Assembly (NCBI GenBank): GCA_025351825.1
Contig: JANXVE010000094.1
Location: forward strand, 1 to 64,000
Reading direction: 5' to 3'
DNA from: Chamaesiphon sp. 341R_metabat_111
GTDB taxonomy: Bacteria; Cyanobacteriota; Cyanobacteriia; Cyanobacteriales; Chamaesiphonaceae
DNA length: 64,000 bases
In this document: in pieces, positions 1 to 64,000 of the stretch
Layout: every line of letters starts with the position of its first letter
How positions within the stretch are numbered: the stretch's first letter is position 1
The notes under the pieces: generated by a model
The model's database searches: none
The model's input: only the letters and a program-made list of their open reading frames with translations
Told to the model about the DNA's origin: nothing
Program-made: the position numbers and the translations under genes

Positions 1-220
1 TCCACCAGGATGTTTGAGTCAGCATCGCTGTCGTTGGCAGTGGATACTGAGCAATAATGCAGATTGACAATGCTGTTAAGGTTCCGGCAAGATATGAAAC
101 GAACGTAACTTGCATCGGTTCGCCGATATAACGTCGCAGCAACGTATTGAGTGCAACTTGAATCGGAATAAAAGCACCGCCAACCAGGGCAGCTAATAAG
201 TAAACTATCCGTTCGCTCAC
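1..220 (-). CDS. DMT-family permease, YdcZ/DUF606 type (partial, N-terminus only)
   Basis: The minus strand reads open from a GTG at 220 to the window edge, giving about 73 residues; the C-terminus lies outside. The translation begins VSERIVYLLAALVGGAFIPI and continues with a Gln-x-x-Leu-Asn and a second hydrophobic helix. The segment Gly-Gly-Ala-Phe-Ile-Pro-Ile-Gln-x-Ala-Leu-Asn is typical of DUF606 (YdcZ) half-transporters of the drug/metabolite transporter superfamily, which sit in the inner membrane. The GTG start is preceded by AGGGGA at a suitable distance; an overlapping ATG runs straight into TGA, so GTG is preferred. Substrate is unknown. Confidence 0.72.
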   Translation of the reverse strand, partial: MSERIVYLLAALVGGAFIPIQVALNTLLRRYIGEPMQVTFVSYLAGTLTALSICIIAQYPLPTTAMLTQTSWW

Positions 221-296
221 ATTAAAGTCCCCTGTTAGGGTCTTGCGTTAATCGATCGATAATACCATCTAGTTCCAATTAGCAGTTCCAGCCAGA

Positions 297-770
297 ATGG
301 GAAATCACCGACTTCAACCGCCTGCTCCTACTCCCGCTGATGAACTATGTGAATGTCTGAGTGTGACTGCCGTGCTTCTCTGTTACGCCCTAGTCCCCAA
401 TCCGCTGCGGTGTGCAACTTGTAACAAAGAAGTGATTCCAGAAAAATTACGCCTGACAGCAGCACAGATTGAAATGGTGGCTGGATGGAATAATTTTTAT
501 GGGAGTGTCTATCGGCTTTGGCTAGATTCAGGTGAGTACGAAAACTGGGCAAAGACTGAGCTGAATACGATCGCCAGTCCCGTCAATCAGCGCGGGATAA
601 AATGCTGTGAAACCCTATCGGAGACTATACCAGTTTATCTGTGGTGGTTTCAGGAGTATGGAGAACGACGCGATCGCTGCCCCAACTGCAATCATCGGCT
701 AATAGCCGCATTTAACTGGGATATCTGTGAATCATGTCGGATTCTGGTTCCGAATGAACGCCTAGAATAA
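297..770 (+). CDS. Zn-ribbon protein, probably DUF2310 family (short form)
   Basis: A 157-residue protein with a first Cys pair (CATC, about residues 39-42), a Trp/Tyr-rich middle (WNNFYGSVYRLWLDSGEYE) and a C-terminal zinc ribbon, CPNC about 30 residues from the end followed by CESC. This order resembles the C-terminal part of DUF2310, a family described as zinc-ribbon proteins possibly binding nucleic acid. Full-length family members are, from memory, longer (around 250 residues), so this copy may lack the N-terminal region; an in-frame TAG at 270-272 prevents much upstream extension. It lies 12 bp before ogt and may be co-transcribed with it. Function not established. Confidence 0.6.
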   Translation: MGNHRLQPPAPTPADELCECLSVTAVLLCYALVPNPLRCATCNKEVIPEKLRLTAAQIEMVAGWNNFYGSVYRLWLDSGEYENWAKTELNTIASPVNQRGIKCCETLSETIPVYLWWFQEYGERRDRCPNCNHRLIAAFNWDICESCRILVPNERLE

Positions 771-782
771 TTCGATCGATCT

Positions 783-1280
783 ATGTCTAAACCTTGCTAC
801 TACCATCACATCGACAGTCCCTTGGGAGAAATTCTGCTCGTTGCTAACGACGATCGATCCCTCAGTGGACTCTATCTGAGCGGACAAAAACATCTGCCAG
901 CGGTTGCTTCACACTGGCAAGCCACACCAGCATTAGCGATCTTCGCCCATACTCAAACCCAGCTCGCAGAGTATTTTCAAGGCAAGCGTCATGCTTTCGA
1001 TCTGCCGATCGCGCCGCAAGGAACTGATTTTCAGCAATTAGTTTGGCAGCATTTGCAACAAATCCCCTCAGGACAAACCCGCTCCTATGGAGAGCTAGCG
1101 CGATCGATCGGGCAACCAACAGCAGCCCGTGCTGTCGGAGCAGCAAACGGACGCAATCCAATTGCGATCGTCATTCCCTGTCACCGCGTAATCGCAGGTA
1201 ATGGTAAATTGACTGGCTATGCAGGCGGACTCGATCGGAAACAATGGTTGCTCAAATTAGAGGCTGTTAATTGCGATTAA
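783..1280 (+). CDS. ogt: Methylated-DNA--protein-cysteine methyltransferase
   Basis: This 165-residue protein repairs O6-alkylguanine (and O4-alkylthymine) by irreversible transfer of the alkyl group to its own cysteine. The active-site motif PCHRVI is at residues 132-137 with acceptor Cys133, followed by the conserved G(N)[17 protein letters not shown] segment. The upstream SYGELA and [11 protein letters not shown] stretches form the DNA-binding helix-turn-helix and arginine finger. An N-terminal ribonuclease-like domain fills residues 1-80. Length is normal for the Ogt family. The ATG at 783 follows the upstream zinc-ribbon gene by 12 bp, suggesting one transcript. Confidence 0.93.
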
Positions 1281-1393
1281 AAGGTTAGTGGATATTTCTG
1301 GAATAGTCGATCGACTCACGGTAGCTATATTTGGGGGAAATGGAGATCCATTTCCCCCGAAAGAATTTATTTTTTGTGTGTGAGGCACAAGCA

Positions 1394-2140
1394 ATGGAAA
1401 GTACTAGAGTCGGCTCTCGGTTCCCTGAATTATTTGCTGGATTGACTTTATTATCGGCGGCTCTAATTGCCAGCTCATTTTTATGGGCGGGAGCAATTCG
1501 GAATATCAAACGAGTAGATGATGGATTGCTGATTACTGGTTCGGCAAAAAGACCAATCAAGTCAGACTATATTGTTTGGCGCGTGGCTGTTTCTAGCCAG
1601 CAGCCAACGGCTCCAGCAGCTTATAAGCAATTAAAAGGCTGGACGGAAAGAGTCCAACGCTACCTCAAAGAGGCGAAAATTCCCGATTCGGAAATATCAT
1701 TTAATTCCCTCGAAACTACCACAGTTCCAGAAGTGATTAATAATCGAGAAACAGGTAAAACGCTAGCATATAAGCTCAGTCAGAGACTAGAGATTCGATC
1801 GAACCAAGTCGATCGTTACTCCAAGCTATCACAGCAAATTACCGAACTGATTAATGAAGGTGTGCCCCTAACTTCCGAGCCACCAGAATATCTCTACAAC
1901 GAACTTAGTAAGCTACGAATCGAGATGATCGCCGAAGCAACCAAAGATGCCAAAGCTAGAGCCGAATCGATCGCCAAAAGCACTGGCAATAGGGTTGGTG
2001 GTGTAAGGAGTGCCGATACTGGTGTATTCCAAATTACGCCCCGCAATTCTACCACTGTCAGCAATGGTGGTAGCTATGATACCAGTTCGATCGAGAAAGA
2101 TATCACCGCTGTCGTATCAGTTAAATTTGGAATTGATTAA
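1394..2140 (+). CDS. SIMPL domain (DUF541) protein, membrane-anchored
   Basis: SIMPL/DUF541 proteins are periplasmic or membrane-anchored proteins of poorly defined function. A hydrophobic segment lies at residues 13-33 (LFAGLTLLSAALIASSFLWA), followed by ITGSAKRPIKSDYIVWRVAV and a long helical/beta region ending in the typical motif of an Ala/Lys-rich helix (EATKDAKARAESIAKSTGNR) and a final beta strand. An upstream in-frame TTG at 1331 would add 21 residues, but the ATG at 1394 has GAGG at a better distance and puts the membrane segment in the usual place. The gene stands alone. Confidence 0.82.
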   Translation: MESTRVGSRFPELFAGLTLLSAALIASSFLWAGAIRNIKRVDDGLLITGSAKRPIKSDYIVWRVAVSSQQPTAPAAYKQLKGWTERVQRYLKEAKIPDSEISFNSLETTTVPEVINNRETGKTLAYKLSQRLEIRSNQVDRYSKLSQQITELINEGVPLTSEPPEYLYNELSKLRIEMIAEATKDAKARAESIAKSTGNRVGGVRSADTGVFQITPRNSTTVSNGGSYDTSSIEKDITAVVSVKFGID

Positions 2141-2290
2141 ATGTGGGGTAGAAACCCGACTGTCTTGTGGTTTAACATAGCCGTTCCAGAAACAATCAAC
2201 GGCTGGCTATCGTCTTGAAAGTAACTAGACAGATTAAAGTCACCCGTAGTCTACACTAGTGCAAAAATACTAGAAGCTAGCATAGATCCA

Positions 2291-2350
2291 GGGCGGGCAC
2301 AAGACCGCGCCCCTACAATTAGACTGTAGGGGTGCCCTTCATGGGTACCC
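2291..2350. repeat. Dispersed REP-like palindromic repeat (family A)
   Basis: In the 286-bp gap between two genes there is an imperfect stem-loop built from CGCCCCTACA, a short loop and TGTAGGGGTGCCC, extended by GGGTACCC. The same building blocks occur at 14764-14945, 38265-38293 and 48393-48471. It lies downstream of the SIMPL gene and may act as a transcript-end hairpin. No gene is seen in the rest of the gap. Confidence 0.75.
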
Positions 2351-2426
2351 TCAGATCTACGCTTTCACTAGCCTTCAGATATTGTCTTCAATCTTTTTAT
2401 CAACCTAAAGCTCAGGTGTGCTCCCA

Positions 2427-2804
2427 ATGCAACTTAAATCAATCTGTGGATCGATCTTCGCCATCCTCGTGGCAACCCAAGTCACCCCCGCCTCCGCTCA
2501 ATTAGTGCCCGAACCTTGGGTCACAGTCGGTTCTAAAGATAGTACCGTCACTTATGGTGCTGGGGTGAGATTTTTCGATCTGGGAGCTGAAATCGGCACG
2601 GGACCAAAAGGTGTTACCGGAGTTGACGCACTCAAGTTTTTTAGCTTACCGTTTGTGGCTCCCTATGCTGGGTTGGGACTCTATGGCGACAAAGGCATTG
2701 CCTATTCTGGTGGCGTTCACTTTACTCCCCCTGGCAATATTTTTTATGGCGTTGGCTATCACTCGATTCGCGGTATTAATGGTCAACTGGGGATTAAGTT
2801 TTAG
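2427..2804 (+). CDS. Small exported glycine-rich protein, possible outer-membrane-like
   Basis: About 125 residues when started at ATG 2427 (an in-frame GTG nine bases upstream is the alternative). Residues 1-25 form a signal peptide (MQLKSICGSIFAILVATQVT, then PASA-QL, a likely AxA cleavage). The mature part is rich in Gly, Tyr and Phe with short alternating strands (YGAGVRFF, YAGLGLYG, IAYSGGVHF, IFYGVGYHS) ending in Phe, which suggests beta-barrel-like or surface beta structure. I do not recognise a family. It stands alone between two repeat-bearing gaps. Confidence 0.6.
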   Translation: MQLKSICGSIFAILVATQVTPASAQLVPEPWVTVGSKDSTVTYGAGVRFFDLGAEIGTGPKGVTGVDALKFFSLPFVAPYAGLGLYGDKGIAYSGGVHFTPPGNIFYGVGYHSIRGINGQLGIKF

Positions 2805-2847
2805 ATCGTTGTTAGAATTAAAGTGTTAATCGATCCGATCGCAACTT

Positions 2848-3495
2848 ATGATTTTAAGCTCCCAACAACGCCGCAAATTAGATACTGGTAACGATCGAGA
2901 GTTTTATGATGTACCTCGATTTGTTACCCATGTAGATGGCGGTTTTATCGATCGATTGACCAATTTATATCAAGACAGACTTACGCCGAATACACGGATT
3001 TTTGACATGATGAGTAGTTGGGTGTCTCATCTCCCCGACGATCTCCAGTTTGAGCATATTTATGGGCATGGCTTGAATGGTGAAGAACTCGCCAAAAATC
3101 CCCGCCTGGATGAATACTTCGTTCAGAATCTCAATCAAGACCAGAAAATACCCCTCGCCGATGCTAGCGTTGATGCTGTCCTAAATACTGTCTCTGTCCA
3201 GTATCTCCAATACCCTGAAGCGATTTTCGCCGAAGTTTATCGGATTCTCAAGCCAGATGGCATTGCGATCTTTAGCTTTTCCAATCGGATGTTCTATCAC
3301 AAAGCGATCGAAGCTTGGCGGGATGGCAGTGAGATCGATCGAGTAGAATTAGTCAAAGGTTATTTCCAATCTGTCTCAGGCTTTAGCGAACCCGAATCGA
3401 TCGTTCATGTTAGTCAAGTACCAGATTTTCTCCGCATGGTTGGCATCTCTGGCGGCGATCCTTTTTATGCGGTAATTGCCAAGAAAATTGGTTAA
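2848..3495 (+). CDS. SAM-dependent methyltransferase (class I, methyltransf_11-like)
   Basis: A 215-residue protein. The N-terminal third carries a conserved-looking segment (FDMMSSWVSHLP) and the central part has the post-motif-III signature of small-molecule methyltransferases, PLADASVDAVLNTVSVQYL, then AEVYRILKPDGIAIFSFSNR. The canonical glycine-rich SAM-binding motif I is weak: the expected position reads FEHIYGHGLNGEEL, with a degenerate glycine loop. Proteins of this type are common in cyanobacteria; the substrate is unknown. It converges with folD across a strong hairpin element. Confidence 0.75.
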   Translation: MILSSQQRRKLDTGNDREFYDVPRFVTHVDGGFIDRLTNLYQDRLTPNTRIFDMMSSWVSHLPDDLQFEHIYGHGLNGEELAKNPRLDEYFVQNLNQDQKIPLADASVDAVLNTVSVQYLQYPEAIFAEVYRILKPDGIAIFSFSNRMFYHKAIEAWRDGSEIDRVELVKGYFQSVSGFSEPESIVHVSQVPDFLRMVGISGGDPFYAVIAKKIG

Positions 3496-3511
3496 TAAGT
3501 TATCTCCCGCT

Positions 3512-3656
3512 CAAAATTTAGGGTAGGGGCAATGTCTTGTCGGTTTTTTATTCTGCGGCGTTTCTATTCAGGGGTTCCCCCCGAATAAAGAAACGTCAAG
3601 ACGGGGAACCCCAGAATAAAACCGCCGCTTCATGAATTGCCCATACCCTAAATTTT
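3512..3656. repeat. Composite long inverted repeat, likely bidirectional terminator
   Basis: The outer arms, 3512-3533 and 3635-3656, are 22 bp inverted repeats (CAAAATTTAGGGTAGGGGCA and its complement) with one mismatch. Inside lies a nested inverted repeat formed by CGGTTTTTTATTCTG and CAGAATAAAACCG, plus GGGGTTCCCC-type palindromes. The inner GCGGCGTTT-TATTC piece recurs near 48407. It separates two convergent genes (methyltransferase and folD), so it may end both transcripts. Confidence 0.7.
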
Positions 3657-3662
3657 GGGTAC

Positions 3663-4547
3663 TCAACTCAACCCATGTGAATTGGCATAACTCCACACCG
3701 TATTTTCCAATAGCATCGTCACCGTCATTGCCCCCACCCCGCCAGGTACAGGCGTGATCCAACTCGCCACATTCTTTACGCTCTCAAAATCCACATCCCC
3801 AACTAACCGCGACTTCCCAGTACTAGGACCCTCGATCCGATTAATCCCCACATCAATTACCACCGCCCCAGGCTTAACCATCGCCGCTGTGATCATTTGG
3901 GTTCGCCCTACCGCCGCCACCAAGATATCTGCTTCCCTACATACAGCCGCAATGTCCGGTGTCCGCGAATGCGCGATCGTCACTGTAGCATCAGCAGCCA
4001 GTAACATCAAAGCCAGCGGCTTACCAACTAAAATACTCCGCCCCACTACTACAGCATGTTTGCCACGAGGATCTAGCTGATACTCCGCCAGCAGTCGCAT
4101 TACGCCCCCAGGCGTGCAGCTTTGTAGCCCAGGCTCTCCGCGCACCAATCGGCCCAAATTGAGGGCATGAAGACCATCTACGTCCTTGTGGGGGGCGATC
4201 TCATGCAAGAGTGCCACCGAATCCAATCCATCCGGCAAGGGTAACTGTACCAAAATCCCATCGACTCGATCGTCAGCATTTAATTCATGGATGATTGCGG
4301 TCAATTTTTCCTGGCTGACATCAGCAGGAAAATGCTGCCCAAACGACCTCACACCCACCTTGGTACAGGCGCGCTCCTTGCCCCCAACATAGGCAGCACT
4401 CGCCGGATTATCTCCCACCATCAAAACTGCTAATCCAGGTGGGCGACCAATTTGGGGTTCCAATTTGGCAATTCGCTGTTGCAATGTCTCCTGCATTTTC
4501 TGAGCCAGTGCTTTACCATCGAGAATCTGACCAGTATTTGTGCTCAT
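3663..4547 (-). CDS. folD: Bifunctional methylenetetrahydrofolate dehydrogenase/cyclohydrolase
   Basis: FolD interconverts 5,10-methylene-THF, methenyl-THF and 10-formyl-THF in the cytosol, feeding purine and formyl-Met synthesis. The 294-residue length is typical. Visible signatures are the substrate loop [13 protein letters not shown] with the catalytic Lys, the [11 protein letters not shown] motif, and the NADP-binding [17 protein letters not shown]. The C-terminus carries the family motif [19 protein letters not shown]. The start at 4547 gives [15 protein letters not shown], matching the family N-terminus. With metF (11714) it is the second folate one-carbon gene in the window, and gcvHP adds a third, though they are not adjacent. 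Confidence 0.95.
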
Positions 4548-4642
4548 AGTTATCTAAAAATTGAGTATATATGCGTCAAATTGCTCTTTAACTTTTCGAG
4601 TTTCGTCTCTTACGCTGGGAACTAACAGCACTCTGAAATCTC

Positions 4643-4792
4643 ATGAATCTTACGCTAGTTAGTTCTTCCCTCAATGTTGGTGGTGCGGAACGAGTCATGT
4701 CGATTATTACAACAGTGGACTTATCAGCAGATCTCACTAGAGTCATCAACCGAAAAAAACAAGTAAATGTCACCGCATCCGCAGCAAAATAA
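4643..4792 (+). pseudogene. Remnant of a glycosyltransferase (GT4-like) N-terminus
   Basis: The plus strand from ATG 4643 reads MNLTLVSSSLNVGGAERVMS, which is the classic N-terminus of family-4 glycosyltransferases (first beta strand, then the donor-loop GGAERV). After about 22 residues the expected helix and strand pattern disappears and the frame stops at 4790-4792 after 49 residues. The fragment sits between folD and an amidohydrolase with no other part of a glycosyltransferase nearby. It is most likely the leftover of a deleted gene; a real 49-residue peptide cannot be excluded. Confidence 0.55.
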
Positions 4793-4858
4793 ATCTTTAG
4801 TTCGATCGAACAGCAACTGTCTTTATAAAAACAAGATGTCTAAATCCTCACCTATTAA

Positions 4859-6079
4859 CTAGTTACAATACTTTTCGACACAACGAACAAACATTTCTAC
4901 ACCTGTAGCCAGAGCAGTTTCATCAAAGTCAAAGCGAGGATGATGATGGGGATATGCTAGCGATCGATCTGGATTTGCCGAACCGACAAAGAAGTAACAG
5001 CCAGGAACTTCTTGCAGGAAGAAAGACATATCTTCACCGCCCATTGTCTGACATTCAGGGACGATTCCCAGGGGTGTCTCGACTAGATCTACTGCAACCG
5101 ATCGAACCAGCTCGGTAATTTTCTCATCATTGATTACAGGCGGATAAAATTTAATATAATCCAACTTATACGTTGCCCCATAAGCGGCACAAATTCCCGC
5201 CACAATTGATTCGATTCGGTGATGGAAAAAGTCGGCTAAATTAGGATTGAAATATCTGACTGTTCCAGCCAAACTAGCAGTATCAGCAATCACATTCTTA
5301 GCAGTTCCAGCATTAAATTGTCCAACTGTAACTACCGCTGAGTCGATCGGATTGACATTGCGGGAGACGATCGTTTGCAGCGCAGTGACAATTTGGCTGG
5401 CTAAGACGATCGAATCCACCGTCTGATGCGGCATCGCGCCATGTCCGCCCTTGCCTTGGATCGTCAGACTAAATCGCTCCACCGCCGCCATCAACGCGCC
5501 ACTTCGCACCCCAATTGTGCCCAGTGGTAAGTTATTCCACAGGTGTAGCCCGATGATGGCATCTACATCAGGATTTTTGAGTACACCCGCCTCAATCATC
5601 GGTTTGGCTCCTCCAGGCCCCTCCTCGGCGGGCTGGAAGATAATTTTGACCGTCCCAGCAAAGTCATCCCGATGCTGGGACAGATAATAAGCAGTCATCA
5701 GCGCGATCGAAGTATGTCCATCGTGTCCACAGGCGTGCATCACCCCCTGATGCTGGGATTTATAGGGCACATCATTTGCTTCCTGAATCGGCAACGCATC
5801 CATATCTGCCCGAATCGCCAGTGTCCGCAGCTTAGGACTAGTCTTCCGTCCCTGAATCACTGCGACAACACCAGTTTCAGCGATGCCCGTTTGATGGGCG
5901 ATCCCCCATTCAGTCAGCTTACTAGCGATTCTGGTGGCGGTGATTTGTTCTTTAAATCCCAGCTCTGGCTGTTGATGGATCTGCCGTCTCAAGGCGACTA
6001 GATCGGACTGCAAAGCTTGAATGCTCGATCGAATCTTGTCAGGACTAATTGGCTGAGTAGGGGCGTTAGTAGCGAACAT
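4859..6079 (-). CDS. M20 family amidohydrolase (hippurate/IAA-amino-acid hydrolase type)
   Basis: A 406-residue zinc metallohydrolase that removes acyl groups from N-acyl amino acids. The metal-binding motif MHACGHDGHTS is present, followed by the Glu-Glu of QPAEEGPGGAKPMIEAG, GLHLWNNLPLG, and the C-terminal metal-ligand region PECQTMGGEDMSFF and YPHHHPRFDFDE. The dimerisation (lid) domain runs roughly from residue 200 to 310. Length and motif order fit the HipO/IAA hydrolase branch, which is common in cyanobacteria. The physiological substrate cannot be told from sequence. No partner gene is adjacent. Confidence 0.9.
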   Translation of the reverse strand: MFATNAPTQPISPDKIRSSIQALQSDLVALRRQIHQQPELGFKEQITATRIASKLTEWGIAHQTGIAETGVVAVIQGRKTSPKLRTLAIRADMDALPIQEANDVPYKSQHQGVMHACGHDGHTSIALMTAYYLSQHRDDFAGTVKIIFQPAEEGPGGAKPMIEAGVLKNPDVDAIIGLHLWNNLPLGTIGVRSGALMAAVERFSLTIQGKGGHGAMPHQTVDSIVLASQIVTALQTIVSRNVNPIDSAVVTVGQFNAGTAKNVIADTASLAGTVRYFNPNLADFFHHRIESIVAGICAAYGATYKLDYIKFYPPVINDEKITELVRSVAVDLVETPLGIVPECQTMGGEDMSFFLQEVPGCYFFVGSANPDRSLAYPHHHPRFDFDETALATGVEMFVRCVEKYCN

Positions 6080-6110
6080 TAGGCTTTAGGCTTTAGGTTT
6101 TAGGCTTTAG
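6080..6110. repeat. Heptamer tandem repeat (GGCTTTA)
   Basis: About four tandem copies of a 7-bp unit related to GGCTTTA lie directly upstream of the amidohydrolase start. The same heptamer occurs at 28240-28275 and, in complement, near 57315-57330. Such units match the short tandemly repeated repetitive (STRR) heptamers known from cyanobacteria. Confidence 0.8.
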
Positions 6111-6663
6111 ATACTGGGGTCAGATGTCAGTGCCCCGTCATCAAAAATACTGAGTATTTAGACTTATCCTAACGTTGCTGCTGGCCGATCGACCAGATTT
6201 GCGTGGGATTAAGCCGATGAAGTCACTTTAAACCAACGTGAGCGAAACTGATTTTCAATCGATCGGCATCGATCGTCAAATTTTCGATATAATTAGTTCA
6301 AAGGTCAAGCCTGTTTCAATCTGAAGTAGCTTCAAGCGCGAGACGGCATCAAGTTTTTAGCATAATTTGCTTAACTAACCAAAATATTAACCAAACCATG
6401 TATTTATTCAGTTGGCATCGATTTAGAATCTAGCAAGCTCTGTCCAGTTGAGGACATGTAGATCGATCGATGCTTACTCTATACCCCGACAAGGTTACTC
6501 AAACCATTCCACCATCTCACTAGCGTCGGCATAGCTGCTAAATCGATCGCAAAGCTGTCGAGATTCAAGTCCGAACGCTAGCTGCTAGAGAGTAAAGATC
6601 TAAATCGATCGACATATTTCCTCAACAAAGTATTTAATCCTACTATTGTCATCGCCCTAAATC
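6111..6663. other. Long intergenic region upstream of DAHP synthase
   Basis: This 553-bp stretch between divergently oriented genes has no convincing ORF and no riboswitch-like structure that I can recognise. A TATAAT at 6288-6293 is a possible -10 box for the DAHP synthase, but no good -35 lies 16-18 bp upstream of it. Several CGATCG palindromes are present. Confidence 0.4.
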
Positions 6664-7758
6664 ATGCAAAATCAGACATCAAATCGAGATATTCAAAGCT
6701 TAGAAAACAGCATGGATTTCAATGTCCTCGGCGATACGAATATCACCTACTCAAAAATCTTGATCGCACCCAAAGAGCTAAAAGAAAAACTCCCCCTATC
6801 TCCACTACTGGAGCAACGAATCCTCAACTACCGCCAACAGATTCAAAAAATCTTAGACTTTCAAGACAATCGTAAATTCATCGTCGTTGGCCCCTGTTCG
6901 ATTCATGATACCGCTGCGGCGATCGAATACGCTCACAAACTTAAAGACTTAGCCGATCGAGTTCAGGATAAATTCCTGCTAATCATGCGGGTTTACTTCG
7001 AGAAACCCCGCACTACCATCGGCTGGAAAGGACTGATCAACGATCCCGACATGGACGAATCATTTGATGTCGAAAAAGGCTTGCATACAGGCAGGAGCCT
7101 CTTGCTCAAAATCACCGAAATCGGCTTGCCAACTGCTACCGAAGCCCTCGATCCGATCGTCCCCCAATACCTCGACGAACTCATCTCCTGGGCGGCAATT
7201 GGTGCCCGTACCACTGAATCCCAAACCCACCGCGAAATGGCCAGCGGACTATCCATGCCCGTCGGCTTCAAAAATGGTACCGATGGCAGCGTCACCGTCG
7301 CTCTCAACGCCCTCGAATCAGCGATGCAGCCCCACAACTTTCTCGGTATCAACAAACTCGGACAAGTTAGTGTTTTTCAAACCCGAGGCAATGCCTATGG
7401 GCACATTATCCTGCGCGGCGGCGGTGGTAAACCCAACTACGATCCCATCAGCGTTCAGCAAGCTGAAGATGAGTTGAAAAAGTCAAACTTACCACCACGG
7501 ATCGTAATCGATTGCAGTCATGGTAATTCTAATAAAGATTATCGGCTCCAACCGATCGTCTTTGAAAGCACGATCCAACAAATCATCAATGGCAACACCT
7601 CAATGGTGGGGATGATGCTAGAATCCAACCTCCACGAAGGTGGACAATCCATTCCCGCCGATCTCAGTCAGCTCAAATACGGCGTATCCGTCACTGATAA
7701 GTGCATCAACTGGGCAGACACCGAACGGATCGTTCTCGCCGCACACGATCGACTCTAA
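6664..7758 (+). CDS. 3-deoxy-7-phosphoheptulonate (DAHP) synthase, class I
   Basis: This 364-residue enzyme condenses phosphoenolpyruvate and erythrose 4-phosphate, the first step of the shikimate pathway to aromatic amino acids and quinones. Motifs of the AroFGH (type I alpha) class are clear: VVGPCSIHD, MRVYFEKPRTTIGWKGL, ATEALDPIVPQYL, GARTTESQTHREMASG, PVGFKNGTDG, and the metal/substrate site DCSHGNSNKDYRLQ. The N-terminal 60 residues correspond to the regulatory extension where feedback inhibition by an aromatic amino acid acts in this class; which one cannot be read here. The gene is monocistronic with a long 5' gap. Confidence 0.95.
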   Translation: MQNQTSNRDIQSLENSMDFNVLGDTNITYSKILIAPKELKEKLPLSPLLEQRILNYRQQIQKILDFQDNRKFIVVGPCSIHDTAAAIEYAHKLKDLADRVQDKFLLIMRVYFEKPRTTIGWKGLINDPDMDESFDVEKGLHTGRSLLLKITEIGLPTATEALDPIVPQYLDELISWAAIGARTTESQTHREMASGLSMPVGFKNGTDGSVTVALNALESAMQPHNFLGINKLGQVSVFQTRGNAYGHIILRGGGGKPNYDPISVQQAEDELKKSNLPPRIVIDCSHGNSNKDYRLQPIVFESTIQQIINGNTSMVGMMLESNLHEGGQSIPADLSQLKYGVSVTDKCINWADTERIVLAAHDRL

Positions 7759-7788
7759 CCGAACTCTAACCCCAAAAAATCGCGCATA

Positions 7789-7880
7789 CAAATCCCCTCC
7801 TCGGAGGGGTGCCCGTTAGGGCAGGATGCGAAGCGTCCGGGTGGGTAGATCCCCACCACCTACAAATGGTCGATCGCTAT
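7789..7880. repeat. Half copy of the MITE-like repeat (family B)
   Basis: Starts with AAATCCCCTCC, continues through GGAGGGGTGCCCG and ends in GGGTGGGTAGATCC followed by ACCTACAAATGG. This matches one terminal inverted repeat and the first inner bases of the elements at 30441-30608 and 53594-53775. A short GATGCGAAGCGTCC palindrome is inserted in the middle. The other terminal arm is missing. Confidence 0.7.
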
Positions 7881-7929
7881 TATTAAATTGTCGTCATAGA
7901 AATCATAAACGATCTCTTCTTTTCAATAA

Positions 7930-8286
7930 ATGCTCGACAAATCCTCAACGATCTTCAAAACAGACCAAATTGTCTGTCTAGAACAAAATGATTCATACCT
8001 ATTTGCTGAGGTGATTGACAATATTGCTATCTCTGCTCGTTGCTGGGTGCGACCACTGGCGATCGCGAGATCCAATCCCCAAAGTTTTGAACTAGAATTT
8101 ATCCACGATCTCCGCGATGGGTCACAACTCATTTTACCAGCCACATTATTTAGGTACGCATTAGATACAGAAGTTTTACCGCTGATTTCCGAGCTATTTC
8201 GTCCAGATAAAGACTCAACTATTACATTAGCTGCCAGACAAGCATTGCACAAGTTTATTGCCGATATCTGTCGATCCCCAGTTTGA
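7930..8286 (+). CDS. Conserved-looking cyanobacterial hypothetical protein
   Basis: A 118-residue acidic soluble protein beginning MLDKSSTIFKTDQIVCLEQN. There is no signal peptide or membrane segment. The middle contains RCWVRPLAIA and a run of short strands (FELEFIHDLRDGSQLILPATLF), the end a helix (AARQALHKFIADICRS). I do not recognise a domain with a known role. It is preceded by the half repeat element and converges with the next gene, leaving 25 bp between them. Confidence 0.6.
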   Translation: MLDKSSTIFKTDQIVCLEQNDSYLFAEVIDNIAISARCWVRPLAIARSNPQSFELEFIHDLRDGSQLILPATLFRYALDTEVLPLISELFRPDKDSTITLAARQALHKFIADICRSPV

Positions 8287-8311
8287 AAATCGATAGATAT
8301 CAGTCAACAAC

Positions 8312-8707
8312 TTAATAAGGGACTTCTTCGCGTCTGAGTAATCGATTGAAAATTTCTTTGCCATTGGGTGAAAGTACTCTCACACGGATAAAATCAGAGT
8401 CTTTTTTTTGCCAAATGGCCTGATAGAGAGTACCACCATTATTCCAAGTATAGGTTCTGCGATCGCTGGTACCGCCAACTACCGCACCAGCCAAATCGAT
8501 CTCAGTTTCATTACCAACACGACCAGCTTGATATCGATAAGTATTCCGATCGTAAGAAATATATACACTCCATTTATTGTCATTAAATACACCACTGAGT
8601 TTTTGTTCTGTCTGCGCCATTACGGGAGTTGGATCGAAACTAGTAAACAGCATCGGTGTTGATAGTCCGATGATGGCAGCGATCGCAATCTGATGTAGCT
8701 TAGTCAT
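8312..8707 (-). CDS. Small exported hypothetical protein
   Basis: Starting at ATG 8707 (AGGTG just upstream; an in-frame GTG six bases earlier is less likely), 131 residues are encoded. The first 32 or so form a signal peptide (hydrophobic IAIAAIIGLSTPMLF, then PVMA-QTEQ). The mature part is about 100 residues of predicted beta structure with Tyr-rich segments (KWSVYISYDRNTYRYQAG, RRTYTWNNGGTLYQAIWQ). No family recognised; a periplasmic location is inferred. Confidence 0.6.
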   Translation of the reverse strand: MTKLHQIAIAAIIGLSTPMLFTSFDPTPVMAQTEQKLSGVFNDNKWSVYISYDRNTYRYQAGRVGNETEIDLAGAVVGGTSDRRTYTWNNGGTLYQAIWQKKDSDFIRVRVLSPNGKEIFNRLLRREEVPY

Positions 8708-8972
8708 ATTCACCTGCGCGGATAATTTAGGTTGATAGCTATAACTTCAAGATCGCGATCGACGATTTCGTAAGAATTCAATATTGTTTGTAGCTAAATT
8801 TCAAATTGCTGATTTTATCGGCCTGAGTGGATCCGAATTTGGTCGAGCTACTGCCACTCTAGGTAATTAGAGTGCGATGATAGTAGTAACGGTCGATCCA
8901 CTCCAGTGACGCTCGTCTGTATCGGAGTCAAGTCATCTGGCAAGATTTTTCATCTATTTCAACATCAATTCC

Positions 8973-9611
8973 ATGTCCAGATCCCGCGAACCATTAATTA
9001 GTCTTGCCCTCTACCACGCTTTCAAGCAACCAATTATCAACCCCTTATTCTATTTGTATCTCCAAGGCAAAGTAGCAGGTACCGAACACATCCCCAGATC
9101 GGGTGGATTTGTCGTTGTCAGCAATCACGGCAGTAATTTCGATCCACCCCTGCTTTCTGCCGCAGTCAGACGACCTGTCGCATACATGGCCAAAGAAGAA
9201 TTATTTGAAGTACCAATATTGAAAAATGCGATTAGGCTATATGGTGCTTATCCAGTCAAGCGCGGTGCAGTCGATCGAAACACCATTAAAGCAGCGTTAG
9301 CCTATCTCGAAGCAGGTTGGGGTGTCGGCATATTTCTGTCTGGTACCCGCACGCCTGACGGCAAGGTGATCGATCCAAAACCAGGCGCGGCTCTGATTGC
9401 AGCCAAGGCTCAAGTCCCCTTGCTGCCTGTTTCGATGTGGGGAACCCATCTAATCGAGCAGCCAGGTAAAAAATACCCCCGATCGACTCCAGTAACAATT
9501 AGAATTGGTGAATTGATTCCCGCGCCAACTTCGACGAAACGGTCGGAACTCGATCGAGTCACCGATTTATGTACGGCAAAAATCAACAGCCTGCACGATC
9601 TCGGTCGCTAA
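8973..9611 (+). CDS. plsC: 1-acyl-sn-glycerol-3-phosphate acyltransferase
   Basis: PlsC transfers a fatty acyl group to lysophosphatidate, making phosphatidate for membrane lipids, at the cytoplasmic membrane. The catalytic motif I NHGSNFDPP (HX4D form) is at about residues 50-58, motif II GAYPVKRG follows, motif III reads IFLSGTRTPDGKV (a variant of the usual FPEGTRS), and the motif IV region has VPLLPVSMWGT. Length, 212 residues, is normal. The Phe-Pro-Glu-Gly to Phe-Leu-Ser-Gly change in motif III is notable and occurs in some family branches, so acyl acceptor specificity may differ. Confidence 0.85.
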   Translation: MSRSREPLISLALYHAFKQPIINPLFYLYLQGKVAGTEHIPRSGGFVVVSNHGSNFDPPLLSAAVRRPVAYMAKEELFEVPILKNAIRLYGAYPVKRGAVDRNTIKAALAYLEAGWGVGIFLSGTRTPDGKVIDPKPGAALIAAKAQVPLLPVSMWGTHLIEQPGKKYPRSTPVTIRIGELIPAPTSTKRSELDRVTDLCTAKINSLHDLGR

Positions 9612-9692
9612 ATCAGCCGTGATATCATAGTATTAATCAACCACACAAATATCATCACTCGTGCGCGAAGCGTCTCGGAGGGAATCGCCCAC

Positions 9693-9986
9693 ATGACAAA
9701 CAATTTACGGGAGCAACTAACCGCACTACTAGACGAAGCTCAACTAGAGTGGCTCAAGCCACATATCCAAAAAGATGCCGTAATTATCGTCGTTCCCGAA
9801 CTAGATCTTTTAGACGTAGGCATGGCGATTTCTAGCGACAATACTCAATCCATTCAGCACTGGATTAGTGAACAATTACTAGTCAAGCCATCGCAAGAAA
9901 TTCTCAATCGTTGGAATGCCAATTCTAGTCAAAGATTTCAAGCACTAATTATTCAGCCATACATCTTAGTAAAAGAGATCGAATAG
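9693..9986 (+). CDS. DUF2288 family protein
   Basis: A 97-residue protein matching the DUF2288 pattern: an N-terminal helix (REQLTALLDEAQLEWLKPH), a strand with VIIVVPELDLLDVGMAISSD, a Trp-containing helix (IQHWISEQLL) and the conserved end FQALIIQPYILVKEIE. The family is small, soluble and widespread in cyanobacteria and proteobacteria; no function is known to me. The short upstream gap holds a GCGAAGCGTCT-type mini-palindrome (9663-9690). Confidence 0.8.
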   Translation: MTNNLREQLTALLDEAQLEWLKPHIQKDAVIIVVPELDLLDVGMAISSDNTQSIQHWISEQLLVKPSQEILNRWNANSSQRFQALIIQPYILVKEIE

Positions 9987-10089
9987 AAACCTGAGATGAT
10001 TCGGGATTCCGCTCGATCGAGATTGACAAGATCGGGTAGGCTAGAAGTGAGCATGGTAATTTGTTAGCAGTAGCTGAGAAGGGGTATCT

Positions 10090-11544
10090 ATGAATACAGG
10101 ATTGCAGCGTCCGCTTTTGATTGGTGGAATTGGACTAACTGTCGGATTGTGGGGCTTGGATAGTGTGTCTCACAGCCTTGCTGGTGTGGGCGACTTGGTT
10201 ACACTGGGGGCAATTGCTGCTGGTGGATATTGGTGGTACAGTCGGCGCAACAGTCAGACACAAGTACCTGTAGGTAAGATTGAGGTCGATCGATCGACAC
10301 TCGACAAGGCTCTGAGCCAGGTAGAATTGGTAATCAGTCAACTGACGATCGAAAGTCCGAATTCGCCCCAGATCGATAAATTACGTCAAGAATTAGCGCA
10401 AGTCCAGACCAATTCTACTCGGCTCGATCGCCAAATTGTGATTACTGGCGGGCAAAGAGTTGGGAAAAATAGCTTGCTCAAGCTACTGACTACCACTCCA
10501 GTCCCCTCTGCTGCACCACTCAAATACATCAAAACACCAGCGTTATTTGCCAGCGGTGCTGAGAGTGATGCCGCCGAGCTAACCGCCAAACAACTGACAA
10601 GCAATGCTGACTTAGTTTTATTTCTCACCAATGGCGACTTGACAGCGACTGAATATAAATATATTGGCGAACTGCACCAAGCCAATCAACGAGTAGTATT
10701 ATTGCTCAATCAAGTCGATCGTTATTTGCCCGACGAACGGAACCTGATTCTTCAGAAACTCCAATCTACAGTTGCAGGAACAATAGCCGCCGCCGATGTT
10801 GTCAGTACTAGTACCGCACCCGCACCAATTAAAGTCCGCAAGATCCAGGCAGATGGGAGCAGCCTAGAAACATTAGAAACACTCCCCGTCGATATTGCTA
10901 ACCTCAACCAGCAACTGACAAACATCCTCGCCATCGACGGCGAAAAATTACTGTGGGCGACTACTTATCGTCAAGTAGCTGATGTCCAGACTACTGCAAA
11001 AACCGCGCTAAATAACGTCAGACTCGATCGAGCATTGCCACTAATCGAGCAAAATCAATGGATCGTAGCGGCTGCGGCATTTGCCAATCCCCTCCCCGCC
11101 CTAGATTTACTAGCTACCGCTGCGGTTAACGCCCAAATGGTAATCGATTTAGGTGCCATCTATCAGCAAAAATTCTCCTTCGAGCAAGCTCAAGCTGCCG
11201 CTAGTGCAATGGGGAACGTAATGTTGAAACTAGGATTAGTCGAACTCTGTACCCAAACAGTCGCTGGAGTACTCAAAACAAATGCGGTTACTTTCGTCGC
11301 TGGTGGATTAGTCCAAGGTTTGAGTGCTGCCTACCTCACCCGCATCGCTGGTTTAACCCTTGTCGAATACCTCGCAGCCCAAGATCTAGTCGCACCCGAA
11401 CCCACCCGCGCCTGGAATCTCGATCTGCTCGGCAACACCCTCCAGCAAGTATTCCAAGCAAATCAACGAGTTGCCTATCTGCAAACTGTTGTCAAGCAAG
11501 GGATTGATAAGTTGATGCCGGATGCGAGGGTTGCAGCGGGGTAG
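10090..11544 (+). CDS. DUF697 / degenerate GTPase-like membrane protein
   Basis: A 484-residue protein with an N-terminal pair of hydrophobic helices (residues about 8-50), a coiled region, a P-loop GTPase-like domain from about residue 115, and a C-terminal Ala-rich DUF697-type hydrophobic domain (residues about 315-430). The P-loop reads GGQRVGKNSLL (residues 120-130), with Asn in the position normally Ser/Thr, and the G4 motif is NQVD instead of NKxD, so nucleotide binding may be altered or lost. Homologues are common in cyanobacteria; the role is unknown. It ends just before a G/C-rich tandem repeat and metF. Confidence 0.72.
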   Translation: MNTGLQRPLLIGGIGLTVGLWGLDSVSHSLAGVGDLVTLGAIAAGGYWWYSRRNSQTQVPVGKIEVDRSTLDKALSQVELVISQLTIESPNSPQIDKLRQELAQVQTNSTRLDRQIVITGGQRVGKNSLLKLLTTTPVPSAAPLKYIKTPALFASGAESDAAELTAKQLTSNADLVLFLTNGDLTATEYKYIGELHQANQRVVLLLNQVDRYLPDERNLILQKLQSTVAGTIAAADVVSTSTAPAPIKVRKIQADGSSLETLETLPVDIANLNQQLTNILAIDGEKLLWATTYRQVADVQTTAKTALNNVRLDRALPLIEQNQWIVAAAAFANPLPALDLLATAAVNAQMVIDLGAIYQQKFSFEQAQAAASAMGNVMLKLGLVELCTQTVAGVLKTNAVTFVAGGLVQGLSAAYLTRIAGLTLVEYLAAQDLVAPEPTRAWNLDLLGNTLQQVFQANQRVAYLQTVVKQGIDKLMPDARVAAG

Positions 11545-11678
11545 AGAGGGTGGGGAGTGTGGGAGGGGTGGGAGGTGTGGGAGAAAGACTTTGAATGATT
11601 CTTTCCCCAGTCCCCCAGTCCCCCCGTCTCCCCATCCCCCCACACTCCCCACCCTTCCCCATTCCCCTTACTCCCCTA
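11545..11678. repeat. G-rich/C-rich imperfect tandem repeat and inverted repeat
   Basis: The plus strand first shows G-rich units (GTGGGGAGTGTGGGAGGGGT) and, after an AT spacer, C-rich units of the type CCCCAGTCCC and CACACTCCCCACCC. The two halves are partly complementary and can fold back. Similar C-rich tracts lie at 12631-12672 and 18690-18715. The tract is open in several frames and extends the metF reading frame artificially upstream. Confidence 0.75.
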
Positions 11679-11713
11679 AAATTATTGTTAAAGTACATTT
11701 CCCTAATGAGATC

Positions 11714-12601
11714 GTGACTAATTTTCGACAAGCGGCTATTGCAGGTGAGTTTCTAATTACGGCAGAAGTTGCTCCACCTAAGGGTGGGAACGTCGCTCAC
11801 ATGGTAGAAATGGCGACTTGTCTCAAAGGGCGAGTTCATGCTGTGAACGTCACTGATGGCAGTCGGGCGGTGATGCGGATGTCGCCGCTGGTATCGTCGC
11901 TAATTCTCCAGCAACATGGGATCGAACCAGTTTGTCAATTTGCCTGTCGCGATCGAAATCGGATTGGACTACAAGGTGACTTACTCGGTGCCCATGCTTT
12001 GGGTATTCACAATATTCTCGCCCTGACTGGCGACCCGATTAGAGCTGGCGACTATCCCAAAGCTAAGGCCGTATTTGACCTAGAAGCGGTCAGATTATTA
12101 CAAATTATCAACAACCTCAATCAAGGGCTAGACGGCAACGACAAGCCGCTTCCAGACGGTGCTGTAGACTTATTTGTCGGTGCAGCAGTAGATCCCCAAT
12201 CCAAAAGCTGGTCGGGGTTGCAGAGTAGATTCGATCGCAAAGTCAATGCAGGTGCCCAATTTTTTCAGAGTCAGCTAATTTCTGACTTTGAGATCTTGGA
12301 AAAATTCATGGACAAGATCGCCAGCAGCTACCAGAAGCCAGTCCTCGCCGGAATATTCCTGCTTAAATCTGCCAAAAATGCCGATTTTATCAACCGCAAT
12401 GTCCCTGGTGTAGATATCCCCCAACATATTATCGATCGATTAGCTCGATCTCCAGAACCTTTGCAAGAAGGCATCAAAATCGCCGCCGAGCAAGTCAAAC
12501 TGGCCAGCCAACTCTGCCAAGGTGTCCACCTCATGGCAGTCCGACGAGAAGATCTCATCCCTCAAATCTTAGATTTAGCCGGAATTGCACCACTAGATTA
12601 G
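11714..12601 (+). CDS. metF: Methylenetetrahydrofolate reductase
   Basis: MetF reduces 5,10-methylene-THF to 5-methyl-THF for methionine synthesis. The protein from GTG 11714 is 295 residues and begins VTNFRQAAIAGEFLITAEVA, matching the family start; the open frame continues upstream only through the C-rich repeat, so that extension is not believed. Family features include TAEVAPPKGGN, the FAD-site segment ALTGDPIRAGDYP, and the C-terminal helix with GVHLMAVRREDLIPQIL. The ribosome site before the GTG is weak. It lies in the same direction as the DUF697 gene and 140 bp before tRNA-Leu. Confidence 0.88.
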   Translation: MTNFRQAAIAGEFLITAEVAPPKGGNVAHMVEMATCLKGRVHAVNVTDGSRAVMRMSPLVSSLILQQHGIEPVCQFACRDRNRIGLQGDLLGAHALGIHNILALTGDPIRAGDYPKAKAVFDLEAVRLLQIINNLNQGLDGNDKPLPDGAVDLFVGAAVDPQSKSWSGLQSRFDRKVNAGAQFFQSQLISDFEILEKFMDKIASSYQKPVLAGIFLLKSAKNADFINRNVPGVDIPQHIIDRLARSPEPLQEGIKIAAEQVKLASQLCQGVHLMAVRREDLIPQILDLAGIAPLD

Positions 12602-12683
12602 AATCAGCAATTGGGATTTCTAAGCGTCCGTTCCTCCCATACCTCCCACACCTCCCACACTCCCCACCCCCCATTAATTTTAC

Positions 12684-12713
12684 TTGACAAGCATAGATTA
12701 GGTACTGTAAGAT
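12684..12713 (+). promoter_or_regulatory. Sigma-70-type promoter of tRNA-Leu
   Basis: TTGACA at 12684-12689 and TAAGAT at 12708-12713 are separated by 18 bp and lie about 30 bp before the tRNA. This is the clearest consensus promoter in the window. Confidence 0.7.
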
Positions 12714-12741
12714 TAAAGATGGCTCTTAAAAAAGCCCAACT

Positions 12742-12825
12742 GCGTGACTGGCGGAATTGGTAGACGCGCTAGATTCAGGTTCTAGTGTTCGCAAGGACTT
12801 CCGAGTTCGAGTCTCGGGTCGCGCA
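12742..12825 (+). tRNA. tRNA-Leu (anticodon CAG)
   Basis: An 84-nt class II tRNA folds cleanly. The acceptor stem pairs GCGTGAC (12742-12748) with GTCGCGC (12818-12824) with one G-U pair, followed by discriminator A12825. The anticodon stem-loop is CTAGA-TTCAGGT-TCTAG with anticodon CAG at 12776-12778, decoding CUG. A long variable arm (TGTTCGCAAGGACTT region) and a T arm CCGAG-TTCGAGT-CTCGG are present. The 3' CCA is not encoded, so it must be added after transcription. No intron is seen. Confidence 0.96.
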
Positions 12826-12848
12826 TATTTTTATAACTAACATGTTTA

Positions 12849-12887
12849 ATAAACAGCGACAATCGATCGTCGCTGTTTATTGTTTTA
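12849..12887 (+). terminator. Rho-independent terminator after tRNA-Leu
   Basis: A perfect 12-bp stem (ATAAACAGCGAC and GTCGCTGTTTAT) with an 8-base loop is followed by TGTTTTAT. It ends the tRNA transcript and lies just before the SpoU methylase start. Confidence 0.8.
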
Positions 12888-12909
12888 TCCTAGCTCGATC
12901 GCGTTTCCT

Positions 12910-13686
12910 ATGCTAACTAGTACTCAAAGCCCCCTCGTCAAGCAATTTAAGAAGCTCCAAGCTGCCAAAGAGCGGCGAGAAATGCAGGCATTTTTATTAG
13001 AAGGGACGCATCTAATTCAGGAAGCCTGCGTGGTCAAATATCCGCTCACAACGGTATGTTGTACGGAAAAGTGGCAAGAAAATCACCCTGAGTTGTGGTC
13101 GATCGTTTCGGACAATTGCGATCGGCTAGAATTGGTTAGCGAGGAAGTAATTAGATCGATCGCTACTACCGTAAATCCAGATGGGATTGTCGCCATTGCC
13201 CCGCGATTAGCACAGGCACAACCAGCCATTCCCGCCAATCTCACTCTCGTTCTATCTACCATTCAAGATCCTGGCAACCTGGGCACGATGATCCGCACAG
13301 CCGCAGCGGTGGGTGTCGATGGTTTGTGGCTGAGTCACGATAGCGTCGATTTAGACAATCCTAAAGTCCTGCGCGCGTCAGCCGGACAATGGTTCAGGCT
13401 GGCGATGGGTGTAAGTGACAATCTGCACGAACTAGTCAATAGTTACAAGCAGCAGGGTGTACAGGTAGTTTCAACTACTTCCCACACCAAAACTAGCTAC
13501 TGGGATGTAGATCTGGCGGCTCCAACGCTAATCCTACTAGGTAATGAAGGCGCAGGATTGAGTGAAGATCTAGCAATACTCGCCGATCTCCAAGTGCGAA
13601 TTCCGATGTCAGTCCGAGTAGAATCATTAAACGTCGCCACCGCAGCAGCATTGATGCTATACGAAGTTCGCAGACAGAGAAGTTAG
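12910..13686 (+). CDS. TrmH/SpoU family RNA 2'-O-methyltransferase
   Basis: A SPOUT-class methyltransferase of 258 residues from ATG 12910 (an upstream in-frame start at 12880 would lie in the terminator). The N-terminal substrate-binding domain covers residues 1-90 (KLQAAKERREMQAFLLEGTH). The three SpoU motifs follow: motif 1 DPGNLGTMIRTAAAVG, motif 2 ILLGNEGAGLS, and motif 3 IPMSVRVESLNVATAAALML, which make the trefoil knot that binds SAM. The architecture resembles 23S rRNA ribose methylases (RlmB/AviRb types), but the target nucleotide is not predictable. Confidence 0.88.
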   Translation: MLTSTQSPLVKQFKKLQAAKERREMQAFLLEGTHLIQEACVVKYPLTTVCCTEKWQENHPELWSIVSDNCDRLELVSEEVIRSIATTVNPDGIVAIAPRLAQAQPAIPANLTLVLSTIQDPGNLGTMIRTAAAVGVDGLWLSHDSVDLDNPKVLRASAGQWFRLAMGVSDNLHELVNSYKQQGVQVVSTTSHTKTSYWDVDLAAPTLILLGNEGAGLSEDLAILADLQVRIPMSVRVESLNVATAAALMLYEVRRQRS

Positions 13687-13709
13687 GCATAAGAAGAACG
13701 GTTCGTTGT

Positions 13710-13757
13710 CGTAATTAATAATTATCAATTATTAATTATTAATTATTAATTAATTAC
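13710..13757. repeat. AT-only heptamer tandem repeat (TTAATTA)
   Basis: Tandem copies of a TTAATTA-like heptamer occupy the space just before the GntR gene start. It resembles the other heptamer STRR tracts in the window and could affect the promoter of the regulator. Confidence 0.7.
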
Positions 13758-13759
13758 CC

Positions 13760-14758
13760 ATGCAATTCCACATTCAATCTGATAGTGAAATCCCCGTTTC
13801 CAAACAACTATACGATCAGATGTTATTTGCGATCGCATCGCGCCAGTTTTCACCAGGACATCGGTTGCCAAGTACCCGTCAGCTAGCGATGCAGACTGGA
13901 TTGCATCGAAATACGATCGGCAAGGTATACAATCAATTAGAAGCCGCTGGCATCGTCGAATCCGTGCCAGGATCGGGGATTTATGTCAAATCATTAGGGC
14001 ATGAAAGCAATCACCTGTTTGCTAATTCTAGTCTTGATTCCAATCTTTCCGCGATCGATCTCATCTCCCAAAGTCTTAATGCTCTGATCGCCCAAGGTTA
14101 TTCTCTCACCCAGTCGCGAGAATTATTTCTGACCGAAATTGATTGGCGATGGCGATGTAGTGCCAGAGTCCTCGTTACCGTCCCCCAAATCGAAATTGGC
14201 GCAGGGGAGTTGATGCTCCAAGAATTGCAGCAATCCCTGGGCATTCCCGTGCAGCTCGTCGCGTTGGAAGAATTGGAAGCCGAACTAGTTCGACTCCAAG
14301 CCGCAACAATCGTAACTAGCCGCTATTTCATCGCCACAGTCGAATCAAAATTAGCCGAGAGTAAGTTAATTAAACCTCGCTCGATTCGAGTGATTCCGAT
14401 CGATCTCCAAGACTACGAGAAAGAACTAGCCCTAGTCAAGACATTACCCAAAAATAGCTATGTCGGAATTGTCAGCCTCAGTGCCGGAATTTTGGCAGTA
14501 GCCGAGATGATGGTACACAGTATGCGCGGTGAAGATCTGTTCGTGATGGCTTGTCAAACCACTGATAAATACAAACTTAACGCCACGATCCGTCGTGCCC
14601 ATACGATTATTAGTGATAAAGCCAGCCTAAAATTAGTTTATCAGGCGATCGAAGCTGCTGATGAGGATCTGATTCGGATTCCGCAAGTGGTCGAGAGTGA
14701 AAGCTATATTGGACTGAAATCGATCGACTTACTCAAGCGTGAATTGGGATTAGTTTGA
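13760..14758 (+). CDS. GntR-family transcriptional regulator with long C-terminal domain
   Basis: A 332-residue regulator. Residues 1-70 form the GntR winged helix (IPVSKQLYDQMLFAIASRQ, then PGHRLPSTRQLAMQTGLHRN and GIVESVPGSGIYV). The remaining 250 residues are not FadR, UTRA or aminotransferase-like by eye: they contain a repeated alpha/beta pattern with VLVTVPQIEIG, ATIVTSRYFIATVES and YVGIVSLSAGILAVAEMM, suggesting a Rossmann-like or periplasmic-binding-like sensor domain. Related proteins occur in other cyanobacteria. The ligand and targets are unknown; no obvious target gene is adjacent. Confidence 0.8.
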   Translation: MQFHIQSDSEIPVSKQLYDQMLFAIASRQFSPGHRLPSTRQLAMQTGLHRNTIGKVYNQLEAAGIVESVPGSGIYVKSLGHESNHLFANSSLDSNLSAIDLISQSLNALIAQGYSLTQSRELFLTEIDWRWRCSARVLVTVPQIEIGAGELMLQELQQSLGIPVQLVALEELEAELVRLQAATIVTSRYFIATVESKLAESKLIKPRSIRVIPIDLQDYEKELALVKTLPKNSYVGIVSLSAGILAVAEMMVHSMRGEDLFVMACQTTDKYKLNATIRRAHTIISDKASLKLVYQAIEAADEDLIRIPQVVESESYIGLKSIDLLKRELGLV

Positions 14759-14763
14759 TAGTT

Positions 14764-14945
14764 GGTGCGATGTTCGAGATGGTGAGGGTACCCACGAGGG
14801 GCACCCCTACAGGTTGTGCTGGTGTAACGATAACCTGTAGGGGCGGTGCCTTATGCCCGCCCGATCGATGTCGATTGTAATCATGGGCGATCGATCGGTG
14901 CGATGTTCGAGATGGTGAGGGTACCCACGAGGGGCACCCCTACAG
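14764..14945. repeat. Two 49-bp direct repeats within REP-like elements (family A)
   Basis: The segments 14764-14812 and 14897-14945 are direct copies containing GGGTACCCACGAGGGGCACC and ending CCCTACAG. Between them is a complementary CTGTAGGGGCGGTGCC arm (from about 14834) that can pair with the first copy. The layout suggests tandem insertion or slippage of a palindromic repeat unit in the 246-bp convergent gap between the GntR regulator and rpaA. Confidence 0.85.
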
Positions 14946-15004
14946 ATTTTGGTGCAGCACTGCCCTCTGGGCTTTCGAGCTGTTAGCATCAGATCGTGCT
15001 GCCC

Positions 15005-15733
15005 TCAAGCAGGGATTTTCTCCTCTTCTCGATCGTTTTGGAGTTCTAGACAATAACCCGCGCCATAGATCGTCTTGATATATTTTGGACGACGTGGATC
15101 TGGTTCCATCTTGGTTCTCAGGTGGCGAATATGCACCCGAATCGTCTCGATATCATCATTGGGATCGTAACCCCAGACCTCCTTGAGAATCTCACTCGGA
15201 GATACTGTCTGCCCGTGTCGCTGTAGCAAGCAGTGCAGCAGTTCAAATTCAAGGTGGGTGAGCTTGATTGTAGCCGTCCGCCAAACTGCCTCAAATCGCT
15301 CTGGGACTAGGGTAAGTTCGCCATAGCTGAGGATTTCGCTATGTTTGGCAGCCTGGGGAATCCGATCCGTTCGCCGTAGCAGTGCCCTGACACGGGCGAG
15401 TAGCTCCTCGATCTCAAATGGCTTGGTGAGGTAGTCATCTGCCCCAGCATTGAACCCTTCAACCTTGTTCTGAGTCTGGCTCAGAGCTGTTAACATTAGG
15501 ACTGGAATATCCGATGTGCGATCGTCTCGGCGCAATCTTTGACAGACTGTATAGCCATCAACTTTTGGCAGCATCAGATCCAATACAATTAGATCTGGCT
15601 GAATTTGGATCGCCATTGCCTGTCCCTGGATCCCATCAGGTGCTTGGTTTACCTCGTAGCCAGCCATTTCGAGGTTAATACAGACTATTTCAGCGATCGC
15701 TGCATCATCATCGACGACTAGTATTCGCGGCAT
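15005..15733 (-). CDS. rpaA: OmpR-family response regulator, RpaA type
   Basis: A receiver domain (residues 1-120, phospho-acceptor Asp52 in [11 protein letters not shown], acidic pair in VVDDD, Lys in LTKPFE) is followed by a winged-helix DNA-binding domain (residues 135-235). The linker [18 protein letters not shown] and the segment [18 protein letters not shown] are, from memory, diagnostic of cyanobacterial RpaA, the master output regulator of the circadian clock, phosphorylated by SasA and also affecting phycobilisome association. ATG 15733 is preferred over a TTG two codons upstream. The kinase is not in the window. The C-terminal tail is short ([10 protein letters not shown]). A close paralogue cannot be excluded. 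Confidence 0.78.
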
Positions 15734-15995
15734 GTTCAAGAAATATTAGGTGTTGAAAAGATTTGTTAAAAGTATTTAGTAAAAAAAGCTTTATGTAAAG
15801 ATTATACGCAACTCGATCGAACTGAGGGCAGTTTTCTAGATATTTCTCAATTTTAATGGTGGATACTTCGACTCCGCTCAGTACCAGATCTTCGACTCCA
15901 CTCAGTACAAGATAGTGGATAGTGGATAGTGAACGGTTATTTATCTAAGCCTAACTTCTAACTTCGCTCAGTGAGCGGAGCCGAACTGAACCCCT
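15734..15995. other. Divergent intergenic region between rpaA and ubiA
   Basis: The 262-bp gap must hold both promoters. It includes near-duplicate TTCGACTCC(G/A)CTCAGTAC units and a GTGGATA heptamer repeat (15909-15930). No gene was recognised. Confidence 0.45.
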
Positions 15996-16874
15996 ATGAC
16001 AACATTACCCCCGACCGAACCAATTTGGCTAACGATCTTCAGACTGCTCCGGTGGGACAAGCCCGCAGGCAGATTGATTTTGATGATTCCCGCCTTGTGG
16101 GGACTATGTTTGGCAGCTAACGGCAATCCACCGTTGCCACTGCTGGGTGTGATTATTTTGGGCACCCTCGCGACTAGTGCGGCGGGATGTGTCGTCAATG
16201 ATTTGTGGGATCGAAATATCGACCCCCATGTAGAGCGTACCAAAAATCGACCCCTAGCTGCCAAGTCCCTCTCGATCGCCACGGGCATTGGCGTGCTAAT
16301 TGTCTCGCTGATTTGTGCTGCAATTTTGGCTATTTATCTCAATCCACTGACGTTCTGGCTATGTGTGGCGGCTGTGCCAGTTATTTTGCTTTATCCTGGG
16401 GCAAAACGAGTATTTCCAGTGCCGCAACTGGTACTATCGATCGCCTGGGGATTTGCAGTATTGATTAGTTGGTCGATGGTGACGGCGAGTATTGCTACCC
16501 CAACTTGGTATTTGTGGGGCGCGACGATCTTTTGGACGCTGGGATTTGATACTGTATATGCCATGTCCGATCGAGAGGATGACCGCAGAATTGGCGTTAA
16601 ATCTAGTGCGCTATTTTTTGGTAAATATGTGGCAGAAGCAACGGCAATTTGCTACGCCATTACAGTTGGCTTGCTCGGCTATGTCGGCACAATTATGAAT
16701 TTGGGATCGATCTTTTGGTTGACACTAGGAATGTCGGCTGGCTGCTGGCTCTGGCAATATCTCCGCCTCAAAAAACCAACTATTCCACCTTCGTTTTATC
16801 CCCAAATGTTTCGCGAAAATGTTTGGATCGGTTTTGGGTTACTATTAGGCATGGTCTTGGGAATTAGACAGTAA
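15996..16874 (+). CDS. ubiA: 4-hydroxybenzoate polyprenyltransferase (UbiA family)
   Basis: An integral membrane prenyltransferase of 292 residues. In cyanobacteria this enzyme attaches the solanesyl-type chain to 4-hydroxybenzoate in plastoquinone biosynthesis. The first Asp-rich motif NDLWDRNID and the second DREDDRRIGVKS bind the Mg-diphosphate of the prenyl donor; SAAGCVVNDLWDRNIDPHVE and RTKNRPLAAK are typical of the 4-HB branch. Eight to nine hydrophobic segments are visible. The start ATG at 15996 gives a soluble N-terminus of about 20 residues and then WDKPAGRLILMIPALWG, as in the family. Confidence 0.92.
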   Translation: MTTLPPTEPIWLTIFRLLRWDKPAGRLILMIPALWGLCLAANGNPPLPLLGVIILGTLATSAAGCVVNDLWDRNIDPHVERTKNRPLAAKSLSIATGIGVLIVSLICAAILAIYLNPLTFWLCVAAVPVILLYPGAKRVFPVPQLVLSIAWGFAVLISWSMVTASIATPTWYLWGATIFWTLGFDTVYAMSDREDDRRIGVKSSALFFGKYVAEATAICYAITVGLLGYVGTIMNLGSIFWLTLGMSAGCWLWQYLRLKKPTIPPSFYPQMFRENVWIGFGLLLGMVLGIRQ

Positions 16875-16979
16875 TCCTCACAAGTTCCTCACATTTAGCT
16901 GATTTAATAAATCTGGAAATTGAAATCTAAATCATGTAGATAATGATAGAACCATCAATTTCTTATTGGGAGCGATGCA

Positions 16980-17453
16980 ATGAAACACATTACGATGGCA
17001 GCATTATTACTTGTCTCGATCGGCTGGTCCCATCCGGCTGGAGTCAGGGCTGAAGCTCCCAAACCCAGAGGTGGCTGTTGGTCTAGAGATGTTGCGATGC
17101 GTCCGATCTCCGATCCACAAGTAATCACCACAACTAAAGGTCAGGTAATTGCGATCGATCGCAATGACAAAAATGAGCCGATTGCCGCCAAGGAGGTAGT
17201 TACCTGGGTGCGAATCAAAACTGCTGATGGCACTCAAAAGTCAATCTACTTAGGCTCGGATCGATACCTGAACCAGCAGCAGATCCAACTTAAGGTATCA
17301 GACAACCTCGAAATCAAAGGTACCCAAACAACCAATCCCAAACAACTACCCACCATAGTTGCTAGCACCATCAAGAAAGGCACACGAGTCTGGAAAATCA
17401 ATCAGATCGCCACCAAACCCACAACAACTAAATGGTGTCAACATAACGGTTAA
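16980..17453 (+). CDS. Exported hypothetical protein
   Basis: A 157-residue protein with a signal peptide (MKHITMAALLLVSIGWSHPA, cleavage likely at VRA-EA around residue 25). The mature part is a small beta-rich domain (VITTTKGQVIAIDRND, VVTWVRIKTADGTQKSIYLG, IQLKVSDNLEIKGTQ), resembling an OB-fold-like DNA-binding/NirD-type periplasmic domain by pattern only. No family is recognised with confidence. One Cys near each end of the mature chain could form a disulphide. AGCGATGCA precedes the start without a strong Shine-Dalgarno. Confidence 0.6.
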   Translation: MKHITMAALLLVSIGWSHPAGVRAEAPKPRGGCWSRDVAMRPISDPQVITTTKGQVIAIDRNDKNEPIAAKEVVTWVRIKTADGTQKSIYLGSDRYLNQQQIQLKVSDNLEIKGTQTTNPKQLPTIVASTIKKGTRVWKINQIATKPTTTKWCQHNG

Positions 17454-17496
17454 TCTAGTTGATAGTGGTTTAGTGGTTTAGCAATCTCCTAGTCGC

Positions 17497-17622
17497 CCGC
17501 ACTCCCAGGCTCCCACGCTCCCACGCTCCCGCACTCCCGCACTCCCACACTCCCACGCTCCCAGGCTCCCGCACTCCCACGCTCCCGCACTCCCGCACTC
17601 CCACGCTCCCACGCTCCCACGC
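17497..17622. repeat. 10-bp tandem repeat (CTCCCACGCT and variants)
   Basis: About twelve tandem decamers alternate between CTCCCACGCT, CTCCCGCACT and CTCCCAGGCT, running up to nine bases before the glucokinase start. The complementary form GCGTGGGAGC fills 35965-36035. A slippage-prone tract this close to the start may influence glk expression. Confidence 0.9.
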
Positions 17623-17630
17623 CTCAACAC

Positions 17631-18665
17631 ATGACATACCTACTAGCAGGCGATCTCGGCGGTACTAAAACGCTGCTGAGATTGGTGAAAGCCGAATCGC
17701 CAGATCGATCGGAATTTGAATACAAATATCAGAGTCAAGAATATACTAGCTTAGTCTCGATCGCTCAGGAATTTCTCGCCGCAGCGCGAACCAAGCTGGG
17801 CGCGAACATCGAAGTCCAGGCTGCTTGTCTAGCCATTGCGGGAGCGGTAATCGATCGCGCATCATATCTACCAAACCTCGATTGGCACATCAGCGCAGAC
17901 GAACTTCAGCACCAACTCAAAATTCCCCAGGTTGAATTAATCAACGACTTTGCGGCGGTAGGCTACGGGATTGCCCTATTGCCACCACAAGACCTCCACA
18001 CCATCCAAACTGGACAAATCCACCATAATGCCCCAAAAGCAGTAATTGGTGCAGGTACAGGGCTAGGAGAATGCTTGCTGATTCATAATGGGACAGACTA
18101 TCAAGTTATTCCGACAGAGGGCGGACATACAGACTTTGCGGCTCGATCGATCCAAGAATTTGAATTTCTCCAATACCTTTGTCGTCAGCAGCAGTTAGAC
18201 CGAATCTCCAACGATCGAGTCGTCTCTGGGCGCGGGATTGTCGCGATCTATCAATATCTGCGCGATTGTCTCAACGTCCCCGAAAATTCCGATATTGCTA
18301 CTGTAGTCAAACTGTGGGAATCCCAATCCGAAAAACTCGCCGATCCGGCGGCGATGATCTCAGCAATGGCGATTTCCAAAACCGATCCACTCGCTCAAGC
18401 TACCATGCAGATGTTTATCTCTGCTTACGCTGCCGAAGCTGGAAATCTTGCCCTCAAGATCCTCCCCTATGGTGGACTGTACATCGCTGGTGGGATCGCC
18501 GCCAAGAATCTACCCCTACTCACCGATGGAACTTTTACCACCGCATTCAACGACAAAGGTAGAGTCAGCGACTTAATGAGTAAAATACCTGTACACGTAA
18601 TTCTCAATCCCCAAGTCGGTCTAATTGGTGCCGCAGCACAAGCGGGGAAATTAGTTGATAGTTGA
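17631..18665 (+). CDS. glk: Glucokinase
   Basis: A 344-residue ATP-dependent glucokinase of the bacterial Glk (ROK-unrelated) family that makes glucose 6-phosphate. Motifs are the phosphate-1 loop AGDLGGTKTLLRLV, the catalytic INDFAAVGYG, the phosphate-2 GAGTGLGECLL, and the glucose-binding EGGHTDFA. The adenosine motif is in the C-terminal GGLYIAGGIAAKNLP. Length fits the family. Transcription must cross or start within the decamer repeat directly upstream. Confidence 0.93.
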   Translation: MTYLLAGDLGGTKTLLRLVKAESPDRSEFEYKYQSQEYTSLVSIAQEFLAAARTKLGANIEVQAACLAIAGAVIDRASYLPNLDWHISADELQHQLKIPQVELINDFAAVGYGIALLPPQDLHTIQTGQIHHNAPKAVIGAGTGLGECLLIHNGTDYQVIPTEGGHTDFAARSIQEFEFLQYLCRQQQLDRISNDRVVSGRGIVAIYQYLRDCLNVPENSDIATVVKLWESQSEKLADPAAMISAMAISKTDPLAQATMQMFISAYAAEAGNLALKILPYGGLYIAGGIAAKNLPLLTDGTFTTAFNDKGRVSDLMSKIPVHVILNPQVGLIGAAAQAGKLVDS

Positions 18666-18785
18666 TAGTTGATAGCGAATAACATCCATCTCCCACACCC
18701 CCCATCCCCCATCCCAAAAAATCCTTCACACAGGAAGAGTATTAAGATTGTCAATGAGAAAAACATTAAAAGATTATAAAGGTTA

Positions 18786-18818
18786 TGCTAGAATTGTAGT
18801 GGTGCTAAAAAAGGAGGG
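18786..18818 (+). promoter_or_regulatory. Extended -10 promoter and strong RBS of the DUF1815 gene
   Basis: TGCTAGAAT (extended -10) lies at 18786-18794, with no good -35. A strong Shine-Dalgarno AAGGAGGG at 18811-18818 is unusually close, two bases before the ATG at 18821. Confidence 0.5.
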
Positions 18819-18820
18819 CT

Positions 18821-19153
18821 ATGTTTCTTAGACTAGCAAATGAACATCGGGAATTCGTCAAAGACTTGGTAATGAGCCTACAAGCCTTAGCTACTGTCTT
18901 GGAAAAGCGCGGCTATGAGGCTGCTTGCTACACTTGTGGCGACCAAATGAATAGTGCAAACTTCATGGTAAGTTTGACCGAAAATCATCTGATTCGATTT
19001 CTGGTATCCGACTATGGGATTACCTGGACAGAATTGCGGGACGATCGCGAATTGATGAAATTAGAAGGTGCTGAGGCAATCTCGCAACTCCAAGAACTTG
19101 CAGATCTGCTCAAAGTACAACTCCACAGCAATGCACGCATCTCGATCGGGTAG
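18821..19153 (+). CDS. DUF1815 family cyanobacterial protein
   Basis: A 110-residue protein. The segments HREFVKDLVMSLQALA, CYTCGDQMNSANFMVS and VSDYGITWTELRDDRELMK are highly characteristic of DUF1815, a family that as far as I know is restricted to cyanobacteria and has no assigned function. No signal peptide or membrane segment is present; two Cys form CYTC. It is monocistronic, with a strong ribosome binding site, and converges with tsaB. Confidence 0.88.
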   Translation: MFLRLANEHREFVKDLVMSLQALATVLEKRGYEAACYTCGDQMNSANFMVSLTENHLIRFLVSDYGITWTELRDDRELMKLEGAEAISQLQELADLLKVQLHSNARISIG

Positions 19154-19169
19154 AGTTAATCAAAGTTGA

Positions 19170-19826
19170 CTATTTACCGATCGATGAAGTGACGATCGGA
19201 TGTTGACCATAGAATGGGATTGCGTTTGACCAATCTGGACGCTCTCCTCGATCGTAGGCAATCCGTGCCAAAGCGATTACACCCACCACAGTATCGGCAA
19301 GATTAGCCGATTGTGGAATAACGTGGTGATGAGCGGGATTGAGATCGGCTAAATAAGTATCCCAATCGGCAGATGAAAATACGCTGTCAGCTAGGATCGT
19401 CGTTAATTCCTGACGTTGGCATAGCCTGTCCGTAGGAGAATCGATATCTAGACTATAAACTGCGCCGAATACTTCGCCCCGTTGAGCAGGCATCGAAATT
19501 GCAATTGAACCAACGTGCTGGGATTGCCATGCGATCGCCGCTAAACTAGAAATCGTCAATACAGGCACATTTAGCTGTTGTCCCAATGTCCGTGCGGTAA
19601 CAACGGCTAACCTAGTGCCTGTAAATCCTCCAGGTCCATTCGCGACCGCAATCCAATCCAGATCTTGCCAAGTCTGCGGACTGAGAAATTCGAGTAGATG
19701 AGAATGAAGATAATTGGAAGTCTCTCGCCCCAAATCCCATGTCTGACAACGCACATCATCGGCATTACTGCTAATTGCCAAACCTAATGCAGGGCTACTG
19801 GTATGTAATGCTAGACCGTATTTCAT
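19170..19826 (-). CDS. tsaB: tRNA threonylcarbamoyladenosine biosynthesis protein TsaB
   Basis: TsaB is the scaffold partner of TsaD and TsaE in t6A37 tRNA modification. ATG 19826 gives MKYGLALHTSSPALGLAISS, matching the family start; an upstream extension in the same frame is encoded by the heptamer repeat and is rejected. The ASKHA-fold signatures WIAVANGPGGFTGTRLAVVT and LTISSLAAIA are clear. The protein is 218 residues, normal for the family. tsaD and tsaE are not in the window. Confidence 0.9.
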   Translation of the reverse strand: MKYGLALHTSSPALGLAISSNADDVRCQTWDLGRETSNYLHSHLLEFLSPQTWQDLDWIAVANGPGGFTGTRLAVVTARTLGQQLNVPVLTISSLAAIAWQSQHVGSIAISMPAQRGEVFGAVYSLDIDSPTDRLCQRQELTTILADSVFSSADWDTYLADLNPAHHHVIPQSANLADTVVGVIALARIAYDRGERPDWSNAIPFYGQHPIVTSSIGK

Positions 19827-19831
19827 GAGTT

Positions 19832-19866
19832 GGTGAATGGTGAATGGTGAATGGTGAATGGTGAAT
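19832..19866. repeat. Five tandem GGTGAAT heptamers
   Basis: Five exact copies of GGTGAAT lie immediately upstream of tsaB. On the minus strand the tract encodes a spurious TIHHSPFTIH-like extension of the tsaB frame. It belongs with the other STRR-type heptamers. Confidence 0.92.
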
Positions 19867-19955
19867 CCACTAACTAATGATCGGTGCAACCAATAATACT
19901 GGGGAAAAGGATAGGATAACAGAAATACATTTGCAAGAAATCGGAATCTATCACT

Positions 19956-21875
19956 ATGACTTCTGCTGATGCTGGATCTAATTCTACTCCTAACCCTCAG
20001 ACCTTACGCGATCGATATCTCCAGACGATCGAAGAAATAGTCGTGCGGATTCTGACTGGTAAACAGATTATCTCCAAAGAGTATATTTATCAAATCCTCA
20101 CCGAAAAAATCGAACTGGGTACTAGCGAGGTATTTGAAGGTTGTTTGAGTGACACAGTACAGGGACTAGAAAGAGAAATTGCCAGCCAACCTGACGAAGT
20201 AAAGCAGTCAAAATTGGGGCACAAACTCAATGCCCTCAAATGGATTCAGACAGCCTTAGACAATGTTCAAGACGAACGCCAATCAGTAGCAGCCGTGACT
20301 GCGACGATCGATCGCATCATCACCGCCGAGCCAAATGAGCGGCTAAACGTCCTGCTTCAATCACTCGATCCCAATCAAGAGCGGAAACTCGATCGATCTC
20401 AGCTTCAACTGATGATTAAATCGCTCCAATCTGTGGCAACAGTGACGTTGCAACCAGCAGATTTTGAGCAATTACGTCAATTATCCCACGGACTCGATCG
20501 GGGCTTGAGTACCCTCCCAGGGTTAGAACCTCATCTCGTCAGTTGGGTGTATGAAAATGGTCAACAGATCGGCTTTGGCGGAGTCACAGAAAATGGCCCC
20601 TGGTCGCTGTGGGCGCGACAAGTCACTAAACCGCTGATTCAGTCCTTATTCAAAACAATCGGGCTTCAGCGGTCAGTTTCCGACCTTGCAGCAGCTCAAG
20701 GGACTGGCGATGAGGGCGACTGGACAGAGCTGGCGATCGTGTTGCAGAGTATTCAGACTGCCTTGGTGACTTGGTTCGACGCGCAGATGTACGACAGGGA
20801 TTGGGGGCAACGGATGGCGTTTAGTACGCTGATTACGTTTGCCGCAATTTGGAGCGAGTTGGCGAATGGGATTGGACGAGCCACGGGGATTAATAGCACT
20901 CATCGCGATGCCATTGCGAGAGCCTGCTTTCAAGTAACGCTGCAAATTCTCCGCACCGCCGCCCAACGTCCGAATTTTCCACTCTATGGGGGCATCTTTG
21001 CGGCGTTCTCTGGGGAAACTTTGCGGGATACCCTCTCTTATTTCGATCTCCCACTCAAGCAAGTTGCAGGTACTCAGGAGAAGGGGCGACTATTAACAAT
21101 TTTAGGTTACTCACAGCGCACATTAGGTCAGATCGATCGAGCCATCGAACTGCATCAGGAAGCACTAGTCATCGCCAATCAAGCAGCAGATCGTCCCTGC
21201 GAAATTGCCAATCTCAATCATCTGAGTCGAATCTCGATCGGTCAAAAAGACTATGCTCAAGCAGTTAGCTACAGTCAACGTGCCCTAATTTTGGCCAGAC
21301 AAACGGGAGACAAATTGGGTGAAGCTAATGCCCTGACGAATGTAGGCTACTCCGAAGTCCTAGCCGCACATTCAAATGACCTGATGGATGAGGAAATCTA
21401 TGAACAGAATATCACCTATCTCGATCGGGGCTTAAAGCTCGCTGAAACCCTCGAAGACAAGCAAAGCCTAGCCCTCTGCTATCATAGCCTCGGACTCGCC
21501 CACCTCACCATCCAACAGCCCGAACAAGCGATCGAATATCTCCAGCAAGGCACCAAAGCCGCCCAAGCCGTCGGCGATTTGTATCTTCAGGGACTCAATC
21601 TCACCTATCTCGCCGAAGCAAATCACAGCCTCCAACACAACGGTACTGCGGTTTTTTATAGTTGCCTAGCGATGTATCAGCTCCACCAAATTGGGGCAAA
21701 AGAATGGCGACAAAGTGCGAGTTTAGCAACTGTGCTACGGGGACAATTAGGGCAAGTAGAATTCGACAAGTTATTAATTAAGTATCGCCCTAACTTATTA
21801 CCTGCGATCGGTGTTGATGGCTATGATTATTTGCCGCAATTGCTTCAGCAATATTTAGATGGTGGTGAAAACTAA
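19956..21875 (+). CDS. Large tetratricopeptide-repeat protein
   Basis: A 639-residue soluble protein. Residues 1-190 are helical with no recognised domain; residues 190-370 contain Trp-rich helices (SWVYENGQQIGFGGVTENGP, TWFDAQMYDRDWGQRMAF); residues 375-580 hold about five TPR units (GQIDRAIELHQEALVIANQA, KDYAQAVSYSQRALILARQT, QQPEQAIEYLQQGTKAAQ). TPRs usually mediate protein contacts, but no catalytic partner domain is visible. The gene stands alone, divergent from tsaB. Proteins with this layout occur in other cyanobacteria, role unknown. Confidence 0.78.
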   Translation: MTSADAGSNSTPNPQTLRDRYLQTIEEIVVRILTGKQIISKEYIYQILTEKIELGTSEVFEGCLSDTVQGLEREIASQPDEVKQSKLGHKLNALKWIQTALDNVQDERQSVAAVTATIDRIITAEPNERLNVLLQSLDPNQERKLDRSQLQLMIKSLQSVATVTLQPADFEQLRQLSHGLDRGLSTLPGLEPHLVSWVYENGQQIGFGGVTENGPWSLWARQVTKPLIQSLFKTIGLQRSVSDLAAAQGTGDEGDWTELAIVLQSIQTALVTWFDAQMYDRDWGQRMAFSTLITFAAIWSELANGIGRATGINSTHRDAIARACFQVTLQILRTAAQRPNFPLYGGIFAAFSGETLRDTLSYFDLPLKQVAGTQEKGRLLTILGYSQRTLGQIDRAIELHQEALVIANQAADRPCEIANLNHLSRISIGQKDYAQAVSYSQRALILARQTGDKLGEANALTNVGYSEVLAAHSNDLMDEEIYEQNITYLDRGLKLAETLEDKQSLALCYHSLGLAHLTIQQPEQAIEYLQQGTKAAQAVGDLYLQGLNLTYLAEANHSLQHNGTAVFYSCLAMYQLHQIGAKEWRQSASLATVLRGQLGQVEFDKLLIKYRPNLLPAIGVDGYDYLPQLLQQYLDGGEN

Positions 21876-21970
21876 TGTGAGGAGTGTATTGGGTTAGAGC
21901 TGCTCCGCCAACATTCTTCAATCCAACCTACATATTTAGGCACTGACGTTGCTACCTATTAAATATATAA

Positions 21971-23113
21971 ATGCTAAGTAAATTAGAGCTTCACAACTTC
22001 AAAAGCCATCATCAGACACAGTTCAATTTTGACAATTCTCGTTTACAAGCATTGATAGGCAAGAATGGTTCAGGTAAAACTTCAGTTCTACAATCACTAT
22101 ATTGGCTCAGTCAGCTTTCAACAGCAACAGATCCAAAGAGTAAAATTTTGTACGATACAATCCTTGAGATTGGTCTAGATTATGGAACAATCGATCGGAG
22201 CAAGATGATTGTCGTCGGCAGCGGATACTGGGAGAATAATACTCAAGAACATTGGCAGTTTTCCTATGAATTTCACAGAAGATCTAGTGATTTCTGGAAG
22301 CCAATTAATAGAACCTGGATTAATAATGGAGAAAAAATAATAATTGAAACAACACAGGCACAAAGCTCATCTATAGTTATCCCTCCAGAGCTAAAGTTTA
22401 CAACCCACCTAAAATTAAACGTGGGCAACTTAGCAAAGGCATCCTACAGTGAAGAAATCATCCCCAAAATTCAGTTCGATGGTTCTGGATTAGCACCAAT
22501 ACTAGATTACCTCCGCAGCGAAGCTCCAGAGCGATTTCAAGATATCCAGGGAATGTTGCAGCAGATCGTTCCAGGTGTCCGAAGAATAGGGATAAGAAGA
22601 GCAAAAGTTAAGATCGATCGGCAGAGATCGATCGAGGTTGATGGTAAGTCTATCTCCTATGAGGAAAATCAAGAAGTTGTCGGACAAGAAATTGTGCTAG
22701 ACATGAATACAGGAAATCGCATTCCTGCTCATGCGATTAGTGAAGGGACGATGCTAACCTTGGGCTTGCTTACCGTGCTAATGAATCCTAAACAGCCAAA
22801 CTTAGTATTACTAGATGATATCGAACAGGGACTTCACCCCAAGGCACAACGAGAGTTAATTACCGTCTTTAAGCAAATCATTCAAGCTAATCCAAATTTA
22901 CAGATTATCTTTACTACTCACTCGCCATATATCATTGATGAACTTGAACCTTCTCAAGTTCATGTTTTGAGTAACTCTAAGTCTGGGTTCACTCATGCGA
23001 AGCGGCTAGACGAACATCCTGATGCAGAATGGGCAAAACAAACTTTGACCACTGGAGAATTTTGGAATGCGGAAGGAGAAGATTGGGTGGTTGATGGAGA
23101 TGTGAATGATTGA
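21971..23113 (+). CDS. AAA/ABC-type ATPase, RecF/OLD-like (AAA_21 group)
   Basis: A 380-residue ATPase of the SMC/RecF/OLD type. Walker A is GKNGSGKT at residues 30-37, directly after the KLELHNFKSHHQTQF start typical of this group. The ABC signature region is AISEGTMLTLGLLTVL (255-270), Walker B is LVLLDDIEQGLHP (278-290) and the His switch is TTHSPYIIDEL (315-325). The central part (60-250) is a variable insert. It overlaps the next gene by 8 bp, so the two are translationally coupled. The pair is AT-richer than its neighbours. ATPases paired with nuclease-like partners are common in phage defence, such as PARIS and OLD-type systems; that role is inferred here. Confidence 0.85.
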   Translation: MLSKLELHNFKSHHQTQFNFDNSRLQALIGKNGSGKTSVLQSLYWLSQLSTATDPKSKILYDTILEIGLDYGTIDRSKMIVVGSGYWENNTQEHWQFSYEFHRRSSDFWKPINRTWINNGEKIIIETTQAQSSSIVIPPELKFTTHLKLNVGNLAKASYSEEIIPKIQFDGSGLAPILDYLRSEAPERFQDIQGMLQQIVPGVRRIGIRRAKVKIDRQRSIEVDGKSISYEENQEVVGQEIVLDMNTGNRIPAHAISEGTMLTLGLLTVLMNPKQPNLVLLDDIEQGLHPKAQRELITVFKQIIQANPNLQIIFTTHSPYIIDELEPSQVHVLSNSKSGFTHAKRLDEHPDAEWAKQTLTTGEFWNAEGEDWVVDGDVND

Positions 23114-23885
23114 GGTTGTTGTAATCGTTGAAAGTAGAATGGACGCAGTTACTGCTAAAAAATTAGCAGAGCGTGTGCTTGTAGAAAAGATCGATTGGCT
23201 AGAGGAAGATAATCTACAACATCTCTTCAAATGGACTGGTTTAGAATCAGGAACAGAGCATTCTTGTTGGAAAGATATTAATGATATTATTGATCGTGCT
23301 GAAAAAGATGGTATCCCCAAACCTCGATATTTAGGTCACGGTAAAACTAGTAAATTAAGAGCTGATGGTGCTGCCGCGTTGAAGATTTTAAAATTAAGTA
23401 AACTTCTTCATCACAAAAAGAAGCGAGAAATTGCCGCAGTTGTCTTTATTCGGGATGTGGATAATCAACCAGAAAGAAAGCAAGGAATCGAGCAAGCACG
23501 CTTAGAACACACTGAAGATCGACCTTGCATCGAAATTGTCATTGGTGTAGCCGATCGAATGCGAGAAGCTTGGATTCTTAACGGTTTTACACCATTGAAT
23601 GTAGCAGAAAAACAAACTCTAGCACAAATCAAAGCTAACTTAAGTTTCGATCCTTGTGAAGAGGCTCATCGATTACGCGACAAGCCAGGTGAGGAGAGAA
23701 ACCCTAAATTAGTCCTCAAGAGACTTACAGGTGGCAATATTATCCGTGAACAGCAATGTTGGGAAGAAACCGATCTAGAAATTCTTCGATCGAGAGGAGC
23801 GAATACAGGGTTGCAAGAATATCTGCATGAAGTTGAGCAACGATTGATATCTATACTCGTTCGCGTTGGCGGAGCCTGCCGTTAG
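23106..23885 (+). CDS. TOPRIM-like / DUF4276-resembling partner of the ATPase
   Basis: A 259-residue protein. It opens MIEVVVIVESRMDAVTAKKL, where Glu9 fits the first acidic residue of a TOPRIM fold, and has VVFIRDVDNQPERKQGIEQA with Asp117-x-Asp119 as the likely DxD. The segment RMREAWILNGF (151-161) resembles a motif of DUF4276-type TOPRIM proteins found beside AAA ATPases. It starts inside the ATPase stop region, implying coupled expression and a complex. The last residues, LVRVGGACR, come from a GTTGGCGGAGCC-type repeat, so the native C-terminus may have been changed. Nuclease or RNA-cleaving activity is inference only. Confidence 0.6.
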   Translation: MIEVVVIVESRMDAVTAKKLAERVLVEKIDWLEEDNLQHLFKWTGLESGTEHSCWKDINDIIDRAEKDGIPKPRYLGHGKTSKLRADGAAALKILKLSKLLHHKKKREIAAVVFIRDVDNQPERKQGIEQARLEHTEDRPCIEIVIGVADRMREAWILNGFTPLNVAEKQTLAQIKANLSFDPCEEAHRLRDKPGEERNPKLVLKRLTGGNIIREQQCWEETDLEILRSRGANTGLQEYLHEVEQRLISILVRVGGACR

Positions 23886-24083
23886 GCGCAGCCTAATCGA
23901 TCTGATTTATAGGGAGATTGATTTGCGCTAGATCGAAAATGCAATACTAATGACTTCGTAACACGAGCGACGATTACCTTTTGGGAACGCTACGCAAACA
24001 ATCGTGCGGTATTCGATCGAAATTGGCTGGCGATCGGAATCCAACACGCTAAAATGTCTATAGCCCTGTAATTGGGATCGAGT

Positions 24084-24713
24084 ATGACCTCAACGCTAAT
24101 TCAAAGCCCAAATCGGGTAGTTCTCAAGCATATTAGTTGGCAGAGTTATCAATCTCTGATTGTTGACTTTGAGCCAGACCCAGCAATTCGACTAACTTAC
24201 GATCGTGGTACTCTCGAAATCCGTATGCCGCTCGCGCCACATGAAACCTATAAAAAAATTCTCGGTCGCCTAATTGAAGCAGCAACAGAAGAACTCGACC
24301 TCGAAATTCGCAGTTTGGGTTCGCTCACTTGTAGCAGAGAAGATCTCGCGAAAGGATTGGAACCAGACCAATGTTATTACATCCAAAATGAGGAAAAGGT
24401 ACGGGGTCTCGACCAAATCGATCTGGGAAAATTACCACCACCTGATTTGGCAGTAGAAATCGATATTACTAGTAGCTCTCTCGATAGATTCTCAATTTAT
24501 GCTGACCTAAAACTTCCAGAAATTTGGCGATATGACGGACGATCTCTAGTTATTTATGGGTTGGTTGAAAGCGAATATGTCATCAGAGATCGTAGTATTG
24601 CTCTGCCAATATTGAGAACAGAAGATGTTTTGCGGTTTTTGAGTTTGTCCGTATCAATTGGTGAAAATAGTCTAATCAAACAATTTCGTCAGTGGCTAAA
24701 ATCTGCTCGATAA
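24084..24713 (+). CDS. Uma2 family (DUF820) putative restriction endonuclease-like protein
   Basis: From ATG 24084, 209 residues; an in-frame TTG four codons upstream is less likely. The Uma2 fold is a PD-(D/E)XK nuclease relative greatly expanded in cyanobacteria. Conserved parts are the start (ISWQSYQSLI), LTYDRGTLEIRMPLAPHE, EPDQCYYI, PPDLAVEIDITSSSLDRF with the catalytic Asp/Glu, and LPEIWRYDGRSLVIYGL. Activity and target are unknown. It is probably independent of the ATPase pair 200 bp upstream. It converges with rnj and shares a hairpin terminator with it. Confidence 0.88.
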   Translation: MTSTLIQSPNRVVLKHISWQSYQSLIVDFEPDPAIRLTYDRGTLEIRMPLAPHETYKKILGRLIEAATEELDLEIRSLGSLTCSREDLAKGLEPDQCYYIQNEEKVRGLDQIDLGKLPPPDLAVEIDITSSSLDRFSIYADLKLPEIWRYDGRSLVIYGLVESEYVIRDRSIALPILRTEDVLRFLSLSVSIGENSLIKQFRQWLKSAR

Positions 24714-24790
24714 ATTCTAAGCTAGATCGAGATCTAATTAGACTCATCAGCAGTTGTTCGCGTTAACTGCTGCTCGTACTAGAGTCAATA

Positions 24791-24836
24791 AAATTCAGGG
24801 TAGGAGCAACTCATTAATTGCTCCTACCCTGAATTT
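24791..24836. terminator. Bidirectional hairpin terminator
   Basis: A perfect 19-bp inverted repeat (AAATTCAGGGTAGGAGCAA and its complement, 8-base loop) lies between the convergent Uma2 and rnj genes and is bordered by A and T runs on both sides. Related GGTAGGGGCAA-type palindromes lie at 3512-3656 and 32904-32949. Confidence 0.88.
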
Positions 24837-24888
24837 TTATGCTTTAAATTAGCAAGTGATAATTTTACTTGCTAATAGCAGATTAAGC

Positions 24889-26757
24889 TTAAACCTTTGC
24901 TGTCGAACGTTGCTTGCGACGACCGATGGGAGCGGGACTAGAGCCAGCACCAGCACCGACAAGATCCTTGGTGATAGGAGTTGCACCGACACTAGCCTTG
25001 CGCGGAGTCGAGCCGTCTTCTGGAGTCTGCATCATCAGTACCAATAGTGGCTTGCTTTGCAATTCACGACGTACCAAGCGTTGGAGGGCTGATTCTAACT
25101 CGATTTGTAATCCTGCCCAGTCGATTTCACTTTCACCTGACTCAAACTTGCGGGAGAATCTGTCCCAACGATCGATCAAGCAGTTCTCGATCGTCTTTTT
25201 AATCAGTGCTGATATTAGTGATTGCTCTACGGCAGTCACTACCCCTCGGAGATTAACCTGAGGTGTGACCATCATCTTACCATCTAGACCGATCGCCAGG
25301 GCAACAGTGACGACACCATCGCCAGCAAGCTGTTTACGTTCTTCCATGACGTGGGCTTGGTCGTGAACGATGCCAGCGTTATCGACTAGTTGAATACCGG
25401 AAGGTACTTTACCAGCTTTACAAATGCTGTTTTCAGTCAGTTCGACAATATCACCGTTATCGATGATCACCATATTCTCCGCTGGAATACCTGTGCTTTG
25501 AGCAGTTTGGGAATGCTTGATTAGCATCCGGTGTTCGCCGTGAACTGGGATAAAGTATTTAGGACGAGTTAGGCTCAACATCAATTTCTGATCTTCCTGG
25601 CAACCATGTCCAGAAACGTGTATGCCTTTATCGCGACCGTAGATGACGTTGGCACCCTGCATCATCAACTTGTCAATGGTGTTGACTACGGCGATGGTGT
25701 TGCCTGGAATTGGGTTCGCTGAGAACAGAATTGTGTCGCCCTTGCGGATCTTGACTTGGCGATGTTGACCATTAGCAATCCGTGTCATCGCGGCGAGAGT
25801 TTCACCCTGAGATCCGGTAGTCAGAACCAATACCTGATTATCGGGGAGGTGATTGGCTGATTGGAGCGGCTCAAACACATTATCGGGGCAATTGATATAG
25901 CCGAGATTCCGAGCATGAGCGATCACGTTGAGCATCGATCGACCCACAACGCAGACTTTCCGATTGTACTTCATGGCGATCTCGATCGTCATGTTGATCC
26001 GATGCACGGAGGAGGAGAAGGTTGTTACCATTACCCGTCCTTTCGCAGTGCTGATGTACCGTTCGAGGTTGGGGAATACCGAACGTTCAGATGGTGTGAA
26101 GCCAGGTATTTCGGAGTTGGTGGAGTCACTAATGAGGCACAATACGCCTTTCTCGCCATGCTCGGCTAGTTTCGCGTAGTCATACGCCTCACCATCAACT
26201 GGAGTATGGTCGAATTTGAAGTCACCAGTGTGGATCACTACGCCGACGGGAGTATGGAGCGCGACGGTAAAGCTATCCGCGATCGAGTGGGTATTGCGGA
26301 TAAACTCTACAAAGAATGATTCGCCAATTCTGACGATATCACGAGGTGCGACTGTCTTGATTTTGGTGCGATCGGCTACGCCAGCTTCTTCTAATTTACC
26401 TTGCAATAACGCCATCGCGAGGCGAGGACCGTAGATAATTGGGATATCAAATTGTTTGAGGTGATAAGGGATGCCACCAATGTGATCTTCATGTCCGTGG
26501 GTGACGATCATCCCTTTGATTTTGTGCTGATTTTCGCGCAGATAAGTCATGTCTGGCAAGACTATATTGATGCCGTGCATTCCATCAGTAGGAAAAGCCA
26601 ATCCAGCATCTAATAGTAAGATTTCGTCGTTGATTTCAAAGACGCAGGTGTTCTTACCAATCTCGTGCAAACCACCCAATGGGATGACTTTTAGAGTAGG
26701 TTCATTAGGGTTCTTTTTGACTGCTGGGGCTACGGATGATTTGATGATTGGACGCAT
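24889..26757 (-). CDS. rnj: Ribonuclease J
   Basis: A 622-residue metallo-beta-lactamase/beta-CASP ribonuclease with endo- and 5'-exonuclease activity, acting in RNA turnover and maturation. The zinc motif THGHEDHIGG is present, then GVVIHTGDFKFD, DSTNSEIPGFT, the beta-CASP part ending in TGSQGETLAAM, and the late motif VSGHGCQEDQKLML with PKYFIPVHGEHRML. A C-terminal RNase J domain and a basic, low-complexity tail (GRRKQRSTAKV) follow, as in other cyanobacterial RNase J proteins. It reads in the same direction as dapA but with 590 bp between them, so its own promoter or a long leader is likely. Confidence 0.95.
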   Translation of the reverse strand: MRPIIKSSVAPAVKKNPNEPTLKVIPLGGLHEIGKNTCVFEINDEILLLDAGLAFPTDGMHGINIVLPDMTYLRENQHKIKGMIVTHGHEDHIGGIPYHLKQFDIPIIYGPRLAMALLQGKLEEAGVADRTKIKTVAPRDIVRIGESFFVEFIRNTHSIADSFTVALHTPVGVVIHTGDFKFDHTPVDGEAYDYAKLAEHGEKGVLCLISDSTNSEIPGFTPSERSVFPNLERYISTAKGRVMVTTFSSSVHRINMTIEIAMKYNRKVCVVGRSMLNVIAHARNLGYINCPDNVFEPLQSANHLPDNQVLVLTTGSQGETLAAMTRIANGQHRQVKIRKGDTILFSANPIPGNTIAVVNTIDKLMMQGANVIYGRDKGIHVSGHGCQEDQKLMLSLTRPKYFIPVHGEHRMLIKHSQTAQSTGIPAENMVIIDNGDIVELTENSICKAGKVPSGIQLVDNAGIVHDQAHVMEERKQLAGDGVVTVALAIGLDGKMMVTPQVNLRGVVTAVEQSLISALIKKTIENCLIDRWDRFSRKFESGESEIDWAGLQIELESALQRLVRRELQSKPLLVLMMQTPEDGSTPRKASVGATPITKDLVGAGAGSSPAPIGRRKQRSTAKV

Positions 26758-27349
26758 TTAGATAACTAGAGTTAGATTATGTTAATTTGTGGACAAAGCT
26801 GTTTATTTCGGAATGTTAAATAATCGCAGCAGATTGATTTAATTAGCTGTCTTCGCGATTAGTTACGATCGAATATTTTTGAAGATAGTGTAGCTGGTTC
26901 GCTTCTCAAAGCTGCTACACAACTGAACGATGGCAGTAGCTATGATGCTGTACCCTCAGACGACAAAAGACATTATGATTCACTGAGACTATGCGCTAGA
27001 AATTTGCACTGGCTACTATTAAACTAATTGAATATTTATATTTGAAGGTTGGAACTCAATCTAAAAGTGCTAAGTCTGACCTGTGACCGATTTGTTGATT
27101 TTAGCTACTTTGGAGTTTTATCGGCTTTAATCCGATGATGTCTTTACAGTTTGTACTGCTGACCTGCCAAGTTTTAACTTTATGGCTGCTGAGTTGATTT
27201 ATTCTCTGTTCTCAATATCTTAGTTGTATCATAATATCGGCGATGGGTCAATAAATTAATTAATAATTGATAGTTGATAGTTGATAGTTGGGGAGATGCT
27301 TTTACTGCGACAGTTAAGCTGTCTACGACTGGTTTGGTAGGGCTGAGAA
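26758..27349. other. Long leader/intergenic region between dapA and rnj
   Basis: 592 bp without a convincing ORF. It holds a possible stem-loop GTGTAGC/GCTACAC (26888-26920) within the putative rnj leader, three TTGATAG heptamers at about 27267-27288, and a GACAG-TTAAG-CTGTC hairpin at 27309-27323 just after dapA. A long rnj 5' leader could be regulatory, but nothing in the sequence proves it. Confidence 0.45.
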
Positions 27350-28234
27350 TTAGATTAATCTTTGTTGCTGAAGTAGCTGTTGAAGCTGAGGTAATGATTC
27401 TGCGGGTAGTTCACACATCGGCAGTCTCAACCCGCCAACTTCCCAGCCTTGCAGTCTTAAGGCTGCCTTAATTGGCATGGGGTTAGGTGCAAAAAATAAT
27501 CCTTTGAATAATGGCAGCATTTTGATGTGGAGTTGAGTTGCCAGTTGATTTTGGCCAGACTCAAATGCGGCAATCATCTGCTGAATCTGATTTCCTACTA
27601 GATGACTGGCAACACTGACTACTCCGCTTCCGCCAACTGCAAGCACAGGTAGAGTCAATGAATCATCACCTGCATAGATCTTAAATTCTGGTGGAGTCAA
27701 GCTGCGAATTTGACTCGCTATATCTATGTTACCCGTAGATTCTTTGATTGCAACAATTCCAGGCACTTGAGCTAGTTTGGCAACTGTCTCTGGCTCTAAC
27801 GCTTGTCCGGTGCGCCCAGGGATATTGTAAAGCATCATCGGCAGGTCGCAAGCTTTGGCGATCGCCTCAAAATGTCCATAGATCCCAAGTTGCGAAGGTT
27901 TATTGTAGTAAGGCACTACCTGTAAACTTGCATCTACTCCTAGTTTAGCAGCTTTTTGGGTGGCTTCGATCGCTTCACTGGTCGAATTCGATCCAGTTCC
28001 GGCAATTACTTTGGCTTTCCCCGCCACAGCTTTTTGGACGACTTGAAATAGCTGGTATTCCTCATCCCAACTCAATGTCGGTGATTCTCCGGTGGTACCA
28101 CAGACGACGATTCCATCCGAGCCATTGTCGGCTAGATGTGCGGCTAACCGCTCTGCTTCGGCATAGTGGACATTGCCCTCGCTGTCGAAGGGTGTGATCA
28201 TTGCTGTGATGACTCGTCCGAAATCAATTGTCAT
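27350..28234 (-). CDS. dapA: 4-hydroxy-tetrahydrodipicolinate synthase
   Basis: DapA condenses aspartate semialdehyde with pyruvate, the first committed step to lysine and diaminopimelate. The 294-residue protein has [17 protein letters not shown], the pyruvate-binding [15 protein letters not shown], the catalytic Tyr in [10 protein letters not shown] and the Schiff-base Lys in [11 protein letters not shown]. The C-terminus is typical. With hom (57335) it draws on the same aspartate-pathway precursor. A GGCTTTA heptamer tract lies just upstream of its start. Confidence 0.95.
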
Positions 28235-28239
28235 GGGGG

Positions 28240-28275
28240 AAGGCTTTAGGTATTGGGCTTTAGGCTTTAGGTATT
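28240..28275. repeat. GGCTTTA/GGTATTG heptamer tract upstream of dapA
   Basis: Tandem heptamers of the types GGCTTTA and GGTATTG lie within 40 bp of the dapA start. They resemble the tract at 6080-6110. The rest of the 268-bp dapA-leuD gap carries a CCCTCCCCTTTCCAAGGGGA palindrome near 28447 and no gene. Confidence 0.75.
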
Positions 28276-28502
28276 GGGCTGTAGGGGTGAGTTTATGCGA
28301 CCGACCGCAAATGAACTAACAATCTCATTTAAACCCACCCTATCCCACCAGTAGTGTTTTGAAGTTTGTGGATGTTGGGGGTCAATATTGTTCTATCCAC
28401 TCGAATGATGCTTGATTGGCTGCGTAGATCTTTACCCCACCCCAACCCTCCCCTTTCCAAGGGGAGGGAGCCAAACCCTAGATTTAAACCATCACCTAAA
28501 CC

Positions 28503-29099
28503 ATGAATAGCCAAATCTCCACCATCTCTGGTACCGCCATCCCCCTCACTGGTAATGACATCGATACCGATCGAATTATCCCTGCTCGATTCCTACGTTG
28601 TGTCACCTTCGATGGCTTAGGGGCTAATGTCTTTGAGGACGATCGAATCCAGCTCAAGGGCGCACATCCATTCGACTTACCTCAATTTCAGGGCGCGAAT
28701 GTTCTCGTCGTCAATAGTAATTTCGGCTGCGGATCCAGTCGCGAACATGCACCTCAAGCCCTGGCTAAATGGGGGATTCAAGTCGTGATTGGTGAAAGCT
28801 TCTCGGAAATCTTCTTCGGTAACTGCGTTGCGATGGGGATTCCCTGCCTCAACGCTGATGCAGCCACTATTACGGAGTTGCAAGAGATTGTTCGCGACAA
28901 CCCACAGACTCCAATTAGCGTCGATCTGGAGGCTTTACGAGTCAGATGTGGCAAGTTTACCACCCTAGTCTCGATCGGCGAAGGTTCCCGTCAGCAGCTC
29001 ACCAATGGTACTTGGGATGCCTGTGGACAATTAGTCGCCAATCTCAGCCAAACCAAAGTTACTGCTAGTAAATTGCCCTATGTTGCTTGGGGATCATAA
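28503..29099 (+). CDS. leuD: 3-isopropylmalate dehydratase small subunit
   Basis: LeuD forms the swivel subunit of isopropylmalate isomerase in leucine synthesis, working with LeuC, which is not in the window. The 198-residue protein shows [16 protein letters not shown] and the substrate-binding [15 protein letters not shown], and a normal end. An A-T rich gap and palindrome precede the start. Splitting of leuC and leuD across the genome is common in cyanobacteria. Confidence 0.93.
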
Positions 29100-29260
29100 C
29101 TATCTAGTCGATTCTCAAGAGGAGAGGCTCCGCCAACGATCTGCTCGAATAATCCGAGATCGACAGATCTGTTAAAATTGGGATCGTAAATACCTTCCCA
29201 ACTTTTTCGACTCAGCCTAGATTTGAGCCGAGCCTTCATCTCAAAATCAAGAGAAAATCG

Positions 29261-29809
29261 ATGAGTATAACTATCGCTAAATGGACGATCGAGCAGTATC
29301 ATAAACTCGTTAATGCAGGCATGTTAATCGATCGGCGGGTGGAGTTATTAGCAGGAAATATCATTGAAATGTCACCAGAAGGAATGTTTCATGCCGTATA
29401 TTGTGGCGATGCGGTGGACTATCTCAAGCAGTTATTAGGCAATAGAGCTAAAGTTCGTGAAGCTCACCCAATCACCCTACCCAATGATTCAGAACCAGAA
29501 CCAGATATTGCCGTAGTGAAACCTTCACCCACCCGATATTTAGATCGTCACCCCTATCCAGCCGATGTATTTTGGTTAGTTGAATATGCAGATAGTACAC
29601 TTACCAAGGATCTAAATATCAAACAGCAGATTTATGCTGCTGCTGGGATTCAGGAATACTGGATTGTCAATTTACAAGCATTAGAATTGATTGTATTTCG
29701 TGATATGGATCATGATGGCTATAAAACAGAAACTAGATTCAGCACGGGACATATTTCACCATTATCTTTTCCTGAAGTTGAGATTGAAGTTAAACGATTA
29801 TTTAGCTGA
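29261..29809 (+). CDS. Uma2 family (DUF820) protein
   Basis: A 182-residue member of the Uma2 PD-(D/E)XK-like family, the second in this window. Motifs are KWTIEQYHKLVNAGMLIDRR, VELLAGNIIEMSPEG, EPEPDIAVVKPSP and FWLVEYADSTLTKD, then YAAAGIQEYWIVNLQALELI. It overlaps the convergent methyltransferase gene by 12 bp at the 3' end, so the two transcripts face each other. Function unknown. Confidence 0.88.
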   Translation: MSITIAKWTIEQYHKLVNAGMLIDRRVELLAGNIIEMSPEGMFHAVYCGDAVDYLKQLLGNRAKVREAHPITLPNDSEPEPDIAVVKPSPTRYLDRHPYPADVFWLVEYADSTLTKDLNIKQQIYAAAGIQEYWIVNLQALELIVFRDMDHDGYKTETRFSTGHISPLSFPEVEIEVKRLFS

Positions 29810-30403
29810 TCGATCTGCTCGAATAATCCGCGAACTTCCAGCCGCAATCCGTTCGGTGGTCTGATAGCCATGCTTTGTTAGTAAGCTAATTGTCGCATCT
29901 ATTTCCCGTCCCGATCGACTAATTGGATTGGGTAGCCAATCGGGTGCGCGGGTAGAATGATCTCGAAATGCAATTATTATCCGTCCTTGCGGCTTCAAGA
30001 TCCGGTTAATTTCGACGATCGATTTGTGGGGATCTGACCAAAATTGAAAAGAGTGAATCGCGATCGCGGCATCAAATCGATTGTCACTCCAAGGTAACGA
30101 ATCATCAGTGCCTTGACGAATATCGATTCGATTTTCCCAGCCCTTCTTAATCAGCCGATTTAATGCAGTTTGTACCATTGTCTCCGTCGGATCGACACCA
30201 CCAACAAAGGTACCTGTTGTGACGGATAGAAGTATTTCGGCAAAGCGACCAGTCCCAAACCCAATTTCGAGAAAGCGTTCGTTGTCAGATGGAGCCAATG
30301 CTTGAAGTACTTTTTGATAAGCATCAGCATTCGTCCACTCCATTAATTTGCCAAACAGCTTCCCCGTAAAACCTGCTGGACTTTGTGGTAATTGGTTACT
30401 CAT
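29798..30403 (-). CDS. Class I SAM-dependent methyltransferase
   Basis: A 201-residue methyltransferase. Motif I is RFLEIGFGTGRFAEILL, motif II/III follow as GVDPTETMV and LPWSDNRFDAAIAIHSFQFW, and motif post-III reads RILKPQGRIIIAFRD. The fold is the UbiE/COQ5-like class; the acceptor cannot be inferred. Upstream (beyond 30403) lies the MITE-like element, so its promoter may be in or near that element. Confidence 0.85.
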   Translation of the reverse strand: MSNQLPQSPAGFTGKLFGKLMEWTNADAYQKVLQALAPSDNERFLEIGFGTGRFAEILLSVTTGTFVGGVDPTETMVQTALNRLIKKGWENRIDIRQGTDDSLPWSDNRFDAAIAIHSFQFWSDPHKSIVEINRILKPQGRIIIAFRDHSTRAPDWLPNPISRSGREIDATISLLTKHGYQTTERIAAGSSRIIRADRSAK

Positions 30404-30440
30404 GAAACCTCAACTCAATTTAAGGACATTCTCCACGTAA

Positions 30441-30608
30441 GTCCCCTCCTGGGAGGGGTGCCCGCAAGGGCGGGGTGGGTCGCCATCTACAATCGCACTA
30501 CTTAGTTTCGATCGATCCAGTTTCCCGCGCTCTAGCCAGATCGGTGATTTGTGGGATGCGGAAATCTACCCACCCCACCCTTCGGGCACCCCTCCTTGGA
30601 GGGGATTT
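30441..30608. mobile_element. MITE-like element with about 40-bp terminal inverted repeats (family B)
   Basis: The left arm contains CCCCTCCTGGGAGGGGTGCC then GGCGGGGTGGGT; the right arm is the complement, ACCCACCCCACCC then GGGCACCCCTCCTTGGAGG. Roughly 85 bp of non-coding sequence lie between. The inner bases next to the right arm (complement TCCGCATCCCACAAATCA) resemble those at 53636, in the opposite orientation. No transposase is encoded. The right arm forms the end of the P450 gene. Confidence 0.78.
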
Positions 30609-31951
30609 ATTGGCACAAACTTTGCTCTTAGTTGTTTCTGCATACTGAATGGGCGGCGGACTGGGGCAATTTCAGCCGTTGTGGGTGTGACGCTCCAATC
30701 ATACTTTTGCAACAGCGTCGAGAGAATAATCTTCATCTCCATCTGGGCGAGTTCCACACCGATACAACTATGTACTCCACCCCCAAACCCAATTAGAGAA
30801 TAAGGCTGCTTTTTATCTTCCTCTCGTGGTGGCGCAAATCTGTCAGGATCGAACGTATCTGGATTTTGGTAAATTTCTGGCATCCGTTGGGTGAGTTGTG
30901 GAAAAATGCAGACAAACCAACCAGCCGGAATTAGATAACCCCCATATTCAATATCTGCCATCGCCATCCGACAGATCAGAAACCCTGGTGGATACATTCG
31001 TTCACCTTCTTTAATCGTATTAGTCAGATCGGGAAGCTGACGGAGCTGCGAGATTGTAATTGGATTATTTCCCATCACTTGCTGCTGTTCCGCGCGCAAT
31101 CTTTGCTGCCATTCGTGACTATTACCCAGCTCAAACAGTAGCCAACTCATCAAGCTCGAAGTGGTATCGTGCCCAGCAAACAGAAACCCAATCGCCTGAT
31201 TAATTACCTGAGTTTCGGTAAACCGATTACCATCTTCGTCGATAGTATTCAGCAGTAAACTCAACACATCTGTAGACTGTTCTAAATCACCCCGTGCGCC
31301 TCTCTCTTGGATAATTTGGCGCACATAGTCAAAAATCTTCCGACGGGCTGCTTGCCCTCTCCCGTGCATCGTCAGCGGATTATCCCATTTGATTACGCCA
31401 TTTAAACTATCGACGAGGATCGTAAACCATTCGCTCACCTGCTCGATTTCCGACGTTTTCTCACTCCCCAGAAAAATCTTAACCACCATCTTCAGCGTCA
31501 GTTTATGCAGTTCGGCACTAAGATCGATCGTCCCTTGTCTGCCCCAATTATCGATCGTTTCACTCACAACCGCCTGAATTATATCAAAGTAAGACGCGAT
31601 CGCTTGGGGCAGAAACACAGGTAAAATTAGCTTGCGACTAATTCGATGCTGTTGTCCATCTTGCATCAACACCATATCTGGAGTGAGGATCGGCGACAAA
31701 AATTTATTACCCAACCGTGAGGAAAGTTTATCAGCTTCATCTTTGAACACCAGCCGATTGGCTTCTGGCCCGACTAGACAAGCGATATTATTAAACAATC
31801 CTGGCATGGATACTCTGAAAATATTGCCATGCTGTTGATTTCGCTCCCAATAAAATTGCTCGAATTTGGTGAATGCGCTAACTGTATTGCCGATTAGTGG
31901 CAATCCAGTGTTACCAGGCATCATCTCAGCGGATTTAAGTTTATCAGTCAT
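30566..31951 (-). CDS. Cytochrome P450 (CYP120-like)
   Basis: A 461-residue haem monooxygenase. The I-helix motif AGHDTTS is at 259-265, ExxR at Glu315-Arg318, the PERF-type region reads FDPDRFAPP, and the haem-ligand loop FGGGVHSCIG contains Cys396. The N-terminus has a proline-rich LPLIGN hinge and no membrane anchor, so the protein is soluble. Overall pattern resembles the CYP120 group of cyanobacteria, some of which act on retinoids; substrate unproven. The last 14 residues (INPLQGGVPEGWGG) are encoded by a MITE arm rather than by P450 sequence. It is divergent from a TetR-type regulator only 26 bp away. Confidence 0.92.
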   Translation of the reverse strand: MTDKLKSAEMMPGNTGLPLIGNTVSAFTKFEQFYWERNQQHGNIFRVSMPGLFNNIACLVGPEANRLVFKDEADKLSSRLGNKFLSPILTPDMVLMQDGQQHRISRKLILPVFLPQAIASYFDIIQAVVSETIDNWGRQGTIDLSAELHKLTLKMVVKIFLGSEKTSEIEQVSEWFTILVDSLNGVIKWDNPLTMHGRGQAARRKIFDYVRQIIQERGARGDLEQSTDVLSLLLNTIDEDGNRFTETQVINQAIGFLFAGHDTTSSLMSWLLFELGNSHEWQQRLRAEQQQVMGNNPITISQLRQLPDLTNTIKEGERMYPPGFLICRMAMADIEYGGYLIPAGWFVCIFPQLTQRMPEIYQNPDTFDPDRFAPPREEDKKQPYSLIGFGGGVHSCIGVELAQMEMKIILSTLLQKYDWSVTPTTAEIAPVRRPFSMQKQLRAKFVPINPLQGGVPEGWGG

Positions 31952-31977
31952 AACAGCAATTTATTCCAAATTATGGC

Positions 31978-32916
31978 ATGATCGAGTTTATGAGTAAGTC
32001 CTCATTTTTGTCAACCCAGAAAAATCTCCGCCGTCAACCTCAACAAAAACGCGGACAACAGCGGGTAGAAAAGATTTTAGTTGCCGCAGCGGAAGTATTC
32101 GCCGAGGCGGGATTTGCGGCGGCGACAATTCAACAAATTGCCGATCGAGCCAGCACCGCCGTCGGTTCGATTTACCAGTTTTTCCCAGACAAATTAGCAA
32201 TTTTTCAGTCTTTATTCATAGAGCATCTAAAACAAGTAGATATCCTTGAAGCCAAATTTTTCCAGGGTGCAGTAAATCTTCCCCTAGCGGAGAGGATTAG
32301 TGATTACATGGATACTTATATCCGTTACGTTGAGCAACCAATCCCGCACTGTATCATGCTGCAAGACTACTTACAGCCGATCGAAGGACTCGCAATTTTA
32401 ATGGCAGACTTACCAGATCGAATATCAGTACAGATCGCCAAACATGCTAATCTTTATCGCCAACGCAACCCCAATCTCAGTGTCGCCAAAAGTAAACTGC
32501 TCGCAGAAGTGGCTCAACACATGTGTAGCAGCTTATTTCTCCGAGCGATTAAAAGTGACGTAGAACATCAACAAGAACTCTATGCTGAGATTAAAAATGT
32601 CCTCTATTGCTATCTCAATCCGCACATCGGCGACCATCTGCTCTCTTTGCACAGCAATAAGATGATTTGTCCTGATTGCCAGAGCGATCGAGTGGCAAAA
32701 AACGGTCGCCAACAAGACAAGCAACGCTATATCTGTAGGGGATGTGGGCGGCAATTTGTCGATCGGTATATCGAAAGAGGATATCCCCTAGAGATTAGGC
32801 AACAGTGTCTCGATCTCCACCGAGCTGGAGTCAGCTTCCGCGAAATCGAACGCAGCACCGGAGTTTCCCACAACACGGTGATTAACTGGGTAAAAAACAT
32901 TCAAACCGAACGGTAG
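31978..32916 (+). CDS. TetR-family regulator fused to an InsA-like zinc ribbon and HTH
   Basis: A 312-residue fusion. Residues about 25-75 form the TetR helix-turn-helix (RVEKILVAAAEVFAEAGFAA, then IADRASTAVGSIYQFFPDK), and 80-215 the ligand-binding domain. After residue 225 comes an unrelated module: a zinc ribbon with C231, C234, C253 and C256 (CPDCQSDRVAKNGR, YICRGCGRQF) and a second HTH (REIERSTGVSHNTVINWV), as in the InsA/IS1-type transposase N-terminus. ATG 31978 and ATG 31990 are both possible starts. The position next to the divergent P450 suggests it controls that gene and itself; this is inference. Confidence 0.85.
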   Translation: MIEFMSKSSFLSTQKNLRRQPQQKRGQQRVEKILVAAAEVFAEAGFAAATIQQIADRASTAVGSIYQFFPDKLAIFQSLFIEHLKQVDILEAKFFQGAVNLPLAERISDYMDTYIRYVEQPIPHCIMLQDYLQPIEGLAILMADLPDRISVQIAKHANLYRQRNPNLSVAKSKLLAEVAQHMCSSLFLRAIKSDVEHQQELYAEIKNVLYCYLNPHIGDHLLSLHSNKMICPDCQSDRVAKNGRQQDKQRYICRGCGRQFVDRYIERGYPLEIRQQCLDLHRAGVSFREIERSTGVSHNTVINWVKNIQTER

Positions 32917-32949
32917 GGGTAATTCATGAATTACCCCTACCGTTCGGTT
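32904..32949. terminator. 46-bp perfect palindrome, bidirectional terminator candidate
   Basis: A loopless perfect palindrome centred at TTCA|TGAA with the arm CCGAACGGTAGGGGTAATTC. The TAG stop of the TetR fusion (32914-32916) lies inside it, and the convergent phosphotransacetylase-like gene ends only 5 bp beyond. It can fold into a long hairpin in either transcript. Confidence 0.88.
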
Positions 32950-32953
32950 GGGA

Positions 32954-34009
32954 TTATTTAATGTCTAATAGAGAAATAAGTCGATCGATCTCACAGTGAT
33001 TGCCGAATAATTCTCGCGCACAATTGACTTTTATTGGTTCTTGTAATCTTACTTGACCGAAGGCTCCATCGATAATTTCGACAGTAGTCAGAGTATCCAA
33101 ATCTACAGATAGAATCGGGATTTCCAAGTCTTGAGCACGGCTGAGAATAAATTTTTGAGGCGGGAGATGTCCAGTCAGAATCAAGCACTGGGTAGATGTC
33201 TCTAAGGCAGCGAGTTGAATATCAGCTCGATCTCCACCAGTGACAACAGCCATATTATTACCATTTTGGAAATACTGAAGCGCGGAGTTGACATTCATCG
33301 CCCCAATGGAGAGACTTTCCACCATCAAATCCAACCTGTCATGGCGGCACAATACTTCCGCATTGAGTCGTTCGACGAGCTGCTTGACGGTGACACTTCG
33401 CAGCAAACCATTGCGATGGACGATTCCAAATACAGGGATACCAGCTTGTTCCAAATATGGCACCAGTGTCGTCTGGACAGCCTCTACCCGATCGCGCGGG
33501 ATATCATTGATAATACAGCCCAAAAGTCTTTTACCCAGGCGTTCCTGAGCAGATAGGATCAGATCGACACTGGAGATCGGATCGTAACGATTGACGAGGA
33601 GCACGCCAGCATTTAGAGATTCGGCAACTTGAGCGGTAGCTAGATTGAACAGACTACCCTCGTAGAGATTGGAACCCCCTTCGAGAATCACTAGATCGCC
33701 TGGAAGTTGGACACATTCTTGGAGTAACCTGGCATAGTCTTGACGATCGACTCCAGTTAATCTATCGATCGATTTGGTGGCATCCAATACTAGCAATGGC
33801 GATCCTAGTCGCGCTGGGGGCAGTGACAATGCTTGCGCCATCAATTGGACATCGCTATCAATTGTCAGCGGATTGACGGCATTGCCAGTGACGACTGGTT
33901 GAGCGTAGGCAATTTCGATTCCCTTTGCTTGCAACCGATCGGCAATGCCCAAAATTGTTGCCGATTTCCCACTACACGCCTCAGTCGAAGCCACCATCAA
34001 GTATTTCAT
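32954..34009 (-). CDS. Phosphotransacetylase-like protein (BioD-like P-loop + DRTGG domain)
   Basis: From ATG 34009 about 351 residues; ATG 34015 and GTG 34021 are in frame, but GGGA sits six bases before 34009. The first domain is a P-loop of the BioD/CobQ type (MVASTEACSGKSATILGIAD, AYAQPVVTGN, LVILEGGSNLYEG). The second, from about residue 215, is a DRTGG domain (AMNVNSALQYFQNGNNMAVV, then TGGDRADIQLAALETSTQC). This pairing corresponds to the N-terminal, regulatory part of long Pta enzymes without the acetyltransferase domain. A regulatory or metabolic sensing role is inferred. Confidence 0.83.
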   Translation of the reverse strand: MKYLMVASTEACSGKSATILGIADRLQAKGIEIAYAQPVVTGNAVNPLTIDSDVQLMAQALSLPPARLGSPLLVLDATKSIDRLTGVDRQDYARLLQECVQLPGDLVILEGGSNLYEGSLFNLATAQVAESLNAGVLLVNRYDPISSVDLILSAQERLGKRLLGCIINDIPRDRVEAVQTTLVPYLEQAGIPVFGIVHRNGLLRSVTVKQLVERLNAEVLCRHDRLDLMVESLSIGAMNVNSALQYFQNGNNMAVVTGGDRADIQLAALETSTQCLILTGHLPPQKFILSRAQDLEIPILSVDLDTLTTVEIIDGAFGQVRLQEPIKVNCARELFGNHCEIDRLISLLDIK

Positions 34010-34127
34010 AGCCATTCCCACACACTTACCCGTAAGTTATTATAACTGTCTAGCCGATCGACATTGCATCGATCTGAGCGTGTGACAACTGCTCATATGT
34101 AGGTCGCAGAAGCCAGTTCTAGACTAA

Positions 34128-34673
34128 TTATAAGAACTTACGGGCGAGAAAATACGCCGCGATCGATTTAGCATCGATCGGTTCTCCTCGTTCTAGCGCA
34201 GCTTCAAATTCGGCTGGAGTCATCAGGATCACAGTAATATCCTCGTCATCATCACCCGCAGGCTGAACGGCTAATTTCTCCAAATCCTGGGCTAGGTAAG
34301 CATAAATGATCTCATCAGAATATCCAGGTGCGAGAAAAAATTCACCTAAATTTTGCCATTTACTAGCCCGATATCCAGTCTCTTCTTCAATCTCCCGCGC
34401 AATTGTCGTCGCCGGATCTTCACCCACTTCCAATGTGCCTGCGGGAAATTCTAAAATTCGCCCCTGAGTCGCAAATCGATATTGTTTGACTAAGACTAAT
34501 TTGCCATCATTAGTAATCGGTACCGCCATCGCCCCACCTGGATGATGAACACATTCCCAGTCACCAACTACCCCATTCGGCAATTCAATTCGATCGACAT
34601 CAAAGGAGAATTTGCGCCCTTGATAGTGCAGCTTTTTCTGAATGAGTTTCGCAGGTTCATTTCCTAAGGGCAT
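34128..34673 (-). CDS. Nudix hydrolase, ADP-ribose pyrophosphatase type
   Basis: A 181-residue Nudix enzyme. The Nudix box GTLEVGEDPATTIAREIEEE, continuing TGY, fits GX5EX7REUXEEXGU. The preceding GGAMAVPITNDGKLVLVKQY and FPAG, and the following LGEFFLAPGYSDEIIYAYLA, match the ADP-ribose/sugar-nucleotide pyrophosphatase (NudF-like) branch, which hydrolyses ADP-ribose to AMP and ribose 5-phosphate. The Ap4A-type signature is absent. A TTTAG repeat follows upstream of its start; folK lies 119 bp upstream in the same direction on the minus strand. Confidence 0.88.
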   Translation of the reverse strand: MPLGNEPAKLIQKKLHYQGRKFSFDVDRIELPNGVVGDWECVHHPGGAMAVPITNDGKLVLVKQYRFATQGRILEFPAGTLEVGEDPATTIAREIEEETGYRASKWQNLGEFFLAPGYSDEIIYAYLAQDLEKLAVQPAGDDDEDITVILMTPAEFEAALERGEPIDAKSIAAYFLARKFL

Positions 34674-34674
34674 G

Positions 34675-34792
34675 GGAATTAGTGGTTTAGTGGTTTAGTT
34701 TTTAGTGGTTTAGCAGTAGGTTGGGTTGCGGATGCGCGCTCGTCGGGTTTCCCGACGGATTAGCGCACCAAGCAGAAGAATGAAACCCAACA
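34675..34792. repeat. GTGGTTTA octamers and TAGGTTGGGTTG repeat (family D)
   Basis: The gap holds several GTGGTTTA units (34680-34713), then TAGGTTGGGTTG, a GCGC-TCGTCGGG hairpin with complement CCCGACGGA, and TGAAACCCAACATT. The octamers also occur near 17465, 48265, 48555 and 57256; the TAGGTTGGG elements at 44551-44580 and 45548-45654. Confidence 0.75.
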
Positions 34793-35251
34793 TTAAATCT
34801 CTACTTGCTTACAAAGAATAGCGATCGATTGTCCCGATCTGGGTTCGATCGCATCAGGGGCAATTTCACTCAGGGGTACAAGGACAAATGCACGTTCGAT
34901 CATGCGTGGATGGGGAACTTGTAATGAGGGTAAATCGATAATTAAATCATCGTAGAGCAATAAATCCAAGTCTAGTGTCCGCGCTCCCCAGACTTCTTGA
35001 CGCACTCGTCCAAATTCAGCTTCGATCGAGTGCAGGACATTCAGCAAGTCTAGTGGTTCCAAACTAGTCTGGAGTGTCGCACAACCGTTCAAATAATCTG
35101 GCTGAGGCGGCCCAATTGGAGCAGTTTTGTGCCATCTAGAAACGGCGATTAGCTCAATCTGGGAATGCGATCGCAATCGCTCGATCGCACCGGCTAAGAT
35201 CGAGCGAGAATCACCTAAATTACTACCTAACCCGATCGCGCACCAACTCAT
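34793..35251 (-). CDS. folK: 2-amino-4-hydroxy-6-hydroxymethyldihydropteridine diphosphokinase
   Basis: FolK pyrophosphorylates hydroxymethyl-dihydropterin in folate synthesis. The 152-residue protein has the start AIGLGSNLGDSRSIL, the catalytic segment GARTLDLDLLLYDD and the end motif VPHPRMIERAFVLVPLSEIA. Length is typical. Together with folD and metF the window shows three separated folate genes. Confidence 0.93.
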   Translation of the reverse strand: MSWCAIGLGSNLGDSRSILAGAIERLRSHSQIELIAVSRWHKTAPIGPPQPDYLNGCATLQTSLEPLDLLNVLHSIEAEFGRVRQEVWGARTLDLDLLLYDDLIIDLPSLQVPHPRMIERAFVLVPLSEIAPDAIEPRSGQSIAILCKQVEI

Positions 35252-35337
35252 AATTAATCGGGATTTAGAGGATTATAAGATTTTCAGGATTTAGTTGTCT
35301 GTGTTATCGCAGTCCTATTACTTCCGAGTCTGAACTT

Positions 35338-35652
35338 TCAACTTTCAACTTTCAACTTGTTTATGCCTTGCGCGAAACCGATGACGATCGTGATATTGGA
35401 AAAAGTTAGAAATGCTTCGGCACTGCCGTGAATCCAATCTACGTTTGCGAGGGATTGATGTAGGACAAATTGGGCATATGCACCTGCTGGAATTGTCACC
35501 GCCACAAATAATAGCGTTAGATAAAACCCAATTAATGCCACTTTTGGAGTATTATTTTTCTTGGTCATAAACCAAAGAAATCCCAAGTAAGGAAACAAAG
35601 ACAGCGCGAATAAAGATTCCTTGGCAAATACTAATTCAAAAATTTCAGACAT
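35338..35652 (-). CDS. DUF3593 membrane protein
   Basis: About 104 residues from ATG 35652; a TTG four codons earlier is in frame but would overlap the upstream gene. The segments ESLFALSLFPYLGFLWFMTK, ALIGFYLTLLFVAVTIPAG and VDWIHGSAEAFLTFSNITIV are typical of DUF3593, with three hydrophobic helices. It starts one base after the stop of the DUF2499 gene (TAATATG), so the two are translationally coupled. Both families occur in cyanobacteria and plastid-bearing plants; function unknown to me. Confidence 0.82.
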   Translation of the reverse strand: MSEIFELVFAKESLFALSLFPYLGFLWFMTKKNNTPKVALIGFYLTLLFVAVTIPAGAYAQFVLHQSLANVDWIHGSAEAFLTFSNITIVIGFAQGINKLKVES

Positions 35653-35653
35653 A

Positions 35654-35956
35654 TTAATTATCAACTACCAACTCTTGACTAATCTGCCAAGCCGCCCAAA
35701 ACATCGTCGTATTACCAATCACTGTCGTGGCTGCTTGGAGTGTCACTAGCCATTCGAGCGCGAGCGTATTGTCAAAAAAGTGCCAAGTGCAAGCGCACAT
35801 CGCGCTCACCAACGCGGGTAGCATTCCATAGGAGAGTTTGCGCCAAGCCAGATTGCCACTAGTTTCTGCGTACACCCAGATCAGCCAAATCGCCGTCACC
35901 CACTCGATGACGCTAGAAACGTGAATAATCCAAGTTGGAATTGAAAGTACGTGCAT
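35654..35956 (-). CDS. DUF2499 membrane protein (Ycf49-like)
   Basis: A 100-residue membrane protein. The start MHVLSIPTWIIHVSSVIEWV and the segment PALVSAMCACTWHFFDN, then LEWLVTLQAATTVIGNTTMF, match DUF2499, related to the plastid ORF ycf49. Three hydrophobic helices, conserved CxC-x2-H pattern (CACTWH). It forms a two-gene operon with DUF3593. A decamer repeat lies directly upstream of its start. Confidence 0.85.
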   Translation of the reverse strand: MHVLSIPTWIIHVSSVIEWVTAIWLIWVYAETSGNLAWRKLSYGMLPALVSAMCACTWHFFDNTLALEWLVTLQAATTVIGNTTMFWAAWQISQELVVDN

Positions 35957-35964
35957 TGGGAAGG

Positions 35965-36035
35965 GGGGAGCAGGGAGCGTGGGGGCGTAGGGGCGTGGGA
36001 GCGTGGGAGCGTGGGGGCGTGGGAGCGTGGGAGTG
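35965..36035. repeat. 10-bp tandem repeat (GCGTGGGAGC)
   Basis: About seven decamers GCGTGGGAGC/GCGTGGGGGC lie between the DUF2499 start and the DUF3598 stop. This is the complement of the repeat before glk (17497-17622). Confidence 0.9.
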
Positions 36036-36047
36036 ATTTATCAATAT

Positions 36048-36875
36048 CTAACCTACTCGATCTTCAATAACGTGAGTCGAGCTAATCCATTCGCCTTTCT
36101 CATTGTAGCTACGAATCAGACGTTGGCGTTTATTTTCCGACAAGAGCCAGCCCGCCTCGACAAAAAACGGCTCTCGATGACTGACTTGCAATGGGGTATT
36201 GCTGGACATTCCATCGGGTAGTAATAACACTCGCCGAGGATTAGTCCCCTCCTCAAAATGCAATCGATTCCCCTCAATCCGCGCAGTGGAAGCAATTGTG
36301 CGACTACCAAAAGTCAACTGTTGCCGCAAACAGCCGCCAACTTGCCTAATCTCCAAGCTCACCGCAGTAGTCTCAGGAGCTTTCCAGTCAGGGTAAACGG
36401 TGTGTGCCGTTCCCGTCCACTTCCCCACCAACTGCGCTACTGTCAGATCTGGGCGCAATGTTGCTGCCGTACCACCACGAATTTCGCGAATTAGCGTCAG
36501 GCTATCAAAGCTGCCCTGCTTGCCAAATAATTGTACCAACCTTGATCGTCGATCGCCAGATACAAATCCATATTCTGCCCCAAATTGAGCGAATGGAGCT
36601 ACTTGTAACGAACCCTTGGAAAAAGCCCCTGTCTCAAAAAATACGGCTTGCTTTCCGAGCGATCGATATTCTTGGATCGTATCGACAATCGGCTGTTCGC
36701 TAGTATTAGTGGCAAAACGGCGCACTCTAAACCGCACAAGTAGATCGTCTTCTAGTCCTTCAAGTGTGAGGATTGAGGGTGTAGAAGTGAGCAATTCACC
36801 GTCTGTGGAAATTTGAGTAAATGAACCAACCCATTCGCCCAGGTTCTTCAGAAAATTTTCCCAGTTACTTTCCAT
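36048..36875 (-). CDS. DUF3598 family protein
   Basis: A 275-residue soluble protein. The opening NWENFLKNLGEWVGSFTQIS and the repeated similar motif in the second half (LVGKWTGTAHTVYPDW) suggest two lipocalin-like halves, as known for DUF3598. Other parts are FETGAFSKGSLQVAPFAQFG and WLLSENKRQRLIRSYNEKGE. The family is found in cyanobacteria and plant plastids; no enzymatic function is certain. It is monocistronic, with ATG at 36875. Confidence 0.8.
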   Translation of the reverse strand: MESNWENFLKNLGEWVGSFTQISTDGELLTSTPSILTLEGLEDDLLVRFRVRRFATNTSEQPIVDTIQEYRSLGKQAVFFETGAFSKGSLQVAPFAQFGAEYGFVSGDRRSRLVQLFGKQGSFDSLTLIREIRGGTAATLRPDLTVAQLVGKWTGTAHTVYPDWKAPETTAVSLEIRQVGGCLRQQLTFGSRTIASTARIEGNRLHFEEGTNPRRVLLLPDGMSSNTPLQVSHREPFFVEAGWLLSENKRQRLIRSYNEKGEWISSTHVIEDRVG

Positions 36876-37005
36876 GTATATTTCGATCTATTTTTGGTAA
36901 GTGAACCTAAGCACCGCCAATACTCCTAATCTAGGGTAGCAGATTCAGCAAGGTATCGACTTTGAGCTAAGATCTAGCTTTAGATAGTTCGATCCAAAGA
37001 GAATC

Positions 37006-37464
37006 ATGTCATCAATGCAGCCCAAGATCTCTAAATTACAAATTACTAGCCGATTAGCCCTGATGTTGGCAACAACATTGCTGTTAATTAAACCCTTAGA
37101 ATTAATGGCTCAAGCACAACCAGCTCCAGAAGTGATGGTCGATCGGATGTTTGTGTATGAATCTTCAGGTGGTCGATATCAAGGGGTAATTAGTAGTCTG
37201 AAAAAATGGCTCGGATCTTATCAACGGATTCGTAAGGATGATGATAACTACCTCCTGGTTTTTGATGGTGGTTCGCTACCAGTTGACATTCAGATTTCAG
37301 AGAGTGGATCGGTTTCAGGGCTGGATTTCGGCTGTCCGATTTCTAGAACGCTGTCGATCGGTGATGCCCCTGGTGAACTCCGCCAAGTGTTAGCACAATG
37401 TTCGAGATTTAAGTCTAAGGTGAGCGAGGAACAACCCCTAAGACCTTCAAGAAGAACACCGTGA
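37006..37464 (+). CDS. Exported hypothetical protein
   Basis: A 152-residue protein with an N-terminal signal peptide (LALMLATTLLLIKPLELMAQ, cleavage near MAQA-QP). The mature domain includes FVYESSGGRYQGVISSLKKW and YLLVFDGGSLPVDIQIS, a small alpha/beta pattern, with two Cys (FGCP, AQCS) that could pair. The C-terminus is basic (RPSRRTP). Family not recognised. It is 53 bp before the DUF1995 gene and could be co-transcribed. Confidence 0.6.
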   Translation: MSSMQPKISKLQITSRLALMLATTLLLIKPLELMAQAQPAPEVMVDRMFVYESSGGRYQGVISSLKKWLGSYQRIRKDDDNYLLVFDGGSLPVDIQISESGSVSGLDFGCPISRTLSIGDAPGELRQVLAQCSRFKSKVSEEQPLRPSRRTP

Positions 37465-37516
37465 TGACTTTAAAGATTCTTTTAACCTAAATATTTGACT
37501 TAGCTCCCCACGTTTG

Positions 37517-38236
37517 ATGTCACAATTACCAACCACTCTCGAAGACTCGATCGTTTTAGCTCAAGCTGCGACTATTGCGGCTATTGCTGCTGGACACAGG
37601 AGGATTACTGTGGAGATTTTAATTCCCGAACTCAAGTCGATGAATTTGGCTCGGCAATTTATTGAGGCATTTAGTGAGGGAGGGAATACGCTCAAGGTGT
37701 TATTTAGCGATACTGGTGCCGCAGCTTTAGCCAAGCGAAATTGGGATGATATTAATTTCAAAATTGATGATTTAGGCAGTAGCCGATCGCCGATCATTGA
37801 TAAAATTCAGGATGAAGATCGGTTATTTATTGCGATCGAACCTTCCGCAATCGAAGTCGAACAGGTAGAAAAATTGTGTAATGCCGCTGGAGATCGTCCA
37901 GTTATCCTATTTCTACCCAAGTTGGAGGATGCCGCAATTGTTGGCATCGGTTATGCCGCCAGACAGCTCCGAGATCGGTTTATGACGACACTCACCTGCG
38001 CCTACTATATCAAGCCGCTAGAAACATCAGCGATCTACCGCTGTTATCCCGCTCAGTGGCAGGTATGGCTGGAACAGAATGATGACTACACTTTATTAGC
38101 TGAATGCGCCCAGAAGCCTGTTGGCGATGAACTAGACGAGATCTTGATGCCTTCAACTCCTGGTAATTCTGGTACTCCAAAACCCCTTGGTGTATTTGCG
38201 AGTTTAGGCAGATTCTTGCGGACTTTGAGCCGATAA
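37517..38236 (+). CDS. DUF1995 family protein (LPA3-like)
   Basis: From ATG 37517, 239 residues (a TTG one codon upstream is in frame). DUF1995 signatures: PTTLEDSIVLAQAATIAAIA, RITVEILIPELKSMNLARQF, LKVLFSDTGAAALAKRNW, and the late CAYYIKPLETSAIYRCYPAQ. In plants the homologous LPA3 assists photosystem II assembly; in cyanobacteria the role is unproven. An Ala-rich first helix and absence of a signal peptide suggest a cytosolic protein. Confidence 0.85.
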   Translation: MSQLPTTLEDSIVLAQAATIAAIAAGHRRITVEILIPELKSMNLARQFIEAFSEGGNTLKVLFSDTGAAALAKRNWDDINFKIDDLGSSRSPIIDKIQDEDRLFIAIEPSAIEVEQVEKLCNAAGDRPVILFLPKLEDAAIVGIGYAARQLRDRFMTTLTCAYYIKPLETSAIYRCYPAQWQVWLEQNDDYTLLAECAQKPVGDELDEILMPSTPGNSGTPKPLGVFASLGRFLRTLSR

Positions 38237-38264
38237 ATCAATTTTTATCAGCTTAAATCCCAGA

Positions 38265-38293
38265 GGGCGGGCATGAAGCACCGCCCCTACAGG
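38265..38293. repeat. REP-like repeat (family A, short copy)
   Basis: GGGCGGGCATGAAGCACCGC followed by CCCTACAGG, matching the arm seen at 2291-2350 and 14764-14945. It is in the convergent gap between the DUF1995 and MnmC-like genes. Confidence 0.7.
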
Positions 38294-38312
38294 TTAACGG
38301 TGCGATCGATTA

Positions 38313-39179
38313 TCAACTAACTCTCCGCCAGCGTTTTTTCCATTGCGAGGTAGTTTCCAATCCACAATCATCTTGTTCCAATTCACGTCGGCTCACAATT
38401 TTTGCGATCGAATCAGTTGAGGTGGGATCGCGATAGGGAATAGCGGCACGAGTCTGGAGATGTTCTAATTCTTGCTGTGACAATGGGGACAATTGTGCAG
38501 AATCGAAACTAGCGATCGTTCCTGGTGCTTTGCGCCCGACTGGAATAATCTGAGCGATCGATAGTCCAGCCTGGATCATCGCTGCTCTACCTGCTGCTGC
38601 ACATGAGTATGTGGAAATAATGCCATCGTCAGCGCAACATTTAGCCACTCGATCGATAAATTCTACTGTCCATAATTGGGGGCAAGATAGTGGTGAAAAT
38701 GGATCGAGGAAAATTGCGTCGGCAATAAATTCCCGATCGATTACCTGTTGAATTGTCTGCCTTGCATCACCGCAGATTAGTTCTGCCTTGAGTTTAGAGG
38801 TACGAATTAATTCTTGCTGTGCTAGTTGCGCTAATAGTTGAGGAATCGGATCTTCCCACTCACTAAATAGCTGATGCTCGATGGCTGAAATTGCGACAGA
38901 TCGATCGAGTTCGAGGGCGATAATTTCGACAGTACAATCAGGATTCGATCGCCAAATTATTGATAATGCTGCTGCACTATTGTATCCCAACCCATAGCAA
39001 ATATCTAATATTCGCAGATGACCGCGACTAGCTTTCTCGGCTAATAAGGTTGGGATGGCATACTTAAACAGTGCCTCTTCTTTTGCTCCATATTTACTAT
39101 GAAATGTCTGCCCGAATTCTTCCGAGAAAAAGGTATAGGAACCATCATCTGTGATACAAGGATCGAATTGCTGGGACAT
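38313..39179 (-). CDS. MnmC-like (DUF752) tRNA methyltransferase
   Basis: About 288 residues from ATG 39179; a TTG four codons upstream is less likely. The DUF752 features are TDDGSYTFFSEEFGQTFHSK, the SAM motif LRILDICYGLGYNSA, the downstream FLDPFSPLSCPQLWTVEF and the end LETTSQWKKRWRR. In E. coli this domain of MnmC carries out the last methylation of the mnm5 modification of U34 in tRNA. Here it stands without the FAD-oxidase domain, as a MnmD-type single-domain enzyme. It lies 15 bp after the desaturase gene in the same direction. Confidence 0.85.
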   Translation of the reverse strand: MSQQFDPCITDDGSYTFFSEEFGQTFHSKYGAKEEALFKYAIPTLLAEKASRGHLRILDICYGLGYNSAAALSIIWRSNPDCTVEIIALELDRSVAISAIEHQLFSEWEDPIPQLLAQLAQQELIRTSKLKAELICGDARQTIQQVIDREFIADAIFLDPFSPLSCPQLWTVEFIDRVAKCCADDGIISTYSCAAAGRAAMIQAGLSIAQIIPVGRKAPGTIASFDSAQLSPLSQQELEHLQTRAAIPYRDPTSTDSIAKIVSRRELEQDDCGLETTSQWKKRWRRVS

Positions 39180-39194
39180 AACTACCCTCAAAAA

Positions 39195-40307
39195 TTATTT
39201 CACGCCGACAGCACAGGGACAAGTTACTGATTCTCGATCGAGCTTATCTGTCAATGTTACCTCATCCCGATAATGGCGGGGAGTTGCGAGCAACAGTCGC
39301 CATGCTTCTGCACCTGGAATTAGGTTATAAGATTCGGGATAGTGGGTTTGCAATAATGCTTGAACATGGGGGTAGTAATCGGAGTTGATACTCGGAAATA
39401 AGTGATGTTCGGTATGATAGGAAAAATTGAAGTGCAGTAGATCGAAAATCTTGGGCAGTTTTAATGAAACACTATTTACTAATGGATCGTTAATATCAGT
39501 CATTTGACAGAGGAAATGATTGGTGTAGATATAAAACATCACACCTGCATATCCTACTCCCAAAGGCATAATGTATCCCAGTAAAATTGCCAACGGATTA
39601 AACTTGAGATAAGCTAAAATTCCCAGATGTACCAAACAGATTGCGACTACTTCGATCGCAATAATTTGGCGTTTACGTGGGCTAACTACAACTGGAGCTG
39701 GAACATAGGTAACTTTATCATTATTGAACAGCAAAATTGAAGTGATATGTCGAAAAGTATGCACCACCCATGAGCTAGTCATCCCGATCGTTAGAAACAA
39801 CCAATTCACCTGAGCGGATGGTACAAATAGATTTTGGATCCACTTGCCCCATGTCTCATTTTGCCCTACTAAGTACATGCGATCGGGATCGCTAATTGCA
39901 TTCGTTTCGGTATGATGGCGGTGATTGTGAACTGCTTTCCAGAGTGTCGGCGGCATCCACAATAATGATAGAGCGAAGAAACTCAATAAATATCTCCACT
40001 GAGGTTGTTTAATGGTGCTCCCATGCATCGAATCATGGGAAGCAAATAGACAAATTACGATACTATTTCCCATGATTAGACTCAATGGTAAATACAACCA
40101 CAACCACTCGATCGACCACTGACTTAACGATCTGGCGATCGACCAACCTAGTCCCAAAATCAGGAGATTGATTGCCAAAATCACTAATTTATTTGAGTTG
40201 GGTTTGAAAGCATCTGCTGGTAATAATGGGCGCAGCACCTTGACGTATTCTGCTTGATCGATCATTGATATAAGTAGATATTTACAGGTATTTTCAGACT
40301 GGTTCAT
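39195..40307 (-). CDS. Membrane fatty acid desaturase
   Basis: A 370-residue di-iron desaturase with four or more membrane helices. The histidine boxes are HDSMH (91-95), HNHRHH (127-132) and HTEHH (298-302), with an extra NHF at 263-265. These match the FA_desaturase superfamily; the spacing and the HNHRHH form do not by themselves tell acyl-lipid desaturase from related hydroxylases or ketolases, and no cytochrome b5 domain is fused. ATG 40265 is an alternative start 14 codons downstream. It probably forms a transcript with the MnmC-like gene downstream. Confidence 0.83.
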   Translation of the reverse strand: MNQSENTCKYLLISMIDQAEYVKVLRPLLPADAFKPNSNKLVILAINLLILGLGWSIARSLSQWSIEWLWLYLPLSLIMGNSIVICLFASHDSMHGSTIKQPQWRYLLSFFALSLLWMPPTLWKAVHNHRHHTETNAISDPDRMYLVGQNETWGKWIQNLFVPSAQVNWLFLTIGMTSSWVVHTFRHITSILLFNNDKVTYVPAPVVVSPRKRQIIAIEVVAICLVHLGILAYLKFNPLAILLGYIMPLGVGYAGVMFYIYTNHFLCQMTDINDPLVNSVSLKLPKIFDLLHFNFSYHTEHHLFPSINSDYYPHVQALLQTHYPESYNLIPGAEAWRLLLATPRHYRDEVTLTDKLDRESVTCPCAVGVK

Positions 40308-40394
40308 TCAATTGCTACTGTAGATTGTGATCACAGCACTGCTATATTGTAGATGGTTTTGCTTTGAATAGATTTTAATGTAGTTAGCAAATTC

Positions 40395-41396
40395 TTATAC
40401 CAAAGATCCCCCACAGCTAGAGCCAGATCCAGCCGTGCAGCCATAGCAGTAAGATCGGGTCTGAATTTCACCAATTAGATCTATGCTACCTGCGGCTAAC
40501 AGTCGATCGATTGTTACTACTGCACCTGTGGTTGTAATAGCTGGTACATCTGCCATCTGATTGAAATCACAGTCGTAGACATTGCCGAGATAATCGATCG
40601 ACAGTTGATTCCGACACATCAATTGCGCTACAGTGCCAGGATTATAATTAGACTCCAAGAACTCTAGATAAGGCTGATGAAGCTGGTGATGTTCTAGCTG
40701 AAATTTAGTCCGACCGATCGGTAAATTGGTAATCGTAAAGAGATGATTAAAACAAACATCAAAATGTTCTTTAAAGAACATTTTATAGTCTTGCTCGAGC
40801 GCGATCTGATCGGGAGTTAACCTAAAATTTGTCGAAGTGGGGATGGGTGGGTTGTAGACTAAATCGATCTGAAGATCGGGATTGTGACCATATCCGAGTC
40901 GGTTCAGCCATTGTAACGCCTTAATCGAAGCATCAAAAACACCCTCGCCGCGCATCCGATCGACATTATCAGCCAGATAGCAAGGTAGAGAAGCGACAAT
41001 TCGGACTTGATTTTGGGCACAATAAGCGGGGATGTCTTCGTAGCCAGGGACAAAATAGATGGTCAAATTTGACCGAACGATTACTTGTTTACCTGTAGCA
41101 ACAGCGGCTGCAAGGATTGGTTTAAAGCCATTCAGCAGTTCTGGCGCACCGCCTGTGAGATCGACAGTTTCGATCTGGGGAAACGTGTGAATCAATTCGA
41201 TTACTCGACAGGCAACAGCGTCAGACATCTCCTCTGTCCGATGGGGACTCGCATCGACGTGGCAATGAGTACAAGCCAGATTGCAACGCTTGCCCAGATT
41301 TACCTGGAGAATCGAAATTGGTTGTTTGGTGAGGGGAGCATCAAGCTGCTGGTTAAATGGGGTAACTAATTCAGCGGCTGCGGGTGGTTGAGGCAT
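40395..41396 (-). CDS. arsS: Arsenosugar biosynthesis radical SAM protein ArsS-like
   Basis: A radical SAM enzyme of about 333 residues from ATG 41396 (TTG four codons upstream in frame). The cluster motif is CNLACTHC, with VNLGKRCNLACTHCHVDASP ahead of DLTGGAPEL. The C-terminal region carries additional Cys (YDCDFNQM, SYCYGCTAGSGSSCGG), as in the radical SAM/Cys-rich proteins now called ArsS, proposed to build arsenosugars from methylated arsenic. No arsM is visible here. It is divergent from an aldehyde dehydrogenase. Confidence 0.85.
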   Translation of the reverse strand: MPQPPAAAELVTPFNQQLDAPLTKQPISILQVNLGKRCNLACTHCHVDASPHRTEEMSDAVACRVIELIHTFPQIETVDLTGGAPELLNGFKPILAAAVATGKQVIVRSNLTIYFVPGYEDIPAYCAQNQVRIVASLPCYLADNVDRMRGEGVFDASIKALQWLNRLGYGHNPDLQIDLVYNPPIPTSTNFRLTPDQIALEQDYKMFFKEHFDVCFNHLFTITNLPIGRTKFQLEHHQLHQPYLEFLESNYNPGTVAQLMCRNQLSIDYLGNVYDCDFNQMADVPAITTTGAVVTIDRLLAAGSIDLIGEIQTRSYCYGCTAGSGSSCGGSLV

Positions 41397-41561
41397 GTAA
41401 CAGCACAATTGATGTATGGCAACCTTTTAAGTGTAATTTGTTTGAAGATGGATGCGATCGACAATTGCTCATCCAAAATAAATCCAAACCCAAGTCAGCC
41501 TTGACTTGTAGATATGGAGTAGCCCTCCAACCCCAAATCAACTTTCTTCACAATTTGACTT

Positions 41562-43250
41562 ATGACTGGCAAAATCTCCGCACCTCCAACAGCTCTGTCA
41601 ACTACCAACTTTGACGAGATCGATCGAGCCATTACCAGCCTGCATAGCCATCGAGATCGGTGGGTAAAGACGAGCATTTCCCAACGATTAGATTATCTTC
41701 AAGACTGTCTCGATCGCACCTTAGACATCGCTACAGCTTGGGCCACTGCTAGCTGTCAGGCAAAAGGCATTGACCATAGATCGGTACTAGCTGGCGAGGA
41801 ATGGATTACTGGGCCGATTGCGACAGTGCGGAATATTCGATTACTAATGACTACCCTCCAGGCGAATGGACAACTCGCCCCACCCAAAATTTATCAACGC
41901 CCAGACGGACAATTTGTTGCCGAAATATTGCCAGCAAATGCGATCGATCGCATGTTGTACTTGGGGTACCGAGGCGAGGTGTGGCTAGAACCTGGAACAC
42001 TCCCCACCCAAGGCAAGATTTATCGAGAACCAACGACTGCTAAAGTCGCCCTAATTCTCGGTGCTGGAAACGTCTCGTCGATCGTGGCGACCGATGTTTT
42101 ATCCAAACTATTTAGTGAAAATCAACTTGTCATCATCAAGATGAATCCGGTAAATGCCTACATTGGCGAGTATCTAGCCCAAGCATTCGCGCCATTAATC
42201 CAAGCTGGATTTTTACACATTGTTTATGGTGGCGTGGATGTGGGCGAATATCTGTGTCAACATCCCCAAATAGAAACGATTCATATTACTGGCTCCCATC
42301 GCACCCATGATGCGATCGTCTGGGGCACTACCAGTGAACAACAGCAGCGCAAAGCCGCCAACCATCCACGAGTCAGCAAGCCAATTACTTCTGAACTCGG
42401 CTGTGTTACCCCAATTATCGTCGTACCAGGTAAGTGGTCAAAATCAGATCTCACTTTTCAAGCCCGTCAAGTTGCCAGCACGATCTCCAATAACGCCAGC
42501 TTTAACTGCGTTTCAGGACAGGTTCTAGTCACAGCATCTGGTTGGGCGCAAGAAGCTGAATTTTTAGCAGCCGTGCGGCGCGAACTAGCGGCAATTCCAC
42601 CTCGCCCCGCCTACTATCCAGGTGCCCAAGATCGCTACCAGGCATTTCTCGATCGCTACCCTCAATCAGAGGCTTTGGGGACAAGGACTCCAGAAATCGT
42701 CCCCTGGACAATAATTCCCGATGTACCCACAGTAGCGGGCGAATATGCCCTCACGGAGGAAGCTTTTTGCGGCATCTTAGCTCAAGTCTCGATCGAGTCA
42801 GATTCTACGCCTGATTTCCTCACCACAGCAGTAGATTTTGTGAACGATCGAGTTTGGGGCACCCTCTCCTGTAGCGTTTTAATCGATCCTCAAACCCAAA
42901 AGCAGTATCACCAAGAATTTGACAGTGCGATCGCTAATCTTCAGTATGGCGCGATCGGGGTAAATATCTGGTCGGGCATGATCTTTTATTTCGGCTCCAC
43001 TACCTGGGGTGCCTATCCTGGCAATACCTCTACGGACATCGGTTCGGGGACTGGCTTCGTCCACAATAGCTATCTCTTCGATCGTCCCCAAAAATCCGTC
43101 GTCTATGCTCCCTTTCGGATCTTCCCCACCCCCGCTTGGTTCGCCAATCACAAAAATCTCCTGGGGCTGGCAAAACAGCTACTCAAACTCGAAGCCAATC
43201 CCACCTGGAAAAATCTCCCACTCGTGATATTGGCTGCACTTCGCGGATAG
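41562..43250 (+). CDS. Aldehyde dehydrogenase family protein
   Basis: A 562-residue NAD(P)-dependent dehydrogenase-like protein, longer than the common 480-500. The active-site Cys lies in NNASFNCVSGQVLV and the general-base Glu in SELGCVTPIIV; VALILGAGNVSSIVATDVL and IHITGSHRTHDAIVWG correspond to the nucleotide region. The N-terminus (first 100 residues) is atypical of ordinary ALDHs. The C-terminus WSGMIFYFGSTTWGAYPGN is also unusual. It shares a 165-bp promoter region with arsS, so joint regulation is possible. Substrate unknown. Confidence 0.83.
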   Translation: MTGKISAPPTALSTTNFDEIDRAITSLHSHRDRWVKTSISQRLDYLQDCLDRTLDIATAWATASCQAKGIDHRSVLAGEEWITGPIATVRNIRLLMTTLQANGQLAPPKIYQRPDGQFVAEILPANAIDRMLYLGYRGEVWLEPGTLPTQGKIYREPTTAKVALILGAGNVSSIVATDVLSKLFSENQLVIIKMNPVNAYIGEYLAQAFAPLIQAGFLHIVYGGVDVGEYLCQHPQIETIHITGSHRTHDAIVWGTTSEQQQRKAANHPRVSKPITSELGCVTPIIVVPGKWSKSDLTFQARQVASTISNNASFNCVSGQVLVTASGWAQEAEFLAAVRRELAAIPPRPAYYPGAQDRYQAFLDRYPQSEALGTRTPEIVPWTIIPDVPTVAGEYALTEEAFCGILAQVSIESDSTPDFLTTAVDFVNDRVWGTLSCSVLIDPQTQKQYHQEFDSAIANLQYGAIGVNIWSGMIFYFGSTTWGAYPGNTSTDIGSGTGFVHNSYLFDRPQKSVVYAPFRIFPTPAWFANHKNLLGLAKQLLKLEANPTWKNLPLVILAALRG

Positions 43251-43503
43251 TGCGATCGAGCATCATTACGCGATCGATTACCTTGCGACGCGGCGATGCC
43301 AAACAGACAATAACTAGCGATCGAATCACATCAATATTAGAGTTTCTCACACACTGGAGTAGTAAATTTACGTTCATTATTCTATTCGCGTAGAGATTGC
43401 CAACCCCATCATATTAATTACTATTATTCGCATCTAATATCTCTCCGATCTTTATATTGATGCTATTGTATGGTAGAGTATCGATAAATATGTACCTGTA
43501 TTC

Positions 43504-44340
43504 ATGCGTCGAGATACAATTTTTTATCAACTATTTCAACAATCGCCAACATTACTATTTGAACTATTACCTCAACCACCCGATCGAGCTAATGATTATG
43601 TATTTGAAGCGATTGAAGTCAAGGAAACAACGTTTCGACTCGATGGAGTATTCTTGCCACCTACCACGAGTGGAATAATTTATTTTTGTGAAGTCCAGTT
43701 TCAACTTGACGAGCTATTATATGAACGGATAAATAGTGAGATTGGAATTTATACTTATCGCAATCGAGAGCGATTTTCAGATTGGCAAGCGGTGGTAATT
43801 TATCCATCTAGAAGTGTCGAGCAATCTAATACTAATACGGTAAGGGAGTTGTTGGCTAGCGGCAGAATCCAACGAGTATATCTCGATGAGTTGGGTGAGG
43901 TTCAAACGTTGCCCATTGGTGTTGGTTTAATGGTGCTGACGACGTTGGAGGGGGATGTCGCAAAAACTGAGGCTCGAAGGGCGATCGACCGTTCTGCTGG
44001 CGATCGAGCTATAATCGATTTAATCTCAACGATTATTGTGTATAAATTCGGTAATTTAAGCAGAAAAGAGGTAGATGCGATGCTGGGGATTGAGTTAGAG
44101 CAGACTAGGGTTTATCAGGAAGCTAAGGCTGAGGGTGAGTCGATCGGTGAAGCCAGAGGTGAAGCCAGAGGTGAAGCTAGAATGGTGACGCGCCTGCTGA
44201 GTCGTAAATTTGGGAACACATCCGATCGATTTACCGAGCGCATTCAACAGTTAAATGTATCTCAGTTGGAAGAATTGGGAGAAGCTCTATTAGATTTTAG
44301 TTCGATTGCCGATCTTGAATCTTGGTTGAGTCAGAATTAA
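43504..44340 (+). CDS. Rpn-family (DUF2887) putative nuclease with DUF4351 tail
   Basis: A 278-residue protein of the recombination-promoting nuclease/putative transposase group. The N-terminal PD-(D/E)XK-like core shows FRLDGVFLPP with IIYFCEVQFQLD. A helix with a three-fold GEAR repeat (residues 216-230, from a 12-bp repeat in the DNA) leads to the C-terminal DUF4351-type domain (LLSRKFGN, then LNVSQLEELGEALLDFSS). The start MRRDTIFYQLFQQSPTLLFE is typical. Such proteins are numerous in cyanobacteria and their role is uncertain. The 253-bp gap upstream holds no recognised feature. Confidence 0.87.
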   Translation: MRRDTIFYQLFQQSPTLLFELLPQPPDRANDYVFEAIEVKETTFRLDGVFLPPTTSGIIYFCEVQFQLDELLYERINSEIGIYTYRNRERFSDWQAVVIYPSRSVEQSNTNTVRELLASGRIQRVYLDELGEVQTLPIGVGLMVLTTLEGDVAKTEARRAIDRSAGDRAIIDLISTIIVYKFGNLSRKEVDAMLGIELEQTRVYQEAKAEGESIGEARGEARGEARMVTRLLSRKFGNTSDRFTERIQQLNVSQLEELGEALLDFSSIADLESWLSQN

Positions 44341-44550
44341 AAACCGATAAACATGATCGCATCTCCCAAGTTTCTATCGATCTCAAACACTCTACCGATC
44401 GAGCAATTAGAATCTACCTAATCGATCGACTCCAATAATTATGCTCGAATTGAGATCGATCGCGATTTTCTGCACGGTCGATCTTTGCTGCGTCAGGATT
44501 AACGATCTCTCGAATGTCTTAATTTGATGATCGATCGAATGGATGGTGAG

Positions 44551-44580
44551 TGTTGGGTTTCCTTCGTCAACCCAACCTAC
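44551..44580. terminator. TGTTGGGTTT hairpin (family D repeat)
   Basis: GTTGGGTT and AACCCAAC flank a 9-base loop (TCCTTCGTC region), followed by CTAC. It lies 210 bp after the Rpn gene and just beyond the stop of the unrecognised minus-strand gene. Confidence 0.6.
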
Positions 44581-44601
44581 AGAGGAGAATCCTACTATTT
44601 C

Positions 44602-45357
44602 TCATCTTAAACCAATATGATGTGGAAATCCAAGTACGGCATTTGCAAAATAAGAGTCTAGCACTTGAGGCGCATTTTTAATCAATTGGTAATTCGGTAA
44701 ATCAAAGTTCTTAATGTGATAAATTTTTTTATCCTTGGCAGAAAAATTAAAGAATACTATATCTCCTAAAGAGCCTTCAAATAAAATTCTTAGTTCTGCA
44801 TTTACAAATTCTTTGTATAAAGCTTTTATATCTCTCTTGGAAATTTTGTACTCAGTTCTCTGCCCAATAAAGTATTCGTCCAGTTCAAACCAGCTACCAG
44901 TATCCAAAGGTAAATCAAAGCCGACGATGGCACGTTCATCTGTTATGTTCATGCCCTCAGTGTTTATATAAAAACAATGAAGTTCTGGCGGAATACAGGA
45001 TAAGTATTCTTTCTCTATTGTTGTTTTCAGTGTCTCCGATTCAAGCGGAATCTCTGCCGTGATTAATTTATTTATGCATTGAAATCCCCAGCGATAATGT
45101 TGTATTTCTTTTCTTGGATTGTTAAGTGTTATGTAAATACATCTGTTCTCCATCAAATATACATGGTTAACATTTTCAATCAAAACTCTATATAAAGTTG
45201 GCCTGGATTGTTTGAATTGCTCGAAGAAACCTTCGGTACCTCTACCGAGTGAATTAATTAATTCTCTAGGAATCTCTCGAATTATCTCTTCTGTAAACTC
45301 AGAAGAATTTCTGTATACAAAATCTGCTTCCTCAAATACCAAGTTGTCAATATACAT
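44602..45357 (-). CDS. Unrecognised protein beside an Rhs remnant (possible immunity protein)
   Basis: A 251-residue, AT-rich, acidic soluble protein beginning MYIDNLVFEEADFVYRNSSE. I recognise no family. Strand-rich parts are LMENRCIYITLNNPRKEIQH and ELRILFEGSLGDIVFFNFSA, with a Leu/Ile-rich tail ending GFPHHIGLR. Base composition clearly differs from its neighbours, a sign of transfer. The 3' end of an Rhs/YD-repeat remnant lies 40 bp upstream in the same direction; genes in this position after Rhs proteins often encode immunity proteins. That assignment is inferred from position only. Confidence 0.6.
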   Translation of the reverse strand: MYIDNLVFEEADFVYRNSSEFTEEIIREIPRELINSLGRGTEGFFEQFKQSRPTLYRVLIENVNHVYLMENRCIYITLNNPRKEIQHYRWGFQCINKLITAEIPLESETLKTTIEKEYLSCIPPELHCFYINTEGMNITDERAIVGFDLPLDTGSWFELDEYFIGQRTEYKISKRDIKALYKEFVNAELRILFEGSLGDIVFFNFSAKDKKIYHIKNFDLPNYQLIKNAPQVLDSYFANAVLGFPHHIGLR

Positions 45358-45396
45358 GTTACAAGTTCCTATATTGATTGATTTAGCTTCACAAAA

Positions 45397-45540
45397 TTAT
45401 CGATTGTCTACTCCAGTAGTGTAGCCACCCCCGATTCGATTCCCATTCAAGTCATAAGTATAAGCCTCACCAGCACCACCTGTAACCGTCTGTACCTGGT
45501 CGGTATTGTCATAAACTATCTCTTTAATCTGATCACCTTT
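45397..45540 (-). pseudogene. Rhs/YD-repeat protein remnant (3' fragment)
   Basis: The minus strand reads YDNTDQVQTVTGG, then GEAYTYDLNGNRIGGG and stops at 45397-45399. The YDxxxQ-VTGG and YTYDLNGNR patterns are YD repeats of Rhs/wall-associated polymorphic toxins. Only about 48 codons survive; beyond 45540 the reading frame is replaced by repeat family D. There is no start codon and no toxin domain, so it is a decayed end of an Rhs gene. Confidence 0.7.
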
Positions 45541-45547
45541 TAGAGGG

Positions 45548-45654
45548 TAGGTTGGGTTGAAGAATGAAACCCAACATTCATAATGTGTTTGAGTGTTTGT
45601 TGGGTTTTCTCCTTACAGAGAGGCTCCGTCAACGCTATCGCTCTACCCAACCTA
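45548..45654. repeat. TAGGTTGGGTTG hairpin repeat (family D)
   Basis: TAGGTTGGGTTG at 45548 and CTACCCAACCTA at 45643-45654 are inverted copies; between them are CCCAACATT and TGTTGGGTTTTC, an inner hairpin, and a GAGAGGCTCCGTCAACGCTA unit. The same kind of sequence is at 34716-34792 and 44551-44580. Confidence 0.7.
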
Positions 45655-45731
45655 TGAATTTTGGTCGTTCCAGAAGTTTTGAGAGTCGATCTGGTTGCTG
45701 GAACTGGTAGTCGATCGATTATTTTGGATAG

Positions 45732-47855
45732 CTAGCCTTGATGTAGTCCCGATCGTTGGAGTCGATTGATCGCCCGCGTAACAAGGGTTAGATCGACCAC
45801 AGGCTTAGTGACAAAATCATCAGCACCAGCGGCAAAGGCTCGATCGATCGAGGGTGCCGTCGTGTCAGCAGTCAGAAATAAAACTGGTAAATCTGCCCAC
45901 TGCGGATCGGTGCGGACTGCCAGACACAGCTCGATCCCATCGTGGGTAGGCATATCCAAATCCAGAATCAATAAATCGGGCGTAGCAGCTTCTAGCGTCT
46001 CCCAAAATCGGCTGGGTTCAGCTAGTGTCGTCACCGTCATGCCTTGCCGAGCCAATAACTCACTTACTCCTGCAAGAAGTAAAGGATCGTCATCAACAAT
46101 CATCACTCGCGCTTGACGAACGTGGGATTGAGCCAGCACTCGATCGACAGCCCCGAAAATTTGGTTTGGAGTCAGTGGTTTTGCCAAAAATGCCCTGGCA
46201 CCCCTACGGGCAATTTCGATCCGTTGTTGCAGGCTTCTGGTAGCTGTGGCCGCGATCTTTTCGGCTGGCTGGCTCAAAACTAAAACGGGAATGTGGGGAT
46301 AGTCTCGATCGAGGTGAGATAATGCCGTCAATCTATCATCTATCTGCGGAAAACAATCTAAATCGAAGACAATTGCCTGCGGTTGCTGTGCCAACTGAGC
46401 AGGAATTAGCTCGTTGGCACTGACAATTTCAAAACCAGAATTAGCAGACTGCAACGACGCGCCCAGGCTAGGATCGTGGGTAATAATTAACAGCCACTTC
46501 GTTGGCGCAGCCTCCGCTTTGCGGACTTGATTTTGGGAGAGCATGGAGATTGGGATTTGAGCCGTTGGCACTTTACTAGCTATTTCTTGCCGCAATCGAT
46601 CGACACCTACTTGCAATTGAAGCAGATGCTCGGGTGTTAGATCGGTAGTTTCGGCTAGTAATAATTCAAGCTGTTTGGCGACTTTGGAACCGAGTGGCAA
46701 CCCAAATGTACCGAGTGAACCAGCAAGATTATGGGCGCAGTGACGAGCCTGGTGGCGAATGTCTGTAGTTAAAGATCGATCCTCAGTGGCTGTAATTACT
46801 CGATCGATACTAGCAACTCGATCGAGCATTTGGGGATAGTGTCGATCCCAAATGGCTTTAAGAAATTGCAGTGGATCTGCGATCGATCCCGTTTTGTTAA
46901 TAGTTGGGGCAACATCTTTGACTGGAGGCGAAAAATCTAGCCGAGGATCGATCGGAATTGGGGAACACACAGTGTCTTGAAAAGGTGCTTTACTTGTTTG
47001 ATTGGGTTCCCCGCCCAATTGGGAAACCCCAAGACCGCACTTTTCGCCGTCTTGAAAAGGTGCTTTACTTGTTTGGTTGGGTCCCCCGCCCAATTGGGAA
47101 ACCCCAAGACCGCACTTTTCGCCGTCTTGAAAAGGTGCTTTACTTGGGGAAACCCCAAGACCGCACTTTTCGCTAAAATTATCCAAAGATTTGAGTCGAT
47201 AACCGATTCCATAGACAGTTTCGACAAAATCCGTCGGCGCACCTGCGGCTTTGAGCTTATGCCGGAGTCCCTTGATATGCGTTCGCACCGCCTCTTCACT
47301 CGGCGCGTCCTCATACGTCCACAAGTGTTCTAAAATCGCCCCACAACTAAATAACCGCCGACTGTAGCGCAAAAATAGTTCCAGCAGCGCATACTCCTTC
47401 GGGGTCAAACTGAGCAATTGCTGCTGATAATTAACCTCATAGCTACGTGGATCCAGCGTCAGATCCTCCCACTCCAAAATCGGGGAAACGCGATCGTTAC
47501 CCCTTCGCAATAGTGCTCGGATTCGCGCCGATAACTCCTCTGAATCGAACGGCTTGACCACATAATCATCCGCACCAGCATCCAACCCAGTAGCCCTGTC
47601 GTGATTGCTATCTAGACTCGTCAGCAACAAAATCGGCATCATATACCCTTGGGATCTCACATGCCGACAAAGACTCACCCCATCCAGCTTTGGCAGCATC
47701 GAATCCAACAACAGCAAATCGTAATCAAACGCTTCAATAAAATCTAACCCTGTCTGACCATCATGGGCGATTTCGACAGTATACTTCCGATCGGAGAGAG
47801 TAGTTTTGAGCGCGTCAGCCACCAATAAGTCATCTTCAACCACTAAAATCTTCAT
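45732..47855 (-). CDS. Five-domain response regulator (REC-wHTH-Hpt-REC-REC)
   Basis: A 707-residue regulator. Domain order: receiver 1 (residues 1-118, LLLLDSMLPKLDG, VVKPFD); OmpR winged helix (125-225, LTPKEYALLELFLRYSRRLF, VYGIGYRL); a repeat-rich linker (229-305); an Hpt domain (about 330-430, HNLAGSLGTFG, with Ala where the usual Lys stands); a degenerate receiver (about 455-570, acidic pair incomplete but IVFDLD and AKPL kept); a full receiver (about 580-695, VMIVDDDP, LILDLDMPTHDG, TKPV). It may pass phosphate inside the chain to a DNA-binding output. It is paired with the single-receiver gene 21 bp upstream. The kinase is not present. Confidence 0.88.
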   Translation of the reverse strand: MKILVVEDDLLVADALKTTLSDRKYTVEIAHDGQTGLDFIEAFDYDLLLLDSMLPKLDGVSLCRHVRSQGYMMPILLLTSLDSNHDRATGLDAGADDYVVKPFDSEELSARIRALLRRGNDRVSPILEWEDLTLDPRSYEVNYQQQLLSLTPKEYALLELFLRYSRRLFSCGAILEHLWTYEDAPSEEAVRTHIKGLRHKLKAAGAPTDFVETVYGIGYRLKSLDNFSEKCGLGVSPSKAPFQDGEKCGLGVSQLGGGPNQTSKAPFQDGEKCGLGVSQLGGEPNQTSKAPFQDTVCSPIPIDPRLDFSPPVKDVAPTINKTGSIADPLQFLKAIWDRHYPQMLDRVASIDRVITATEDRSLTTDIRHQARHCAHNLAGSLGTFGLPLGSKVAKQLELLLAETTDLTPEHLLQLQVGVDRLRQEIASKVPTAQIPISMLSQNQVRKAEAAPTKWLLIITHDPSLGASLQSANSGFEIVSANELIPAQLAQQPQAIVFDLDCFPQIDDRLTALSHLDRDYPHIPVLVLSQPAEKIAATATRSLQQRIEIARRGARAFLAKPLTPNQIFGAVDRVLAQSHVRQARVMIVDDDPLLLAGVSELLARQGMTVTTLAEPSRFWETLEAATPDLLILDLDMPTHDGIELCLAVRTDPQWADLPVLFLTADTTAPSIDRAFAAGADDFVTKPVVDLTLVTRAINRLQRSGLHQG
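46974..47174. repeat. Three in-frame 75/75/51-bp repeats inside the regulator linker
   Basis: Units start at 46974, 47049 and 47124 with GTCTTGAAAAGGTGCTTTAC; the third lacks 24 bp. All lengths are multiples of three. On the coding strand they read GEKCGLGVSQLGG, then PNQTSKAPFQD. Each unit contains self-complementary pieces (TTGGGAAACCCCAAG, CCGCCCAATTGGG), as in mobile palindromic repeats, and is open in other frames too. Confidence 0.92.
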
Positions 47856-47876
47856 GATTGTCCCAAGCTTAACTAT

Positions 47877-48257
47877 CTAGAGTTTCCAACCCAACGTTGT
47901 AGCGATTTGTTGGGCCAATTCTAATGGACTAAATGGCTTGGCGATCGTCGATCTGATCCCTAACTCAGTATAATTCTGTCGATCGGTTGATTGCACTTTT
48001 GCAGTTAGTAGAATCACCGGAATCGAACTAGTCGCCGGATTAGCTTGCAGCTTGCTAAATGTTGCCAACCCGTCCATATCTGGCATCATCACATCCAACA
48101 AAATCGCATCTGGCTGCTCCCGTTCGGCGGTAGCTATTCCTTCCAACCCCGATCCCGCGATTGTCACTTCCCATCCAGCCACAGTTTCTAGGCAAATTTG
48201 AGCGACTTCTCGAATCGATGGTTCATTATCAACTATTAAGATCCGCTTGCTACTCAC
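47877..48257 (-). CDS. Single-domain response regulator
   Basis: A 126-residue receiver: ILIVDNEPS, phospho-Asp in AILLDVMMPDMDG, Thr in VILLTAKVQ and Lys in IAKPFS. No output domain is attached, so it acts as a phosphate relay or by protein contact. The acidic pair is Asp-Asn-Glu, slightly unusual. It is the first gene of a two-gene unit with the five-domain regulator (21 bp apart), suggesting a multistep relay through the Hpt domain. Confidence 0.9.
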   Translation of the reverse strand: MSSKRILIVDNEPSIREVAQICLETVAGWEVTIAGSGLEGIATAEREQPDAILLDVMMPDMDGLATFSKLQANPATSSIPVILLTAKVQSTDRQNYTELGIRSTIAKPFSPLELAQQIATTLGWKL

Positions 48258-48589
48258 GATGTTTTAGTTATTAGTGGTTTAGTGGTTTAGTTATTAGTTG
48301 TTTAGCTAATTCAGTACATATATCACATATCCAATATCTTAATACCCACATCTTGCACCAATACACAAAGACTAGTAAAAGCAGAGACCTTCGGGTACCC
48401 ATGAAGCGGCGTTTTTATTCGGGGGGAACCCCTACACAATTAACCTGTAGGGGTGCCCTTCATGGGTACCCTGGATCTACAATTATCACTAGTATGTTCA
48501 AACTGGTGCAAGATGTGAGAATACTTTAGTGGGCACCGCCCACCTCATCGCTAGACAACTAAACCACTAAACCACTAACAACTAAATTT
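48258..48589. other. Intergenic region between cpcG and the regulator pair, repeat-rich
   Basis: It holds GTGGTTTA-like octamers near 48262-48305 and 48550-48585 and a large palindrome at 48393-48471, where GGGTACCCATGAAG, an inserted GGCGTTTTTATTCGGGG block, CCCCTACA, TGTAGGGG and CTTCATGGGTACCC fold back. The inserted block resembles part of 3546-3590. No gene is seen. Confidence 0.65.
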
Positions 48590-49336
48590 CTATCTTCGTG
48601 GCACTAAGCTTTGATAATCCAGATTAAGTGCAGAAATCGATTGAGGTGAATTGCCCAATGCACCTAAACTCTGAGCCATCTCCTTGTACAGGGCAGGATC
48701 GCCAGCTTTGGGCTTTTGAGCAACGGGTTTAGAACTCCGTGGCGTAACCGACCAAACCACTTTGGGAAAGCCCAATTTACCGCGATAATACTCATTGTAG
48801 CGAGGAGATTGAATATTGAACGGCAATTCACTCGCACCAGAAGGTAATACTCGCCGACGTTGGAACGGGACGATACTGTCGCCGAAATTTTCCAAATACT
48901 CTTCACTATTGAGCAGATCGTTGATGAATCCCGCCCGACCTTTGGTGGCAATCACGATCGACCAAGCGATTTTCTCGGCATCGTTGTACACGTCACGTCC
49001 TAGCACCTTCTGGACACAATGTGTCACAAATTGATAGTTACTATTGAGATTATAGAAACTATTGGTAAAAGTATTGGATAAACACAATCCCCGAATAAAG
49101 TCGCGAACAGTGATTTGACCACTCCGCAATTGGGATTCCAAGAATTTTTCTCGATCGGATGCAAAAGCATGAAAAAATATCTGCCGATAAGCAGCCTCAA
49201 TCAGGTCACTAATCTGACCGGAGGAAAGTAAGTTATCTGTCGAAAATATTCGGGCTTGCTCATCACCAGGGACTTCGTAGCCTTTAACCCGCGAGTTTTG
49301 GCTCGAAGGGGAATATTCTAATAAAGGAATAGGCAT
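48590..49336 (-). CDS. cpcG: Phycobilisome rod-core linker polypeptide
   Basis: CpcG attaches phycocyanin rods to the allophycocyanin core on the thylakoid surface. The 248-residue protein starts [20 protein letters not shown] as in the family and contains the PBS linker domain (residues about 18-150; [52 protein letters not shown]). The C-terminal extension after residue 190 is the core-binding part, here rich in Pro, Ser and Ala. No other phycobilisome gene is near, which is common for cpcG copies placed away from the cpc operon. Confidence 0.95.
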
Positions 49337-49532
49337 AATTTTATAACTGCTCTTTCTTACGAAACTTTACAATTTTTCTCATCATAATCCCCATTTGCGC
49401 TCGGCTTCTCGCTCCCCCCTGAAAAAATTACATTCCTTAATTTTCGATCGGGCATTGTGCCAACAATAAATCAGCTCCCAGTTGACAATCGGGAATGATA
49501 TACTTTAGATATCCTACGATCGCCGATCTGCT

Positions 49533-49772
49533 ATGAAATCTCAAATTGGTCGCTGGGGCAATTCTTTGGCTGTCAGAATTCCCAAATACATCGCAGATGA
49601 ATTAGCTCTAGATGTCAATGACGAAGTTAACTGTCGGCTGGAAAAAGGTCAACTGATCGTTGAGCCAATTCAGAAAATGCCTAAATACACCCTCTCAGAA
49701 CTGCTCAGTCAAGAACTAGAGCCGGAGCCAGAGATCGATTGGGGCAAGCCTAGTGGAGCAGAAGAATGGTAG
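49533..49772 (+). CDS. mazE: MazE-type antitoxin (AbrB/SpoVT fold)
   Basis: A 79-residue antitoxin. The swapped-hairpin N-terminus reads QIGRWGNSLAVRIPKYIADE, with VNDEVNCRLEKGQLIVEPI completing the DNA-binding domain. The acidic C-terminus (LEPEPEIDWGKPSGAEEW) would bind and block the toxin. Its end overlaps the toxin start by 7 bp, a typical coupled antitoxin-first arrangement that autoregulates the pair. Confidence 0.92.
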   Translation: MKSQIGRWGNSLAVRIPKYIADELALDVNDEVNCRLEKGQLIVEPIQKMPKYTLSELLSQELEPEPEIDWGKPSGAEEW

Positions 49773-50101
49773 ATTACATTCCAGCTCGCGGCGACTTTAT
49801 TTGGCTGAATTTCGACCCACAATCTGGGCACGAACAGATGGGTAAACGTCCCGCGCTTGTTGTTAGTCACACTGAATTCAATCTGCAACGGGGTTTTATC
49901 CTGGTTTGTCCAGTTAGCAATACCAAGCGAAAAAACCCGTTCTATGTCAAGATCCCTGATGGCGAAGCGGTAACTGGCGTAATAATGGCAGACCAATTGC
50001 GATCGCTAGATTATCAATCCAGAGGCGCAGAGCCGATTGCGACTTGCCCCAAAGAGCTATTGATGGAAGTTCTCGGTCGAATTTATCCGATCGTGTTTTA
50101 A
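49766..50101 (+). CDS. mazF: MazF-type endoribonuclease toxin
   Basis: A 111-residue PemK/MazF toxin that cleaves mRNA at short sequence motifs. Conserved parts are YIPARGDFIWLNFDPQSGHE, the RPALVVSHTEFN strand, VCPVSNTKRKNPFYVKIPDG, ADQLRSLDY and the end VLGRIYPIVF. It is likely intact and controlled by MazE. Confidence 0.93.
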   Translation: MVDYIPARGDFIWLNFDPQSGHEQMGKRPALVVSHTEFNLQRGFILVCPVSNTKRKNPFYVKIPDGEAVTGVIMADQLRSLDYQSRGAEPIATCPKELLMEVLGRIYPIVF

Positions 50102-50158
50102 CTCGATCGACCCATAAATCGCTATGCTAAAGCAGACTAAAGAATAGGAGAACACAAA

Positions 50159-50548
50159 ATGAGCTTTGAATACCCCGAAAATTTCCGTTATACAGACTCA
50201 CATGAGTATGTCGAAGTGACCGCAGGCATTGCCAAAATCGGCGTGAGTGCCTTTGCCGTCGATCAGTTAGGGGATATAGTATTTGTCGAATTACCAGAGG
50301 TTGGCGACACTATTACTAAGGGTAGTGCCTTTGGATCGATCGAGTCTGTCAAGGCTGTTGAAGATCTCAAAGCACCAGTTAGTGGCAAGGTAACTAAGCG
50401 CAATGATAGCGCGATCGATGCGCCTGAAATTATCAGTACAGACCCTTATACTGGCGGCTGGCTGCTCGAAGTTCAAGTAGACGACATCAGCGCACTTGAA
50501 GGTACATTTTCGGCGGCTGAATATCGCACAAAAGTCGAAGGTGCCTAG
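50159..50548 (+). CDS. gcvH: Glycine cleavage system H protein
   Basis: The lipoyl carrier of the glycine cleavage complex, which in cyanobacteria handles photorespiratory glycine. The 129-residue protein has FRYTDSHEYVEV, the lipoylation site ESVKAVEDLKAP with Lys65, and YTGGWLLEVQVDD. AGGAG lies at about 50146, eight bases before the start. gcvP follows after 112 bp in the same direction; gcvT is not in the window. Confidence 0.96.
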   Translation: MSFEYPENFRYTDSHEYVEVTAGIAKIGVSAFAVDQLGDIVFVELPEVGDTITKGSAFGSIESVKAVEDLKAPVSGKVTKRNDSAIDAPEIISTDPYTGGWLLEVQVDDISALEGTFSAAEYRTKVEGA

Positions 50549-50660
50549 ATGATTGTAACTAGGTATGGGGATAGTCGATCGGCTAAATCCCGTATACCCA
50601 AACTCAGTTAAATCTATTACAGTAAAATACGCCTGCCATAACTACCTCGATCTCTAAATA

Positions 50661-53585
50661 ATGACGCAATCTATATCTCGGTCGATCGATACAGCCAATA
50701 TTTCTGGTGCTGCCGCCACGCCTTGGGCAACTGGTGAGTTTATTCAACGGCATATTGGGCCACAGCCAGCCGACATCGATCGCATGTTGAGGGTATTGGG
50801 TGTAGCTAGTTTAGCCGAGTTGATCGATCGAACGGTGCCAGCAGCGATTCAATTCAAGCAGCCGCTGGCAATTGAAACAGTTCAGAGTGAATATAGTGTT
50901 CTAAATAAGCTCAAACAAATTGCGTCACAGAATCAAATTTTTCGCTCCTACATTGGCATGGGCTATGCCAATTGCATTACACCTACAGTTATTCAAAGAA
51001 ATATTCTCGAAAATCCTGGTTGGTATACTCAATATACACCCTACCAACCCGAAATTTCTCAAGGTAGACTCGAAGCTTTACTCAATTATCAGACCGTAAT
51101 TATGGATCTGACGGGGATGGCGATCGCCAATGCCTCCCTCCTCGATGAAGGTACAGCAGCAGCGGAAGCGATGTCCATGAGCTATGGGATTCAGAAGACC
51201 AAATTTAATACATTCTGGATCTCCGAAGCTTGTCATCCCCAAACGATCGACGTAATTAAAACCCGTGCCATTCCCTTAGGGATTGAAGTAGTTATTGGCG
51301 ACCACAAAAACATCGATTTCAGTCAAGAAATCTTTGGGATGTTGTTGCAATATCCAGCTACCGATGGGGCTATTTATGATTATGCAGAAGTAGTCGATCG
51401 GGCACACAAAGCAGGTGCAATTGTCACCGTCGCCGCCGATTTACTCAGCCTCACCTTACTCAAACCACCTGGAGAATTCGGCGCAGATATCGTCGTTGGC
51501 AATACCCAGCGGTTTGGCATCCCCCTCGGTTATGGTGGCCCCCATGCCGCTTATTTCGCGACCAAAGACGCTTACAAACGCCAAATCCCTGGCCGATTAG
51601 TCGGCGTGTCCAAAGACAAACGCGGTAAAGCTGCTCTCCGGTTATCACTCCAAACCCGCGAACAACATATCCGCCGCGACAAAGCGACGAGTAATATTTG
51701 TACCGCCCAAGTTCTCCTAGCGATTATGGCAGGAATGTATGCGGTGTATCATGGTGCCGAGGGCTTGAAATCGATCGCCTCCCGCATTCATAATCTCACC
51801 ACCACCCTTGCCACTGGCTTAACGAAACTAGGTTACACATTAGGCAATGCACCTTACTTTGATACCCTCCAGATCGATGTAACTGGCAAATCTACTGCTA
51901 TCTTAGAGCGGGCAAAATCTCAACAAATCAACCTAAGATCGATCGATTCCAATAACATCGGCATCTCCCTGGACGAAACAACCACACCCGCAGATGTGAT
52001 GGACTTATGGCGAATTTTTGCCGGAGACAAAGCACCCGATTTTACCTTCTCCGAAATCGAAGCCAGTAGCTCCACATCCAGCATCCAAACCTCGACATTA
52101 GCCCGTACCTCCGAGTACCTCACCCACCCAGTTTTTAAAAATTATCACTCTGAAACCGAGCTACTGCGGTATATCACCCGCTTGCAATCCAAGGATCTCT
52201 CCCTCACCCACGGTATGATTCCCCTCGGTTCCTGCACGATGAAACTAAATTCCACCTCCGAGATGGTACCTGTTACCTGGGCAGAATTCGGGCAAATTCA
52301 CCCCTTCGCTCCTGTCGAACAGGCTCAAGGGTATCAAGTGCTATTTGACGACCTCGAACGCTGGTTAGCCGAAATTACTGGCTTTGACGCGATCTCCCTC
52401 CAGCCCAATGCGGGTTCTCAAGGCGAATACGCCGGACTATTAGTAATCCGCGAATATCACCACCAACGCGGCGATATCGATCGCAATATCTGTCTGATCC
52501 CCCAATCTGCCCACGGCACTAACCCCGCCAGCGCAGTCATGGCAGGAATGCAGGTAGTGCCGATCGCGTGTGATGATGATGGCAACATCGACGTTGAAGA
52601 CTTACGTGCCAAAGCCACCAAACATGCCAACAAATTAGCCGCCTTGATGGTGACGTATCCCTCCACCCACGGCGTATTTGAAGCAGCAATCGTCGAGATC
52701 TGCTCGATCGTTCACACCCACGGTGGACAAGTCTACATGGACGGTGCCAACCTCAACGCCCAAGTCGGTTTGTGTCGTCCTGGCGACTTTGGCACAGATG
52801 TCTGTCACCTCAACCTCCACAAGACCTTCTGTATCCCCCACGGTGGCGGCGGCCCAGGCATGGGTCCGATCGGCGTAATGGCACATCTCGCCCCCTATCT
52901 CCCCACTCACAAAGTCATCCCAATGGGCGGTAAACAGGGCATCGGCGCAGTCTCCGCCGCCCCTTGGAGTAGCGCGAGCATTCTACCGATTTCTTGGGTC
53001 TACATCGCCCTCATGGGCGGAGCGGGTCTAAAATTAGCGACCGAAGTTGCCATCCTCAATGCCAACTACATCGCCAAGCGACTCGAAAATCACTACGCCG
53101 TTCTTTACAAAGGGACCAACGGCTTCGTCGCTCACGAGTGCATCCTCGACCTGCGCGAGTTCAAAAAGACCGCCGAAATCGAAGTCGATGACATCGCCAA
53201 ACGTCTAATCGACTATGGTTTCCATCCCCCAACCGTCTCCTGGCCAGTCGCCGGAACCGTAATGGTAGAACCCACCGAAAGCGAATCATTAGTTGAACTC
53301 GACAGGTTCTGCGATGCAATGATCGCCATCCGCGAAGAAATCCGCGAAATCGAAATCGGCAATGTGGATAAACAAAACAACGCCCTGAAAAATGCGCCAC
53401 ACACGATCGTCGATCTAGTCGATCCTAATTGGGATCGTCCCTACAGTCGTGAGCAAGCGGTGTTTCCTGTTGCTGGGTTGCAAGACTACAAATTTTGGCC
53501 AGCGGTAGGGCGGATCGATCAGGCTTATGGGGACAGGAATTTGGTCTGTTCTTGTCTGCCGATGGATGCCTATAGCCAAGAGTAG
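50661..53585 (+). CDS. gcvP: Glycine dehydrogenase (decarboxylating), P protein
   Basis: The 974-residue P protein decarboxylates glycine on pyridoxal phosphate and passes the aminomethyl group to lipoyl-GcvH. N-terminal half [20 protein letters not shown]; glycine-rich [12 protein letters not shown]-terminal half [20 protein letters not shown]. The PLP-binding Lys is in [20 protein letters not shown]. It is full length, in a one-chain form as in eukaryotes and many cyanobacteria, not split into two subunits. The stop is followed within 10 bp by a MITE-like element. Confidence 0.96.
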
Positions 53586-53593
53586 TCGCATGT

Positions 53594-53775
53594 AAATCCC
53601 CTCCGAGGAGGGGTGCCCGACAGGGCAGGGTGGGTGAATCTCCGCTACCCACAAATCATCTCCCAACTATCGCACCATTAGCGGGTTAGCATGGGCAAAC
53701 TAGATTTGGAGTTGCTAGATAGTCGCACAGATCTACCCACCCCGCCCTACGGGCACCCCTCCTCGGAGGGGATTT
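53594..53775. mobile_element. MITE-like element with about 42-bp terminal inverted repeats (family B)
   Basis: Left arm AAATCCCCTCCGAGGAGGGG then TGCCCG-AGGGC-GGGTGGGT (53594-53635); right arm ACCCACCCCGCCC then GGGCACCCCTCCTCGGAGGG (53733-53775). The 97-bp inside begins GAATCTCCGCTACCCACAAA, like the element at 30441-30608 read from the other side. No ORF; a transposase would have to come from elsewhere. It sits 30 bp before the BrnT start. Confidence 0.82.
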
Positions 53776-53808
53776 GCACGCAGAGATTTATTAGTCCATC
53801 ATTAGAGT

Positions 53809-54081
53809 ATGAGATTTGATTGGGATGAAAATAAAGCGGTAAGCAACCTATCGAAACATGGAGTGTCATTTGAAGAAGCAAGAACAGTTTTTGACGATCC
53901 ACTCTATGTTGATTTCTACGATCCAGCACATTCTGATGAGGAAGATCGTTATCTGATTGTCGGAGAGTCGATTCAAAGACGTTTGTTAATTGCTTCCTAC
54001 ACAGAAAGAGGAAACTTAATTCGCTTAATTAGTGCCAGAGAAGTAACCCGTACTGAGAGGAAAGTTTATGAAGAAGGATGA
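53809..54081 (+). CDS. brnT: BrnT-family toxin
   Basis: A 90-residue RelE-fold ribonuclease toxin. Signatures are MRFDWDENKAVSNLSKHGVS, FEEARTVFDDPLYV, RYLIVGES and the end LIRLISAREVTRTERKVYEE. The toxin-first order and 14-bp overlap with the next gene are standard for BrnTA pairs. Confidence 0.92.
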   Translation: MRFDWDENKAVSNLSKHGVSFEEARTVFDDPLYVDFYDPAHSDEEDRYLIVGESIQRRLLIASYTERGNLIRLISAREVTRTERKVYEEG

Positions 54082-54301
54082 TTTAGAATTAAAAGATGAA
54101 CTCTTGCCAGAATATGACTTGAAGAGTTTGAGAGTCAGAAAACTAGGATCTGGACGAAAGAGTTTTGGTAGTGAGGTTGTTCGGCTAGAGCCAGATGTTG
54201 CAGAGATGTTCCCGACTGCTGATGCAGTTAATGAGGCATTACGATTATTAATTCAGATTGCTCAACGCCAGCCATCTATTTCTACATCAAAAGCGCAATA
54301 A
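54068..54301 (+). CDS. brnA: BrnA-like antitoxin
   Basis: A 77-residue protein overlapping brnT by 14 bp. It contains RKSFGSEVVRLEPDVAEMFP and a C-terminal helix (VNEALRLLIQIAQRQ), consistent with the ribbon-helix-helix type DNA-binding domain of BrnA. The first 30 residues are acidic (DDLELKDELLPEYDL) and probably bind the toxin. Confidence 0.75.
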   Translation: MKKDDLELKDELLPEYDLKSLRVRKLGSGRKSFGSEVVRLEPDVAEMFPTADAVNEALRLLIQIAQRQPSISTSKAQ

Positions 54302-54422
54302 GATAATGAACCGAGACAATCCCGATCGTCTAATCAAAGAATCACTATGTCGTCCACTCTGTCAATGAACAAGTCGATCGAGTATCATATGATTGAGCGG
54401 TACTGTAAGAAGTAGTGATGGC

Positions 54423-54746
54423 ATGATTACCCAAGAGCTAAAGCAACAAATTTTGTCTTTATCGTCAGACGAACAAGATGAGATCGTCCAGTTGATTCAG
54501 GCGAAAACTAACTTGTGGGCTGGAATTACTAAAACACCTGGAGTTGTTGGTGGTGATGCTTGTATTAGAAACATGCGAATTCCAGTTTGGAGCCTAGTTG
54601 AATACCACCAAATGGGTGCTAGTGATGACAAAATCCTGGAAGCTTACCCTCAATTGATAGCAGCAGATTTAGCTAATGCGTGGACTTATGCTGAAACTTT
54701 TCCTGATGAAATTTCCCAAGCAATTGCTATGAATCAGGAAGCATAA
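54423..54746 (+). CDS. DUF433 antitoxin-like protein
   Basis: From ATG 54423, 107 residues (a TTG ten codons upstream is in frame). The DUF433 core GVVGGDACIRNMRIPVWSLV, then YHQMGASDDKILEAYPQLIA, is a HTH-like domain usually found next to PIN-like DUF5615 toxins. An N-terminal helix (ELKQQILSLSSDEQDEIVQL) precedes it. It ends directly before the DUF5615 gene without a gap. Confidence 0.85.
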   Translation: MITQELKQQILSLSSDEQDEIVQLIQAKTNLWAGITKTPGVVGGDACIRNMRIPVWSLVEYHQMGASDDKILEAYPQLIAADLANAWTYAETFPDEISQAIAMNQEA

Positions 54747-55088
54747 ATGATTAAGTTATATGCTGACGAAAATTTTGAACTTCCAGTAGTGAAAAGACTC
54801 AGAGAAAAAGGCTACGACGTATTAACGACAAGAGAAGCGGGAAAGGATAATCAAAGAATTCCTGATGAAGACGTATTGGACTTCGCCACCAGTCAGAATC
54901 GAGCAGTGATAACACTAAATTATAATCACTTTAAAAATCTCCACAAGCAGGTAAAAACCCACAGTGGGATTGTAATTTGTAGTAGAAATAGCGATTGGGA
55001 TATTTTTGCCGATTGTATCGACATGGCATTACGAGACGAAGAATCGATCGAGGGTAAATTAATTCGGGTAAATCGTCCTGTCAAATAA
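54747..55088 (+). CDS. DUF5615 PIN-like protein (putative toxin)
   Basis: A 113-residue PIN-like protein. The start MIKLYADENFELPVVKRLRE carries the first acidic residues (ADEN), with YDVLTTREAGKDNQRIPDED and AVITLNYNHFKNLH further on. DUF433-DUF5615 pairs are taken to be toxin-antitoxin modules; ribonuclease activity is inferred from the PIN fold. The two genes abut (TAA-ATG), so they are co-translated. The frame stays open for 38 codons after the stop. Confidence 0.85.
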   Translation: MIKLYADENFELPVVKRLREKGYDVLTTREAGKDNQRIPDEDVLDFATSQNRAVITLNYNHFKNLHKQVKTHSGIVICSRNSDWDIFADCIDMALRDEESIEGKLIRVNRPVK

Positions 55089-55253
55089 CCTTTTAGACTA
55101 TTAGCAAAAGCTGTAAATCTGTTAGCATCGATCGAGGATCGATCGACCCAGGAAACGATAAATTTACTCAGTAGCGAAACTCAACATTCACAAGTTACTG
55201 GTTAAGCGAGTGTTAGACTTACCTGTGAATTTAATAATTAGAAAATCATCAGC

Positions 55254-56021
55254 ATGAACCGAAAGCAACGATTCTATTGTCGAAGGCGTACAGTAATAAA
55301 ATATGTCAAACTATTAGCAATTGCTGTCGCATTAACAGTGCTTGCATACCTAGGCATGGTGGCATTTCCCCCGCTGATGTTTTCTAATCACATAACTTAC
55401 CAAAACTATGAAGTTTGGTCAGATCGAACTATCCCGCCACAGATTAACCAGGTGCTCGATGATGCAACTCGACGGTTGCACACCTCCGATCTCTACGAAC
55501 CGAATCAGAAAATCAATATCTTCTTCTGTAATGATTCATGGAGACTGTGGATCCACGCATTTGATGATCAGAGTGCAGCAAATACTGATGTATGGCTGAC
55601 ACACAATATTTACGTCCGTGAATCAGATATAGCCACCAATCGCTTCTATGCTCCTGATTCCAAGCCGATTCCCGATCTCATTCATCGACCGCTTTCCTAT
55701 GTTATCGCTCATGAAGGAACGCACGTTATGGAATTCCTTCAATTTGCTCGACCGCTCAAGCTTAAATATCCTCACTGGTTAATTGAAGGCTATGCTGACT
55801 ACGTTGCTAAAGCTGGTGATTTCGATTTTGATAAAAATCGTGAACTACTCAAGATCGATAGCCCACTCCTGGATTTACAAAGAAGTGGTTTATATCGGCG
55901 GTTTCATTTAGAAGTTGCCTATCTAATCGATAAAAAAGGTTTAACGGTAAAGCAAATTTTCGCCAATCCGCCACACGAGAAAGATTTACTCACGCTATTA
56001 AAAAGTGATGCCATCTTTTAA
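55254..56021 (+). CDS. Membrane-anchored HExxH zinc metallopeptidase-like protein
   Basis: A 255-residue protein with a basic N-terminus and one membrane segment (about residues 17-40, LLAIAVALTVLAYLGMVAFP), then an extracytoplasmic domain. The zinc motif HEGTH (residues 153-157) in YVIAHEGTHVMEFL is followed 21 residues later by WLIEGYADYVA, where Glu178 fits the third ligand of gluzincin-type peptidases. The pattern resembles the peptidase MA-like group. No family member is identified and the substrate is unknown. It is monocistronic. Confidence 0.75.
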   Translation: MNRKQRFYCRRRTVIKYVKLLAIAVALTVLAYLGMVAFPPLMFSNHITYQNYEVWSDRTIPPQINQVLDDATRRLHTSDLYEPNQKINIFFCNDSWRLWIHAFDDQSAANTDVWLTHNIYVRESDIATNRFYAPDSKPIPDLIHRPLSYVIAHEGTHVMEFLQFARPLKLKYPHWLIEGYADYVAKAGDFDFDKNRELLKIDSPLLDLQRSGLYRRFHLEVAYLIDKKGLTVKQIFANPPHEKDLLTLLKSDAIF

Positions 56022-56092
56022 CTTACTAGACTCTATTTTACTGCGATCGCTCTATAAGAGGATCGCGATGTTAACCATTGGCGTAGCCTACC

Positions 56093-56428
56093 TTAGGTAA
56101 TCGCAAAGCCGCTATATTCCCGCACATAGGGTGCTTGAAAGCCTAATACAATATCCTCTTTTGATACGCCTTTATCCATTAAAGCTTGCCCGATCTGCAC
56201 CTCAGTCATGTTCTGTTGCACCCAGATTTTGCCATTGATAATGTCTAGATGTAAGTCACAATCATAAACGCGCCGATTGTTACTCCAACCAATATCCATC
56301 ACCTGATAGCGATCATTTTCTCGATCGAAGATCGTTTGGGTTTGAACATCACCATTGGCGATCGGTACTGCCGCATACTCTAGCAGCACATCCTGCACAA
56401 TTTGACGATACTTTGCTAGTTTATCCAT
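56093..56428 (-). CDS. xisI: XisI family protein (fdxN element excision factor)
   Basis: A 111-residue XisI protein: KLAKYRQIVQDVLLEYAAVP, DRENDRYQVMDIGWSNNRRV, VYDCDLHLDIINGKIWVQQN, MTEVQIGQALMDKGVSKEDI, VLGFQAPYVREYSGFAIT. XisI was named from the Anabaena fdxN element; most copies are far from any such element and their general role is unclear. It overlaps xisH by 13 bp. Confidence 0.93.
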   Translation of the reverse strand: MDKLAKYRQIVQDVLLEYAAVPIANGDVQTQTIFDRENDRYQVMDIGWSNNRRVYDCDLHLDIINGKIWVQQNMTEVQIGQALMDKGVSKEDIVLGFQAPYVREYSGFAIT

Positions 56429-56829
56429 CTTTCAATTACCTCAGTTACTGGCTCATAGACAATTAGTTTAATTTGATAACGCTCTACAGATATTTTCAAA
56501 AACTCTTTCTGAAAGAATGCTTCATAAATTAATGTTGGGATTGCCAAATACAAAGAGCGATCGATATTATTAAGTTCTAGAGCTAGTCGATAGTTAAGAA
56601 ATTGACCTAAAGCTGCGTGGTAGTCGGTAATCGGTGAATCACCAGCAAAGGTTTTAATCTCAATTGCAATTCTTTCTTCGCCACGATCCGCACCAACCAG
56701 CCGCTCTGCACCCAGATCGATCTCAAATTTTGCACCACCTGCGCCTACTTTAAGCGGATCGTCAGTTATCACCCATTTTTCTTTTTCCAGTGCAGCACGA
56801 ACGGCATAATGAAACAAATCTCTAGCCAT
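56416..56829 (-). CDS. xisH: XisH family protein (PD-(D/E)XK-like)
   Basis: A 137-residue XisH protein with a PD-(D/E)XK nuclease-like core: KFEIDLGAERLVGADRGEER leads to IAIEIKTFAGDSPITDYHAA, giving Asp, Glu and Lys candidates. ALGQFLNYRLALELNN and IERWIN end are typical. It precedes xisI in the usual two-gene order. A toxin-like or nuclease function is inferred from the fold. Confidence 0.93.
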   Translation of the reverse strand: MARDLFHYAVRAALEKEKWVITDDPLKVGAGGAKFEIDLGAERLVGADRGEERIAIEIKTFAGDSPITDYHAALGQFLNYRLALELNNIDRSLYLAIPTLIYEAFFQKEFLKISVERYQIKLIVYEPVTEVIERWIN

Positions 56830-56885
56830 GACTTACCGATCCGATTCACTTTTTCTATTTTAGAATATTTCAAGTCCCCTACTCC

Positions 56886-56960
56886 AAATTGCATTGTTTG
56901 AGTTTAGACATCACCATTAGCGATCGATACAGCAGCATATTAGCGTAGTACATCCTTGAT
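56886..56960 (-). pseudogene. Decayed second copy of the XisI N-terminus
   Basis: In the xisH-GDT1 gap the minus strand reads IKDVLR-stop-YAAVSIANGDV-stop-TQTMQF. This aligns without gaps to the intact xisI segment VQDVLLEYAAVPIANGDVQT, with two residues turned into TAA. Nothing else of a second copy remains. Confidence 0.75.
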
Positions 56961-56978
56961 AAAATTTGGTGGTTAAAC

Positions 56979-57254
56979 TCACGATCGCTCTGGCCATAAT
57001 AATTGCACCGCTATCAGTGCAAAGCCGAATGCTGCCAGACCTTTGAGCAATTTAACTGGTAAGAACGCCCCAATCTCACCGCCAGCTAGAGCACCGATCG
57101 AGCTAGCTAATAATAATGCAGCTACAGAGCCAAAAAATACCGCACGGGGATGCTGGCTGCTACCACCCAAGGCGATCGCTGCTAACTGGCTTTTGTCACC
57201 AATTTCAGCGATAAAGACGGTGATGAAGGTTAAGCCGAGGAGTTGAAAATCCAT
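56979..57254 (-). CDS. TMEM165/GDT1 family (UPF0016) half-size membrane protein
   Basis: A 91-residue protein with three membrane helices and one signature, FITVFIAEIGDKSQLAAIAL (E-x-G-D-K-S). The family transports Mn2+/Ca2+ in exchange for protons; cyanobacterial members export Mn2+ at thylakoid and plasma membranes. Full-size members contain two such halves; here only one half is encoded, which must dimerise or pair with another small subunit that is not adjacent. Confidence 0.88.
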   Translation of the reverse strand: MDFQLLGLTFITVFIAEIGDKSQLAAIALGGSSQHPRAVFFGSVAALLLASSIGALAGGEIGAFLPVKLLKGLAAFGFALIAVQLLWPERS

Positions 57255-57334
57255 TTAGTGGTTTAGTTGTTAGAGGTTTAGCCAGGATAGTAAGCTGAAG
57301 GCGGGTGTTTTCTCTAGAGCCTAAAGCCCAAAGC

Positions 57335-58645
57335 CTAAATCACTCTAATGATACTGGGAATACTGGCGATCGAATCCAAGCCTCTAATTTCGGCTAGAGC
57401 AGATTCAAAGTCACCCTCAGAGACTTCGTGAGTGACGACGACGATTTCGGCGCGCTCGCCTTGGAATCCGGTTTGGACGATCGATTCGATACTGACGTTG
57501 TGTGCCCCAAACCGAGTACCTAGTTTACCAATGACTCCAGGCACATCCAGACACAAGAACCTCACGTAGAAACTGCTGCGGAGGCTCGACAATGGAGCCA
57601 TTTGACTATAATGCGTGTGAGCGCAACTTAACAGGGGGTGGAGGGCAGTATTGGGGGAACTGACAGCATCTTCGCGGCTGGGGTTACTCTGGATCGTGCC
57701 GACGATCGCGAGAATATCCGATACCACCGCTGAAGCCGTTGCCCCCGCACCTGCACCAGGGCCAAATAACATGACTTCACCTAATGGCTCACCTTCAACC
57801 AAAATTGCGTTGTACACGCCATTAACATTGGCTAGTGGTCGATCTTTGGGAACGAACGTAGGGTGTACCCGTACAGATACCGCACCATCTTCGACTCGTT
57901 CGGCGATCGCTAGTAGTTTAATCACAAAATTGAGCTTATCAGCATAGGCGATATCCGTCGCACTGATTTTCCTAATTCCCTCGCAATACACATCCTCTCG
58001 CTTAATTCTGCCCCCAAAGGCAAGGGAAGCCAAAATGGCAATTTTATCCCCTGCATCCAAACCATCGACATCAGCGGTCGGATCTGCCTCCGCATAGCCA
58101 AGATCTTGAGCATCGGCGAGGATTTCGGCAAAGTCGCCACCTTCGGCAGTCATTCGACTGAGAATATAGTTAGTTGTACCGTTGATAATTCCGGTGACGC
58201 GGCTAATCCGGTTCACACCGAGAGATTGTTTTAAAGGTTGAATTACTGGAATGCCGCCACCAACAGCCGCTTCGATCATCACATAGACACCTGCGTTATT
58301 CGCTGCGCTAAAAATTTCGTCTCCAAATCTAGCGATTACGGCTTTATTGGCTGTGATCACGTGTTTGCCATGCTCGATCGCTTTGAGAATTAGACTACGG
58401 GCAGGTTCGATTCCCCCAATTAGCTCGATCACAATATCAATTTCGGGATCGGTAACGATCGAGTCTAGATCTGTCGTAATTAGTTCGGTAGGGAGACTGA
58501 CAGCGCGAGGCTTATCGATCGACTTTACCCCTACGCGACCGATTTTGACAGCCTGGAGTAAGTGATGCCGCCCGACGGGATCTTGAAGAATTTGAACTGT
58601 ACCCGTGCCGACAGTACCTAGTCCGAGGATGCCAATTTTAACCAC
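57335..58645 (-). CDS. hom: Homoserine dehydrogenase
   Basis: Hom reduces aspartate semialdehyde to homoserine for threonine and methionine. The 436-residue protein has the NAD(P) motif GILGLGTVGTGTVQIL, IEHGKHVITANKAVIARFG, the catalytic region GIINGTTNYILSRM and AEADPTADVDGLDAGDKIAI, and a C-terminal ACT domain (residues about 355-436) for threonine feedback. Its upstream gap to the response regulator gene is only 70 bp, in the same direction, so shared transcription is possible. Confidence 0.95.
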   Translation of the reverse strand: MVKIGILGLGTVGTGTVQILQDPVGRHHLLQAVKIGRVGVKSIDKPRAVSLPTELITTDLDSIVTDPEIDIVIELIGGIEPARSLILKAIEHGKHVITANKAVIARFGDEIFSAANNAGVYVMIEAAVGGGIPVIQPLKQSLGVNRISRVTGIINGTTNYILSRMTAEGGDFAEILADAQDLGYAEADPTADVDGLDAGDKIAILASLAFGGRIKREDVYCEGIRKISATDIAYADKLNFVIKLLAIAERVEDGAVSVRVHPTFVPKDRPLANVNGVYNAILVEGEPLGEVMLFGPGAGAGATASAVVSDILAIVGTIQSNPSREDAVSSPNTALHPLLSCAHTHYSQMAPLSSLRSSFYVRFLCLDVPGVIGKLGTRFGAHNVSIESIVQTGFQGERAEIVVVTHEVSEGDFESALAEIRGLDSIASIPSIIRVI

Positions 58646-58715
58646 AACTTAATATTATTTAGATTCATGCTCTATTTTCGATCTTAGACTAGTTCGCACC
58701 TCGATCGAGCATGAG

Positions 58716-59372
58716 TTAGCTGTCGATCGTATCACCGAGATTGTGACTGACCCACAGTGCGATTTGCAGCCTGTCGCGTAGATTCAAGCAGGTGAGAATG
58801 TTTGTGACATAATTTTTGACTGTGCCTTCTGTCAGGTGTAAATCTAGGGCGATTTCTCGATTATTTTTGCCCTGCCCAATCCGCCGGAGAATTTCAATTT
58901 CATTCGGGTTGAGATTTTCGAGTACTGCAAGTGCCGAAGATTGGGTGGTAGTCTGTTTGGGAATGCGAGAAAATACTTTGAGAGCGATCGCTGGATCTAG
59001 TTGACCAAACCCGCGATCCAGACTGCGAATGGTAGTCGCTAATTGTTGAGATGGGGTACTTTTGAGAATATAACCCAGGGCACCATTTTGAAGTGATTGA
59101 CAGATATATTCATCTTCATCAAAAGTCGTCAACACCATAATCCGAATCCACGGAAACTTTTGGTGAATGACTTTAGTAGCTTCCACACCATTACAGATCG
59201 GCATCCGCACATCCATCAAAATCACATCAGGACGCAGCGTTTCGGCAAATAAAATTGCCTCTTCACCATTACTGGCTTCACCGACAACTTCGATATCTGG
59301 TTCGAGACTAATTAATGCAGCTAATCCAGCTCGAAAAATCACTAGATCGTCAACTAATAATAGGCGAATCAT
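58716..59372 (-). CDS. NarL/FixJ-family response regulator
   Basis: From ATG 59372, 218 residues; an upstream TTG would add 31 residues but reaches into the hairpin region. The receiver has RLLLVDDLVIFRAGL, phospho-Asp in VILMDVRMPICNG, and LKSTPSQQL where the conserved Lys lies. The LuxR-type HTH (LNPNEIEILRRIGQGKNNRE, ALDLHLTEGTVKNYVTNIL) binds DNA. Its partner kinase is probably 60016-61188, the nearest HisKA_3 kinase, despite the HLIP gene between them. Confidence 0.9.
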   Translation of the reverse strand: MIRLLLVDDLVIFRAGLAALISLEPDIEVVGEASNGEEAILFAETLRPDVILMDVRMPICNGVEATKVIHQKFPWIRIMVLTTFDEDEYICQSLQNGALGYILKSTPSQQLATTIRSLDRGFGQLDPAIALKVFSRIPKQTTTQSSALAVLENLNPNEIEILRRIGQGKNNREIALDLHLTEGTVKNYVTNILTCLNLRDRLQIALWVSHNLGDTIDS

Positions 59373-59459
59373 CTGGGAGATTGTGAATATTGGATTTTGC
59401 TTTGCTCGATCCAATTTATACTCTGCGATCTTACTATCTTTTTGTGGATCTAAAATGAA

Positions 59460-59487
59460 ACTCAACCTGAAAATAAATTCAGGTTGA
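59460..59487 (-). terminator. Hairpin terminator after the HLIP gene
   Basis: CTCAACCTGAA and its complement TTCAGGTTGAG surround a 6-base loop; on the minus strand TTTCATTTTAG follows. It lies between the HLIP gene and the response regulator on the same strand. Confidence 0.65.
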
Positions 59488-59575
59488 GCTAGGATCGAAT
59501 CGATTAGTTGCTTGAGCGACTAGTACTAAACATCGTCCCGATTTGAGGATCTGTACATTAATGATGCACTTCAAC

Positions 59576-59803
59576 CTATCGGATCGGAATAGTGGTGTTG
59601 GTAATGGTATGCATAATGTTGTAGAAGTGAAGAACACCTTGACCAGAGAGATACTCAGTCAGAAGTAACGCCACAAATCCGAGCATTGCAAAGCGACCAT
59701 TCCAGATTTCGGCTTGGGGGGTAAAGCCCGTCCGCCATTGGTTACGTTCAGTATTAATATCAGTATTAGTAGGAGGAATTACTTTTGTAGGAGAATTTGA
59801 CAC
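59576..59803 (-). CDS. hli: High-light-inducible protein (HLIP/SCP, one-helix CAB-like)
   Basis: A 75-residue thylakoid protein with a single chlorophyll-binding helix: [20 protein letters not shown] (residues 31-50) with the ExxNGRxAMxGF motif. HLIPs bind chlorophyll and carotenoid and protect photosystem II and chlorophyll enzymes in high light. It sits between a histidine kinase and a response regulator gene on the same strand, an arrangement suggesting light- or stress-linked control. The 212-bp upstream gap has no clear two-half RpaB (HLR1) site. Confidence 0.94.
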
Positions 59804-60015
59804 GATCGAGACCCCAAGATTGTGAAGGTGGAAAGGAAGATCGATGATTGGATGTCAAGCTAGCTTTCCATTTGAAATGTTGAAAGCATCTTTAGTCTGT
59901 TTCATTTATCTATCTTTGTAAATCTTATCAACGGTCACTAACTGATGATATCTCTCCAAAGGATGATTTTGTGAGTTAATCTGGCAGTCAAAAGATATAT
60001 CGGCTCTAGAAACGG

Positions 60016-61188
60016 TCAGAAATTGCTAGGTACGAATATTTTAACTCGTGTACCTCGATCGATTTCACTGTCTAGATTAAAACTACCGCCCAAACATTGC
60101 ACCCGTTCCTGCATATTTCTGAGTCCAAATCCGGCATGGGGTCGATCGACACTAAAACCTTTTCCATTATCGCAGATCTCTAAAATCGTTCCGTTGCCGA
60201 TAACCGATCCAGTAATCGTGACTCGATCGGCTTGAGCATGTTTCTGGATATTAGTCAGGGATTCTTGGACGATACAATAGAGTTGATAGCTAGATTGAAG
60301 CGACAATCTCGAAAATTCTACATCCACATGGATCTGAAAAGGTTGATTTTGTTCGGCGAGGGCAACTATCGCTTCGGTGAGATCGAAATTCGATCGCTTC
60401 ATCGTCCCCAATGCTTGACGGACATTATCTAATGCCTGGGAACTAAGTTTTTTGGCTAGATCGATCGATTCTTGCGCCCGTGCTGGTTCTGTCGATTGCA
60501 ATCTTTGAGCGAGTTCGATCTGGACATCTAGTGATGTGAGCGAATGTCCCAATGTATCGTGAATATCCCTAGCAATCCGATTGCGCTCTAGATCGGTGGC
60601 TAGCGTTTCTACCTGATGAGTAAGTCGATCGGCTTTTTGGCGAGATTTTTGTTCTGCTCTCCAAATTGTTCCGACCAATAAAACAAAAATACAATTGCCA
60701 AAACGACTCGCAATATATCCCGTAATTAATCTGCTTGGATTGAGATACAGTCTTAGATCGATATTTACGGCACCTTCAATTATTTCTGGAACGCGAGCAA
60801 TATAAATAGAGCTGCTGACAATCACAAAAATGCTGGCGATCGCAATTACATCTCTTCGAGGCAATAAAAAACATCCTTTTAATAAGAATGTACAGTAGAG
60901 AGTAAAACTATAAAAATCATACCCTTCAGCAATAATAGTGGTTGAAATTGCCAATAGAATATAAATTCGTCTGCTCCAGATTGAGCTATTAACTGGCAAC
61001 AATACAATAAAAGGAATAAATATTATCCCAAATAAAAATGTCTGTTCGATCGGTAATGGAGATTTTTTCAAGTGTGGGGTTGCCAAAAACATCCAAACAC
61101 TAAAAACCAACGCAAATAGCTCTATGACTATAAGCGATCGACGCATACTTGAAGAAATTAGGGGTAAACGTGTTATCTGCGTTGACAA
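60016..61188 (-). CDS. Sensor histidine kinase, HisKA_3 (NarX/DesK type)
   Basis: A 390-residue membrane kinase. Residues 1-175 contain about six hydrophobic helices (VIELFALVFSVWMFLA, FGIIFIPFIVLLPV, FGNCIFVLLVGTIW). The H-box RNRIARDIHDTLGHSLTSLD has phospho-His210, the dimerisation helices follow, then the N-box QESLTNIQKHA and the G-box ICDNGKGFSV (338-347) and GFGLRNMQERV. No periplasmic sensor domain is present, so sensing must be in the membrane region, as in DesK. It probably works with the NarL-type regulator at 58716. Confidence 0.92.
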   Translation of the reverse strand: MSTQITRLPLISSSMRRSLIVIELFALVFSVWMFLATPHLKKSPLPIEQTFLFGIIFIPFIVLLPVNSSIWSRRIYILLAISTTIIAEGYDFYSFTLYCTFLLKGCFLLPRRDVIAIASIFVIVSSSIYIARVPEIIEGAVNIDLRLYLNPSRLITGYIASRFGNCIFVLLVGTIWRAEQKSRQKADRLTHQVETLATDLERNRIARDIHDTLGHSLTSLDVQIELAQRLQSTEPARAQESIDLAKKLSSQALDNVRQALGTMKRSNFDLTEAIVALAEQNQPFQIHVDVEFSRLSLQSSYQLYCIVQESLTNIQKHAQADRVTITGSVIGNGTILEICDNGKGFSVDRPHAGFGLRNMQERVQCLGGSFNLDSEIDRGTRVKIFVPSNF

Positions 61189-61233
61189 AGCTTCAGCTCC
61201 AATCGATCGATCTTCATTTTAAATTTTAATCGA

Positions 61234-61275
61234 GATGGATGTGACTTTCGTAATGATGAATGTGACTTTCGTAAT
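61234..61275. promoter_or_regulatory. Tandem 21-bp direct repeat in the kinase/Omp85 intergenic region
   Basis: Two adjacent copies of GAT-G(G/A)ATGTGACTTTCGTAAT (61234-61254 and 61255-61275), differing at one base, lie in the 181-bp divergent gap. A period of exactly 21 bp (two helical turns) is what two regulator dimers on one face of the DNA would need. NarL-type regulators often bind direct repeats; the local response regulator is a candidate, but this is inference. Confidence 0.6.
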
Positions 61276-61369
61276 ATTTGTCATGACCTTAGTGAATTTT
61301 CATCTGCCTAGCGATTAGGTTAGTCTCGATGAGATGCACGGTACTGTGACAATTTTTGGGAGTCGATCG

Positions 61370-63433
61370 ATGAAAACTTACTTTGCTTGTTTACTATTGG
61401 TTGGCTCGATTGAGATGTTGATGCCGATGGAAACACTACTTGCTACACCTCGAACTAGCTCTGACGCTGCCAAAATTAGCTTACCAACAGCCTCGCGAGC
61501 CAATTACACTACAGAACGACTCGACAGCAGAATTGCTAGATTAAAGCCTAAATTGCGAAAACGAACTAACAGCCCACAATCCCAACCGATTATACCCCCT
61601 GCGACTGAGCCAGCAACAGCACCCAAACAAATCTCGATCTCCGACATCATTATCAAAACAGATCGAGGTGAACTCGAACCAGCAATCGCAGCTAAGGTTC
61701 GCCAAGTCCTAACCGTCAAAATTGGGCAGTCAGTTACGCGCACACAGTTAGAGCAAAACTTAAATGCAGTCAAGGCATTGGGTGACTTTTCGGCAGTAGA
61801 AATCGTCCCTGAAGACACTGCACAAGGTGTGAAAATTAGCTTCATCGTCAAGCCTTATGGCATGTTTAGGCAAGCTCTGATTAGGACACTCCCAGCTAGT
61901 AGTAGCGTAGTTACCACAGCCGATATCGATCGTATTTTCCAATCCCAGTATGGCAAAAAATTGAATGCGATCGAACTCAAATCCTCGATCGATAGCCTAA
62001 ACAAACTTTATCAGAAACAGGGATACAATCTCGCTCAAGTCGTTGATGTGGAAGAACTTAGTCCTGATGGCAAACTGACTTTAGTAATTGCTGAAGGCGT
62101 GATTGAAGATGTTCAGGTGCAATTTTTGAATAAGCAGGGTGCAGTTGTAGATGAAAATAAAAAACCATTTACAGGAACGACTCGACCCTTTATCATCACT
62201 CGTGAGGCGGAGTTAAAACCAGGCAAGATTTTCAATAAGGCTACTGTTGAAAAAGATCTGCGGCGGATCTATGGATTAGGTTTATTCGATGATGTGCGCG
62301 TATCCTTCATCCCTGGCAAAGATCCGGCAAAAGTTATCCTTCAATTCAATGTACTCGAACGTGGCAAAAACACCTCGATTTTACCTAGTTTTGGATATAG
62401 CTCCAGAGATGGGCTATTTGGCAATCTTAGTTTTAGCCAATTAAATTTGGGCGGTAACAATCAAAAACTGAACGTTCAAGGTCAATTGGGTTCACAGAAT
62501 TCGACAACTTTCGATCTGAGCTTTTCTGAACCTTGGATTGCCACCGACCCCAATCGCACATCGTATAGCGTCAGCGCATTTCAGCAGCGATCTTTATCTT
62601 CAGTTTTTGAAGGGGGCAAAACGCCCGTCTTTGTACCAGGGACAAGCGAAAATCCGCGTCTGCTCAGACAAGGCGGTGGCATTACTTTCAACCGCCCACT
62701 CAACGGCGATCCGCTTGATGAGAGTAAGTTGCGTGGTTCTCTCGGCATTCAGTATCAGCGGATCTCTACTACTGATGTGGGTGGCTCGACTGTATCAAAA
62801 GATTCAGGTGGCAACGATCTCAGCTTTAGCAAAACCGGACAAGACGATCTGTTGATGTTGCAATTAGGATTGACTCAAGATATCCGAGATAGTTTTGCCG
62901 ATCCGACTCAAGGTTCTTTGCTCAAACTGGGTGTAGATCGATCGATTCCGATTGGTAATTCCAAGATTTCGATGACCAAAGTGCGTGGGAGCTTTACTCA
63001 ATACATCCCCGTAAAGCTGATAAATTTTACGCCTGGTAGTCAGTCACTATTATTCAATCTCCAAGGCGGCACAGTTCTTGGTGATTTGCCGCCCTACGAA
63101 GCATTTGGGTTGGGTGGTGCTTCAGGTGTGCGGGGCTATGAGGAAGGTGATATCGGTTCGGGACGCAGCTATCTCCAAGCTACAGCAGAATATCGATTTC
63201 CGTTATTCTCGTTTTTAGGTTTGGGGATCTTTGCTGACTACGGTACCGATCTGGGTACTGGCAGTAGCGTCACTGGCAATCCTGCTGGCGCGCGGAGCAA
63301 ACCAGGCAATGGTTTTGGCTATGGTGCTGGTATTCGCGTGCTGCAAACACCGCTGGGTACAATTAGACTCGATTACGGCATCAACAATCTTGGGGAAACG
63401 CGAATTCAGTTCGGCTTGGGGGAAAGATTTTAA
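61370..63433 (+). CDS. Omp85/BamA family outer membrane protein
   Basis: From ATG 61370 about 687 residues; ATG 61334 adds 12 residues but breaks the signal peptide. Residues 1-28 are a signal sequence (MKTYFACLLLVGSIEMLMP). A Pro-rich spacer leads to about three POTRA domains (residues 85-340; DIIIKTDRGELEPAIAAKVR, KLNAIELKSSIDSLNKLYQK, ELKPGKIFNKATVEKDLRRI) and a 16-stranded barrel ending in RIQFGLGERF, with the VRGYEEGD lid motif. The family inserts outer-membrane beta-barrels; cyanobacterial members are related to Toc75. It is somewhat shorter than some cyanobacterial Omp85 proteins. Confidence 0.9.
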   Translation: MKTYFACLLLVGSIEMLMPMETLLATPRTSSDAAKISLPTASRANYTTERLDSRIARLKPKLRKRTNSPQSQPIIPPATEPATAPKQISISDIIIKTDRGELEPAIAAKVRQVLTVKIGQSVTRTQLEQNLNAVKALGDFSAVEIVPEDTAQGVKISFIVKPYGMFRQALIRTLPASSSVVTTADIDRIFQSQYGKKLNAIELKSSIDSLNKLYQKQGYNLAQVVDVEELSPDGKLTLVIAEGVIEDVQVQFLNKQGAVVDENKKPFTGTTRPFIITREAELKPGKIFNKATVEKDLRRIYGLGLFDDVRVSFIPGKDPAKVILQFNVLERGKNTSILPSFGYSSRDGLFGNLSFSQLNLGGNNQKLNVQGQLGSQNSTTFDLSFSEPWIATDPNRTSYSVSAFQQRSLSSVFEGGKTPVFVPGTSENPRLLRQGGGITFNRPLNGDPLDESKLRGSLGIQYQRISTTDVGGSTVSKDSGGNDLSFSKTGQDDLLMLQLGLTQDIRDSFADPTQGSLLKLGVDRSIPIGNSKISMTKVRGSFTQYIPVKLINFTPGSQSLLFNLQGGTVLGDLPPYEAFGLGGASGVRGYEEGDIGSGRSYLQATAEYRFPLFSFLGLGIFADYGTDLGTGSSVTGNPAGARSKPGNGFGYGAGIRVLQTPLGTIRLDYGINNLGETRIQFGLGERF

Positions 63434-63434
63434 A

Positions 63435-63830
63435 TTAATTACGATCGTTTCGATCGGACGTAGCTATTCCTGTAAACCGTGAATATTTTGCTAAGTTACT
63501 ACCAGCAGATGTAACGGCGATTAGACCAGTATTAATATCCTCAAAGAAAATTACTCCACCAATATGTTTATTCGCCATGAAGGGTGCATGATAAAATTGA
63601 TATTCTTTGATATAAATTATCAAGATGTCATCAATATTGGTAGGTTTGCCGAAGATTTGTTGACATACCTGTGCGATCGTGGCTAAGAGAGCGTCTTGTC
63701 GAACTGGCTCACCGACATCGCTAAACTCTGGAACATCGCCAAATTCATCCATATAATACGACCAAATTCTAGAGAGATCTGTCTCTTTTTGGAGCTTTTC
63801 TTTGAGTTGGTATAATTTTTTGAGTTTCAT
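63435..63830 (-). CDS. Hypothetical soluble protein
   Basis: A 131-residue protein beginning MKLKKLYQLKEKLQKETDLS. It has a basic helix at the start, then FGDVPEFSDVGEPVRQDALL, IIYIKEYQFYHAPFMANKHI and FFEDINTGLIAVTS, a mixed alpha/beta pattern. Its family is not recognised. Its stop overlaps the region just after the Omp85 stop. It is 8 bp after the partial kinase copy in the same direction, so it may be co-transcribed with it. Confidence 0.6.
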   Translation of the reverse strand: MKLKKLYQLKEKLQKETDLSRIWSYYMDEFGDVPEFSDVGEPVRQDALLATIAQVCQQIFGKPTNIDDILIIYIKEYQFYHAPFMANKHIGGVIFFEDINTGLIAVTSAGSNLAKYSRFTGIATSDRNDRN

Positions 63831-63838
63831 TGGTTATT

Positions 63839-64000
63839 CTAGCTGGATGCAGGTACAAATATTTTAACTCGTGTACCTCGATCGATTTCACTATCTAGAT
63901 TAAAGTTACCGCCCAAACATTGCACTCGCTCCTGCATATTTCTGAGTCCAAATCCGGCATGGGATCGATCGACACTAAAACCTTTCCCAAACAATAAGTA
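63839..64000 (-). CDS. Second histidine kinase C-terminus (partial, possibly broken)
   Basis: The minus strand encodes GKGFSVDRSHAGFGLRNM, then QERVQCLGG and NLDSEIDRGTRVKIFVPASS, nearly the same as the end of the kinase at 60016. Identity covers 138 bp (63851-63988) with about eight differences. Upstream of Gly-Lys-Gly-Phe the frame reads YLLF rather than the expected CDN of the ATP-binding G1 box, so the homology breaks there. It is either a remnant or the end of a divergent gene beyond the window. Confidence 0.6.
   Translation of the reverse strand, partial: YLLFGKGFSVDRSHAGFGLRNMQERVQCLGGNFNLDSEIDRGTRVKIFVPASS

Follow-up and report, generated by a model that had tools for sequence, protein, structure and literature searches.

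AAA ATPases paired with RloB or TOPRIM_OLD proteins behave as antitoxin and toxin in neutralisation tests, in AbiL the toxicity comes from the effector AbiLii, and the AriA and AriB genes of PARIS have the same two-gene layout (PMC10440598). AriB, the TOPRIM effector of PARIS, cuts tRNA (PMC12409363), and split ATPase/TOPRIM genes of this kind have been named class 4 OLD (PMC10568477). The window, that is, the whole stretch of 64,000 nucleotides analysed here, contains two overlapping genes, called A and B below, which lie next to each other as follows.

21971..23113, plus strand: gene A, SMC/RecF/PtuA-type ABC ATPase of 380 aa (AAA_21 match and Foldseek)
23106..23885, plus strand: gene B, probable TOPRIM-type effector of 259 aa, without a Pfam family
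23106..23113, plus strand: 8-bp stop/start overlap of A and B, of ATGAATGA type (ATGNNTGA)

Only a small number of cyanobacterial defence systems have been characterised so far. The first-pass annotation had placed two open reading frames with 8 bp in common at these positions, and both are present there. We consider it fairly probable that A and B constitute a horizontally moving two-gene conflict module, in which an ATPase sensor and a TOPRIM-type effector would stop growth before phage release.

The ATPase and its Walker B motif

Three motifs of A are listed below.

22058..22081, plus strand: Walker A motif GKNGSGKT, residues 30-37 of A (G30, N32, G35 and K36 invariant in 16 homologues)
22736..22750, plus strand: ABC signature-like motif ISEGT, residues 256-260 of A (S257, G259 and T260 invariant in 16 homologues)
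22802..22840, plus strand: Walker B motif LVLLDDIEQGLHP, residues 278-290 of A (D282 and D283 invariant in 16 homologues)

The first-pass annotation had recognised an SMC/RecF-type ATPase from the two Walker motifs, and the Pfam search agrees, with AAA_21 as a match (E 3.7e-31) and AAA_15 and SMC_N matching as well. The AlphaFold model of A (pLDDT 73) found its best PDB matches in PtuA of Septu and of retron Ec78/Eco7 and in SMC/Rad50 heads, with a Foldseek probability of 1.00. The protein stops shortly past the ATPase core, so A has no TOPRIM domain of its own.

The Walker B motif of A reads LLDDIEQGLHP, with an Asp-Asp acidic pair where Asp-Glu is usual, a feature on which the first-pass annotation made no comment. 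In the alignment of 16 homologues Asp283 occupies the usual position of the catalytic Glu and is invariant, and the Asp-Asp pair is present at loci L191 and L192 too. The corresponding site is Asp-Glu in the aligned PtuA chain and in the ATPases adjoining at least 12 DUF4276 genes. As judged from these alignments, Asp-Asp in place of Asp-Glu is a hallmark of the A family, and the invariant Asp283 at the catalytic Glu position suggests that ATP hydrolysis by A may be slow or arrested. The pair would show clearly whether ATP binding is enough for ATPases of this type to retain an effector and let it go, or whether turnover is required.

The partner protein and its TOPRIM-like acids

Gene B returned no match in the Pfam, NCBIfam or PHROG families, and its closest named relative, from a Chamaesiphon sp., shares 73% identity with it. 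The residues on which its assignment depends are listed below.

23130..23132, plus strand: Glu9 of B, right after strand 1 (invariant; AlphaFold strand 2-8)
23454..23462, plus strand: Asp117-Val-Asp119 of B at the end of strand 3, within RDxDNQ (both Asp invariant; AlphaFold strand 109-117)
23562..23573, plus strand: REAW of B, residues 153-156, past strand 4 (invariant; in register with the E-x-W of RloB and HEC-01B/DUF4276)

Glu9, Asp13, Asp117, Asp119 and Arg-Glu-Ala-Trp 153-156 do not vary among 14 sequences that share 42-71% identity with the window protein, and two further acidobacterial homologues likewise keep Glu9 and the D-x-D. The Glu9 and D-x-D pointed out by the first-pass annotation are thus conserved down to 42% identity, and their presence is not chance. 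The REAW motif aligns with the E-x-W found in RloB (FElWyl) and in HEC-01B/DUF4276 (ELEsW). The AlphaFold model of B (pLDDT 87, pTM 0.85) has the fold order b1-a-b2-a-b3-a-b4, with strands at residues 2-8, 41-44, 109-117 and 143-149, Glu9 following b1 and the D-x-D closing b3, and TOPRIM proteins have this same order of strands and acids. Foldseek of B against the PDB listed no TOPRIM match, though AriB and OLD structures exist, its search of BFVD gave nothing significant, and the B profile had no match among PDB sequences. Because the fold searches returned no match, a TOPRIM fold of B is regarded as probable rather than proven.

The alignment of B by hhalign with the RloB, DUF4276 and HEC-01B sets gave no significant score and was mostly no better than column-shuffled controls, and a decoy-based HMM test was adopted for this reason, in which the decoys were 270 ORFs, unrelated and 140-450 aa long, taken from the same loci. 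The RloB and HEC-01B_a models each separated B from these 270 decoys with an AUC of 0.96, the B model separated HEC-01B and RloB with AUCs of 0.91 and 0.86, and the DUF4276 sets were weaker (0.54-0.81, the DUF4276 core set only 0.54-0.64), all of these being figures that overstate independence, as the test sequences are interrelated. D119, E154 and W156 were jointly aligned in 7 of 22 HEC-01B sequences, 2 of 23 RloB sequences and none of 211 decoys. Since the sequences in the HMM test are not independent, the link of B to RloB and HEC-01B is read as a probable kinship and not as proof.

It is improbable, in our judgement, that B is a nuclease or another enzyme of a non-TOPRIM fold whose acids are coincidental, in a pair that would still serve defence in the way the Septu ATPase does with its HNH partner. 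The missing Foldseek match and Pfam family of B agree with such an enzyme, and so does the structural closeness of A to PtuA of Septu and retrons, but the strand and acid order of the modelled B fits TOPRIM, and its motifs are in register with those of RloB and HEC-01B.

The end of the window copy of B (ILVRVGGACR) and its stop codon sit in a palindrome-like stretch at 23850-23900, GCGTTGGCGGAGCCTGCCGTTAGGCGCAGCC, which resembles a dispersed cyanobacterial repeat, and the C-terminus of this copy is unlike that of the aligned homologues.

Pairing, mobility and decay

The overlap ATGNNTGA is kept in 8 of 8 aligned homologues, which come from cyanobacteria, one gammaproteobacterium and one acidobacterium, and it suggests translational coupling of the two genes. 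Every B that is intact has an A immediately upstream of it, apart from copies at contig ends. A promoter scan gave no more than shuffled sequences did. Homologues of B in core positions without the ATPase, which the first-pass annotation had named as evidence against its idea, were sought and none was seen. It had also suggested looking for conserved gene pairs in other cyanobacteria, and the pair or its remnants were found in 22 of the 386 cyanobacterial genomes sampled (~6%), in 14 of 100 relatives, 3 of 297 genomes from the phylum of a Blastocatellia genome and 1 of 360 genomes from the class of a Methylococcaceae genome. The plasmid, phage and viral-contig collections searched held no copy of the pair. 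Gene neighbourhoods of the pair vary between genomes, and a comparison with the sister genome G001 delimits the following segment in the window.

21876..24788, no strand assigned: segment with A, B and Uma2, absent in sister genome G001 (ends approximate)
24072..24713, plus strand: Uma2-family protein (PF05685, E 9.4e-18; PADLOC candidate PDC-S17, E 6.6e-40), inside this low-G+C segment

The distance from the TPR gene to rnj is 121 bp in G001 and 3 kb in the window, where it includes A, B and Uma2, and the flanking proteins of the two genomes are 93% and 98% identical. The AT-richness reported for the pair was borne out by the G+C content of A (40.2%) and B (40.8%) against 49.0% and 48.8% in the flanks, and it extends beyond the pair into Uma2 (41.7%), so that the whole segment has 40-42% G+C and its flanks 49%. 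When terminal repeats of the inserted segment were sought, only an 8-bp direct match was seen, and it was taken as chance. G345 has the neighbours found on either side of the pair in G312, but between them a deletion has left a scar of 39 codons from the start of A and 41 from the end of B. The A-B pair is mobile, and its copies decay.

A strong 20-bp hairpin lies at 24790-24837 between the insert and rnj. G001 has a similar one in its interval from the TPR gene to rnj, which places the insertion upstream of the hairpin. G066 has, some 7 kb away from an intact copy, a further and broken one (locus L031, 5232-5694) that comprises the end of A and the start of B. A malic-enzyme gene adjoins the pair in two Acidobacteriota (L191, 5529-6956; L193, 8699-10129), on the upstream side of the pair in one and on its downstream side in the other.

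Several copies of the pair have Uma2 genes nearby. The Uma2 family is very common in cyanobacteria and was left out of the module for this reason, and the Uma2 gene of the segment is probably a neighbour only. A second Uma2-family gene at 29261-29809 (PADLOC candidate PDC-S03) has, like the first, about 40-42% G+C. The 115 neighbours at 28 loci are mostly ordinary genes, and the defence matches among them are few, namely one each of a type II methyltransferase, AbiU, AbiLi and AbiLii, and Uma2 eight times. At L021 of Okeania sp. an AbiL-type pair of AAA_21 and RloB genes (2380-4306) lies 0.6 kb upstream of the A-B pair. The loci thus show some defence association and form no classical island.

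Ordinary neighbour genes, the SMC/Rad50 kind of A and the cell-cycle role described for an archaeal OLD-family ATPase (PMC12796447) would suit a function in cellular DNA repair or chromosome upkeep, with A as a RecF/Rad50-like ATPase, B as a processing nuclease and no part in defence. We hold this to be very improbable, as the pair occurs in only ~6% of cyanobacterial genomes, at changing sites and with frequent decay. A role of the A-B pair in defence seems likely by analogy with its relatives.

At eight loci just one partner is broken. It is A at L026 and B at the other seven, namely L023 (where B contains an IS66 transposase), L034, L037, L073, L075, L201 and L209. Under length-proportional decay, a 7:1 loss of B has P = 0.009 if the eight events are independent, a value that overstates independence because the sequences are interrelated. 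The dN/dS of A is ~0.12 between pairs retaining B, and where B is gone it is 0.27-0.42 in three comparisons and 0.12-0.16 in the others. Decay and dN/dS together agree, weakly, with B being an effector that carries a cost and A the partner that restrains it.

The tendency of B to go first would also be expected of a toxin-antitoxin pair with B as toxin and A as antitoxin, kept mainly for its own persistence and with little anti-phage role, and this reading shares with ours the overlapping genes and the mobility, in addition to the neutralisation tests in which pairs of AAA ATPases and TOPRIM_OLD proteins act as toxin-antitoxin systems (PMC10440598). We consider it unlikely, because addiction modules usually abound on plasmids and phages, where no copy of the pair was found in the collections searched, and because the ATPase-sensor architecture is common to proven defence systems.

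For the defence module that we favour, the antitoxin and toxin behaviour of the relatives and the cutting of tRNA by AriB suggest by analogy that A would restrain and sense while B would cut, and we infer on the same grounds the nuclease activity and toxicity of B, its triggering by phage and its substrate. A would be an ABC ATPase of the PtuA/RecF kind, would dimerise and would serve as sensor, scaffold and restraint, and B a small TOPRIM-type metal-dependent nuclease with Glu9, Asp117 and Asp119 as putative metal ligands. B would be held by A, its synthesis kept in step with that of A through the overlapping start codon, until the ATP-bound clamp of A meets a phage product or damaged nucleic acid. 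B would then be freed or activated, and it may cut tRNA or DNA and so halt growth ahead of phage release.

Comparison with described systems

In PADLOC, A matched HEC-01A with E 1.8e-34, as a HEC-01 ATPase should, though the ATPase models of PADLOC cross-match widely, and it also matched mad3 (1.2e-25, residues 1-367) and AriA. B matched mad4 (6.3e-6) and, in several members, HEC-01B (E 0.003-0.02), and both partners therefore indicate the same gene pairs. Matches of the mad4 model occur also in B. subtilis, Thermus and Lactococcus, and what this model recognises may mainly be a general TOPRIM start.

Of MADS, the pair resembles only a part, A matching mad3 along its length and B the start of mad4. 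The 10 window neighbours tested, which flank the pair, gave no further mad match, and the score of A with NCBIfam MAD3, 83.6 bits, is below the cut-off of 420. MADS proper, in which mad3 and mad4 belong to an operon of several mad genes, was rejected as a name. PARIS and class 4 OLD share with the pair the split adjacent genes with the ATPase first, the TOPRIM fold of B being probable only. Neither B nor 13 homologues had a DUF4435 or AriB match in Pfam and PADLOC, and since the AriA matches resemble those of the generic AAA_21 and AAA_15 models in scores and coordinates, they are little evidence for PARIS. Septu has in PtuA the nearest fold to A, and B is without the HNH domain that defines PtuB. 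For Gabija and class 2 OLD, no TOPRIM is fused to the 380-aa A, and the genes that follow it are B and Uma2, not a GajB helicase. PARIS, Septu and Gabija were likewise rejected as names for the pair.

HEC-01 is alike in that its HEC-01A is the closest PADLOC match of A and in its order of ATPase then effector, and HEC-01/DUF4276 proteins have the best motif register with B. In cyanobacteria, one subgroup of DUF4276 genes also comes after an ATPase gene, with a Walker B ~280 bp ahead of where DUF4276 starts, which is close to the 300 bp before B here. In contrast to these pairs, B matches HEC-01B only at E 0.003-0.02 and is not matched by DUF4276, and the ATPases beside DUF4276 carry Asp-Glu. 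No gene of Hma, the system in which HEC-01 is embedded, was seen among the 10 window neighbours tested, which flank the pair. RloAB/AbiL, with AbiLi as ATPase and AbiLii as RloB, likewise has an adjacent AAA_21 ATPase followed by a small TOPRIM-type protein, and a weak alignment of B with RloB includes the Asp of the third strand and the E-x-W, whereas the Asp-Asp Walker B of A is a difference. Membership was rejected because B is below the cut-off of Pfam RloB (PF13707), with one member only giving a match, at E 0.051.

The first-pass annotation had proposed a related but not identical split ATPase and TOPRIM-like system, and this stands as the best-supported reading through the strict pairing, the patchy mobile distribution and the HMM links, weak yet convergent, of A and B to mad3-mad4 and HEC-01A-HEC-01B and of B to RloB; its TOPRIM part gained neither a Foldseek match nor a significant profile-profile score, and the loci are not clear defence islands. 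A bolder version, which we find possible but doubtful, is that B founds a separate TOPRIM or TOPRIM-like family working with an A whose Asp-for-Glu Walker B makes it a slow or locked ATP clamp, and that the two represent a distinct, mostly cyanobacterial class of split immunity. A compact pair that combines an effector without a Pfam, NCBIfam or PHROG name and a consistent change in the ATPase active site would extend by one branch the ATPase-TOPRIM systems, to which PARIS, AbiL and the OLD nucleases belong. On our best reading, which infers anti-phage activity by analogy, the A-B pair is a divergent ATPase and TOPRIM-effector defence module that would work like AbiL, RloAB and PARIS, and it looks like a previously unnamed cousin of these three.
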